Shown: piece after piece, positions 1-36,458 of the stretch | How the letters are laid out: each line of letters starts with the position of its first letter | Numbering within the stretch: position 1 is the stretch's first letter | The notes under the pieces: model-generated | The model's input: the letters and a program-made list of their open reading frames with translations, nothing else | What the model was told of the DNA's origin: nothing | Database searches by the model: none | NCBI GenBank assembly: GCA_007136095.1 | Contig: SLHP01000055.1 | Coordinates: 1 to 36,458 of the forward strand | Source: Nitriliruptoraceae bacterium | GTDB taxonomy: Bacteria > Actinomycetota > Nitriliruptoria > Nitriliruptorales > Nitriliruptoraceae | Direction: 5' to 3' | DNA: 36,458 bases | Made by a program: the position numbers and the translations under genes

Positions 1-94
1 GGCCGGATCTGCGTCACCTGTCGACGCACATCTGCACGGACCAGCGCACCAGGGCACGCCACCGGCCGGATCTGCGTCACCTGTCGACGCACAT
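1..94. repeat. Two 63-bp tandem units with imperfect palindrome (left flank)
   Basis: Two copies of a unit start at GAT 6-8 and GAT 69-71, a period of 63 bp. Each carries an imperfect inverted repeat: GATCTGCGTC at 6-15 against GACGCACATC at 23-32, with one mismatch. The array runs off the left edge of the window. It is related in sequence to the 62-bp array at 1178-1455 and lies just past the stop codon of the minus-strand gene 106-1047. I see no gene in this stretch. Confidence 0.85.
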
Positions 95-105
95 CCGACC
101 GCGGG

Positions 106-1047
106 TCAACGGGCGCGCAGGCGCGGCGCCTCAACACCCAGTTCGTACGCCCGGGCAGCCAACGTCGCGCCCACCGTTGCGATCAGGGTCGTCGGGTCCT
201 CCAGATCGGCCCTGCTGACGTAGGTGAGCCGGATGTTCTGGCGGCGGAGCTCGGCGTCGCGGCTCGCATCGGCGGTTCGGCCTGTCAGCGTGCCGTGGTC
301 AACCGCCCCCTGGAACTCGAATCCCTGCCGAACCGATGAGAACCACCAGTCGGTCCTGCGTGACGGCGTCACCCAGACCTGCGCCTCGGGGGGCGGATCG
401 AACCGGCACAGGATCCTGCCGAGCTCGCGCTCGCCGTCGCCCGTGGCCTCCGACCGGTCGAGTTCCAGCAGGCGCAGCAACGACGCGTCATCGGGTCCTC
501 GCGGTGCCAGCGCCGCAACGCGGTCGCTCAAGCGGCCCGGCTTCAGAAGCCCCCGCCATCGCAACACGTCATGTGCCAAACGCAGTCGGCGGACACCCAG
601 TTCCTCCGCGAACGGTGCGCTTTCGATCAGCGCGTCGACGGGCGTGGCGATCCTGACCTCACCCCGCCACATGACCGCGCGACCGGGGTCGGGGTCACGA
701 CGCCGCGGGAACGACACCCCGCTGACCCGTCGGCCAGGCGGAAGCAGGACCTCGAAGGACACCGACCGGTTGAAGGCGGGGAACCCATCCAGGTCGAGCA
801 GCGACAGTGCGGCCGGCCCCGTCAGGGTCGCGCCCGACCCCGACCGGAGTGTCGCCGCGATCGCGGCCTGCACCGGAAGCCGTGCACCACCGAGCCGCCG
901 ATACACCCCGAGCTGGAGCGGCTCCCATCGGCCGGACCGCACCATCGCGTCGGCGGCGGCACGCCCGAGTCGCGTGGTCACCTGCTGGCGGGCGAGCACC
1001 CCCAACTGGGACTCGGTGAGGCCGAGGCACTCCGGTGGCAGATCCAT
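106..1047 (-). CDS. AbiEi-antitoxin-type / DUF559-like hypothetical protein
   Basis: A 313-residue protein. The N-terminus (about residues 1-60: LTESQLGVLARQQV, then SGRWEPLQLGVYR) looks like the winged-helix domain found on actinobacterial proteins annotated as type IV AbiEi-family antitoxin domain proteins. The C-terminal third (DWWFSS, FEFQGAVDHG, a late LTYVSRADLEDP) resembles the Vsr/DUF559 PD-(D/E)XK nuclease-like tail usual in that family. Such proteins are common and mostly uncharacterised, and no AbiEii toxin partner is next to it. The start at ATG 1047 is chosen because the frame stays open further upstream only through the palindromic repeats and low-quality sequence. Both flanks carry the same repeat family. 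A role in defence is not shown. The family assignment is moderately sure, the function unknown. Confidence 0.75.
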   Translation of the reverse strand: MDLPPECLGLTESQLGVLARQQVTTRLGRAAADAMVRSGRWEPLQLGVYRRLGGARLPVQAAIAATLRSGSGATLTGPAALSLLDLDGFPAFNRSVSFEVLLPPGRRVSGVSFPRRRDPDPGRAVMWRGEVRIATPVDALIESAPFAEELGVRRLRLAHDVLRWRGLLKPGRLSDRVAALAPRGPDDASLLRLLELDRSEATGDGERELGRILCRFDPPPEAQVWVTPSRRTDWWFSSVRQGFEFQGAVDHGTLTGRTADASRDAELRRQNIRLTYVSRADLEDPTTLIATVGATLAARAYELGVEAPRLRAR

Positions 1048-1177
1048 CCCTACAGCCTGCCACCCCGTCGCGGCCCGGAGCCGGCGATGTCGGAGGCCTG
1101 TGGATGGACACGTCCGACACCCAGGGCCCACCACCGGACAGGCCGCTGCACGAGCCAGGCCACCCCGGCCCGGTGCG

Positions 1178-1455
1178 GATCTGCGTCGCCCAGCGACGCG
1201 AACCTGCACGACCAGAGACATCAGGCGTGGAGCCGTGCGGATGTGCGTCGCCCAGCGACGCACATCTGCACAGCCGCAACCCCTCGGCATGAGCCACCAC
1301 GGATGTGCGTCGCCCAGCGACGCAAACCTGCACAGCCGCAACCCCCCGGCATGAGCCACCGCGGATGTGCGTCGCCCAGCGACGCACATCTGCACAGCCG
1401 CAACCCCTCGGCATGAGCCACCACGGATCCGCGTCGCCCAGCGACGCGAACCTGC
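1178..1455. repeat. Five 62-bp tandem units, each with a perfect hairpin core
   Basis: Units begin with GAT at 1178, 1240, 1302, 1364 and 1426, exactly 62 bp apart. The core is GCGTCGC-CCA-GCGACGC. In the second and fourth units (1240-1266 and 1364-1390) the arms extend to 12 bp of perfect complementarity around a CCA loop. Units 2-5 also share a linker (CAGCCGCAACCCC, then GGCATGAGCC); the linker after unit 1 has diverged. The array occupies most of the 455-bp gap between the stop of kgd and the start of the next minus-strand gene, and the rest of the gap (1048-1177, 1456-1502) shows no gene. It could terminate or stabilise the kgd transcript, or be a REP-like element. Confidence 0.92.
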
Positions 1456-1502
1456 AGGGAGGGGGCGGTCCGTGTGGGCGGGGCGGCCGGGCCGCGCCGC
1501 GG

Positions 1503-4500
1503 TCAGGCGTCGACGGGCCCGAGGGTGTCCTCCATGAGCTGCTCGAGCTCCTGGTCGTGGACCACATGCTGACCGGCGGCCGGAGAGGCGGACGGCACGC
1601 GCGACGCGCGACGCAGCACCCGGCCGTCGTCGAGTTCCTCCAGCAGGTTCCACAGTCGCCCGTCCACGAAGCCCCACGGGCCCATGTTCTCCGGCTCCTC
1701 CTGCACCCAGCAGATATCCGTCGCGTCCGGGTAGGTCGCGAGGATGTCCCGGATCTGCGCGGAGGGGAACGGGTACAGCTGCTCGACGCGCACGACCGGG
1801 ACGTCCAGTTCGCGCTCGTCACGCTCGCCCATCACGTCGTAGGCGACCTTGCCGGAGCACAGGACCACGGTCCTGACCGAGGCGCGGTCACGGTCCCCGG
1901 ACACCCACGCGGGATCGTCCACGGTCTCGCGGAACGAGCCGGACGTGAACTCGGAGATGTCGGAGAACGCGTTCGGGGAACGCAGCAGCGACTTCGGCGT
2001 GAAGATGATCAGCGGCTTGCGGATCTCACGGTGCATCTGCCGGCGCAGGACGTGGAAGTACTGCGATGCCGTGGTGGCGTTGACCACCTGGATGTTGTCC
2101 TCGGCGCAGAGCACCAGGAAGCGCTCGATCCGGGCGGAGCTGTGTTCGGGGCCCTGCCCCTCGTAGCCATGCGGCAGCAGCATCACCAGCCCGGAGGTCT
2201 CCTCCCACTTGTCCTCGGCAGCGACGATGAACTGGTCGATCGTGATCTGTGCCCCGTTGACGAAGTCACCGAACTGCGCCTCCCAGGCGACCAGTGCGGT
2301 CTTGTCCTCCACCGAGTAGCCGTACTCGAACCCGACCGCGGCGTACTCACTCAACAGTGAGTCGTAGATGAACCACCGGCCCTGGTCCTCATCGAGGTTG
2401 GCCAGTGGCAGGTACTCTTCACCGGTCTTGAAGTCGACCTGCACGGCGTGACGCTGCGAGAAGGTCCCGCGGCGCGAGTCCTGCCCGGCCAGCCGCACCG
2501 TCGTGCCCTCGAGCAGCAACGATCCGAACGCCAGCGTCTCGCCGAGCGCCCAGTCGATCGTGCCGGTCTCGTAGCGTTCCCGGGCCTTCTTGAAGATCCG
2601 ATCGAGCTTGGGATGCCGGGTGAAGCCGTCGTGCTGGTTGAACTGGACGTCGGCGATCCGGTCGAGGGACTCCTTGGCCACCCCCGTGTCGACCGCGTCT
2701 TCCAACTCGATGGAGGGTTCGGGACGCACGGCCTGCGGCGGTTCCGGCGGGGCGGCCTGTCTGGTCTCCTCGAAGGCCGACTGCAGCCGCCCCTCGAAGT
2801 CTTCGAGGAAGCTCTCCGCCTGCTCGATGGAGATGTCCCCGCGCCGCACGAGGCGCTCGGTGTAGAGCTTGCGGGCCGAGCGGTTGCTGTCGATCAGTTC
2901 GTACATCTGCGGCTGGGTGAACGACGGGTCGTCGGCCTCGTTGTGCCCATGGCGCCGGTAACAGACCAGGTCGATCACGATGTCACGCTGGAACCTCTGC
3001 CGGTAGTCGAACGCGAGGCGGGCCACCCGCACGACCGCCTCGGGGTCGTCACCGTTGACGTGGAGGATGGGGGCCTGGACGGTCTTGGCGACGTCCGTGG
3101 CGTAGAACGACGACCTCGACTCCTCGGGCGAGGTGGTGAACCCGACCTGGTTGTTGATCACGACGTGCACGGTCCCGCCGGTCCGGTAGCCGCGCAGCTG
3201 CGACAGGTTCAGCGTCTCAACCACGACCCCCTGGCCGGCGAACGCGGCATCACCGTGCATCAGCAGCGGCAGGACCGGGTAGATGCCCTCATCGCCCTGG
3301 TCGTAGCGGTCCTGCATGGCGCGCGAGATGCCTTCGACGACCGGGTTGACCGCTTCGAGGTGGGACGGGTTCGGTGGCAGGTGCAGTTCGGCGGTGTTGC
3401 CGGCACGCGTCTCGTAGGTCCCCCGGGTCCCGAGGTGGTACTTGACGTCACCGGAGCCCTGGACGGTGTCGGGGTCGATGTGCCCCTCGAACTCCCCGAA
3501 GATCTGCCGGTGGGATTTCTTGAGGATGTTGGACAGGACGTTCAGGCGGCCGCGGTGGGCCATGCCCATCACGATGTCCTTGATGCCGCTGTCCACGGCG
3601 GCCTCGCAGACGGCGTCCAGCAGTGGGATCAGCGACTCCGCGCCCTCCAGCCCGAACCGCTTCTGCCCGACGTACTTGGTGTGCAGGAACGACTCGAAGG
3701 CCTCCGCGGCGTTCAGCCGCTCGAGGATCCAGAGCTGATCCTCCGGTGGGACGTCTTCGTCGACACCCTCGACCTGCTCACGGATCCAGGCCTTCTCCTC
3801 CGGGTCGAGGACGTGGCCGTACTCGATGCCGATCGTGCGGCAGTAGGCGTCGCGCAGCACCCCGAGGATGTCGCCCAGGCCCATCTTCTGCGTCGACCCG
3901 CCAACATCGGTGAGGAAGTCGCGGTCCAGGTCCCAGATCGACAGGCCGTAGTAGGTCGGGTCGAGTTCCGGGTGCATCTCGGGTGGACGCTGCCGGAGCG
4001 GATCGAGGTCCGCGATCAGGTGGCCACGGACGCGGTACATGTTGGCGAGCTGCCCGACCTTCATCTGCTTGGACAGCAGATCGGTCTGGCTGTCCACGTC
4101 GGTGGAATCGGTGCGCCACCGGGCCGGCTCGTAGGGCAGGCCGAGCGACGAGAACACCTCGTCGTAGAAGCCGTCCTTGCCGAGCAGCAACTCGTGCACC
4201 CGGGAGAGGTACATCCCGGACTCCGCGCCCTGGATGACCCGGTGGTCGTAGGTGGAGGTCAACGTGATGACCTTGCCGACCCCGAGCTTCGCGAGCGTGC
4301 GCGTGTCGGCGGCCTGGTACTCCGCCGGGTAGTTGATGGCGCCGACACCCAGGATCGCCGCCTGCCCGCTCATCAGCCGCGGAACGGAGTGGACCGTGCC
4401 GATCGTCCCCGGGTTGGTCAGCGTGATCGTTCCCCCGGAGAACATCGCCGGATCGAGCTTCTTGAGACGGATCTTGCGGATCACGTCCTCGTAGGCCCGC

Positions 4501-5126
4501 AGGAACCCCTCGAAGCTCAGCGTGTCCGCGTCCTTGATGACGGGCACCATCAGGGTGCGGCTGCCGTCGTCGTTCTCGATGTCGACGGCCAGCCCCAGGC
4601 CGAAGCTCTCAGGACGGAGCAGCCCCGGCTTGCCCTCCTCGGCCTCTGCGAAGGTGTTCTTCATGGCGGGGACGGTCTCAACCGCCTTGACCATCGCGTA
4701 GGCGATCAGGTGGGTGAACGACACCTTCCCACCGCGCGTGCGTCGCAGGTAGTTGTTGATGATGCGCCGGTTGACCTCGAGCAGCTTCGCGGGAACATCG
4801 CGCACCGAGGTCGCCGTCGGGACCCCGAGCGAGGTCTCCATGTTCTCGACGATCCTGGCCGCCACCCCGCGGATACGTTCGGGATCCGGCCCGTCCTCCG
4901 GTACGGCCGCGACCGCTTTCCGGGGCGCTGGCGACGCTTCGGGGGTGACCGTCGAGCCGTTGGTCGTCGACCCGGCCTCGTCGGGCCGGTAGTCCGCGAA
5001 GAACTCCTGCCAGCCCTTCGACAGGGCGTCGGGATCCTCGCGGTACTGCTCGTACATCTCCTCGACGAGCCACGCGTTGAGTTCCGAACGCGACGATGGG
5101 GACGAATCCTGCGGGCGATTGGCCAT
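1503..5126 (-). CDS. kgd: Multifunctional 2-oxoglutarate dehydrogenase E1/E2 (Kgd)
   Basis: A 1207-residue fusion matching the actinobacterial 2-oxoglutarate decarboxylase/dehydrogenase of the TCA cycle. Residues 1-40 hold the E1-type N-terminal segment (NAWLVEEMYEQYREDPDAL), then a Pro/Ala-rich linker. Residues about 85-330 are an E2 succinyltransferase catalytic domain without a lipoyl domain, with the catalytic His at 295 in TYDHRVIQG. The remaining ~870 residues are the thiamine-diphosphate E1 (GMAHRGRLNVL, HGDAAFAGQGV, NNQVGFTTS, then the transketolase C-domain with LPHGYEGQGPEHSSARIERF). The ATG at 5126 (MANRPQ) fits the family N-terminus; an upstream in-frame ATG at 5312 would add 62 residues unlike the family. 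Length is close to the mycobacterial protein. In that family regulation is by GarA; no garA is visible here. Palindromic repeats lie immediately 3'. Confidence 0.96.
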   Translation of the reverse strand: MANRPQDSSPSSRSELNAWLVEEMYEQYREDPDALSKGWQEFFADYRPDEAGSTTNGSTVTPEASPAPRKAVAAVPEDGPDPERIRGVAARIVENMETSLGVPTATSVRDVPAKLLEVNRRIINNYLRRTRGGKVSFTHLIAYAMVKAVETVPAMKNTFAEAEEGKPGLLRPESFGLGLAVDIENDDGSRTLMVPVIKDADTLSFEGFLRAYEDVIRKIRLKKLDPAMFSGGTITLTNPGTIGTVHSVPRLMSGQAAILGVGAINYPAEYQAADTRTLAKLGVGKVITLTSTYDHRVIQGAESGMYLSRVHELLLGKDGFYDEVFSSLGLPYEPARWRTDSTDVDSQTDLLSKQMKVGQLANMYRVRGHLIADLDPLRQRPPEMHPELDPTYYGLSIWDLDRDFLTDVGGSTQKMGLGDILGVLRDAYCRTIGIEYGHVLDPEEKAWIREQVEGVDEDVPPEDQLWILERLNAAEAFESFLHTKYVGQKRFGLEGAESLIPLLDAVCEAAVDSGIKDIVMGMAHRGRLNVLSNILKKSHRQIFGEFEGHIDPDTVQGSGDVKYHLGTRGTYETRAGNTAELHLPPNPSHLEAVNPVVEGISRAMQDRYDQGDEGIYPVLPLLMHGDAAFAGQGVVVETLNLSQLRGYRTGGTVHVVINNQVGFTTSPEESRSSFYATDVAKTVQAPILHVNGDDPEAVVRVARLAFDYRQRFQRDIVIDLVCYRRHGHNEADDPSFTQPQMYELIDSNRSARKLYTERLVRRGDISIEQAESFLEDFEGRLQSAFEETRQAAPPEPPQAVRPEPSIELEDAVDTGVAKESLDRIADVQFNQHDGFTRHPKLDRIFKKARERYETGTIDWALGETLAFGSLLLEGTTVRLAGQDSRRGTFSQRHAVQVDFKTGEEYLPLANLDEDQGRWFIYDSLLSEYAAVGFEYGYSVEDKTALVAWEAQFGDFVNGAQITIDQFIVAAEDKWEETSGLVMLLPHGYEGQGPEHSSARIERFLVLCAEDNIQVVNATTASQYFHVLRRQMHREIRKPLIIFTPKSLLRSPNAFSDISEFTSGSFRETVDDPAWVSGDRDRASVRTVVLCSGKVAYDVMGERDERELDVPVVRVEQLYPFPSAQIRDILATYPDATDICWVQEEPENMGPWGFVDGRLWNLLEELDDGRVLRRASRVPSASPAAGQHVVHDQELEQLMEDTLGPVDA

Positions 5127-5314
5127 CGGTGGCGAGTCCTGAGCGGGGGGGACGGTCCCGACAGGGTAGGCCGTCGCAGCCGGCGCACGTCGAGCCGCGC
5201 CGACGATGCCGGGAACCCGAGCGCTCTGCGTGACGTCCCACCGATCGGACGTGGTCATCGGCTCCGCCGGGCGGGCCACGACCCCGCCGACAGACCACGA
5301 CCTGGAGCACACCG

Positions 5315-6322
5315 ATGACGAGGTTGCGAACGATCACCACCGTGCTGGCCATCAGCGCCGTGCTCATCGCCTGTTCCGGCGACGATGCCGCCCAGACCGT
5401 GACCAGCGATGCGCGGGACTCGGCAGATGGGTTCGGTGACGTCGAGGTTGGCGAAGACGCCGAAGCACCGGCATCCGAGCCGGACCGCGGTGTTGCCGAG
5501 GACGCCGACGAGTCGAACCGGGGAGGCGCGACGGCGATCGCACAGGCCAACCGGCGCGTGATCCGCACGGCGGAGCTGACCCTCGAGGTCGAGGACACCG
5601 CCGCCGCGCTGGACGAGGTGATCGCGACCGCCGACCGGGTCGGCGGTTTCACCGCGACCTCGGACCTGCAACGCGACATCGACGGCGTGGTCAGCGGAAC
5701 GATCACGTTGCGCGTGCCGTCGGACGAGCTCAACTCGGTCGTCGAGGCGCTGGAGGCCATCGGCGACGCGGTCCCCGTCAACCGGATCGACGAACGTGAC
5801 GTCACCATGGAATCCGCCGACCTGCGGGCCAGGATCGACAACCTCACCGCCTTCGAGCGCGAACTGACGGCGCTGCTCGCCGACGTCCGCGAGGAGACCA
5901 GCCGACCCGAGGACCTCCTGGCGATCTTCGAACGCATCCGTAGCGTGCGGGAGGAGATCGACGTCATGGAGGGACGTCTGGCGAGCATCGACGAACAGGT
6001 GGCGTTGTCGACCGTGCGCGTCACGCTCCAACCGACCGAGCGGATCGAGCCCTTCTCGGACACCGGCTGGGCCCCGGGCGAGACCTTCCGGGAGGCCCTG
6101 GCCGCCACGACACGCGCGCTCGCCACCATCGCCGATGCCGCCATCTGGCTGGTGGTGACCGCCCTGCCCGTCGCGCTGACCATCCTGATCGTGCCGGTCC
6201 TGCTCATCGTGGTGCTCGTTCGCTGGGCCCGGCAGCGCAGCCGGAGCCGACCGTCGCGGGAACACACCACCCCGCCACCGCCATCCCCGCCGTCCGAGCC
6301 ACCGACAGCTCCGGCCAGCTGA
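5315..6322 (+). CDS. DUF4349-domain lipoprotein
   Basis: A 335-residue predicted lipoprotein. The signal peptide ends in a lipobox (AVLIAC) with Cys20. A low-complexity acidic segment (residues 22-75) precedes a DUF4349-type domain (VIRTAELTLEVEDTAAAL, then VGGFTATSD, then SADLRARIDNLTAFERELTALL), which has an internal heptad-rich coiled coil around residues 165-225. One C-terminal transmembrane segment lies near 276-302, followed by a basic, then Pro/Ser-rich cytoplasmic tail. The function of DUF4349 is unknown; it is typically an envelope protein. The start ATG has GGAG about 8 nt upstream. The gene is divergent from kgd (188-bp gap) and lies 34 bp before the penicillin-binding protein, so the two may be cotranscribed. 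Confidence 0.85.
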   Translation: MTRLRTITTVLAISAVLIACSGDDAAQTVTSDARDSADGFGDVEVGEDAEAPASEPDRGVAEDADESNRGGATAIAQANRRVIRTAELTLEVEDTAAALDEVIATADRVGGFTATSDLQRDIDGVVSGTITLRVPSDELNSVVEALEAIGDAVPVNRIDERDVTMESADLRARIDNLTAFERELTALLADVREETSRPEDLLAIFERIRSVREEIDVMEGRLASIDEQVALSTVRVTLQPTERIEPFSDTGWAPGETFREALAATTRALATIADAAIWLVVTALPVALTILIVPVLLIVVLVRWARQRSRSRPSREHTTPPPPSPPSEPPTAPAS

Positions 6323-6356
6323 GCGGTACCGTCTCTCAGAACCTCGCAGGAAGGCG

Positions 6357-8357
6357 GTGACCGTGCGGTTCAGGGATCTTGTATCGCTCCTGCTCGGCCT
6401 GGTCATCGCCGCCGGTGTCGCCTACGGCGTGTGGACGTGGGTCAACGACGATCCGAGCGAGCCGGGGACGACACCCAGCGCCGAGCCCCCACCCGACCCC
6501 GCGGAGATCACGGCGCGCGAGTACCTCGACGCCTGGGCCGCGGGCGACCACCTCGACATGCTCGACCTCGTCCGCGATCCCCCGGACGACTTCATCGCGC
6601 GGCACACCCAGCTGCGCAGCGGTCTGCAGGTCAGTGCCGCCACGATGACCCCGGGGACGATGACCAGCGATGTCGATGGTCGGGCCGCCTTCCCCGTCAC
6701 CGTCGAGTTGGAGGTCCCCTACGCCGAGGAGCCGCTGACCTGGGAGACGGAACTGAACCTGGTCCGCGACCGCGGGAACTGGGGGGTCGTATGGTCGCTC
6801 ACCACGATCCACCCCGAACTGCGTGAGTCGTGGGAGTTCGGCACGGAAGCCGAGTCCGTCGACCGCAAGAGCATCCTCGCCGCCGATGGCACCGTCCTGT
6901 CCGGCGAGAGCACCCTGGTCACGTTCGGCTTCGAGCCCACCGCGGTGCAGGACGTCGAGGAGGTCGTCGAGGCCTTCGCCGACGCCATCCCCGGGAGCGA
7001 GTCCGCCGCGGAACGTGAACTCAACCGCGACAACCTCGTCGACGGTTGGTTCTACCCGATCGTGACCGTGTCCACGGAGCAGGCCGATGATGCTGCGCCG
7101 AGGTTGCGCGAGGTCTCCGGCGTGCTGCGCCAGACCGACAGCGGCCGCGCACTGTTCGATGACGGCTTCGCCCAGCACGTCGTCGGCATCTACGCGGAGG
7201 CCACGGCCGAGCAACTCGAGGAGATCGAGGACGGGGAACCGGGTCTGGAGATCGGCCAGTTCGGGCTCGAGCGGGCGTTCGAGGACCGTCTGACCGGGAG
7301 CGACATCGTGCGGGCGGGCCTGCGCGAACGTGATCAGGCCGGCGATGAGCCCCTGCGGGTCGTCATCGCCGAGACCCAGGCCGACCCGTCGAGCGACGTG
7401 ATCACGACCCTGGACATCCAGGTCCAACGGGCGATCGAGAACGCGCTGGTCGGCACCAGTGGGGACATCGGGATCGTCGCGATCGACGCCTCGAACGGGG
7501 CGATCCTCGGCACGGCCAGCCGCCCTCTGTCGGGCTACAACCGCGCCATCGCGGGCCGGTTCCCGCCCGGCTCGACGTTCAAGACGGTCACCGCGGAGGC
7601 CATCCTGGCGTCCGGTATCGGGCCCGATGATCCCACCGACTGCCCCGCTGAGACCACCATCGGGGGTCTGCGGGTCCCGAACGCCGGTGACCAGGGGCGC
7701 GGGACGATCCCGTTCCGGGCGGCGTTCGCGTTCTCCTGCAACACGACGTTCGCACGGTTGGGTGCGGATCTGGGCGCCGATGAACTGGTCGCCGCGGCCG
7801 AGCGCTTCGGGTTCGGGGTCGAGCCCGAGCTTCCGCTGACCGCCTTCGGCGGCTCGTTCCCGACGCCCGAGGACACCGCCGAGGTGGCTGCTGCCGCGTT
7901 CGGCCAGGCCCGCGTCGAAGCGTCGGCGCTGCACATGGCCAGCGTCGCTGCGGCCGCCACGACGGGCACCTGGTACCGGCCCTACCTCCTCGATGAGGAT
8001 GCCGCGACCGAGCAGCGCGACCTCTCCGAGGGCGTCACCGACGACCTCCGGGAGCTGATGCGCGCCGTCGTCACGGATGGCACGGGCACCGAAGCCGGCG
8101 TCGAGGACCGGGAGGTGTTCGGCAAGACCGGCACCGCCCAGGCCACCGGCGACATCGAGCACGCCTGGTTCATCGGCGCCTACGACGGGGTCGGGTTCGC
8201 GATCGTCGTCGAGGACGGTGGCGCCGGCGGTCAGGTCGCCGGGCCCATCGCGGCGCGGTTCGTGCGCGAGCTCGCGGACCAGCGACGGATCGCGGCGGAG
8301 CGTGCCGACGGGGACGGGGAGCAGCCCGCGGACGATGAGGACGACACGGATGGCTGA
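6357..8357 (+). CDS. Penicillin-binding protein, transpeptidase with NTF2-like N-terminal domain
   Basis: A peptidoglycan D,D-transpeptidase of the class B type, anchored by one N-terminal transmembrane helix (residues 8-27). Residues about 45-155 look like the NTF2-like MecA-N domain, then comes a PBP dimerisation region. The catalytic domain has all three motifs: SxxK as S406-T-F-K409, SxN as S460-C-N462 and KTG as K590-T-G592. The domain order resembles PbpA-type or PBP2a-like actinobacterial enzymes that cross-link peptidoglycan outside the membrane. Two GTG starts are possible: 6357, only 2 nt from AGGAAGG, and 6363, with better spacing of 8 nt; the protein differs by two residues. The C-terminal tail is acidic. 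No lipid II flippase, ftsW or serine/threonine kinase gene is adjacent. Confidence 0.92.
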   Translation: MTVRFRDLVSLLLGLVIAAGVAYGVWTWVNDDPSEPGTTPSAEPPPDPAEITAREYLDAWAAGDHLDMLDLVRDPPDDFIARHTQLRSGLQVSAATMTPGTMTSDVDGRAAFPVTVELEVPYAEEPLTWETELNLVRDRGNWGVVWSLTTIHPELRESWEFGTEAESVDRKSILAADGTVLSGESTLVTFGFEPTAVQDVEEVVEAFADAIPGSESAAERELNRDNLVDGWFYPIVTVSTEQADDAAPRLREVSGVLRQTDSGRALFDDGFAQHVVGIYAEATAEQLEEIEDGEPGLEIGQFGLERAFEDRLTGSDIVRAGLRERDQAGDEPLRVVIAETQADPSSDVITTLDIQVQRAIENALVGTSGDIGIVAIDASNGAILGTASRPLSGYNRAIAGRFPPGSTFKTVTAEAILASGIGPDDPTDCPAETTIGGLRVPNAGDQGRGTIPFRAAFAFSCNTTFARLGADLGADELVAAAERFGFGVEPELPLTAFGGSFPTPEDTAEVAAAAFGQARVEASALHMASVAAAATTGTWYRPYLLDEDAATEQRDLSEGVTDDLRELMRAVVTDGTGTEAGVEDREVFGKTGTAQATGDIEHAWFIGAYDGVGFAIVVEDGGAGGQVAGPIAARFVRELADQRRIAAERADGDGEQPADDEDDTDG

Positions 8358-8454
8358 CGCGGGTTGCACCCGACGGCGGCGGGTTGCGCGAACCCGGGCG
8401 TGATCGGGGCCCCGGTACCGTCACCGTTCACGCGACCCCGACGAGGTTCACGCC

Positions 8455-9030
8455 ATGCCCACCCTGACGTTGACCGGCGACACCGACGCCGACGCCCTGC
8501 TGTCCGACAACGGCTTCGCACTGTTGGTCGGCATGCTGCTCGACCAGCAGATCGCCATGGAGTTGGCGTTCGTCGGACCGCACCGCCTCGACCAGCGGGT
8601 GGACGGTCCACTGACCCCCGCGACGATCGCGGCGATGTCCCCTGACGAGCTCGAGCCGCTCTTCCGTGAGAAGCCGGCCCTGCACCGCTACCCCGGCTCG
8701 ATGGCCAAGCGGGTCCATGCCCTGGCGGTCCACCTCGTCGAGGAGCACGACGGCGACGCCAGCAACGTCTGGGACGAAGCGAGCTCGGGCGCCGACCTGC
8801 TCAAGCGCCTGAGGGCGTTGCCCGGCTTCGGGGAGCAGAAGGCCCGCATCTTCGTGGCGCTGCTCGGCAAACAGTGCGGGGTGACGCCGGCTGGATGGGA
8901 AGAGGCCGCGGGCGACTACGGGCTGGACGGCTACCGGTCGATCGCGGACGTCACCAGCGAACAGACCCTCGCGAAGGTCCGCGAGTTCAAGCAGGCCCAG
9001 AAGGCGGCGAAGAAGGCTGCCGCCTCCTGA
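8455..9030 (+). CDS. HhH-GPD family base-excision-repair-like protein
   Basis: A 191-residue protein of the short actinobacterial HhH-GPD family. Near the N-terminus GFALLVGMLLDQQIAME matches the family's Q-rich helix. A helix-hairpin-helix lies at LPGFGEQKARIFVALLGK (about residues 121-138), followed by a YGLDGYRSIADV segment that holds the candidate catalytic Asp region. Members are annotated as putative DNA glycosylases; the substrate lesion is unknown and the protein lacks the Fe-S cluster cysteines of Nth/MutY. The Ala/Lys-rich C-terminus could contact DNA. The ATG lies about 100 bp after the penicillin-binding protein gene; no strong Shine-Dalgarno is seen apart from GAGG about 8 nt upstream. 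Confidence 0.85.
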   Translation: MPTLTLTGDTDADALLSDNGFALLVGMLLDQQIAMELAFVGPHRLDQRVDGPLTPATIAAMSPDELEPLFREKPALHRYPGSMAKRVHALAVHLVEEHDGDASNVWDEASSGADLLKRLRALPGFGEQKARIFVALLGKQCGVTPAGWEEAAGDYGLDGYRSIADVTSEQTLAKVREFKQAQKAAKKAAAS

Positions 9031-9069
9031 TCGACCCGACCACCGCCTCGATCGACCCGACCGGTCTGG

Positions 9070-9225
9070 CTACTCCGGCACGATCGTCCACGAGAACACG
9101 ACCATCGTGGCCAGCCCCATCGCCAACATGCCGGTCGGGGCCCATCCCCAGCCGCGGCTCCACGGCCACACGGGCGCCGCAGCGACCACGAGCAGCGCGA
9201 CCAACACCATCGGGATCGTGAACAT
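9070..9225 (-). CDS. Tiny DUF3309-like membrane protein
   Basis: A 51-residue hydrophobic protein with two predicted transmembrane helices (residues 3-16 and about 28-46) around a conserved-looking turn, [15 protein letters not shown]. This matches the pattern of the DUF3309 family (about 50 residues, WPYSRGWGYGPSG-type centre). Function unknown. The ATG at 9225 is chosen to give the family length. Upstream in-frame codons up to 9369 encode a Cys/Arg-rich stretch unlike coding sequence. It lies between the HhH-GPD gene (convergent) and rimK (divergent). Confidence 0.65.
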
Positions 9226-9383
9226 GCGGGTGGCCTGACGGGTCAGCTGGAGGAGGTCGTGCCGGGACGGTACCTCGCCGGACAGCCCGCCCTCCGTACA
9301 ACGACCTTCCCGCCGCGAGATCCCCGCCTCGCACCACTTGGCCGATCCCGCCCCGCACCACCCGACCACCGTTCGGACCGCAC

Positions 9384-10292
9384 ATGCAACTCGCCATCCT
9401 GTCCCGGAACCCGAAGCTGTACTCGACGCGTCGTCTGGTCGAGGCTGCCGAGGAACGTGGTCACGAGGTCCAGGTCATCGATTACCTGCGGTGCGTGATC
9501 GACATCACCTCACACCGTCCGGCGATCACGTACGGCGGCGGCAAACTGGAGGGCATCGACGCCGTGATCCCACGGATCGGAGCCACCAGGACCTTCTACG
9601 GCACGGCGGTGGTGCGTCAGTTCGAGATGATGGGGGTCTACCCGGCGGTCGAGTCCCAGGCGATCTCACGATCCCGCGACAAGCTGCGGGCGCTGCAATT
9701 GCTGGCCGCCGAGGGCGTCGGTCTCCCCGTCACCTCGTTCGCGCACTCCACCAAGGACATCGACGGGCTGATCTCGCTGGTCGGTAACGCACCGCTGGTC
9801 GTCAAGCTGCTGGAGGGGACGCAGGGCATGGGCGTCGTGCTCGCGGAGACGAAGAAGGCCGCCGAGTCGGTGATCGGTGCGTTCATGCAGCTCGATGCGA
9901 ACATCCTGGTGCAGGAGTTCATCAAGGAGGCCGGCGGCAGCGACATCCGCGCCTTCGTCGTCGGCAACCGGGTGGTCGCCGCGATGGAGCGCACGGCCAT
10001 GCCCGGGGACTTCCGCTCGAACGTGCATCGCGGCGGCGAGGCGAGGCCGGTGAAGCTCACGCCCGAGGAACGCGCCACGGCGAAACGTGCCGCGAAGATC
10101 CTCGGCCTGAACGTCGCCGGCGTCGACCTCATGCGGTCCAACCACGGTCCGGTCGTGTTGGAGGTCAACTCCTCGCCGGGACTCGAGGGGATCGAGGGGG
10201 CGACCAAGATCGACGTGGCCGGCAAGGTCATCGACCACATCGAAACCAACGCCGGCGCGAAGGCCACCACCCGGGCGCGGCGCAAGGCCTGA
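9384..10292 (+). CDS. rimK: RimK-type ATP-grasp ligase (ribosomal protein S6 glutamate ligase)
   Basis: A 302-residue protein aligning end to end with RimK, which adds glutamates to the C-terminus of ribosomal protein S6 or makes poly-glutamate. Visible family signatures are [19 protein letters not shown] at the N-terminus, [24 protein letters not shown], the ATP-grasp segments [19 protein letters not shown] and [19 protein letters not shown], and the Mg-binding end [15 protein letters not shown]. The extreme C-terminus is basic. Whether the substrate is S6 cannot be told from sequence; RimK homologues also include other ATP-grasp amino-acid ligases. It is a single gene, divergent from the DUF3309 gene and convergent with the flavoprotein gene that follows. 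Confidence 0.93.
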
Positions 10293-10325
10293 CGCGTCCG
10301 CTCAGTGGGGCGCGGTTACCGCGGT

Positions 10326-10356
10326 CGCTGCGGTCAGCGCCGCGCGCCGCGCAGCG
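10326..10356. terminator. GC-rich hairpin between convergent genes
   Basis: CGCTGCG at 10326-10332 pairs with CGCAGCG at 10350-10356, with further GC-rich pairing possible inside. It lies 3' of both rimK and the convergent flavoprotein gene. There is no T tract, so intrinsic termination is only a possibility. Confidence 0.35.
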
Positions 10357-10359
10357 CGG

Positions 10360-11736
10360 TCAGGGTGACGCGTCCTGGACGGCTCCCTCAGCCTGGCGCG
10401 CGGCGATCAGCACCGGGTCCCAGACGGGCGAGAACGGCGGCGCGTAGGCCAGATCGACGTTGAGCAGGTCACCGACCGTCATCTCGTTCCACAGGGCCGT
10501 CGCGAACACGTCGATCCGCTTGGCGGCGCCCTCCTCACCCACGATCTGGGCGCCGAGGAGGCGGCCCGTGACCTGTTCGGCGATCGTCTTGATCGTGAGG
10601 GGCTTCGCACCGGGGTAGTACCCCGCCCGCGTCGACGCCTCGATGACACTGGTCGCGACCGCGAACCCGGCGTCCATGGCTTCCTGCTCACCCAACCCCG
10701 TGCGTGCGATCTCGAGGTGGCACACCTTGGTCACGGCGGTCCCGAGGACACCCGGGAACGCCCCGTACGCACCGCCGAGGTTCAGGCCCGCGATCCGGCC
10801 CTGCTTGTTCGCGATGGTCCCCAGCGCGATCGCCACCGGCCGCCGCGAGATCCGGTGGAACGTCTCGGTGCAATCGCCAGCTGCCCAGACCCGGTCGACC
10901 GGGGTCCGCTGTCGCCGGTCGGTCACGATCCCACCGCTCGGGCCGATCGGGATCCCGGCCGGCTCTGCCAGTTCCGTCAGGGGACGGGCGCCCGTCCCGA
11001 GCACCACGAGGTCGGCCTCGATCGTGCCCTCTGAGGTCTGGACCGCACGGACGAACCCGTCGTCGCCGGTCTCGACGGCCTCGACCGCGACCCCGAGGTG
11101 CAGGTGCATCCCCATGCCCTGCATCGCCTCGGCGATCTGGTCTCCGAACTCGGGATCCATGGTGGACATCGGTCGTGGCGCCATCTCGACCACGTGGACC
11201 TCGATGTCACGCAGACACATAGCCTCCGCCATCTCCAGGCCGATGTACCCCGCGCCGATCACCACCGCACGGCGCGGCGAACGCTCCTCCAACGCATCGA
11301 GTACGCGCTGTCCGTCGACCAGGGTCTGCACACCGAGGACCCCAGCCGCGTCGATCCCCGGCACCGGGGGACGCACCGGGGTCGCGCCGGTGGCGACGAG
11401 CAGTTGGTCGTAGTCGTGGACCGCTTCCTGACCGGTGCCGAGGTCGGTCACGCGGACCGTCCGCGCATCGGTGTCGATACCGGTCACCTCGTGGCGGATC
11501 CGGACATCGATGCCCTGGCGGTCCCGGAAGACCTCCGGTGTCCGGGCGATGAGGGCGTCGCGTTCCTCGACCAGGCCACCGATCCAGTACGGGATCCCGC
11601 AGGCGGCGTACGAGGTGAACCGACCACGCTCGAAAGCCACGATCTCCAGTTCGTCCGGACCGCGCAGGCGTCGGGCCTGGGACGCGGCCGACATCCCCGC
11701 CGCATCACCGCCGATCACCACGAGTCGTTCGGTCAT
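10360..11736 (-). CDS. CoA-disulfide reductase-like FAD/NAD(P)-dependent oxidoreductase
   Basis: A 458-residue flavoprotein of the pyridine nucleotide-disulfide oxidoreductase superfamily with a single active-site cysteine. The FAD-binding start VVIGGDAAGMSAASQARR is followed by SYAACGIPYWIGG, where Cys46 corresponds to the redox Cys of CoA-disulfide reductases. An NAD(P) motif, VVIGAGYIGLEMAE, lies near residue 155. The second FAD motif, VWAAGDCTE, and the dimerisation domain (YYPGAKPLTIK, LNVDLAYAPPFSPVWDPVL) complete the family pattern. The likely role is reduction of CoA disulfide, CoA persulfide or polysulfide. Start ATG 11736 has a strong GGGAGGGA 6 nt upstream. It sits 52 bp downstream of a rhodanese gene; this pairing, or a fusion, is typical of sulfane-sulfur enzymes. 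Confidence 0.88.
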   Translation of the reverse strand: MTERLVVIGGDAAGMSAASQARRLRGPDELEIVAFERGRFTSYAACGIPYWIGGLVEERDALIARTPEVFRDRQGIDVRIRHEVTGIDTDARTVRVTDLGTGQEAVHDYDQLLVATGATPVRPPVPGIDAAGVLGVQTLVDGQRVLDALEERSPRRAVVIGAGYIGLEMAEAMCLRDIEVHVVEMAPRPMSTMDPEFGDQIAEAMQGMGMHLHLGVAVEAVETGDDGFVRAVQTSEGTIEADLVVLGTGARPLTELAEPAGIPIGPSGGIVTDRRQRTPVDRVWAAGDCTETFHRISRRPVAIALGTIANKQGRIAGLNLGGAYGAFPGVLGTAVTKVCHLEIARTGLGEQEAMDAGFAVATSVIEASTRAGYYPGAKPLTIKTIAEQVTGRLLGAQIVGEEGAAKRIDVFATALWNEMTVGDLLNVDLAYAPPFSPVWDPVLIAARQAEGAVQDASP

Positions 11737-11788
11737 CGGGTCCCTCCCCGGGCCGGCGCTACCTCGACATTGTTGCGGTCGGTCAGCA

Positions 11789-12124
11789 TCAGATGACCGT
11801 CCCCGGGCTGCCATCGTCGGTGACGATCGGGCTCTTCGCCTCCGCCCAGGCGAGCATCCCCCCATCCAGGTTCTGCGCGTCGTAGCCGGCCTCGACCAGC
11901 GCCTGGGTGACCATCGCGCTGCGCTGTCCCGACCGGCACACGCACACGATGGGCCGGTCGGACGGGATCTCCGCCTGCCGGTCGTTCAGTTCGGTCATCG
12001 GGATGTGCACGGCACCGTCGATGTGGCCGGCATCCCACTCCGGCTGCTCGCGGACGTCCAGCAGCACGTGCTGGTCCTGCTGCTCCTTCGCGGTGGTCGC
12101 ATCCATCCGGGTACTCCAAGTCAT
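11789..12124 (-). CDS. Single-domain rhodanese-like sulfurtransferase
   Basis: A 111-residue single rhodanese domain: HVLLDVREQPEWDAGHIDGAVHIPM, then the active-site loop CVCRSGQRSA with catalytic Cys63, then AGYDAQNLDGGMLAWAE. The six-residue CRSGQR loop is typical of single-domain rhodaneses that carry sulfane sulfur as a persulfide. It is the first gene before the CoA-disulfide-reductase-like gene on the same strand, 52 bp apart, so transfer of persulfide between the two proteins is a reasonable inference. The start ATG 12124 gives a short, non-secretory N-terminus, so the protein is cytoplasmic. The donor and acceptor are unknown. Confidence 0.9.
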   Translation of the reverse strand: MTWSTRMDATTAKEQQDQHVLLDVREQPEWDAGHIDGAVHIPMTELNDRQAEIPSDRPIVCVCRSGQRSAMVTQALVEAGYDAQNLDGGMLAWAEAKSPIVTDDGSPGTVI

Positions 12125-12166
12125 GGTCGGTGTCGGGGTCGTGGCTGAGGTGGTGGACCGCGAACG

Positions 12167-12691
12167 TTACGACGTGCGGCGCAGGGTCGCGTGCAGGTGG
12201 TGGGTCTCGGGGATATCGGCGTACGCCATCCACAGGTCGTAGGACAGTTCGTCGTCGGTGATCCGGAACTCCCGCCGGAGCGACACCACGTCCTTGGCCG
12301 TGTCGCTGCGCCCGATCGATGTCGTCGCGAGGCGCAGCACACCTGCCTCGAGGTTGCCCTCCTCCACCTCGACAATCCCGGTCGGGTGGGCGAGGACCAA
12401 CTCGACGCGAACAGGGCCGGCGGAGGCGGCGGGGTTGACAGCGTCGGCGGTGGCGGCGGTGGTCTCTGTCGAGGGAACGACCCGCAGGTAGCCGGTCTCG
12501 GTGTGCATGGGTGCGCCGTGTTCCGGGTGCCAGGTGCGTTGCCCGTAGGTCAGGAACGGCTTGCCGACGTGGGCGAACGTGACCTGCTCGCGGTAGCGGA
12601 ACGCGTCGATCGTGGGGTAGTCGCCCGCACCGACACCCTCCCAGGTGCCCAGCAGTGTCGTCAACGGGACGAGATCCGCGTGCAGGTTCAT
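12167..12691 (-). CDS. Nitrobindin-like (FABP/THAP4-family) heme-binding beta-barrel
   Basis: A 174-residue protein with the family opening LLGTWEGVGAGDYPTI (residues 13-28), a mid-section typical of the ten-strand barrel (FLTYGQRTWHPEHGAPMHTETGYLR) and a His-rich C-terminus (H164, H165, H167 in HHLHATLRR) that includes the probable heme ligand. Family members bind ferric heme and isomerise peroxynitrite. A 20-residue Ala/Thr-rich stretch (about residues 72-92) appears to enlarge one loop. Start ATG 12691 has GAGGTGG upstream at good spacing and lies 25 bp after the FKBP gene's stop, so the two are probably cotranscribed. Confidence 0.87.
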   Translation of the reverse strand: MNLHADLVPLTTLLGTWEGVGAGDYPTIDAFRYREQVTFAHVGKPFLTYGQRTWHPEHGAPMHTETGYLRVVPSTETTAATADAVNPAASAGPVRVELVLAHPTGIVEVEEGNLEAGVLRLATTSIGRSDTAKDVVSLRREFRITDDELSYDLWMAYADIPETHHLHATLRRTS

Positions 12692-12716
12692 CGGTCCACC
12701 TCGCTGGTCGTCGCTG

Positions 12717-13274
12717 TCATCCCTCCACCTCCAGTAGATCGATGATGAACACGATGGTCTCACCGGGGGCGATGTCGTCACCGGCACCCCGATTGCCGTA
12801 GGCGAGGTCCGGCGGGATGACCAGCACGCGGCGGCCCCCTTCCCGCATACCGCGCAGGCCCTGCTCCCACCCGTCGATGTTGGTAGCCGCCCCGAGCGTG
12901 AAGGAGTACGGCTGGCTGCGGTCCCAGGTCGCGTCGAACTGTGCACCCGACGACCAGGACGCTCCGACGTAGTGCACGGTCAGTGCGTCGCCGTCAGCCG
13001 CGGCGTCGCCCGCACCCTCGACGACGTCGGTGAGTTGCAGGCCGGACGGCGGTTCGCCCCGGTCGTCGGTCAGGACCGTGGTCAGGTCCGGCTTCGTGGC
13101 GAGATCGAGCTCCTCGGACGTTCCCTCGGGCTCCTCCGCCCCGTCGTCCACAGACGCAGGCGGGGTGTTGCAGGCCGTGAACACGAGCACGACCGCGGCT
13201 GCCGCCACCGTGGGAAGCAGACGCCACGGCCGTGGCCCTACCGACCTGCCCGTCACCGCATGCCTTCCCGTCAT
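12717..13274 (-). CDS. FKBP-type peptidyl-prolyl isomerase lipoprotein
   Basis: A 185-residue protein with a Tat-free signal peptide ending in VFTAC (Cys35 the probable lipidation site; Phe at -3 is less usual), then an acidic linker and a C-terminal FKBP domain of about 100 residues: DALTVHYVGASWSSGAQFDATWDRSQPYSFTLGA, DGWEQGLRGMREGGRRVLVIPPDLAYGN, ETIVFIIDLLEVEG. It should catalyse cis-trans isomerisation of prolyl bonds in secreted proteins at the outer face of the membrane. The start at 13274 is supported by a TACGCT -10 box whose spacing puts transcription start on the ATG itself (leaderless). It is divergent from the cation exchanger gene. Confidence 0.9.
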   Translation of the reverse strand: MTGRHAVTGRSVGPRPWRLLPTVAAAAVVLVFTACNTPPASVDDGAEEPEGTSEELDLATKPDLTTVLTDDRGEPPSGLQLTDVVEGAGDAAADGDALTVHYVGASWSSGAQFDATWDRSQPYSFTLGAATNIDGWEQGLRGMREGGRRVLVIPPDLAYGNRGAGDDIAPGETIVFIIDLLEVEG

Positions 13275-13281
13275 CGCCGAG

Positions 13282-13287
13282 AGCGTA
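13282..13287 (-). promoter_or_regulatory. -10 box of a probable leaderless promoter for the FKBP gene
   Basis: On the minus strand TACGCT is followed by 7 nt and then the ATG at 13274, the TANNNT-to-ATG geometry of actinobacterial leaderless transcripts. No clear Shine-Dalgarno precedes this ATG and the -35 region is weak. Confidence 0.5.
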
Positions 13288-13342
13288 GCCACGACGGCTG
13301 GCGGTCCGTCCCCGGATCCAGCCCAGCCATCCGACCTCGGTC

Positions 13343-13380
13343 GGGGATCGGGGACGGGGCATCGGGGACGGGGCATCGGG
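13343..13380 (+). other. G-quadruplex-type G-run cluster with 14-bp tandem repeat
   Basis: Six G-runs occur in 38 nt: GGGG at 13343, 13350, 13356, 13364 and 13370, and GGG at 13378, with loops of 2-4 nt. Part of this is a direct repeat of a 14-bp unit (CGGGGACGGGGCAT at 13349-13362 and 13363-13376). It lies between the divergent FKBP and exchanger genes, upstream of both. Confidence 0.75.
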
Positions 13381-13416
13381 TCCGTCCTGGCCGCGCGACG
13401 GCTAGCGTCAGGCTCC

Positions 13417-14361
13417 ATGCTCCTCGCGATCGCCGGTGTCCTCCTCGGCCTCCTCCTGCTCACCTACGCAGCCGACCAGTTCGTGGTCGGTGCCGCGCGG
13501 GTCGCCGCGGCACTCCGCATCTCCACGATCGTCATCGGCGCCGTGGTCATCGGTTTCGGGACCTCGGCCCCGGAGCTGGTGGTGTCCGGCCTGGCCGCAG
13601 GTCGGGGCCAGGTCGACCTCGCGGTCGGCAACATCATCGGCTCGAACATCGCGAACCTCACGCTGGTGTTGGGGGTGGCCGCGATGGTGGCGCCGATCGT
13701 GGTGCGCTCCAGCACGCTGAAGCGCGAGGCGCCGCTCTCCCTCGCGGCCGTGGTCGCCTTCGCCCTTTTGATCCAGGGTGGTCTGAGTGTCCTCGACGGG
13801 GCCATCCTCGCGATCGTCCTGGTCGGTGCCCTGACCGTCATCATCGTGGCGGCGCGTGGCGGCGATCCGGTGCTGGCCAACGAGGTCAGTGAGTACCTCA
13901 CCGAAGCGAAGCCGCCACTACGACGGGAACTGACCCGCACGGTGCTCGCACTGATCGCCGTCATCGTTGCCGCACAGGTCCTGGTGGTCTCTGCCACCGA
14001 CATCGCACGGACGCTGGGCCTCGCCGAGGGATTCGTCGGCGTGACGATCGTCGCGATCGGGACGTCGTTGCCCGAACTCGCGACCGCCGTGCAGGCGGCC
14101 CGTCGTCGCGAGACCGACCTGATCATCGGCAACCTGCTCGGCAGCAACCTGTTCAACGCCGGTGCGGTCGGCAGCGTGGTGGCCTTCGCCGGGCCGTCCG
14201 TCGCGCTGGATCCATCCCTGGCCGGACTCGCTGCACTCCTGATGGTGGGGATCGGAGTCATCGCGATGATCTTCATGATCTCCGGGACCCGGGTCGCACG
14301 CTCGGAGGGGATCGTGCTGCTGGTCGGCTACCTGGTGGCCCTACCGTTCCTCGGCCGGTAG
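13417..14361 (+). CDS. Sodium/calcium exchanger family antiporter
   Basis: A 314-residue polytopic inner-membrane protein with about ten transmembrane helices. Its two inverted alpha-repeats are clear: GFGTSAPELVVS with GNIIGSNIANL in the first half, and AIGTSLPELATA with GNLLGSNLFNA in the second. The Glu of each SAPEL/SLPEL motif is the ion-binding residue in the YrbG/CaCA family. The hydrophilic loop between halves (about residues 150-175) is short. It exchanges Ca2+ for Na+ or K+ by inference from family. The ATG at 13417 is 8 nt after a TAGCGT that could be a -10 box at 13403, so its leader is very short; an AGG lies in between. The end is followed by a 134-bp gap. Confidence 0.93.
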   Translation: MLLAIAGVLLGLLLLTYAADQFVVGAARVAAALRISTIVIGAVVIGFGTSAPELVVSGLAAGRGQVDLAVGNIIGSNIANLTLVLGVAAMVAPIVVRSSTLKREAPLSLAAVVAFALLIQGGLSVLDGAILAIVLVGALTVIIVAARGGDPVLANEVSEYLTEAKPPLRRELTRTVLALIAVIVAAQVLVVSATDIARTLGLAEGFVGVTIVAIGTSLPELATAVQAARRRETDLIIGNLLGSNLFNAGAVGSVVAFAGPSVALDPSLAGLAALLMVGIGVIAMIFMISGTRVARSEGIVLLVGYLVALPFLGR

Positions 14362-14495
14362 CCGACCACGCGGGCTCCTCAGCCGGAACCGGCCGTCACG
14401 CGCTGCGACGGGCCGGAGCCGACCGGATCCGGCGCTCACGACCTACCCAGAGTCTTACTAGCATCCGGGCGTCCACCGACCAGGAGCACCGCGCC

Positions 14496-15224
14496 GTGAC
14501 AGGGATCCTCGTTCTCCAGCACACCGCTGCTGCCGGACCGTCCTGCTTCACGGAGGTCCTCGACAGCCGCACGTCGATCGCCCCGTGGCACCTCGTCCAT
14601 GTCGCCGATGCAGCGGACGTCCCCACCGACCTCGACGATGTCGCCGCCGTGATCGTCATGGGCGGCACGATGAGCGCCACCGCACCGGAGGACGTGCCCT
14701 GGATGGTGGCGGAACTCGACCTGCTCCGCACCGCCGTCGAGCGCGAGATCCCGGTCCTCGGGGTCTGTCTGGGAGCGCAGATGCTCGGCGTCGCACTGGG
14801 TGGAACCGTCGAGCGGCGCGACACCCCCGAGGTCGGCTACATCCCGTTGACCCGCACCGACCACGCTGCGGACGACCCGGTCATCGGTGGCTGGCAGGAC
14901 GGCGCCGCACCCCTGTTCCTCCACGAGGACGAGGTCACCACGTTGCCGCCAGGCGCGGTGCCGCTGCTCAGCGGCAGCGATGCAACCGCGGCGTGGCGGA
15001 TCGGTGACGCCTGGGCGGTGCAGTTCCATCCCGAGGTGGATGCCGAGCAGTTGCACGGATGGTTGGAACTCGATGCGTTGACCCCGGTGCTGGAGGCCGC
15101 CGGCGTGGACGGTGACGCGCTCGGCGAGGAGGCCAGCCGGCGCGACCGGTCCATCGTGCCCATCGGCCGGGCGCTCGTCGGCCGGTTCATCGACGCGGTC
15201 GTCCGGCCCCGGGTCGAGGCCTGA
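14496..15224 (+). CDS. Class I glutamine amidotransferase domain protein
   Basis: A 242-residue GATase1 protein similar to GuaA-like stand-alone amidotransferases. The nucleophile elbow is GVCLGAQ with Cys91. The rest of the triad is His178 and Glu180 in QFHPE. MGGTMSATAPEDVPWM contains the oxyanion-hole Gly pair. It should release ammonia from glutamine or hydrolyse a gamma-glutamyl bond, but no synthase partner is fused or adjacent, so the acceptor is unknown. Residues 185-242 form a helical C-terminal extension. The GTG start is set by AGGAG 9 nt upstream. TAGCAT at 14459 is a possible -10 box. Its 3' end faces a hairpin repeat shared with the convergent sulfur-carrier gene. Confidence 0.87.
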   Translation: MTGILVLQHTAAAGPSCFTEVLDSRTSIAPWHLVHVADAADVPTDLDDVAAVIVMGGTMSATAPEDVPWMVAELDLLRTAVEREIPVLGVCLGAQMLGVALGGTVERRDTPEVGYIPLTRTDHAADDPVIGGWQDGAAPLFLHEDEVTTLPPGAVPLLSGSDATAAWRIGDAWAVQFHPEVDAEQLHGWLELDALTPVLEAAGVDGDALGEEASRRDRSIVPIGRALVGRFIDAVVRPRVEA

Positions 15225-15266
15225 GCCCACCGCGGGTTCGCCGCGTCGGCTGCGACGCGCCCGCAC

Positions 15267-15409
15267 GGGTTCGCGTGCATCCGCGTGCAGCACCCGGAGA
15301 CTGCTGCACGCAAACCCCGAACCATGCCCCGCGCCGCCGCGGGTTCGCGTGCATCCGCGTGCAGCACCCGGAGACTGCTGCACGCAAACCCCGAACCATG
15401 CCCCGCGCC
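15267..15409. repeat. Two 69-bp direct repeats, each with a 10-bp perfect hairpin
   Basis: The unit at 15267-15335 is repeated at 15341-15409 (period 74, 5-bp spacer). Each copy holds GCGTGCAGCA, a 9-nt loop and TGCTGCACGC (first copy 15283-15292 and 15302-15311). An outer GGTTCG/CGAACC pair can close a longer stem. The repeat fills the gap between convergent genes ending at 15224 and 15432, so it could act as a bidirectional terminator or 3'-end stabiliser. There is no T tract. Confidence 0.9.
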
Positions 15410-15431
15410 AAGCCCGACCGCGGCGGGTCGC

Positions 15432-15710
15432 TCAGCAGGCGCCACCGGCGACGGCGGGCACGATCGAGACCACGTCACCGTCGCTGAGCGCGGTGTCCAG
15501 GCCGTCCTGGAAGCGGACGTCCTCGTCACGGACGAAGACGTTGACGAACCGCCGGAGCTCGCCGGACTCGTCGAGGACCCGGTCGGCGAAACCGGGATGG
15601 GCAGCATCCAGGTTCGCCACGACCGTGCGCAGATCTGCACCGTCGACGGTCACCTCGGGTCTGCCGTCGGTGAGCTTGCGCAGGGGGGTGGGGATACGGA
15701 CCGTTGGCAT
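15432..15710 (-). CDS. CysO/MoaD-like ubiquitin-fold sulfur carrier with Gly-Gly-Ala-Cys tail
   Basis: A 92-residue beta-grasp protein close in pattern to mycobacterial CysO: VRIPTPLRKLTDG, then RFVNVFVRDEDVRF (residues 54-67), then LSDGDVVSIVPAVAGG. In CysO the C-terminal Gly-Gly is adenylated and converted to a thiocarboxylate that delivers sulfide to a PLP enzyme. Here the Gly89-Gly90 pair is followed by Ala91-Cys92 before the stop, so the glycine is not free. Proteins with such tails (HcyS, QbsE) need a metalloprotease to trim them. The gene starts 53 bp after the threonine-synthase-family gene, under the same SAM riboswitch. MoaD-like molybdopterin function is less likely because no moa genes are nearby. 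Confidence 0.88.
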   Translation of the reverse strand: MPTVRIPTPLRKLTDGRPEVTVDGADLRTVVANLDAAHPGFADRVLDESGELRRFVNVFVRDEDVRFQDGLDTALSDGDVVSIVPAVAGGAC

Positions 15711-15763
15711 GGGGTTGTCCTTCGTCAGGGAGCGTCGGAGGGGACCGACGGGGTGAACGCGAG

Positions 15764-17041
15764 CTACGCAGAACGGGCGGCCAACTGGGCCTGGAAATCG
15801 TCCAGGGACGGCGACACCTCGAAGGTCGGGCCGACCGTGGGCGCCACCGCATCCAGCGTCTTGTAGCCGTTGCCGGAGATGACGGCGACGACGCGTTCGT
15901 CGCGGCCGATCCGACCGTCGGCGGCGAACCGAGCGAGGTTGGCGACCGTGACACCACCGGCGGTCTCGGCGAACAGACCCTCGGTCTCGGCGAGCAGCCG
16001 GATACCGGTGACCACCTCGTCGTCCGGGACGTGTCCGATGACCCCGTCGGTCTCCGCGGCGACCTGCAGCGCGAAGTACCCATCGGCCGGGTTCCCGATC
16101 GCCAGGGAGCGGGCGATCGTGTCGGGGCGTTGCGGCACGACATCGAGCGTGCCCGCCTCGAAAGCGGTCGCGACCGGCGAGCACCCGGTCGCCTGCGCAC
16201 CGCTCATGCGGGGGATGGACCCATCGACCAACCCATGACGCTGCAGATCACCGAAGGCCTTGCGGATCTTCACGAACATCGCTCCCGAGGCGATCGGCGC
16301 GACCACGTGGTCGGGGAACTCCCAGCCGAGCTGCTCGGCGATCTCGTAGCCGATCGTCTTGGACCCCTCGGCGTAGAAGGCCCTCAGGTTGACGTTGACG
16401 AAGCCCCAACCCTGTCGGTCCGCGACCTCGGCACACAGGCGGTTGACGTCGTCGTAGGTCCCGTCGACCGCGACCACGTTGGCCCCGTAGATGGCCGCAC
16501 CGACGATCTTGGCCTGCTCCAGGGTGTTGGGGACGAACACGTACGCCAGCATCCCGACGGCAGCCGCGTGGGCGGCGACCGCACCGGCGAGGTTGCCCGT
16601 GGACGCGCAGGCGATGGTGTCGATGTCCATCGCCCGTGCGGCGGACAGCGCCATCGTGACGACCCGGTCCTTGAACGACCCGGACGGGTTGCGGGTGTCG
16701 TCCTTGAGCCACAGTTCACCGAGACCCAACCGCTGCGCCAGCCGTGGAGCCGGGCGCAGCGGTGACCATCCGGTTCCGAGGTCGACCCGCAGGTCCGGAT
16801 CATCGGAGAGGACCGGTAGCAGGTCCTGGTAGCGCCACAGGGATGCCGGGCCCGCCTCGATCGCAGCCCGGGAGACGCGGCGGTCCGCCAGGTGCTCGTC
16901 GTAGGCGACCTCGAGAGGTCCGAAGCACATCCCACAGACGTGGGAGGCGCTGACGGGTTCGGTCTCCCCACACAGCCGACAGCGCAGGTGGGTCACGTTG
17001 ACCTGCAGGGGCGGTCGTTCGATCGTTGCTGACGCACGCAT
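15764..17041 (-). CDS. thrC: Threonine synthase family PLP enzyme with zinc ribbon
   Basis: A 425-residue fold-type II PLP enzyme annotated by family as threonine synthase (O-phosphohomoserine to threonine). An N-terminal zinc-ribbon-like module has Cys21, Cys24, Cys36 and Cys39. The PLP lysine is Lys124 in NPSGSFKDR. CASTGNLAGAVAAHAA binds the cofactor phosphate region and SGAQATGCSPVATAF follows. It is the first gene of a SAM-riboswitch operon with a CysO-like carrier 53 bp downstream, a context more typical of sulfur assimilation than of threonine synthesis, so a homocysteine or cysteine synthase activity using the carrier thiocarboxylate is an alternative. Start ATG 17041 has AGGAGG 4 nt upstream; an in-frame ATG at 17059 would add six residues. 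Which activity it has cannot be decided from sequence. Confidence 0.88.
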   Translation of the reverse strand: MRASATIERPPLQVNVTHLRCRLCGETEPVSASHVCGMCFGPLEVAYDEHLADRRVSRAAIEAGPASLWRYQDLLPVLSDDPDLRVDLGTGWSPLRPAPRLAQRLGLGELWLKDDTRNPSGSFKDRVVTMALSAARAMDIDTIACASTGNLAGAVAAHAAAVGMLAYVFVPNTLEQAKIVGAAIYGANVVAVDGTYDDVNRLCAEVADRQGWGFVNVNLRAFYAEGSKTIGYEIAEQLGWEFPDHVVAPIASGAMFVKIRKAFGDLQRHGLVDGSIPRMSGAQATGCSPVATAFEAGTLDVVPQRPDTIARSLAIGNPADGYFALQVAAETDGVIGHVPDDEVVTGIRLLAETEGLFAETAGGVTVANLARFAADGRIGRDERVVAVISGNGYKTLDAVAPTVGPTFEVSPSLDDFQAQLAARSA

Positions 17042-17042
17042 G

Positions 17043-17143
17043 CGTCCTCCTGTCCTCATCGTCCCTCGCCGACCGCCCGGTACGGCGGTCGAACGGTTCG
17101 GTGAGAGACCACCGCGGAAGCGGCAGCCTCACCATCGAGGACG
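17043..17143 (-). promoter_or_regulatory. Possible riboswitch expression platform of the thrC-cysO-like operon
   Basis: Between riboswitch and start codon, GAGGACG covering the Shine-Dalgarno (17043-17049) is fully complementary to CGTCCTC at 17137-17143. Two stable hairpins lie between them: 17100-17133 (GGTGAG/CTCACC enclosing CCGC-GGAA-GCGG) and 17070-17091 (8-bp stem). Next to the aptamer, CTCATC at 17151-17156 can pair with the 3' strand of P1 at 17177-17182. These are alternative pairings seen by eye; translational control is the simpler reading because no U tract is present. Confidence 0.4.
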
Positions 17144-17175
17144 TCGGGGCGATGAGTGGACACGCCAAGCGCCAC

Positions 17176-17295
17176 GCTCATCGACCGCGCCGTCTCCGAC
17201 GGGTCCGGGTTTGGCACCTTCCCCCGCTGACTCGCGTCACCGTGGGGGTTGCCGAGGTTTCGTCGGGCCCGAGCCCTCCGCCTCTCTGGATGAGC
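17176..17295 (-). ncRNA. SAM-I (S-box) riboswitch aptamer
   Basis: Read on the minus strand, the sequence has the SAM-I core in order. P1 is closed by GCTCATC (17289-17295) with GATGAGC (17176-17182). Then come CAGAGAGGCGGAGGG, a GGGCCC arm followed by GAAACC, CGGCAACC, a P3 stem of five C (17244-17248) against five G (17221-17225), and AAGGTGCCAAACCC. The A usually found after GAGGG is replaced, which is a small departure. It lies 134 nt upstream of the threonine-synthase-family start. In known S-box leaders SAM binding switches off methionine or sulfur genes. The 211-bp spacer from here to gpgS (17296-17506) holds no gene I can support; it must contain promoters in both directions. Confidence 0.9.
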
Positions 17296-17506
17296 AACCA
17301 GTGACGGCAGCATGCCATCCCCCCGAGCGGAGGGCCAGCCGGCCCGGGCGCTGGTCCAGCAACGGCCCGCGCTCCGAAGCCTCTATAGCCAGCCGGAGTT
17401 CGCGCCCGGGCCAGCGGTCGGGCAGGATGCAGCACGGCCATCGCCCCGCGTCCACGCGCAACCACCTCGCCGGCTCGACCAGCGGTCACCACGTCAAGGG
17501 AATCCC

Positions 17507-18478
17507 GTGCCGCCCGAACATCTCACGGATCGGTTCGCCGCGAGAACACGTCACCACGCGCAGTTCACGGTCGACCTCCTGATCGCGGCCAAGCGTGACC
17601 GTGACCTCACCGTCTCGGTCGTGATCCCCGCCCGCAACGAAGCACCGACCGTCGGCGAGGTCGCCGGGAACCTGCACCGCGCCCTGTCGGTCGACACCGA
17701 ACTGCTCGACGAGGTGCTCGTGGTCGACGCCGATTCAACCGACGGCACGGGCGACATCGCACGCGCGGCCGGCGCACGTGTCGTGCGCCAATCGCATGTC
17801 CTGCCCGGGGCGGGGACCGCCCTCGGCAAGGGAGAGGCGCTCTGGAAGGGTCTGGCCGCCTCGGCGGGGGACCTCGTGGTCTTCGTGGACGCCGACATCC
17901 ACGACATCGGTCCACGCTTCGTGCTCGGGCTGCTCGGACCGCTGCTCCTCGACGACGGCGTGCGGTTCACCAAGGCGACCTACGACCGGCCACTGCGCCT
18001 GGGCGACGAGGTACGTCCCTCCGGTGGAGGGCGGGTCACCGAACTGCTCGCGCGCCCGATCATCGCCGCGTTCTGGCCGGAGCTCGCGTGGCTGGCCCAG
18101 CCGCTCTCCGGGGAGTACGCCGGAGATCGCGACCTGCTCGAGTCGCTCGCGTTCGTCCAGGGCTACGGGGTCGAGTTGGCGATGCTCGTCGACATCGCTG
18201 CCGCGCACGGCCCCGACGTCATCACCCAGGTGGACCTCGGACGGCGCACCCACGACCACCAGAGCCTGGATGCGCTCGGGCGCATGGCCGCCGAGATCCT
18301 CCATGTGGCCACCGACCGCCTGTCGCGTCAGGGTCGACTCGTCCTGACCGATCCTCTGACCACCTCGCTGTTGCAACCCCACCGCGATGGCAGTGGCGAA
18401 CTGCAGTTGACCCGCAGTGAGGTCGTGGTCTCCGAGCGGCCACCGCTGCGTCAGTGGCGGTCACAGCACTCAAGCTGA
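17507..18478 (+). CDS. gpgS: Glucosyl-3-phosphoglycerate synthase
   Basis: A 323-residue GT-A glycosyltransferase (GT81/GT2-like) matching GpgS, which transfers glucose from NDP-glucose to 3-phosphoglycerate, the first step to glucosylglycerate or methylglucose lipopolysaccharide. Seen are TVSVVIPARNEAPTVGEV, VVDADSTDGTGDIA, LGKGEALWKGLAAS, the metal-binding VDAD (Asp128, Asp130), GGGRVTELLARPIIAAFWPEL, QPLSGEYAGDRDLL, GYGVELAMLVD and NADP-free C-terminal RPPLRQW. The start GTG 17507 has AAGGGA 6 nt upstream; an upstream ATG at 17312 in frame gives an Arg/Pro-rich, implausible extension. The phosphatase gpgP is not adjacent. It is divergent from the SAM-riboswitch operon. Confidence 0.94.
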   Translation: MPPEHLTDRFAARTRHHAQFTVDLLIAAKRDRDLTVSVVIPARNEAPTVGEVAGNLHRALSVDTELLDEVLVVDADSTDGTGDIARAAGARVVRQSHVLPGAGTALGKGEALWKGLAASAGDLVVFVDADIHDIGPRFVLGLLGPLLLDDGVRFTKATYDRPLRLGDEVRPSGGGRVTELLARPIIAAFWPELAWLAQPLSGEYAGDRDLLESLAFVQGYGVELAMLVDIAAAHGPDVITQVDLGRRTHDHQSLDALGRMAAEILHVATDRLSRQGRLVLTDPLTTSLLQPHRDGSGELQLTRSEVVVSERPPLRQWRSQHSS

Positions 18479-18589
18479 TCCTGTGTCCGCCGATAGACGA
18501 CATAGGTAGGGTTGAACCAGCGATCCGGCGGTGCAGGCGTCGCACGCCCCGTTCAGCGGGACCGTCGAGCCGTCCGGGAAAGGACGAGC

Positions 18590-19030
<441 letters not shown>

Positions 19031-19051
19031 GGTCATCGGCACACCGGGTCC

Positions 19052-19738
19052 CTACCCGCGGTCGGCACCGACCACGACATGCACGTTGACGTTGGTCGAC
19101 AGGTTGCCCGGCTGCTCCCGAACGTCAGCCGCATCGATCTCCTCAGCGACCTGACGGGCCTCCGCCTCGAAGCCATCGGTCCAGAGCACCGTGGTGACCT
19201 CGTAGGCGATCGCGGGGTTCCGCGCGACGATGTTGTACCCGGCGTCTCGAAGCTGCTCGTTGACCGCGTCCGCCGCTGCACCGCCATCGGCCCTAAAACC
19301 GTCCAGGACCTGCACCGAGATCTCGCCCGGGTCGATGGCCGCGGGGGCATCGGGGGCGGGTTCGGACTCCTCGTCGGACGGCGCGTCATCCTCGTCGTCG
19401 GTGTCCGGAGCCTCGTCATCGGTGTCCGCGTCGGGGTCCTCTGCGTCGGGATCTTCCCCGTTCGGATCGTCGTCCGCCGGTTCGTCGTCCGCCGGATCAG
19501 GGTCCTCGGGATCCTCGACCGGCTCCGACGACTCATCGTCCGGTTCGTCCTCCACGTCCTCGGACGGGACGTCATCGATCGCCAGGTCGGGATCGTCGAC
19601 GTCCTCACGACCGATCATGCCGAGCACGCCGAAGATGCCCGCGACGAGCACGACCAGACCGACCGCCCCCGCGACGTTACGCAGGACCGAGCGTCGGAAG
19701 CTCGGGTCCTTCGGCGGGGTGTGCTTCGCGTCGGCCAC
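19052..19738 (-). CDS. Membrane-anchored LytR_C-domain protein with long acidic linker
   Basis: A 228-residue protein with a short cytoplasmic N-terminus, one transmembrane helix (about residues 22-43), an extremely acidic Asp/Glu/Pro linker (about 45-137) and a C-terminal LytR_C domain (ISVQVLDGFRADGGAAADAV to the end). LytR_C domains occur at the end of LytR-CpsA-Psr cell-wall ligases and alone in VirR-type mycobacterial envelope proteins. It is outside the membrane and probably linked to envelope assembly. The start is GTG 19738, 6 bp after the stop of the DUF3263 gene, so the two are translated together. The same DUF3263-then-LytR_C order is, as I recall, that of Rv0430-Rv0431 in M. tuberculosis. 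Confidence 0.87.
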   Translation of the reverse strand: MADAKHTPPKDPSFRRSVLRNVAGAVGLVVLVAGIFGVLGMIGREDVDDPDLAIDDVPSEDVEDEPDDESSEPVEDPEDPDPADDEPADDDPNGEDPDAEDPDADTDDEAPDTDDEDDAPSDEESEPAPDAPAAIDPGEISVQVLDGFRADGGAAADAVNEQLRDAGYNIVARNPAIAYEVTTVLWTDGFEAEARQVAEEIDAADVREQPGNLSTNVNVHVVVGADRG

Positions 19739-19744
19739 GATCGC

Positions 19745-20068
19745 TCAGCGCGCGTCGGCGCCCAGCCGCTTGGCGGCGCGCTGCCTCTGACGTGAAGCTC
19801 GGAGGCGACAGAGCCGCTTGACCAGCATGGGGTCGTAGGCCAGTGCGACCTCGTCGTCGATGACGCGGTTGAGCAGCTGGTAGTAGCGGGTCGGCGAGAC
19901 GTCGAACCGCTCGCGGATGGCCTGTTCCTTCGCGCCGGCGTACTTCCACCATTCACGTTCGAAGTCCAGGATGCGACGCGAGCGCTCGTCGAGCTCGTCG
20001 TGTGGTTCGTCGACGCCAGGATCGACGCCACGCGCAACTTTCGAGGTGAGGTTCTCCGTGATGGACAT
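19745..20068 (-). CDS. DUF3263 protein
   Basis: A 107-residue, mostly helical, basic protein with the DUF3263 signature: ILDFEREWWKYAGAKEQAIRERF, then SPTRYYQLLNRVIDD, DPMLVKRLCRLRASRQRQR. The central part (AKEQAIRERFDVSPTRYYQLLN) reads like a helix-turn-helix, so DNA binding is plausible but unproven. An acidic N-terminal 30 residues precede it. The ATG 20068 is set by AGGAGA 7 nt upstream. It is the promoter-proximal gene of a two-gene operon with the LytR_C protein, and divergent from the amino-acid dehydrogenase gene. Confidence 0.88.
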   Translation of the reverse strand: MSITENLTSKVARGVDPGVDEPHDELDERSRRILDFEREWWKYAGAKEQAIRERFDVSPTRYYQLLNRVIDDEVALAYDPMLVKRLCRLRASRQRQRAAKRLGADAR

Positions 20069-20240
20069 CGCTGTTCTCCTGCTCGGCGGCAAGCCTCGCA
20101 GACGAACCACATCCATGCAACTACGCCGGGGTGACCGTCCGGCCAGCGCAGCGACGTGCGGCAGCATCCGGACGAACGTCTGACGCCCTAGTCTCGACCC
20201 CCGCCGGGATCCAGGCCCGGATGCCGGCTGGGAGGCACAC

Positions 20241-21314
20241 GTGGTCACGGCACCCTTCGCCCGGTCCGATACTCATGAGCAGGTCGTGTTCGCACGCGAT
20301 GACGACGTGGGACTGCGCTGCATCATCGCGATCCATTCGACACGTCTCGGACCGTCACTGGGCGGCACGCGGTTCCGGTCCTACGCCTCGGAGGATGAGG
20401 CACTCACTGATGTCCTGCGCCTGTCCCAGGCGATGACGCTCAAGAGCGCCTGCGCCGGCATCGACCATGGGGGCGGCAAGTCCGTCATCATCGGTGACCC
20501 GGCTGAGCTGCGCAGCGAGGCACTGCTCCGCGCCTTCGGACGGGTGATCGAGAGCCTCGGCGGGCGCTACACGGCCGCGTGCGACATCGGGACGACCCCC
20601 GCCGACATGGCCCTGATCAACCGCGAGACCCGCTGGGTGACAGGCGCGGACGAGGCCGAGGGCGGGTCCGGCGATTCGGGCGTGCTGACCGCCTACGGCC
20701 TCTTCCTCGCCATGCAGGCGACGGCCGAGGCGACCTTCGGTTCCACCTCACTGGCGGGGCGGCACATCGCTGTGCAGGGTCTCGGCAAGGTCGGGGGCCG
20801 CCTGGTCGAGCACATGGTCGAGGACGGCGCGAAGGTCACGGTTGCCGATGTATCGGCGGCTGCGGTCGATCGCGCCAGCGACCTGCCGGGGGTCGAGGTC
20901 GTCCCGGTCGACGACATCCTGGAGGTCGACGCCGACATCGTCTCGCCGAACGCGCTCGGTGGCGTCCTCAACGAACACAGCATCCCGGCCCTGCACGCGG
21001 TCGCGGTCTGCGGTGGCGCCAACAACCAGCTCGCGACACCGGAGGACGCCGAGCGTCTGCACGACCGCGGCATCCTCTACGCCCCCGACTTCGTCGTGAA
21101 CTCCGGCGGCGTGATCAGCGTCGCCGATGAACTGCACCCGCACGGGCGCTCACCGGCACGTGCGCGCCAGCGCGCCAGCGCGATCCCCGCAACGCTCCGC
21201 AACATCATCGAGGTATCCCGTGCGGACGGGATCACGACGGACGCGGCCGCCGAACGGGTCGCGCAGCAGCGCATCGCGGCGGTCGGGGGCCTGCGGAGCT
21301 TCTGGCTGCCCTGA
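20241..21314 (+). CDS. Glu/Leu/Phe/Val dehydrogenase family (valine/leucine dehydrogenase-like)
   Basis: A 357-residue NAD-dependent amino-acid dehydrogenase of the length usual for Val/Leu/Phe dehydrogenases, shorter than glutamate dehydrogenases. Substrate-site motifs are GPSLGGTRFR, then Lys68 (AMTLKSAC) and catalytic Lys80 in GIDHGGGKSVI. DIGTTPADM follows. The Rossmann NAD motif is GLGKVG (residues 180-185), and SPNALGGVLN, CGGANNQL and FVVNSGGVISV are conserved blocks. It oxidatively deaminates a branched-chain amino acid to its 2-oxoacid in catabolism; the exact substrate cannot be told. Start GTG 20241 has GGGAGG 5 nt upstream. The C-terminus has the AAxRVAxxR pattern of the family. 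TAGTCT at 20189 is a possible -10 box. Confidence 0.9.
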   Translation: MVTAPFARSDTHEQVVFARDDDVGLRCIIAIHSTRLGPSLGGTRFRSYASEDEALTDVLRLSQAMTLKSACAGIDHGGGKSVIIGDPAELRSEALLRAFGRVIESLGGRYTAACDIGTTPADMALINRETRWVTGADEAEGGSGDSGVLTAYGLFLAMQATAEATFGSTSLAGRHIAVQGLGKVGGRLVEHMVEDGAKVTVADVSAAAVDRASDLPGVEVVPVDDILEVDADIVSPNALGGVLNEHSIPALHAVAVCGGANNQLATPEDAERLHDRGILYAPDFVVNSGGVISVADELHPHGRSPARARQRASAIPATLRNIIEVSRADGITTDAAAERVAQQRIAAVGGLRSFWLP

Positions 21315-21353
21315 TCCGGCGGTGCCGCACGAAAAGCGGGCGGGACTCAAGCT

Positions 21354-21365
21354 GGTCGGCCGACC
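21354..21365. promoter_or_regulatory. 12-bp perfect palindrome upstream of the GT2-PilZ gene
   Basis: GGTCGGCCGACC is self-complementary and ends 15 bp before the ATG at 21381. It could be an operator or chance in high-GC DNA. Confidence 0.3.
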
Positions 21366-21380
21366 GCCGATATCTCGGTC

Positions 21381-23396
21381 ATGGATCCCGAACCCACACC
21401 ACACCGCCCGACACGATCATCGCCTGCGCCAACCGGCTCGGCGACTCCCGCGCGGCCCCGCGAGCCTGCCGGGCGCACCCGGCTGATCCGCGCCTCGGCG
21501 CTCGCCGCACTGGCCGTCGGCGCGCTGTACCTGGGCTGGCGGGTCACCTCGACGTTGAACCCCGATGCGTTGACGTTGTCGGTGACCCTGTGGCTGCTCG
21601 AGCTGCACGCCTGGTTCGGGCTGGCGCTGTTCACCTACGCCCTGTGGGACGTTGATGGCGCCCCGCCGCCCCCGGCAGAGCTACCCGAGCTGACGGTCGC
21701 GGTCCTGATCCCGACCTACAACGAGCCCGTCGAGGTCCTGTTGCCGACGATCGTCGCCGCGGTGGCGCTCGAACCCGACCACGACACGTGGGTGCTGGAT
21801 GACGGCAACCGCCCGGCCGTCGCCGAGCTCGCCGTCCGTCTGGGGGCGCGCTACCTCACGCGCCCCGAACACACCGACGCCAAGGCCGGCAACCTCAACC
21901 ATGCTCTGACGGTGATCGACACCGACCTCATCGCGGTGCTGGACGCAGATCACGTCGCGACACCGGGCTTCCTGCGACGGACGCTGCCCTACTTCCACGA
22001 CGACGACATCGCCCTCGTCCAGACCCCGCAGGACTTCTACAACGACTCGTCGTTCGAACACGTCCATGTTCGACGCGGGCAGGAAGAGCACGTGGTCTTC
22101 AGCGAGCAGGCGGTCTTCTACCGGGAGATCCAGCCCGGGAAGAACCGGTGGGGTGGCGCGTTCTGGTGCGGGACCGGGGCCGTTCTCCGGGTGGCTGCGC
22201 TGGGATCGGTCGGCGGGGTCGCCACCACCTCGATCACCGAGGACATCCAGACCACGATCCGGATGCACCGGAAGGGGTGGCGGACCGTCTACCACGACGA
22301 GGTGCTGGCTCGCGGGCTGGCCGCGGACACCGCGGAGCAGTACGCGCTGCAGCGCCGGCGGTGGTGCACCGGGGCGATGCAGGTCATGCGCCAGGAGCGA
22401 CCCCTGACCGATCGACGCCTGACCCCTCGGCAGCGGCTGACCTACGCCTCGACACTGCTGGGTTGGTTCGACGCGGTCCGGCTGCTGCTGCTCCTGGTGT
22501 TCCCCCTGCTGGTGCTGCTGAGCGGCGCATCGCCGATCGCCGCGCCCCTGGCGGTCTTCGCGGCGGCCTTCGGGGCGTCGATCCTGCTGCAACAGCACGC
22601 GTTGTGGCGTCTGGCCCGGGGAAGGATCCGACCGGTCCCGACCGCCGTGTTCGACCTGTCACGCCTGGAAGCCACCCTGCAGGCGATCCTGGTCGGTCTC
22701 ACGGGTCGGGACATCCCGTTCCAGGTCACCCCCAAGGGAGCGAGCGGGCAGACGGGCAGGAAACGGATCCCGGTTCCACGACTGCTGCTCGCCCTGGCCG
22801 CCGGCCACATGGCTGCCATCGCGTGGTACCTGCTGACGCTGGCAGGCCGGACCCCCCTGACCTACGAGATCGCCGGGGTCGCCCACGGCGCAGCGCTCTG
22901 GGCGGTGATCAACGGGTTGCTGATCGCCACGGCGATCACCCGGATCCGCTCCTCACGCTTCGCCGACGAACGTCGCGGCAGCTACCGCCACCCCGTGCAC
23001 GCCACGGGCCTGCTCGACGGCCGACCGGCGACGATCACGGATCTGTCCCTGACCGGTGCGCAGCTGCGGATGGAACCTGCCGCCACACCGGAGACGGGGA
23101 CGATCGGACGGCTCGACCTGGACATGTCCGGCGAGCGCGCATCGTTCGTCGCGGAGGTCCGCTCGGTCCGTCCGGCACCGGGTGAGGATGGCTCATCGCT
23201 CGTCGGCCTGTCGTTCGACGACGGGCAGCTGACCACCCAGGCACAACTCGCGCTCGGACTGTTCAACGCTGCGGCGCCGACCGGCACCCCGGAGGAGCCA
23301 CGTCCGGTGGCCGTCACCGCCACCGGCGACGTGGACGAAGGCCCGACCGGTCCGGGCCCGTCACACGACGACCGCGGGAGCATCGCTGTGCACTGA
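21381..23396 (+). CDS. Cellulose-synthase-like GT2 with C-terminal PilZ domain
   Basis: A 671-residue membrane glycosyltransferase with BcsA architecture. Two N-terminal transmembrane helices (about 35-55 and 66-90) precede the GT-A domain: VLIPTYNEP, DDGN (Asp140-141), DAD (188-190), the TED acceptor motif at 286-288 and QRRRW at 324-328. Four or more transmembrane helices follow (about 358-520). A PilZ domain follows: R532-xxx-R536 and D554-x-S556-xx-G559, the c-di-GMP binding residues. It should polymerise and export a beta-glucan or similar under c-di-GMP control. No bcsB, bcsZ or bcsC gene is nearby, so the polymer and exit route are unknown. The N-terminal 30 residues are Pro-rich. It follows the dehydrogenase by 66 bp. 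Confidence 0.9.
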   Translation: MDPEPTPHRPTRSSPAPTGSATPARPREPAGRTRLIRASALAALAVGALYLGWRVTSTLNPDALTLSVTLWLLELHAWFGLALFTYALWDVDGAPPPPAELPELTVAVLIPTYNEPVEVLLPTIVAAVALEPDHDTWVLDDGNRPAVAELAVRLGARYLTRPEHTDAKAGNLNHALTVIDTDLIAVLDADHVATPGFLRRTLPYFHDDDIALVQTPQDFYNDSSFEHVHVRRGQEEHVVFSEQAVFYREIQPGKNRWGGAFWCGTGAVLRVAALGSVGGVATTSITEDIQTTIRMHRKGWRTVYHDEVLARGLAADTAEQYALQRRRWCTGAMQVMRQERPLTDRRLTPRQRLTYASTLLGWFDAVRLLLLLVFPLLVLLSGASPIAAPLAVFAAAFGASILLQQHALWRLARGRIRPVPTAVFDLSRLEATLQAILVGLTGRDIPFQVTPKGASGQTGRKRIPVPRLLLALAAGHMAAIAWYLLTLAGRTPLTYEIAGVAHGAALWAVINGLLIATAITRIRSSRFADERRGSYRHPVHATGLLDGRPATITDLSLTGAQLRMEPAATPETGTIGRLDLDMSGERASFVAEVRSVRPAPGEDGSSLVGLSFDDGQLTTQAQLALGLFNAAAPTGTPEEPRPVAVTATGDVDEGPTGPGPSHDDRGSIAVH

Positions 23397-23412
23397 CCGC
23401 GGACTGGAACGC

Positions 23413-24480
23413 TCAAACACCCACGAAGCGCAACCGCTCGTCGGCGTCACGGTCTTCGTCGTGCTCGACGACCTCGCCCACCTGCCAGGCGTCGATGCCG
23501 CGCTGTTCGAGGACGCGGATGGCCGCGTCGCACTGCGATGCCGGAAGCACCGCGACCATGCCGACCCCGCAGTTGAACGTCCGCCACATCTCGTCGGTGG
23601 CCACCGGCCCGCGCTCCTGCAACCAGGTGAAGATCGGCGGCCAGGTCCAGGTGGTCACGTCCACCGTGACCCCGAGCCCATCCGGCAGCACACGTGGCAG
23701 GTTGCCGGGCAGGCCACCTCCGGTGATGTGGCACAGCGCGTGTACCTCGACGGCTTCGAGCAGCGCGAGGCAGTCGGTGGCGTAGATGCGGGTGGGTTCG
23801 AGGAGCTCCTGGCCGAGGCTGCGTTCGAGTCCGTGGAGCTCCGCCAGGTCCAGCCCGGCGACGATCCGTCGGATCAGGCTGTAGCCGTTGCTGTGCGGCC
23901 CGGACGAGGCCATCGCCACCAGCACGTCGCCGGTGACGACCCGATCCGGTCCGAGGATGTCGCGGCGCTCGACCACGCCGACACCGAAGCCCGCGAGGTC
24001 GAACTCGTCGTCACCGAGCAACCCCGGGTGCTCAGCGGTCTCGCCACCGACCAGGGCGCAGCCGGCGAGCACACACCCCTCGGCGATCCCGCGGACGATG
24101 TCGGCGATCCGGTCGGGGTCCAGTCGTCCCACGGAGATGTAGTCGTTGAAGAACAGCGGTTCGGCACCCGTCACGACCAGGTCGTCGACGACCATGGCGA
24201 CCAGGTCCTGACCGACCGTGTCCAGGATCCCGAGCTGCCGGGCGAGGTCCACCTTCGTCCCGACGCCGTCGGTCGAACTCACGAGGACCGGCTCGTCGTA
24301 CCGGTGGATGTCCAGCGCGAACAACCCCCCGAAGCCACCGATGCCGCCGAGGACCTCGGGTCGCGTGGCGCGCCCGAGCACCCCGGCCAGCAGTTCGACA
24401 CTGCGATCCGCAGCCGCCAGATCCACGCCAGCATCGGCGTAGCTCAGCGACTCGCCAGGCACGGCTGGCTCATCCGACAT
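23413..24480 (-). CDS. purM: Phosphoribosylformylglycinamidine cyclo-ligase (AIR synthetase)
   Basis: A 355-residue PurM, which closes the imidazole ring of AIR in purine biosynthesis. Family blocks seen are SYADAGVDLAAADRSVELL, the ATP-binding DGVGTKVDLARQLG, GQDLVAMVVDDLVVTGAEPLFFNDY, GCALVGGETAEHPGLL, SSGPHSNGYSLIR, HITGGGLPGNLPRVLP and FNCGVGMVAVLP. Full length is intact. The ATG at 24480 is chosen from GGAG 8 nt upstream and the family N-terminus; this ATG overlaps the end of the upstream hypothetical gene by 11 bp, so translation is probably coupled. purF, purL and purQ are not in the window. It is convergent with the GT2-PilZ gene, 16 bp apart. Confidence 0.96.
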   Translation of the reverse strand: MSDEPAVPGESLSYADAGVDLAAADRSVELLAGVLGRATRPEVLGGIGGFGGLFALDIHRYDEPVLVSSTDGVGTKVDLARQLGILDTVGQDLVAMVVDDLVVTGAEPLFFNDYISVGRLDPDRIADIVRGIAEGCVLAGCALVGGETAEHPGLLGDDEFDLAGFGVGVVERRDILGPDRVVTGDVLVAMASSGPHSNGYSLIRRIVAGLDLAELHGLERSLGQELLEPTRIYATDCLALLEAVEVHALCHITGGGLPGNLPRVLPDGLGVTVDVTTWTWPPIFTWLQERGPVATDEMWRTFNCGVGMVAVLPASQCDAAIRVLEQRGIDAWQVGEVVEHDEDRDADERLRFVGV

Positions 24481-24898
24481 CGGCGCGCTCCTTCGGGGGG
24501 CGCCAGCGACGTCGCCACTCACGCTCGGCGTCCGCGAAGGTGTCCAGCGGATCGATCACGTCCTGCAGGATCGTGAGCAACTCCTCGAGTTCATCGGTCG
24601 AGGCGGCGACGTGGTCGACGTCATCCAGCGCCTTCTCGGCCGCGTCGAGGGCATCGACGCACTCCTGCCAGTCCTGCTCCAACTCGTCGAGGCGCCAGCC
24701 GGGCATCCAGGCGCGGGCATCGGCGATCGAGCGACGCACGGCGTCGGTCCCGGCACCGATCGGAGCGGGCTCGACCCGTCCGGTTGGCAACGTTCCGAGC
24801 AGGACACGTCGCCCGGCTTCGATCACCTCGGCGCAATCGACGAACGACCACCAGGCAGGGTGGAGGTCGGGGGGCAGGTCTGGCTTCCGGCGGAACAT
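24470..24898 (-). CDS. Hypothetical protein overlapping purM
   Basis: A 142-residue soluble, acidic, mainly helical protein that I do not recognise. It has a Trp-rich start (HPAWWSFVD), a central amphipathic helix (DELEQDWQECVDALDAAEKAL) and a second coiled-coil-like helix (STDELEELLTILQDVIDPL), then a basic end (REWRRRWRPPKERADVG). No signal peptide, no transmembrane segment, no Cys motif. The 3' end overlaps the purM start by 11 bp, so it is the first gene of a two-gene operon, and its expression would track purM. Codon use matches neighbours, so the frame is likely real. Confidence 0.7.
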   Translation of the reverse strand: MFRRKPDLPPDLHPAWWSFVDCAEVIEAGRRVLLGTLPTGRVEPAPIGAGTDAVRRSIADARAWMPGWRLDELEQDWQECVDALDAAEKALDDVDHVAASTDELEELLTILQDVIDPLDTFADAEREWRRRWRPPKERADVG

Positions 24899-24965
24899 GG
24901 CGCGGAGTATCGCGTGCCGGTGCCCGCGGCGCGAACCGGCGGTGATCGTCCGGCCGAGGACGACC

Positions 24966-24971
24966 TACCCT
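24966..24971 (+). promoter_or_regulatory. -10 box of a probable leaderless metH promoter
   Basis: TACCCT at 24966-24971 is followed by 6 nt and then the ATG at 24978, and GTGATC at 24942 is spaced 18 nt upstream as a weak -35. No Shine-Dalgarno precedes the ATG. This is the standard geometry for a leaderless transcript. Confidence 0.6.
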
Positions 24972-24977
24972 CTGTGT

Positions 24978-27900
24978 ATGACTTCGATGCTGCCCCCGAT
25001 CGATGCCCATCCCCTGCTCGCGGCCCTGCGCGACCGCGTCATCGTGTTCGACGGTGGGATGGGTACCTCCCTGCAGAACGCCGGACTGACGACGGCCGAC
25101 TTCGGCAGCGACGACCTCGACGGCTGCAACGAGGTGGTGGTCCAGACCCGTCCCGATGTGATCGACCGGATCCACCGCAGCTTCCTCGAGGTGGGTGTGC
25201 ACGCGGTCCAGACCGACACGTTCGGTGGCGCCCCCTGGGTCCTGGACGAGTACGGGTTGGGCTCTCAGGCCGAGGACCTCAACCGTCGCGCCTCCGAGAT
25301 CGCGCGCGCGGCCGCCGATGCCTTCGCGACCCCCGGCGATCCGCGGTGGGTCATCGGATCGATCGGACCGGGCACCAGGTCGCCGACGCTGTCGCTCGGC
25401 AAGGACCCGTCAACCGCCAAGGACTTCATCGACGTCCCGTTCATGGAGGAGGGCTACCGGCGCCAGATCCGCGGCCTGCTGGACGGGGGCAGCGACGTCA
25501 TCCTCGTCGAGACGTGCTTTGACCTGCTGCAGGTCAAGGCCGCGGTCGCCGCCGCCAACGACGTGTTCGTCGAACGCGGTGAACGCGTGCCGCTGCTGGT
25601 GCAGTTCACGGTCGAGAAGGACATCAACACGATGCTGCTGGGGACGGAGCCCCTGGCGGCGATCGCGGCACTGGATCCGCTGTCGATCGACGTCCTCGGG
25701 ATGAACTGCGCGACCGGCCCACAGGACATGCGCGAGCACGTGCGTACGCTCTCGCGCCAGTCGCGCCTGCCGATCAGCGTCATCCCCAACGCCGGTATCC
25801 CCTACCTCGAGGATGACGCGACGATCTACCCCCTGGAGCCGGACGGCCTGGCCGAGGCCCAGCGCGAGTTCGTCGCCGAGATGGGGGTCGCGATCGTCGG
25901 GGGCTGCTGCGGGACCACACCGGAGCACCTCGCCGCCGTCGTCGACGCGGTCGACGGCCTGGTGCCACGGCCGCGGGCCGTCGATCGGCCCGGGTCGGTC
26001 CGGGTCGGCGCGGCCGGCACCCTGACCGATCCCGACCGCCTCGATGCGGATGACGACCGGGAGGCCATCACCGTCGAGTGGCGACCGAGCCTGGCCTCGC
26101 TGTACTCGGCCGTGCCGATCCAGCAGGACACCGCGTTCCTGGCGATCGGCGAACGCGCCAACGCCAACGGTTCGCGCGCCTTCAAGCAACTGCTGCTGGA
26201 CGAGGACTGGGACGGTGCGCTGCAACTCGCCCGGTCCCAGACCCGCGAGGGCGCGCACGTCCTGGACATCTGTGTCGACTACGTCGGGCGCGAGGGTGTG
26301 CCGGACGTGATCCAGATCGTCGACCGGTTCGCGACCCAGTCGACCCTGCCGCTGGTCATCGACTCCACGCAGATCGACGTCATCGAGACCGCGCTCTTGC
26401 GTCTCGGTGGCCGGGCGGTCATCAACTCGGTCAACCTCGAGGACGGCCGGGTCAAGGCCGACGTGCTACTCCCGCTGGCCAAGCGCTATGGCGCCGCGGT
26501 GGTCGTGCTGGCCATCGACGAAGAGGGTCAGGCGCGGACCGCCGACTGGAAGGTCGAGGTCTGCGAGCGTGTCGCCCGGATCGCCATCGACGAGTACGGC
26601 CTGGAGGCCCACGACCTCATCTTCGACTGCCTGACCTTCCCGCTGGGATCCGGACAGGAGGACCTGCGGGGTGACGCGGCACAGACACTGGAGGCGATCG
26701 AGCGGGTCAAGGATGCCATCCCCGGTTGCGCCACCACGCTCGGCGTGTCGAACGTGTCCTTCGGCCTGTCTGCCGCAGCGCGTCAGGTCCTGAACTCAGT
26801 GTTCCTCAAGGAGGCGATGGACCGCGGCCTGGACTCCGCGATCGTGCACCCGGGCAAGATCCTGCCGCTGCACCGCATCCCCGACGAGCACGTGCAGGTC
26901 GCCACCGACCTGATCCACGACCGCCGCGGTCCGACCGGGATGAACGGCGAGGCGCCGGACGACTACGACCCCCTGCACAAGCTGATGGCCCTGTTCGAGG
27001 GTGCGACCGAGAGCAAGCTGTCCACCGAGGACCGCGCCGCGCTGCCGGTCGAGGAACGGCTGGAGCAGCGCATCGTCGACGGGGACAAGGACGGCATCGA
27101 CACCGACCTCGACGAGGCCCTGGTGTCGCACCCACCGCTTACGATCATCAACCAGTTCCTGCTCAAGGGCATGGCCACCGTCGGAGAGCTGTTCGCGTCG
27201 GGGCAGATGCAACTGCCCTTCGTGCTGCAGTCCGCCGAGGCGATGAAGACCGCGGTCGCCTACCTCGAACCCCACATCGAGGAGTCGGGCGAGGGCTCGT
27301 CGTCGTCCAAGGGCACGTTCGTGGTCGCCACGGTCAAGGGCGACGTGCACGACATCGGCAAGAACCTGGTCGACATCATCCTGCGCAACAACGGCTTCGA
27401 TGTCATCAACCTCGGCATCAAGCAGCCGATCGACACGATCCTGGCGGCCGCCGAGGAACACGGGGCGGACGCCATCGGGATGTCCGGCCTGCTGGTGAAG
27501 TCGACCGTGATCATGAAGGAGAACCTGCAGGAGATGAACGCCCGCGGGTTGGGGCACCTCCCGGTGCTACTGGGCGGAGCGGCGCTGACCCGCGGCTACG
27601 TCGAGGACGATCTCCGGTCGATCTACGAGGGCGATGTCTTCTACTGCAAGGACGCGTTCGAGGGGCTGCGGGTGCTCGAGGCCGTGCTGAAGGCACGCGT
27701 CGAGGGCCAGTCGGTCCCCGACGACCTGGCGGCGCACAAGCCGCGACGTCAGCCCAAGGTGACCCGCGCGATCGAGGAACCGCCGGTCCGCGACGCCGCC
27801 GGACGTCCCCGATCCGCGGTTGCCGCCGACGTCGACGTGCCGACCCCGCCGTTCTGGGGCCAGCGTGTGGTCCGCGGCATCCCGTTGGACGAGGTCGCGC

Positions 27901-28637
27901 CCCTGCTCAACGAGGTGGCGCTGTTCCGCAACCAGTGGGGGTTCACCCCCGGCGACCTCGATCCGGACGGCTACGCGCAACTGCTGGAGTCCAAGGCGCG
28001 TCCCGTGCTGCGCGACTGGCTGTCGCGCGCCAGGGCCGAGAAGGTCGTCACTCCCGAGGTCGTCTACGGCTTCTACCCCGCCAGCGGCGACGGCGACGAC
28101 CTGGTGGTCTGGGACCCGGACGCGCCACTCGAACGGGAACTGGTCCGCTTCAACTTCCCTCGGCAGGACCGTGGCCGGTTCCTGTGCATCGCCGATTTCT
28201 TCCGCCCGGCTGACAGCGGCGAGGTGGATGTGCTGGGCGTCCAGGTCGTGACGATGGGACGACGGATCAGCGAGGTCGCCCAGGGGCTGTTCGACGAGGA
28301 CCGCTACCAGGACTACCTGTTCGCCCACGGGTTCGGTGTCGAGATGGCCGAGGCCCTGGCCGAGTTGTGGCACCGCCGGATCCGCCAGGAACTGGAGGTC
28401 GTGGCGGACGACGGACCGACCGTCAAGGACTGGTTCCGTCAGGGCTACCGCGGGTCGCGCTACTCGTTCGGCTACGCCGCCTGCCCGGACCTCGAGGACC
28501 AGGAGAAGCTGTTCAAGCTGATCGACCCGTCACAGATCGGCGTCGAACTCACCGATGAGTTCATGCTCCACCCTGAGCAGTCCACCTCCGCGATCGTCGT
28601 GCACCACCCGGAGGCGAAGTACTTCAATGCGAGATGA
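24978..28637 (+). CDS. metH: Cobalamin-dependent methionine synthase
   Basis: A 1219-residue four-module MetH that transfers methyl from methyl-THF to homocysteine through cobalamin. Module 1 (about 1-330) is the homocysteine-binding barrel with zinc ligands including Cys310-Cys311 in GGCCGTTPEH. Module 2 (about 370-640) is the pterin-binding domain (AIGERANANGSRAFKQLLLDEDWDGAL, VIDSTQIDVIETAL). Module 3 is the B12 cap and Rossmann domain, with DVHDIG supplying the axial His791, and then GMSGLLVKST and LGGAALTR. Module 4 (about 950-1219) is the SAM-binding reactivation domain (GYRGSRYSFGYAACPDLEDQ). No cobalamin riboswitch is visible in the 79-bp gap upstream. Translation is probably leaderless. 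The stop overlaps possible starts of the next gene in a tandem-repeat junction. Confidence 0.97.
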   Translation: MTSMLPPIDAHPLLAALRDRVIVFDGGMGTSLQNAGLTTADFGSDDLDGCNEVVVQTRPDVIDRIHRSFLEVGVHAVQTDTFGGAPWVLDEYGLGSQAEDLNRRASEIARAAADAFATPGDPRWVIGSIGPGTRSPTLSLGKDPSTAKDFIDVPFMEEGYRRQIRGLLDGGSDVILVETCFDLLQVKAAVAAANDVFVERGERVPLLVQFTVEKDINTMLLGTEPLAAIAALDPLSIDVLGMNCATGPQDMREHVRTLSRQSRLPISVIPNAGIPYLEDDATIYPLEPDGLAEAQREFVAEMGVAIVGGCCGTTPEHLAAVVDAVDGLVPRPRAVDRPGSVRVGAAGTLTDPDRLDADDDREAITVEWRPSLASLYSAVPIQQDTAFLAIGERANANGSRAFKQLLLDEDWDGALQLARSQTREGAHVLDICVDYVGREGVPDVIQIVDRFATQSTLPLVIDSTQIDVIETALLRLGGRAVINSVNLEDGRVKADVLLPLAKRYGAAVVVLAIDEEGQARTADWKVEVCERVARIAIDEYGLEAHDLIFDCLTFPLGSGQEDLRGDAAQTLEAIERVKDAIPGCATTLGVSNVSFGLSAAARQVLNSVFLKEAMDRGLDSAIVHPGKILPLHRIPDEHVQVATDLIHDRRGPTGMNGEAPDDYDPLHKLMALFEGATESKLSTEDRAALPVEERLEQRIVDGDKDGIDTDLDEALVSHPPLTIINQFLLKGMATVGELFASGQMQLPFVLQSAEAMKTAVAYLEPHIEESGEGSSSSKGTFVVATVKGDVHDIGKNLVDIILRNNGFDVINLGIKQPIDTILAAAEEHGADAIGMSGLLVKSTVIMKENLQEMNARGLGHLPVLLGGAALTRGYVEDDLRSIYEGDVFYCKDAFEGLRVLEAVLKARVEGQSVPDDLAAHKPRRQPKVTRAIEEPPVRDAAGRPRSAVAADVDVPTPPFWGQRVVRGIPLDEVAPLLNEVALFRNQWGFTPGDLDPDGYAQLLESKARPVLRDWLSRARAEKVVTPEVVYGFYPASGDGDDLVVWDPDAPLERELVRFNFPRQDRGRFLCIADFFRPADSGEVDVLGVQVVTMGRRISEVAQGLFDEDRYQDYLFAHGFGVEMAEALAELWHRRIRQELEVVADDGPTVKDWFRQGYRGSRYSFGYAACPDLEDQEKLFKLIDPSQIGVELTDEFMLHPEQSTSAIVVHHPEAKYFNAR

Positions 28638-28775
28638 CCAACCAAGTCAGCCGCAGGGTGGACACGCACCCGAACCGTGCACCACCCGGAGGCGAAGTAC
28701 TTCAATGCGAGATGACCAACCAAGTCAGCCGCAGGGTGGACACGCACCCGAACCGTGCACCACCCGGAGGCCACG
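28598..28775 (+). repeat. 78-bp tandem repeat (2.3 copies) across the metH stop and the next start
   Basis: The unit beginning with CGTGCACCACCC at 28598 recurs at 28676 and, partly and with changes, at 28754. The first two copies are identical as far as I can compare them. Each copy encodes the MetH C-terminal residues HHPEAKYFNAR and a stop in one frame, and GGAGG followed 12 nt later by ATG in the +1 frame. Because 78 is a multiple of 3 the three ATGs (28627, 28705, 28783) are in one open frame leading into the flavin-reductase gene. Confidence 0.93.
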
Positions 28776-28782
28776 TACTTCG

Positions 28783-29430
28783 ATGACCGATGACCCCCTC
28801 GAGCTGGATTCCGCTGCCTGGGAGCCGCGTGCGCTGTACTTCCTGCTGACCGGGTTGGTGATCCCGCGGCCGATCGCGTGGGTCTCGACGGTCAGCGAGG
28901 ACGGTGTGCGCAACCTCGCGCCACATTCCTACTTCAACGTCGTCGCCAACGACCCACCGCACGTGCTCTTCGTCTCGACGGGGGTGAAGGACACGTTGCG
29001 CAACGTCCGCGCGACGGGGGAGTTCGTTGTCAACGTGGTGACGCTCGACCTCGTCGAGGAGATGAATGCCACGGCGGCCGATGCGCCTGCGGGTGTCGAC
29101 GAGTTCGGCTGGGTCGGGCTGGACGCCGCCCCGTCCGTGACCGTCACACCGGCGCGTGTCGCCCGCGCCAAGGCACACCTGGAGTGCCGTGTCGTCCACG
29201 ACCTGCCGATCGGCAACGGCAACCTCGTCGTCGGCGAGGTCACCCACGTCCATGTCGATCCGAGCGTGTGGACCGACGGACGGATCGACCCGCAGAAGCT
29301 CGATCCGGTGGGCCGACTGTCGGGCAGCAGCTACGCCACGCTCGGTGAGGTCTTCACGCTCGATCGTCCGAGCTGGGCCGACATCGCAGACGCCGACCCG
29401 GCCGACCGGATCCCACGTCGCGCGACCTGA
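28783..29430 (+). CDS. Flavin reductase-like (FMN-binding split-barrel) protein
   Basis: A 215-residue protein of the flavin-reductase-like, FMN-binding split-barrel family. The motif GLVIPRPIAWVSTVSEDGVRNLAPHSYFNVVANDPPHVLFV is typical; it is followed by DTLRNVRATGEFVVNVV and, later, HLECRVVHDLPIGNGNLVVGEVTHVHVD and LDPVGRLSGSSYATL. It probably binds FMN and reduces flavin, or uses it on an unknown partner. The chosen start ATG 28783 gives the family N-terminus (MTDDPLELD). Two upstream in-frame ATGs at 28627 and 28705, created by the 78-bp repeat, would add 52 or 26 residues of repeated sequence. It directly follows metH and may be coupled to it. Confidence 0.88.
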   Translation: MTDDPLELDSAAWEPRALYFLLTGLVIPRPIAWVSTVSEDGVRNLAPHSYFNVVANDPPHVLFVSTGVKDTLRNVRATGEFVVNVVTLDLVEEMNATAADAPAGVDEFGWVGLDAAPSVTVTPARVARAKAHLECRVVHDLPIGNGNLVVGEVTHVHVDPSVWTDGRIDPQKLDPVGRLSGSSYATLGEVFTLDRPSWADIADADPADRIPRRAT

Positions 29431-29518
29431 CCACCCGGGCCCCGGCCGCAGATCCCCGAGTGCATCGAACCGGCGCATCTGTCAGCTTCTCGGACCACTC
29501 CCGCCGACCCGACCCCGA

Positions 29519-30193
29519 TCAGATGTGGTTGTGCCCGGATTCGGCGTCGGCACCCTCTTCCCATTCCGTCCAGCGGGCACCTTCCTCGAGGTCGTTGGGG
29601 TCGGGTGGATCCGCTTCCAGGGTGTCGAGCAGCGCGGCGTCCTCGGAGAACGCGACAACGCCGATCATCCCATCCTGGACGTCGTTGACGTGGACGGCGG
29701 CGACCCGCCACCAGGCGCTCCCATCGTGCTCCCAGAGCACCCCGATGTGTTCGTCCGCGTGGTAGCCACGCGTCAGGCAGCAGGTCGGCCGGCGGCGCCA
29801 CAGGTCCTCGACCTCGTCCGGCAGGTTGTCGCGGTCGTAGCCGAGCAGGCCCGGCGCTTCACCGTCAGCCGCCATGATCTGCATCACCCCGTCGAGGTCC
29901 CGGGCGTTGAAGGTCTCGGCGAGGACGTCCAGCGCCGTGGCTTCACCGTCATCGCGTAGCCCGACGTCCATATCGTCGTCGAGGAGGTCCGATCCCGGGT
30001 CATCGACGTGGACGCCGTACTCGTCCGGGTCCACGACACCCGGGGTCGATGCATCGGTCGCGTTCCGGTCCTCGCCGACAACCTCGACGTCGCCCACCTG
30101 CTCGTCGGACGGTGGGTCGAGCAGTTCGGCATCGTCCAACGCCTCGAGGCGACTCTCCGCGTCGGCCCTGGCTCGATCGTAGGGACGTGCCAT
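29519..30193 (-). CDS. NTF2/SnoaL-like hypothetical protein with acidic N-terminal half
   Basis: A 224-residue soluble protein. Residues 1-90 are acidic and low in complexity (DARAD..., DPPSDEQVGDVEVVGED, DDDMDVGLRDDGEA). Residues about 92-205 look like an NTF2/SnoaL-type alpha+beta cone: ALDVLAETFNARDLDGVMQIM, then a short loop with RPTCCLTRGYHAD, then HIGVLWEHDGSAWWRVAAVHVN. NTF2-like folds bind small ligands or act as enzymes, but no catalytic set can be assigned. Start ATG 30193 is set by GGGAGG about 8 nt upstream; a longer frame to 30247 lacks that. It is convergent with the flavin-reductase gene and divergent from the GNAT fusion. Confidence 0.72.
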   Translation of the reverse strand: MARPYDRARADAESRLEALDDAELLDPPSDEQVGDVEVVGEDRNATDASTPGVVDPDEYGVHVDDPGSDLLDDDMDVGLRDDGEATALDVLAETFNARDLDGVMQIMAADGEAPGLLGYDRDNLPDEVEDLWRRRPTCCLTRGYHADEHIGVLWEHDGSAWWRVAAVHVNDVQDGMIGVVAFSEDAALLDTLEADPPDPNDLEEGARWTEWEEGADAESGHNHI

Positions 30194-30361
30194 CGATGCA
30201 TCCTCCCGTGCCGCGTCCGATGATGCTGCCTGGCCGAACACCGACACGCAAGGGCCGGACCGCCCTTGACGAACGGTGTCGCGTAGGCTCGGTTACCTCC
30301 CGCCCGCCTCCCCGGAGCGGCGAAGATGACGTCGCCAGCAAACTGACGCCAACGAGGGCTC

Positions 30362-33040
30362 ATGCAGCGCCACGACCATGTCCTTCCCGACGGCACCACC
30401 GTGACGCTCCGTCCGATCACCCCGGACGACGACGCACGCATCCTCGGCATGTGGGAACGCACCTCTGCGGAGTCGCGGCGGCGGCGTTTCCTGGGGCCGT
30501 TCCGCATGGACGAGGAGACGGTCAAGCGGTTCACGAACCTCGATCCCGACCTGCAGTTCGCGGTCGTCGCGACCCGCGGCCGAGGCGATGACGAACGCAT
30601 CGTCGGCGTCGCCCGCTACGAACGCGACCCCGACGCCCGGCACGAAGCCGAGTTCGCCGCGCTGATCGAGGACGGCGAGCAGGGCCGGGGCATCGGCACC
30701 GCGCTGGTCCGGCAGGTGGCCATCGCCGCCAACGAGGCCGGCATCACCCAACTGACCGGTGACATCCTGGCCGACAACGTCCGGATGTTGAACCTCGTGC
30801 GCGAACTCGGCCTCGAGTACCGATCGGACCGCGACGAGGGCGGCGTGGTCAGATCCGACCTCGAGGTGGCGTTCGGGGACCGCTTCCTCGACGTCATCGA
30901 CGCGTCCGACCGCACCGCGGCACAGGCGGCGCTCACCCGCTTCTTCCGCCCGGAGCGCATCGCGGTCGTCGGTGCATCACGTGACCCACAGGCGATCGGT
31001 GCACTGGTCCTGAACAACCTGCTGGAAGGCGGGTTCCAGGGGGTGGTCTACCCGGTCAACCCGAACGCGGAGTACGTCCAGGGCGTTGCCACCTACGCCG
31101 AACTGGCGGACTGTCCCCGAACCCCGGACCTCGTGGTGGTCTGCGTGCCCGCTGCGCTCGTCAACGACGTGGTGGACCAGGCGGGCGACCTCGGGATCGC
31201 CGCGGTGTGCGTGGTGACCTCGGGGTTCGCGGAGTCGGGTGATGAGGGCCAGGCCCGACAGGACGACCTGCTGGAGCGCGCCCGGGGACATGGTCTGCGC
31301 CTGATCGGGCCGAACTGCATGGGACTGCTCAACGGTTCGCCCGACGTCCGGATGAACGCGACCTTCGCGCGCACGTTCCCGGCGCCGGGTCGGGTGTCGA
31401 TGTCCTCGCAGTCCGGTGCCCTCGGGCTGGCGGTCCTGCGCCACATGAACCGACTCGGTCTCGGCATCTCCACGTTCGTCTCGGTCGGCAACAAGGCGGA
31501 TATCTCCGGCAACGACCTGCTGCTGTACTGGGAGGACGATCCCGACACCGACGTCGTACTCATGTACCTCGAGTCCTTCGGCAACCCGCGCAAGTTCTCA
31601 CGGATCGCCCGTCGCATGTCACGGAGCAAGCCCATCGTCGCGGTCAAATCCGGGCGGACCTCGTCAGGGGTCCGTGCCGCGTCATCGCACACCGCGGCGA
31701 TCAGCAGTGGCGACACCGCCGTCGGCGCGTTGTTCGAGCAGACCGGAGTGATCCGCACCGACACGCTGGAGGAGATGTTCGACGTCGCCACACTCCTGGC
31801 CAGCCAGGGGCTCCCCGGAGGCACCAAGGTCGCGGTGCTGACCAACGCGGGGGGGCCGGCGATCCTCGCGGCCGATGCGCTGGAGTCCAACGGGCTGGAC
31901 CTCCCGACGTTGTCGGAACGGACCCAGGAGGAACTCGCCGGTTTCCTTCCGGCCGAGGCCGGCATCGGCAACCCCGTGGACATGATCGCGTCGGCATCGT
32001 CCGAGTCGTACACACGCGCGCTGCGCGTCCTCGGTCATGCCGACGAGGTCGACATCATCTTCGTGATCTTCATCCCCGCCGGGATCACGGACAGCTCCGC
32101 GGTGATACAGGCGTTGATCGACGCACGTGCCGACGTCCCCGAGCACGTCCCGCTCGTCGCCGTGGTCATGTCCAACCAGGCCCGACCCGACGAGCTCACC
32201 GCTGCCGGTGTTGCGACGTTCAGCTTCCCCGAGACCGCTGCGAGGGCGCTGGGTCGGGTCGCCCGCTACGCAGGTTGGCGCCGCCGCCCCCTTGGCAACG
32301 TCGTGACGCCCGACGGACTGGATCCGGCCGCCGCACGGCGCGTCGTCGAGCAGGAGCTGGCGCAGGCCGAGACGCCGACCGGTGTCTGGGCCTCCAACGA
32401 GTCCGCCTCGGCGATCCTCGGCGCCTACGGCGTCCCCCTCGGCACCGGGCGCATCGTGCAGACCCCCGACGAGGGTGCCGACGTCCAGCGCGAGATGGAC
32501 CGACCGGTCACGGTCAAGCTGACCACCGAGATCCACAAGGCCGACGTGGGCGGTGTCGTGCTCGACCTGACCACCCCGGAGGAGGTCAGCGACGCCATCC
32601 GGGACATGCAGGCACACCTGCAGGAACTCGGCCTGGGGGAGCACGCCGAGAACTTCCTCGTCCAGGAGATGGTGGACGACGGCATCGAGATGGTCGTCGG
32701 CGTGACCCACGACCCCTCGTTCGGACCGATCGTGCTGACCGGCGCGGGTGGGACACTGGTCGAACTGCTCGGTGACGTCAGCGTGCGTATCACGCCGCTG
32801 ACCGATCACGACGTGGACGGCATGCTCGACCGGTTGCGGATGTCACCCCAGCTGCGGGGTTACCGCGGTGCGCCGCCGGCCGACGTCGCCGCACTCAAGG
32901 ATCTGCTCCACCGCATCAACGCCATGGTCGAGGACCTGCCGGAGATCGCCGAGCTGGATCTGAACCCGGTGTTCGTCCTCCCGGATGGGCAGGGCGTGGT
33001 GGCCGTCGACGTGCGGATGAAGCTCGTCCCCGCCGAGTAG
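30362..33040 (+). CDS. GNAT acetyltransferase / NDP-forming acyl-CoA synthetase fusion
   Basis: A 892-residue fusion. Residues about 5-175 are a GNAT domain with the acetyl-CoA loop EQGRGIGTALVRQ. Residues about 190-320 are a CoA-binding Rossmann domain (RPERIAVVGASRDPQAIG). Residues about 330-480 are a succinyl-CoA-ligase-like region with the phospho-His His443 in SSHTAAISSG. Residues about 670-892 are an ATP-grasp domain (VTVKLTTEIHKADVGG, EMVVGVTHDPSFGPIVLTGAGG, ELDLNPVFV). Relatives include PatZ/Pka protein acetyltransferases, where the ligase part is inactive or regulatory, and active ADP-forming acyl-CoA synthetases. The order here is GNAT first. The retained His443 suggests, but does not prove, ligase activity. 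Start ATG follows GAGGG by 4 nt. Confidence 0.9.
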   Translation: MQRHDHVLPDGTTVTLRPITPDDDARILGMWERTSAESRRRRFLGPFRMDEETVKRFTNLDPDLQFAVVATRGRGDDERIVGVARYERDPDARHEAEFAALIEDGEQGRGIGTALVRQVAIAANEAGITQLTGDILADNVRMLNLVRELGLEYRSDRDEGGVVRSDLEVAFGDRFLDVIDASDRTAAQAALTRFFRPERIAVVGASRDPQAIGALVLNNLLEGGFQGVVYPVNPNAEYVQGVATYAELADCPRTPDLVVVCVPAALVNDVVDQAGDLGIAAVCVVTSGFAESGDEGQARQDDLLERARGHGLRLIGPNCMGLLNGSPDVRMNATFARTFPAPGRVSMSSQSGALGLAVLRHMNRLGLGISTFVSVGNKADISGNDLLLYWEDDPDTDVVLMYLESFGNPRKFSRIARRMSRSKPIVAVKSGRTSSGVRAASSHTAAISSGDTAVGALFEQTGVIRTDTLEEMFDVATLLASQGLPGGTKVAVLTNAGGPAILAADALESNGLDLPTLSERTQEELAGFLPAEAGIGNPVDMIASASSESYTRALRVLGHADEVDIIFVIFIPAGITDSSAVIQALIDARADVPEHVPLVAVVMSNQARPDELTAAGVATFSFPETAARALGRVARYAGWRRRPLGNVVTPDGLDPAAARRVVEQELAQAETPTGVWASNESASAILGAYGVPLGTGRIVQTPDEGADVQREMDRPVTVKLTTEIHKADVGGVVLDLTTPEEVSDAIRDMQAHLQELGLGEHAENFLVQEMVDDGIEMVVGVTHDPSFGPIVLTGAGGTLVELLGDVSVRITPLTDHDVDGMLDRLRMSPQLRGYRGAPPADVAALKDLLHRINAMVEDLPEIAELDLNPVFVLPDGQGVVAVDVRMKLVPAE

Positions 33041-33179
33041 CCCGGACCGCGTGGCTCCCACCGCGTGCACCGCACCGGGCCCACCGCACCGTTCTCCGGC
33101 TGCCGCGCGAGCCGGCTCCGAACCCGGCGTAGCCTGGTCGGGACACCGCACCTCCGCGCCCACCTCCGCGAGGAGTTCC

Positions 33180-34046
33180 GTGACCCGCATCGACGATCTG
33201 CTCGCCCGTGGCCGGACCACCTCGTTCGAGCTGTTTCCGCCGGGGACCGACGAGGGCGAGAAGATCCTGTGGCGGGCAATCGACGAGCTCGAGCCACTGT
33301 CACCATCGTTCGTGTCCGTGACCTACGGTGCCGGCGGCTCGACCCGTGACCGCACCCACCGTCTGGTCGCCGACCTGCTGCGCCGGACCACGTTGACACC
33401 GATGGCGCACCTCACCTCCGTCAACCACACCCGCGACGAGCTGGCCACGATCCTCGAGCGCTACCGCGACGCCGGCGTGACCAACGTGATGTGCCTGCGC
33501 GGGGACCCGCCGAAGGACGATCCCGACGCGTTCTGGGAGCTCGAGCACGCCACCGACCTGGTGCAGCTGGCTCGGGAGGTCGGTGACGGCGCATTCGCGG
33601 TCGGCGTCGCGGCACACCCAGAGGGCCATCCGTTGGCCCCCGATCTGGCGACGGACCGGGACCACCTGGCCCGCAAGCTGGAGCTGGCCGACTTCGGGGT
33701 CACCCAGTTCTTCTTCCGCGCGTCCGACTACCGCGACATGGTGGCCGACCTGGCTGCCCGGGGCTGCACCACGCCGGTGCTTCCCGGCATCATGCCGATC
33801 ACCAACGTCAGACAGATCGTGCGCTTCGCGGAGCTGTCCGGTGCGGAGGTCCCCGCCGAACTGGTGGCCCGGCTGCGTGAGGTGGAGGACGACCCGGCCG
33901 CGGTCCGTCGACTGGGGGTGGAGGTCGCCACCGACCTGTGTCGGGAACTGCTGGACGCTGGCGCCCCGGGGCTGCACTTCTACACGCTCAACCGGTCGTC
34001 AGCGACCCGCGAGATCCACGCGAACCTGGGCCTGACCGCCGTGTGA
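33180..34046 (+). CDS. metF: 5,10-methylenetetrahydrofolate reductase
   Basis: A 288-residue TIM-barrel FAD enzyme that makes methyl-THF for MetH. Family features are FELFPP with the catalytic Glu17, VSVTYGAGGSTRDRT, GVTNVMCLRGDPP, VGVAAHPEGHP, KLELADFGVTQFFFRASDY and LPGIMPITNV. The usual C-terminal block GAPGLHFYTLNRS is present. The start GTG 33180 has AGGAG 4 nt upstream, and upstream codons are low-quality. A TAGCCT at 33130 is a possible -10 box, so it may have its own promoter 140 bp after the GNAT fusion gene. Substrate flow to metH 4.5 kb away is implied by pathway, not by operon structure. Confidence 0.95.
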   Translation: MTRIDDLLARGRTTSFELFPPGTDEGEKILWRAIDELEPLSPSFVSVTYGAGGSTRDRTHRLVADLLRRTTLTPMAHLTSVNHTRDELATILERYRDAGVTNVMCLRGDPPKDDPDAFWELEHATDLVQLAREVGDGAFAVGVAAHPEGHPLAPDLATDRDHLARKLELADFGVTQFFFRASDYRDMVADLAARGCTTPVLPGIMPITNVRQIVRFAELSGAEVPAELVARLREVEDDPAAVRRLGVEVATDLCRELLDAGAPGLHFYTLNRSSATREIHANLGLTAV

Positions 34047-34048
34047 CG

Positions 34049-34080
34049 GACGGCGGACCGACGGCGGACCCGACGGCGGC
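34049..34080. repeat. Short GACGGCGGACC tandem repeat between metF and a convergent gene
   Basis: Three units of 11-12 bp (GACGGCGGACC at 34049 and 34060, then a partial GACGGCGGC at 34072) lie between the metF stop and the stop of the epimerase gene. No hairpin is obvious. Confidence 0.6.
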
Positions 34081-34087
34081 GCACCGC

Positions 34088-35128
34088 TCAGGACCGTGCT
34101 GACCGCGCCCAGGCGATCGTGCGTTGCAGGCCGTCGTCCAGGTCGACCTCCGCCTGCCAGCCCAGCAGGTCGCGCGCCACGCGGAGGTCCGGACGTCGAC
34201 GCTGTGGATCTGTGCTGGGACGATCGATGTGGACCACCTCGAGGTTGCTGTCGATCAGACCACGGATGCGGTCGGCGACGTCCAGAACGGTCACCTCGAC
34301 GTCCGAGCCGAGGTTGCACGGCGCGGACCGGTCGGCCACCAGCAGTCTGAGCAGTCCGTCGACGAGGTCGTCGATGAAGCACAGGGACCGGGTCTGCTCG
34401 CCGTCGCCGTGGATGGTGAGCGCTTCACCGGCGAGGGCCTGCCCGATCAGGGTGGGGACCAGGCGGCCATCGTCCGCGCGCATGCCCGGGCCGTAGGTGT
34501 TGAAGATCCGGGCGACGCGTACCTCGACGGCATGGTCACGCTCGTAGGCGTAGGTCATCGCCTCGCCGAACCGCTTGGCCTCGTCGTAGACGCCACGTGG
34601 CCCGGTCGGATCGACGTTGCCGAGGTAGGTCTCCGGCTGCGGGTGCACCTGCGGGTCGCCGTACACCTCCGAGGTGGAGGCCAGCAGGAACCGGGCCCCC
34701 GTCGCCTTCGCGACGCCCAGGGCGTGCAGCGTCCCGATCGACCCGACCTTCAGGGTGTGGATCGGATGGCGGAGGTAGTCCACGGGCGAGGCGGGCGACG
34801 CCAGGTGCAGCACGACGGCGACATCCTCAGGGACCTCGAGGTGGTCGACCACATCGGCTTCCTCGAGCGTGACACCTGGTTGGTCCAGGAGGTCGGCGAG
34901 GTTGCTGCGACTGCCGGTGATCAGCGAATCGATGGCGTGCACGCGCAGGCCCGCGGCGTGCATGGCCCGGCACACGTGCGCACCGACGAACCCGGCGCCG
35001 CCGGTCACCACCGCCTGCGCGCCCGCGTACCGCTCCCGGACCCGGTCGATCCCGACCGAGGCGGCGAGGGCCGGCACCCCGGAACGGTGACCGGCTGCCG
35101 TCGGGCTGTGCACACGTTGGGTTGGCAC
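34088..35128 (-). CDS. UDP-glucuronate decarboxylase-like NAD-dependent epimerase
   Basis: An extended short-chain dehydrogenase close in pattern to UDP-xylose synthase (UXS): NAD motif GGAGFVG (about residues 43-49), LASPASPVDYLRHPIHTLKVGSIGTLHAL, STSEVYGDPQVHPQ, catalytic Y181-xxx-K185 in GVYDEAKRFGE, NTYGPGMRADDGRLVP, and TRSLCFIDDLVDGLLRLL. It would convert UDP-glucuronate to UDP-xylose for envelope polysaccharides; UDP-glucose epimerase is a less likely reading given the SPVDYL segment. Start GTG 35128 (346 residues) has GGAG 5 nt upstream; the frame continues to an ATG at 35188 but with weak support. The N-terminal 30 residues are longer than the family norm. It is divergent from the sigma factor. 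Confidence 0.86.
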   Translation of the reverse strand: MPTQRVHSPTAAGHRSGVPALAASVGIDRVRERYAGAQAVVTGGAGFVGAHVCRAMHAAGLRVHAIDSLITGSRSNLADLLDQPGVTLEEADVVDHLEVPEDVAVVLHLASPASPVDYLRHPIHTLKVGSIGTLHALGVAKATGARFLLASTSEVYGDPQVHPQPETYLGNVDPTGPRGVYDEAKRFGEAMTYAYERDHAVEVRVARIFNTYGPGMRADDGRLVPTLIGQALAGEALTIHGDGEQTRSLCFIDDLVDGLLRLLVADRSAPCNLGSDVEVTVLDVADRIRGLIDSNLEVVHIDRPSTDPQRRRPDLRVARDLLGWQAEVDLDDGLQRTIAWARSARS

Positions 35129-35225
35129 AAACGCTCCGGGTCGGCGGCTGACGGTCGGTCGGCAGAGGACTGCAACCGGCCGACACACCGCGGTGAGCGG
35201 GTTCGGACTACAGCATAGGTGCCGG

Positions 35226-35855
35226 GTGAGGGAATACGTTCATGGGTGTTCGAGGCCGGGGGAAGCCACGCTCGGTGACCGTTTCATCGACGTTCTCCAC
35301 GCCGCACGGCGTGGGGACGATGCGGCGTGGGCGGCGGTCTATCGCGACCTGGCGGGGCCCCTGCTCGGGTACCTGCGCGGCCAGAACGCCCCCGACCCCG
35401 AGGACGTGCTCGGGGAGACGATGCTGCAGCTGGTGCGCGACATCGACCGGTTCACCGGCGATGAGGGCAACTTCCGCTCGTGGGCGTTCACGATCGCGCA
35501 CCGACGGTTGCTCGACGCCCGACGTAGCCGGTCCCGCAAACCATCGGACGCCGTCGGTGCGGACATGATCGAAGCCGCGCTGCCGGTGGTCACCGGCGCA
35601 GAGTCGACCGCCCTGGAGGAGCTGGAAATCGACGACGCGCTGACATTGCTGGACCGTCTGACCGATGAGCAGCGCGAGGTGCTGCTGCTCCGGCTGCTCG
35701 GCGATCTGAGCGTGGCACAGACCGCGAAGGTGACCGGCCGGACGCCGGATGCGGTCAAAGCGCTGACGAAACGAGGGCTGGATCGACTGCGCACCCTGCT
35801 CGGAGAGCGCACGGCGCCGGATCCACCGCCTCCGAACGTCGGTGAGCGGCGCTGA
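35226..35855 (+). CDS. ECF-type RNA polymerase sigma factor
   Basis: About 209 residues with sigma region 2 (DPEDVLGETMLQLVRDIDRFTGDEGNFRSWAFTIAHRRLLDARR) and region 4 (LTDEQREVLLLRLLGDLSVAQTAKVTGRTPDAVKALTKRGLDRLR), joined by an acidic linker, with no region 1 or 3. It directs polymerase to a regulon that is not visible here. The start is uncertain: GTG 35226 with a weak AGG upstream is preferred over GTG 35193, because codons before about 35260 look non-coding and contain rare codons. The gene ends 10 bp before a membrane protein that may be its regulator. Confidence 0.86.
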   Translation: MREYVHGCSRPGEATLGDRFIDVLHAARRGDDAAWAAVYRDLAGPLLGYLRGQNAPDPEDVLGETMLQLVRDIDRFTGDEGNFRSWAFTIAHRRLLDARRSRSRKPSDAVGADMIEAALPVVTGAESTALEELEIDDALTLLDRLTDEQREVLLLRLLGDLSVAQTAKVTGRTPDAVKALTKRGLDRLRTLLGERTAPDPPPPNVGERR

Positions 35856-35865
35856 TAGGGGTGAG

Positions 35866-36458
35866 ATGAACCAGTCAGCCGGACGACCCGAGGACCCCGC
35901 CGAGGCGGGGCGGTCCGTCGGGGATCCGATCGTCGATCGCGCCGAGGATCCCCAACTGGCCGCGTTCCTCGATCGCACGTCGGCGGTCCTGGGTGATGGG
36001 CCGGATGAGCTGACGATGCAGCGCCACCTGCGCGCCATGCAGGCGGAGGCGGGCCGCGGATCGGTTCACGGCGTGGCGACCGGGCACGGACGTGCGGGGT
36101 ACCGGGTAGCCGGAGTTGCTGTCGCCGCCGGGTTCGCGCTGGTCGCGACCCTCGCCGGGTTGGGATCGCTCCCCGCTCCGGCGCAGCAGGTCATGTCGGA
36201 CGTCGCCAACCGGGTCGGGATCACGCTGCCGGCACCGGCACAGGGCGCGCCCGGTGTCTCACATGCCCCGGGGCTCCACAAGCAGATGCCGGGGTTCGAA
36301 TCGCCACCGGGCCACGCCGTCCGGGACCAGGTCGGTCGTGGCGGGTTCCCGAAGCCCGAGGGTCGGCCGGAGCACGCCGGTCCGCCGGATGGCGTGCCGG
36401 GCCTCGAGGGCCGGGACGCGCGTCCTGGCGCACGGACCACCCCCGGGCAGGCTCCAGA
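35866..36458 (+). CDS. Membrane protein downstream of sigma factor, cut by window edge
   Basis: An open frame starts at ATG 35866, 10 bp after the sigma factor stop, and runs 197 codons to the window edge without a stop, so it is a true partial gene. A soluble N-terminal half (about 85 residues, acidic then basic, with QLAAFLDRTSAVLGDG) is followed by one transmembrane helix at about residues 87-108 (AGVAVAAGFALVATLAGLGSL). After it come a short PAPAQQVMSDVANRVGITLPAPA segment and a Gly/Pro/His-rich extracellular tail. Position and one-helix topology suggest an anti-sigma-like regulator or partner, but no ZAS-type HxxxCxxC motif is seen in the N-terminal half, so the role is inferred from context only. 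Confidence 0.7.
   Translation, partial: MNQSAGRPEDPAEAGRSVGDPIVDRAEDPQLAAFLDRTSAVLGDGPDELTMQRHLRAMQAEAGRGSVHGVATGHGRAGYRVAGVAVAAGFALVATLAGLGSLPAPAQQVMSDVANRVGITLPAPAQGAPGVSHAPGLHKQMPGFESPPGHAVRDQVGRGGFPKPEGRPEHAGPPDGVPGLEGRDARPGARTTPGQAP

Follow-up and report, generated by a model that had tools for sequence, protein, structure and literature searches.

An AbiEi-like gene with a predicted Vsr-like nuclease domain is bracketed by species-specific palindromes at helically stepped spacing in Nitriliruptoraceae

A gene of 942 bp (106..1047, minus strand) encoding a 313-aa protein lies at the start of the analysed window, a stretch of 36,458 bp that forms the entire contig C63 of a metagenome-assembled genome (MAG; G000, 3.06 Mb in 269 contigs) from the Nitriliruptoraceae, bacteria of soda lakes. 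This single gene stands between two arrays of palindromes, recorded without strand. On its 3' side is a pair, of which unit L1 occupies 2..36 (core TGCGTC-ACCTGTC-GACGCA; 43.8 bits, model R1) and unit L2, 63 bp further on, occupies 65..99 and closes the array. On its 5' side, between its start and the kgd stop at 1503, five units follow one another in 62-bp steps: R1 (1174..1208), R2 (1236..1270; 53.8 bits, the best of the array), R3 (1298..1332), R4 (1360..1394) and R5 (1422..1456). The arrangement described in the first-pass annotation, five units at 62-bp and two at 63-bp spacing in the same orientation around one gene, is thus confirmed. The conserved neighbour, kgd (1503..5312, minus strand), encodes a kgd-type multifunctional 2-oxoglutarate dehydrogenase recognized by Pfam E1_dh, 2-oxoacid_dh and other domains and by synteny, and the nearest relatives of this protein come from Nitriliruptoraceae MAGs, many of them of the CSSed or BM series.

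The repetition within the right array is far beyond chance, since the best 24-nt match at a distance of 62 is perfect (24/24) and the maximum over 300 shuffles is 19/24. The first 121 bases of C63 are shared, in reverse complement, with contig C159 (positions 1-121), which continues into the terminal part of an alpha/beta-hydrolase gene; the left array therefore comprises exactly two units and is followed by the 3' end of the hydrolase gene. C63 itself starts inside the left array, and contigs C29, C41, C67 and C92 likewise start less than 1 kb from a palindrome pair, so that the assembly was probably broken by the repeats. No intrinsic terminator (a GC hairpin followed by a U tract) occurs in window positions 1-1700, and an Rfam scan of 1-1600 returned only sub-threshold plant microRNA hairpins, which are meaningless. 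Elsewhere in the window, another tandem pair of palindromes, GCGTGCAGCA-N9-TGCTGCACGC, is found at 15251-15409 between two convergent genes with a 74-bp step; its spacer is duplicated as well, no further copy was present among the loci fetched, and it possibly represents another repeat family. At 28598-28795, at the 3' end of a gene, a 78-bp unit without palindromic symmetry is tandemly duplicated (2.4 copies, 97% alike), which may be a true duplication or an assembly artefact.

The bracketed protein, judged from profiles and predicted structures, is composed of an AbiEi-like winged-helix module and a predicted nuclease of the Vsr/EDxHD type. Searches with Pfam and NCBIfam gave nothing above threshold; residues 27-183 are recognized by the AbiEi profiles of PADLOC (E=9.7e-11). 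The AbiEi-like module, with its N-terminal winged helix, is assigned by PADLOC and Foldseek to residues 1-183 (499..1047, minus strand), the N-terminal two thirds, and the putative Vsr-like nuclease core to residues ~203-290 (178..441, minus strand) at the C-terminus. When the AlphaFold2 model of a homologue in G061 (pLDDT 74) was searched with Foldseek, it led to AbiEi of S. agalactiae (6y8q; E=1.9e-4) and to Rv2827c (1zel), and the model of the window protein (pLDDT 65) matches 6y8q and, in its C-terminal part, I-Bth0305I, a homing endonuclease of the EDxHD type (3r3p; TM 0.80 on the target). The Foldseek match to 3r3p reaches a probability of 1.0 with the window protein model and is weak with the G061 model; the same entry is the sole match of the family profile against the PDB, again a weak one (E=0.047). 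Residues E206, D233, E244, H251, D260 and R263 are invariant, with E206, D233, H251 and D260 checked in 16 aligned homologues.

Across the genome of the window, a search with a covariance model of the 35-nt unit detected 12 loci, each with at least two palindromes of ~35 bp (copy number 2 to 5), and no well-scoring singleton palindrome. Spacing is 62 bp at 11 loci and 63 bp at one. The palindromes are mostly in direct orientation and agree at a mean of 27/35 positions between loci and 30/35 within a locus, where identity spans 23-35 of 35, while the spacers of ~27 nt are unrelated between loci (identity 0.332 vs 0.329 for shuffled sequences). The first-pass annotation had described a repeat unit of 62-63 bp; its palindromic part holds, but the spacer does not belong to it, being repeated only in the right array (the last three of four spacers) and at locus C92. 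To judge from these alignments, the shared element is a palindrome plus a distance and not a 62-bp unit. Dispersed sites lie just 3' of genes: in the window's genome and G010 combined, 11 of the 21 classified on heuristic ORF calls are convergent, 10 codirectional and none divergent. The distribution in this genome is not that of an ordinary REP scatter.

A search of 61 relatives detected homologues of the bracketed gene in 27. Phased direct-repeat pairs (spacing classes 60-63, 71-73 and 81-83 bp) occur within 400 nt at 23/40 flanks and at 15/21 core homologues, against 14/1911 background windows (random 400-nt windows from G025 and G005), giving a Fisher p=3e-33 by a test that treats species as independent although they are related. 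If palindromicity is required, a stricter demand, 14/21 core genes retain a pair. Looser scans add three core genes to the 15; the 72-bp pairs of G026, G027 and G007 appear at looser thresholds only. Six of the 21 core homologues (G009, G021, G002, G026, G027 and G007) are without an automatically detected phased pair. Among these, G009 and G021 have no pair at all, and G002, whose protein is shortened, has none at the flanks. The G002 homologue (L063:4197-5174; L231:1716-2462) lacks ~56 central residues, and its flanks contain no palindrome pairs. Brackets on both sides are seen in G023 and G012 (72 bp), G014 (62 bp), G029 (62/63 bp) and G034 (72/72 bp), as well as in G061 and G062. Two paralogues in G010 are each bracketed on both sides at 62 bp, with CCTGGGCCTGAGCCCAGG pairs around copy 1 and GCGAACGCGCGCATCCGCGCGTTCGC pairs around copy 2. 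Distant homologues (G040, G045, G048 and others) have no nearby pairs in 13 of 14 cases, including a C124 paralogue in the window's own genome. One distant homologue (~35% identity) in G038, a complete genome of another family, lies with a perfect 34-bp palindrome that has an 82-bp partner upstream (L221 1690-1845), hinting that the association extends beyond Nitriliruptoraceae. No close homologue was found in other GTDB genomes (by peptide pattern) or in IMG/VR, and the open-access literature on DUF559, AbiEi or Vsr in connection with palindromic repeats yielded nothing relevant.

The order kgd-gene-hydrolase is common to most core genomes, and the locus is therefore old; a joint movement of gene and repeats, which had been suggested from the sequence of the window, does not apply at this locus. 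The second G010 paralogue and the G014 copy sit away from the kgd slot with brackets of their own. The gene is inverted relative to the adjoining kgd at L251 (G012), L249 (G023), L257 (G034) and L217 (G004b), as if it had been flipped between the two flanking arrays. A further candidate explanation, that the repeats are a property of kgd 3' ends, was ruled out by 63 control loci, kgd 3' ends at which no homologue was detected: none of them carries a phased pair. Two near-misses among kgd 3' ends, L064 (77 bp) and L069 (70 bp), are on Nitriliruptoraceae contigs cut off within the expected gene or shortly ahead of it. The earlier idea that the repeats mark 3' ends applies to the dispersed copies but fails for kgd 3' ends that lack the gene. 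With 12 loci in the genome and a strong link to the gene across species, the picture also differs from one of hundreds of scattered copies unconnected with it. The proposal that the protein acts on the palindrome is upheld as far as association is concerned, as the bracket recurs in many species, with different palindromes and with two paralogues in one genome; actual binding would be the further step. The gene-palindrome association is very probably real, and it can be held with much more certainty than the copying step considered below.

Each species possesses its own palindrome in the same architecture, with a spacing of 61-63 or 71-73 bp and sometimes of 82 bp. In G003, which belongs to the same genus as the window's MAG, the palindrome is TGGCAGGGATC...GATCCCTGCCA at 72-73 bp; in G061 it is CTTGCCGC-N6-GCGGCAAG, whose 11 pair locations all have a spacing of exactly 61 bp; and in G062 AACCCCCGGATCCGGGGGTT recurs at 71-73 bp, with two further cases at 82 bp. 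Counts of single palindromes in G061 (three mismatches allowed) equal chance, the reversed control being higher, and the evidence there is limited to pairs at the exact distance. The complete genome of G010 (5.56 Mb) holds two dispersed palindrome families, always at 62 bp, with none in the reversed-pattern control. Family 1 has one and the same 22-bp core, asymmetric centre included, in four arrays at three loci, and the spacers are random (0.303 vs 0.330 shuffled), which argues that the palindrome was copied or converted, not the whole pair. Dispersed positions differ between species, and only the kgd/gene slot is common. No copy of the window genome's palindrome family reaching E 0.01 was detected in its genus mates G001 (which has no gene and is only 80% complete) and G002, both incomplete MAGs. 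At the gene in G003 (L228) there is a 61-bp pair with one palindrome, and the dispersed 72/73-bp family of that genome (L144, L157, L159, L161, L165) differs from it and resembles the palindrome of the window's genome; a partner gene for this dispersed family was not found.

Successive spacing classes (61-63, 71-73 and 82 bp) differ by roughly one helical turn, and with a period of 10.2-10.3 bp all fall near phase zero. This helical stepping is suggestive and not proof, as few lineages are independent and ancestry may be partly shared. The spacing class follows the protein tree, with 3 changes vs 5.6 in shuffles (3.8% of shuffles reach 3). Stepped spacing of this kind favours two dimers on one face of the DNA. 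A covariation test for an RNA or cruciform hairpin revealed no pairing excess over column composition. Since symmetry resides in conserved half-sites and compensatory changes are missing, recognition of double-stranded DNA by a symmetric dimer is favoured over an RNA hairpin. Self-complementarity of the spacer, as known from REPINs, is too slight to claim (5.25 vs 4.14 pairs).

Several known systems share features with the one described here. REPINs of the GI type are doublets at a preferred distance of 71 bp (PMC3116915), and REPIN-RAYT systems resemble the present arrangement in that extragenic, dispersed doublets at a preferred distance accompany a cognate single-copy gene and that spacer length counts more than spacer sequence (PMC3116915); flanking of the cognate gene by its own repeats is likewise found here. 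However, the protein in question is of AbiEi plus Vsr-like type and not a Y1 transposase: RAYT (Y1_Tnp, PF01797) has no match in G000, G003 or G061-G064, whereas control genomes were positive. Moreover, REPIN doublets are inverted and copied with their spacer, while the pairs here are mostly direct with spacers unrelated even between identical palindromes, their spacing moves by one helical turn, and copies are far fewer. A likeness to AbiE type IV toxin-antitoxin systems lies in the AbiEi fold with its N-terminal winged helix and C-terminal AbiEi domain (6y8q, 1zel) and in the binding of inverted-repeat pairs by members of that group (PMC7319586). AbiEi binds two 23-bp inverted repeats, and the Rv2827c promoter has two inverted-repeat pairs with a 13-bp gap inside the pair and 4 bp between the pairs (PMC7319586). 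By our own arithmetic (23+13+23+4), the Rv2827c palindromes are about 63 bp apart, the same as the spacing here, and palindrome units are present upstream of the bracketed gene as putative promoter-side sites. The differences are the extra Vsr-like domain and the placement of sites, which flank the gene on either side and occur in 3' intergenic positions genome-wide. No AbiEii (DUF1814) toxin gene is adjacent: at this locus, as in most core genomes, the genes next to it are kgd and the alpha/beta-hydrolase. EDxHD enzymes form dimers on DNA targets that approach 60 bp in length (PMC3943268), and I-Bth0305I (3r3p) is comparable in its nuclease core and in the long DNA target of its dimer; unlike it, the gene studied here is not in an intron, is fused to an AbiEi module and lies between intact copies of its putative site instead of interrupting one.

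MIRU/VNTR elements are direct tandem repeats of 50-100 bp with variable copy number at many intergenic loci, and the tandem, direct, intergenic repeats of 2 to 5 copies described here are similar; only the palindromic part, however, is common to loci, the rest of the unit being locus-specific. It is improbable that these are ordinary intergenic repeats of REP or terminator type, functionally unrelated to the gene, with a bracket due to coincidence and shared ancestry of the kgd locus. The dispersed copies are indeed intergenic and 3' of genes, like REP elements, and tandem duplications of units exist in the right array and at C92, but such repeats would account neither for the enrichment of pairs at homologues, nor for two paralogues with two different palindromes in one genome, nor for the empty kgd 3' ends of the control. 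There is also no U-tract terminator and no RAYT, and terminators are not expected to show exact, stepped spacing. Degenerate or minimal CRISPR-like arrays, in which a fixed-length unique spacer separates palindromic repeats, are more improbable still. A fixed period of 61-63 bp, unique spacers and repeats more alike within than between loci recall such arrays; yet CRISPRs combine near-identical repeats with unique spacers, and spacers are repeated in the right array and at C92. Cas1 (PF01867) is absent from G000 and G061-G064, with one match in G003. There are almost always two repeats at many scattered loci, repeats within a locus have diverged, spacings of 72 and 82 occur within the same families, and the associated gene is not a cas gene.

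A more serious, though still rather doubtful, alternative is that the protein binds the pairs without any mobility, as a regulon or as chromosome-organising or insulating 3'-end sites under selection, palindrome and protein drifting together in each lineage. Selection would directly explain random spacers beside preserved palindromes and spacing, and different species keep the same bracket positions at the gene. Site-specific chromosome-organising proteins have a range that includes roughly 10-20 loci per genome, which fits the ~10-20 loci found here, and AbiEi proteins are known operator binders (PMC7319586). On the other hand, dispersed positions are not common to different species, the kgd/gene slot excepted, and about half of the sites lie between convergent genes and not upstream of promoters. 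The 22/22-identical palindromes of G010 family 1, with their asymmetric centre, exceed what binding needs, and the invariance of nuclease-type residues also speaks against purely static sites.

The explanation given preference, for and against which the chances appear evenly balanced, is that gene and palindromes constitute one system that spread in a REPIN-like manner, driven by the AbiEi-Vsr nuclease. Under this REPIN-like explanation, the protein would most likely bind each palindrome as a symmetric dimer, and a separation of 6, 7 or 8 helical turns between two palindromes would place two dimers on the same DNA face, the sequence between them being immaterial. Pairs on both sides of the gene may serve autoregulation and mark the home locus, and pairs at other 3' intergenic sites would be dispersed copies. 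The palindrome would be copied or restored, and installed twice at a fixed distance without its spacer; because palindromes can be identical between loci with unrelated spacers, pair and spacer would not be copied as a whole. The predicted nuclease activity of the protein is postulated to drive this copying.

It is tentatively proposed, at somewhat less than an even chance, that an undescribed class of intragenomic repeat system is represented here: an AbiEi-Vsr nuclease would place two copies of a palindrome peculiar to its species at a distance of an integral number of helical turns, with arbitrary intergenic DNA between them, and would maintain such pairs on either side of the gene that encodes it. 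Bacteria commonly carry REP-like repeats, but a protein partner is known for few of them beyond RAYTs. Here repeats can be assigned to their protein family both between species and between paralogues, which makes repeat maintenance directly testable, and the stepped spacing provides a sharp biochemical prediction. A role is thereby suggested for a type of AbiEi/DUF559-like protein without assigned function, and, if the proposal is true, the system would, having evolved independently, be a second answer to the task performed by RAYTs and REPINs.

Follow-up and report, generated by a model that had tools for sequence, protein, structure and literature searches.

A probable MetM/MetO homocysteine synthase operon preceded by a SAM-I riboswitch in a Nitriliruptoraceae bacterium

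In a 36,458-nucleotide stretch of contig SLHP01000055.1 from a Nitriliruptoraceae bacterium (positions 1-36,458, hereafter called the window), a minus-strand locus very probably forms an operon for the homocysteine synthase pair MetM/MetO, governed by a SAM-I (S-box) riboswitch; this reading includes the sulfur relay and the shut-off by SAM proposed below. We observed the gene anatomy, the riboswitch, a distinct enzyme clade and all the partner genes of the relay, and the window enzyme probably forms homocysteine, its reaction being taken from the published Streptomyces system. The original prediction had raised the possibility of a general unrecognised system; MetM/MetO was in fact published in 2024, riboswitch included (Hasebe et al.), and the window locus is well supported as a Nitriliruptoria member of a system already described in Streptomyces.

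The leader of the locus matched the SAM-I model RF00162 over its full length (1-108) with a score of 61.4 bits against a gathering cut-off of 44.4 (E 4.9e-12). The longest open reading frame of the PLP enzyme that follows opens at 17059, but the ATG at 17041 is the likelier start because it is preceded by a GGAGG (Table 1). The enzyme matched PALP in Pfam (234.9 bits) and thrC in NCBIfam (TIGR00260, 254.5 bits), contains a CxxC...CxxC zinc ribbon read directly from the sequence and carries the PLP-lysine motif NPSGSFKDR. Downstream of it, after a gap of 53 bp, lies a carrier of the beta-grasp ThiS family with its C-terminal Gly-Gly (Pfam ThiS, 54.3 bits), whose top relative in the PDB is Mycobacterium tuberculosis CysO (3dwg, E 4.7e-23). 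The S-box on the minus strand, the zinc-ribbon fold-type II PLP enzyme, the CysO-like carrier 53 bp on and a MetH in the same window had all been predicted, and reading frames, profiles and the structure match bore them out at the right coordinates. The metH gene lies about 7.5 kb from metM/metO on the opposite strand, outside the operon, and its product is a possible consumer of homocysteine.

Table 1 Features of the metM/metO locus and of metH in the window.
Feature	Position	Strand	Evidence
SAM-I (S-box) riboswitch aptamer, RF00162	17296-17175	-	covariance model, 61.4 bits
Leader from aptamer to metM start; candidate translational expression platform	17042..17174	-	read from sequence
Shine-Dalgarno GGAGG of metM	17050-17046	-	read from sequence
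metM-like gene for a 425-aa fold-type II PLP enzyme with a zinc ribbon (threonine synthase family)	15764..17041	-	profiles and clade
metO-like gene for a 92-aa sulfur carrier of the ThiS/MoaD family, ending in AVAGG-AC	15432..15710	-	profiles and structure match
metH, cobalamin-dependent methionine synthase	24540..28637	+	TIGR02082, 1293 bits

Around the locus, a 74-bp unit is present in perfect tandem duplication just downstream of metO (15266-15409), and a glucosyl-3-phosphoglycerate synthase gene (17312-18478) is divergent from the S-box leader, so that one short stretch must hold both promoters. Farther on, the best profile match of the reading frame at 20241-21314 is the ScyB tryptophan dehydrogenase (323 bits, below its cut-off of 600), which suggests an amino-acid dehydrogenase, and the next gene (21381-23396) encodes a cellulose-synthase-like glycosyltransferase.

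The substrates of MetM are reportedly O-phosphohomoserine and the thiocarboxylate form of MetO, the carrier encoded downstream. As described in PMC12172450, which cites Hasebe et al. 2024 (AEM 90:e01247-24), MetM is a Streptomyces homocysteine synthase working with a sulfur carrier, and in S. albulus a SAM riboswitch lies upstream. The window shares with S. albulus a ThrC-like enzyme, a sulfur carrier gene directly downstream, a SAM riboswitch upstream and O-phosphohomoserine as the proposed substrate; unlike S. albulus, its host belongs to a different class (Nitriliruptoria) and encodes MetX-MetY in the same genome, and its carrier extends past GG by AC. Family likeness alone is no proof of homocysteine synthase activity: a cyanobacterial protein with 51.6% identity to S. 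albulus MetM forms threonine and has side activities (PMC12172450).

Relatives of the locus were surveyed at two depths. The closest relatives of the window enzyme come from Nitriliruptoraceae genomes and Salsipaludibacter (70-77% identity), followed by Acidimicrobiia-type proteins (57-60%); among these close loci an S-box preceded metM in all 19 with upstream DNA, and a carrier lay directly downstream in 18 of 20 actinobacterial loci. In a phylum-wide sample, matches at E <= 1e-100 were found in 93 of 247 actinobacterial genomes, a share that points to wide occurrence of MetM-type enzymes in Actinomycetota; 49 of these loci were read, with an S-box in 35 of the 48 that have upstream DNA and an adjacent carrier in 35/49, Salsipaludibacter probably being counted in both locus sets, since the L028 and L100 proteins are identical. 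Nonomuraea gerenzanensis has S-box, enzyme (52% identity), carrier and a cold-shock gene (csp) in a row, and was the only match when a named Streptomyces MetM was sought among plasmid records; the same order of S-box, carrier and csp recurred in 7/7 loci of family f22, from genomes of 7-10 Mb. Thus, the adjacency of a thrC-like gene and a carrier, predicted to recur in actinobacteria, does so in dozens of genomes, which places the arrangement of S-box, enzyme and carrier far beyond chance.

In a quick maximum-likelihood tree, with ThrC and ThrC2 from the same genome as the window among the outgroups, 71 actinobacterial proteins including the window enzyme formed one clade (support 100, branch 1.43). 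Tabulation of co-occurrence, suggested at the outset, gave an S-box for 56 of the 71 members and an adjacent carrier for 55. At eighteen conserved columns the clade has residues found in none of the eight threonine-synthase-like outgroups, among them positions around the PLP site (GNL in place of GNT/GNA; ETAGG in place of EPASA/EMASA). Clade membership and synteny with Nonomuraea and f22 are what make the window enzyme a probable MetM orthologue. Among the other members, six loci (L130, L132, L137, L139, L142 and L145) have S-box and metM without an adjacent carrier gene, and the MetM-like proteins of a family f11 subclade (L110, L120, L123, L124 and L125) lack both an S-box and a carrier gene next door; their function may differ, or a different carrier may serve them.

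We then considered what else the genome encodes (3.06 Mb in 269 contigs, 92% complete). A canonical thrC adjoins hom on contig C187 (TIGR00260, 315.9 bits) and a second thrC-like gene, thrC2, lies on contig C179 (PRK08197, 661.7 bits); the window enzyme is thus not the sole threonine synthase of the genome, and threonine could be made from the separate hom-thrC without it, a result that favours the homocysteine function. The MoeZ-like activator and the JAB protease expected for a carrier of this kind were both found, the first as the only ThiF-family protein of the genome (contig C168, an E1 whose rhodanese-like C-terminus reads CLSGVRS in the sequence) and the second as a single gene, on contig C52, which holds a separate CysO with it. 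As thrB is present too, no partner of the proposed sulfur relay is missing from the genome.

The window carrier ends two residues (AC) beyond GG, which means that trimming would be needed before thiocarboxylation. In the Wolinella succinogenes HcyS/MetY route a JAB protease removes the precursor tail, and the trimming of carrier tails by JAB proteases in related systems is established for HcyD and QbsD. From this anatomy we infer that the MetO tail is trimmed, presumably by the genome's JAB protease, and that the MoeZ-like protein is the activating enzyme. In the proposed relay, the JAB1/MPN protease would trim MetO to its Gly-Gly end and the E1-rhodanese would adenylate and sulfurate it to the C-terminal thiocarboxylate, while ThrB would supply O-phosphohomoserine; MetM would eliminate phosphate from this substrate and add sulfur from the MetO thiocarboxylate, yielding homocysteine that MetH would methylate. 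A carrier thiocarboxylate is likewise the sulfur donor for homocysteine in the Wolinella methionine route (Krishnamoorthy and Begley 2011, as cited in PMC5764234), whose PLP enzyme is MetY, of fold type I and acting on an acylated homoserine, whereas that of the window is a fold type II relative of ThrC. Among metM-linked carriers of relatives, 32/54 end exactly at Gly-Gly and 22/54 have 1-6 residues more.

Does the window enzyme make something else? It shares with ThrC (PDB 6cgq, 2d1f, 1e5x) the fold, the NPSGSFKDR motif and the family-level profile matches, its top named families are threonine synthases, the cyanobacterial MetM-like ThrC forms threonine, and some clade members, those of f11, lack S-box and carrier; it could thus be an ordinary threonine synthase set by SAM, balancing the threonine and methionine branches at O-phosphohomoserine, with the carrier serving another pathway. 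We consider this improbable, since the canonical thrC after hom covers threonine, repression of a threonine enzyme by SAM would have the wrong sign for sparing methionine, the clade-specific columns, including those of the PLP-site region, set the enzyme apart from the eight outgroups, and an adjacent carrier, like the S-box, goes with it in most of the clade and not with ThrC. Less probable still is a dual-function enzyme that makes threonine without charged carrier and homocysteine with it: both reactions would start from the same substrate and share an aminocrotonate-type intermediate, as in established threonine synthase chemistry, and side activities are described for the cyanobacterial homologue (PMC12172450), but the genome has a dedicated thrC, and the S-box would then switch threonine synthesis too.

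The genome resembles the CysO/CysM/Mec system of M. tuberculosis in its CysO-like carrier, MoeZ activator, JAB protease and fold type II PLP partner; that system makes cysteine from O-phosphoserine via CysM, whereas the window genome has its own CysO and JAB protease elsewhere. That the window carrier is a second CysO, and its partner a CysM-like cysteine synthase, can practically be dismissed, because the carrier, for all its match to M. tuberculosis CysO and its 54% identity to the genome's own CysO, is nearer to other metM-linked carriers (72-82% identity within its class, 57-60% outside it) than to CysO proteins (47-54%), the separate CysO sits with the JAB protease on C52, and the enzyme belongs to the threonine synthase family and not to CysK/CysM. 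Genome content and clade thus led us to reject both this reading and that of a sole threonine synthase. The genome's own CysO (L017, 3293-3661, at the end of C52) runs past GG into in-frame AGGAERSEHARRDRV repeats up to the contig end, and the CysO of a relative (L072) has the same kind of repeated tail; either the protein genuinely ends in a repetitive tail that has several GG sites, or a tandem repeat lies across the stop region.

Returning to the MetM/MetO operon, we examined its regulation. The S-box before metM is the only one over the cut-off in the 92% complete genome, and the 15 genomes tested had one such S-box each, always before metM. A second match of 27 bits on contig C54, below the cut-off and with neighbours unrelated to methionine, was taken as chance. 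No intrinsic terminator or terminator-like site was seen in the metM leader, and from its anatomy metM/metO are likely controlled at translation; high SAM would shut the operon off, probably at that step. The aptamer and the start codon are separated by a spacer of about 130 nt in the window (93-135 nt between aptamer P1 and the Shine-Dalgarno sequence in Nitriliruptoria), in contrast to Nonomuraea and Acidimicrobiia, where P1 and the Shine-Dalgarno sequence overlap directly: there, GATGAGGAGG or a similar sequence forms the end of P1, 6-13 nt ahead of the start codon, and, as P1 carries the ribosome-binding site, a P1 stabilised by SAM could cover it directly.

In the window leader, a CGATGAG beside the Shine-Dalgarno sequence (17061-17055), kept in 6/7 Nitriliruptoria leaders, repeats the 3' strand of aptamer P1 (17183-17177), and each copy is complementary to a CTCATCG (17156-17150), an arrangement that points to a three-way competition. 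When SAM is absent, the 3' strand of P1 would pair with CTCATCG; with SAM, P1 would form and free CTCATCG to pair beside the Shine-Dalgarno sequence. Constrained thermodynamic folding of the window leader gave Shine-Dalgarno accessibilities of 0.63 versus 0.57 with P1 forced or blocked, no consistent on/off difference, and in an RNAalifold consensus of seven leaders the covariation term of the hairpins was close to zero, a weak signal with seven sequences. The leader is thus a candidate platform; folding and covariation do not fix the exact switching path, and we claim no definite expression platform.

The genome also encodes the conventional pathway that had been weighed against the predicted one: metY and metX are adjacent on contig C69, of mycobacterial type, and no S-box over the cut-off was found at this pair. 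Homocysteine can therefore probably be made in two ways, of which only MetM/MetO is, by covariance-model search, under a recognisable SAM switch. The prediction that homocysteine arises from O-phosphohomoserine and a carrier thiocarboxylate fits MetM/MetO in clade, gene order and riboswitch, but this is not the sole possible route, nor is it obligatory here. MetX was present in 6/7 Nitriliruptoria, Salsipaludibacter having MetA instead. Two Nitriliruptoraceae relatives, L030 and L031, have lost metO: S-box and metM are kept with no metO adjoining, and ThiS-family searches of their genomes gave two matches each, one of them CysO-like.

In eight draft Acidimicrobiia-type genomes with MetM, MetX and MetA were both sought and neither was found (8/8), and eight joint absences are hard to explain by draft incompleteness. 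Acidimicrobium ferrooxidans is listed without any known homocysteine route by Price et al. 2018 (PMC5764234), and MetM/MetO, as judged from these gene contents, may be the natural candidate for this gap. A combined picture would have Nitriliruptoraceae keeping a SAM-repressed MetM/MetO beside a MetX-MetY without detectable S-box, a GG-AC precursor letting CysO and MetO share a single JAB protease and a single MoeZ, CysO replacing MetO as the sulfur donor of MetM in L030 and L031, and an Acidimicrobiia riboswitch that hides the ribosome-binding site in P1, with MetM/MetO supplying the homocysteine route that this class otherwise lacks; as a whole we hold it to be possible and rather doubtful.

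Interest remains in the pairing of this route with MetX-MetY, in the tail of the carrier, in the members that have lost metO and in the homocysteine gap of the Acidimicrobiia. Moreover, because databases label MetM-type enzymes as threonine synthase, methionine prototrophy is mispredicted, and an S-box serves well in annotation to separate MetM from ThrC. One of the loci surveyed (L107, genome G095), with S-box, metM and metO, lies in a single-contig genome of about 2.2 Mb.
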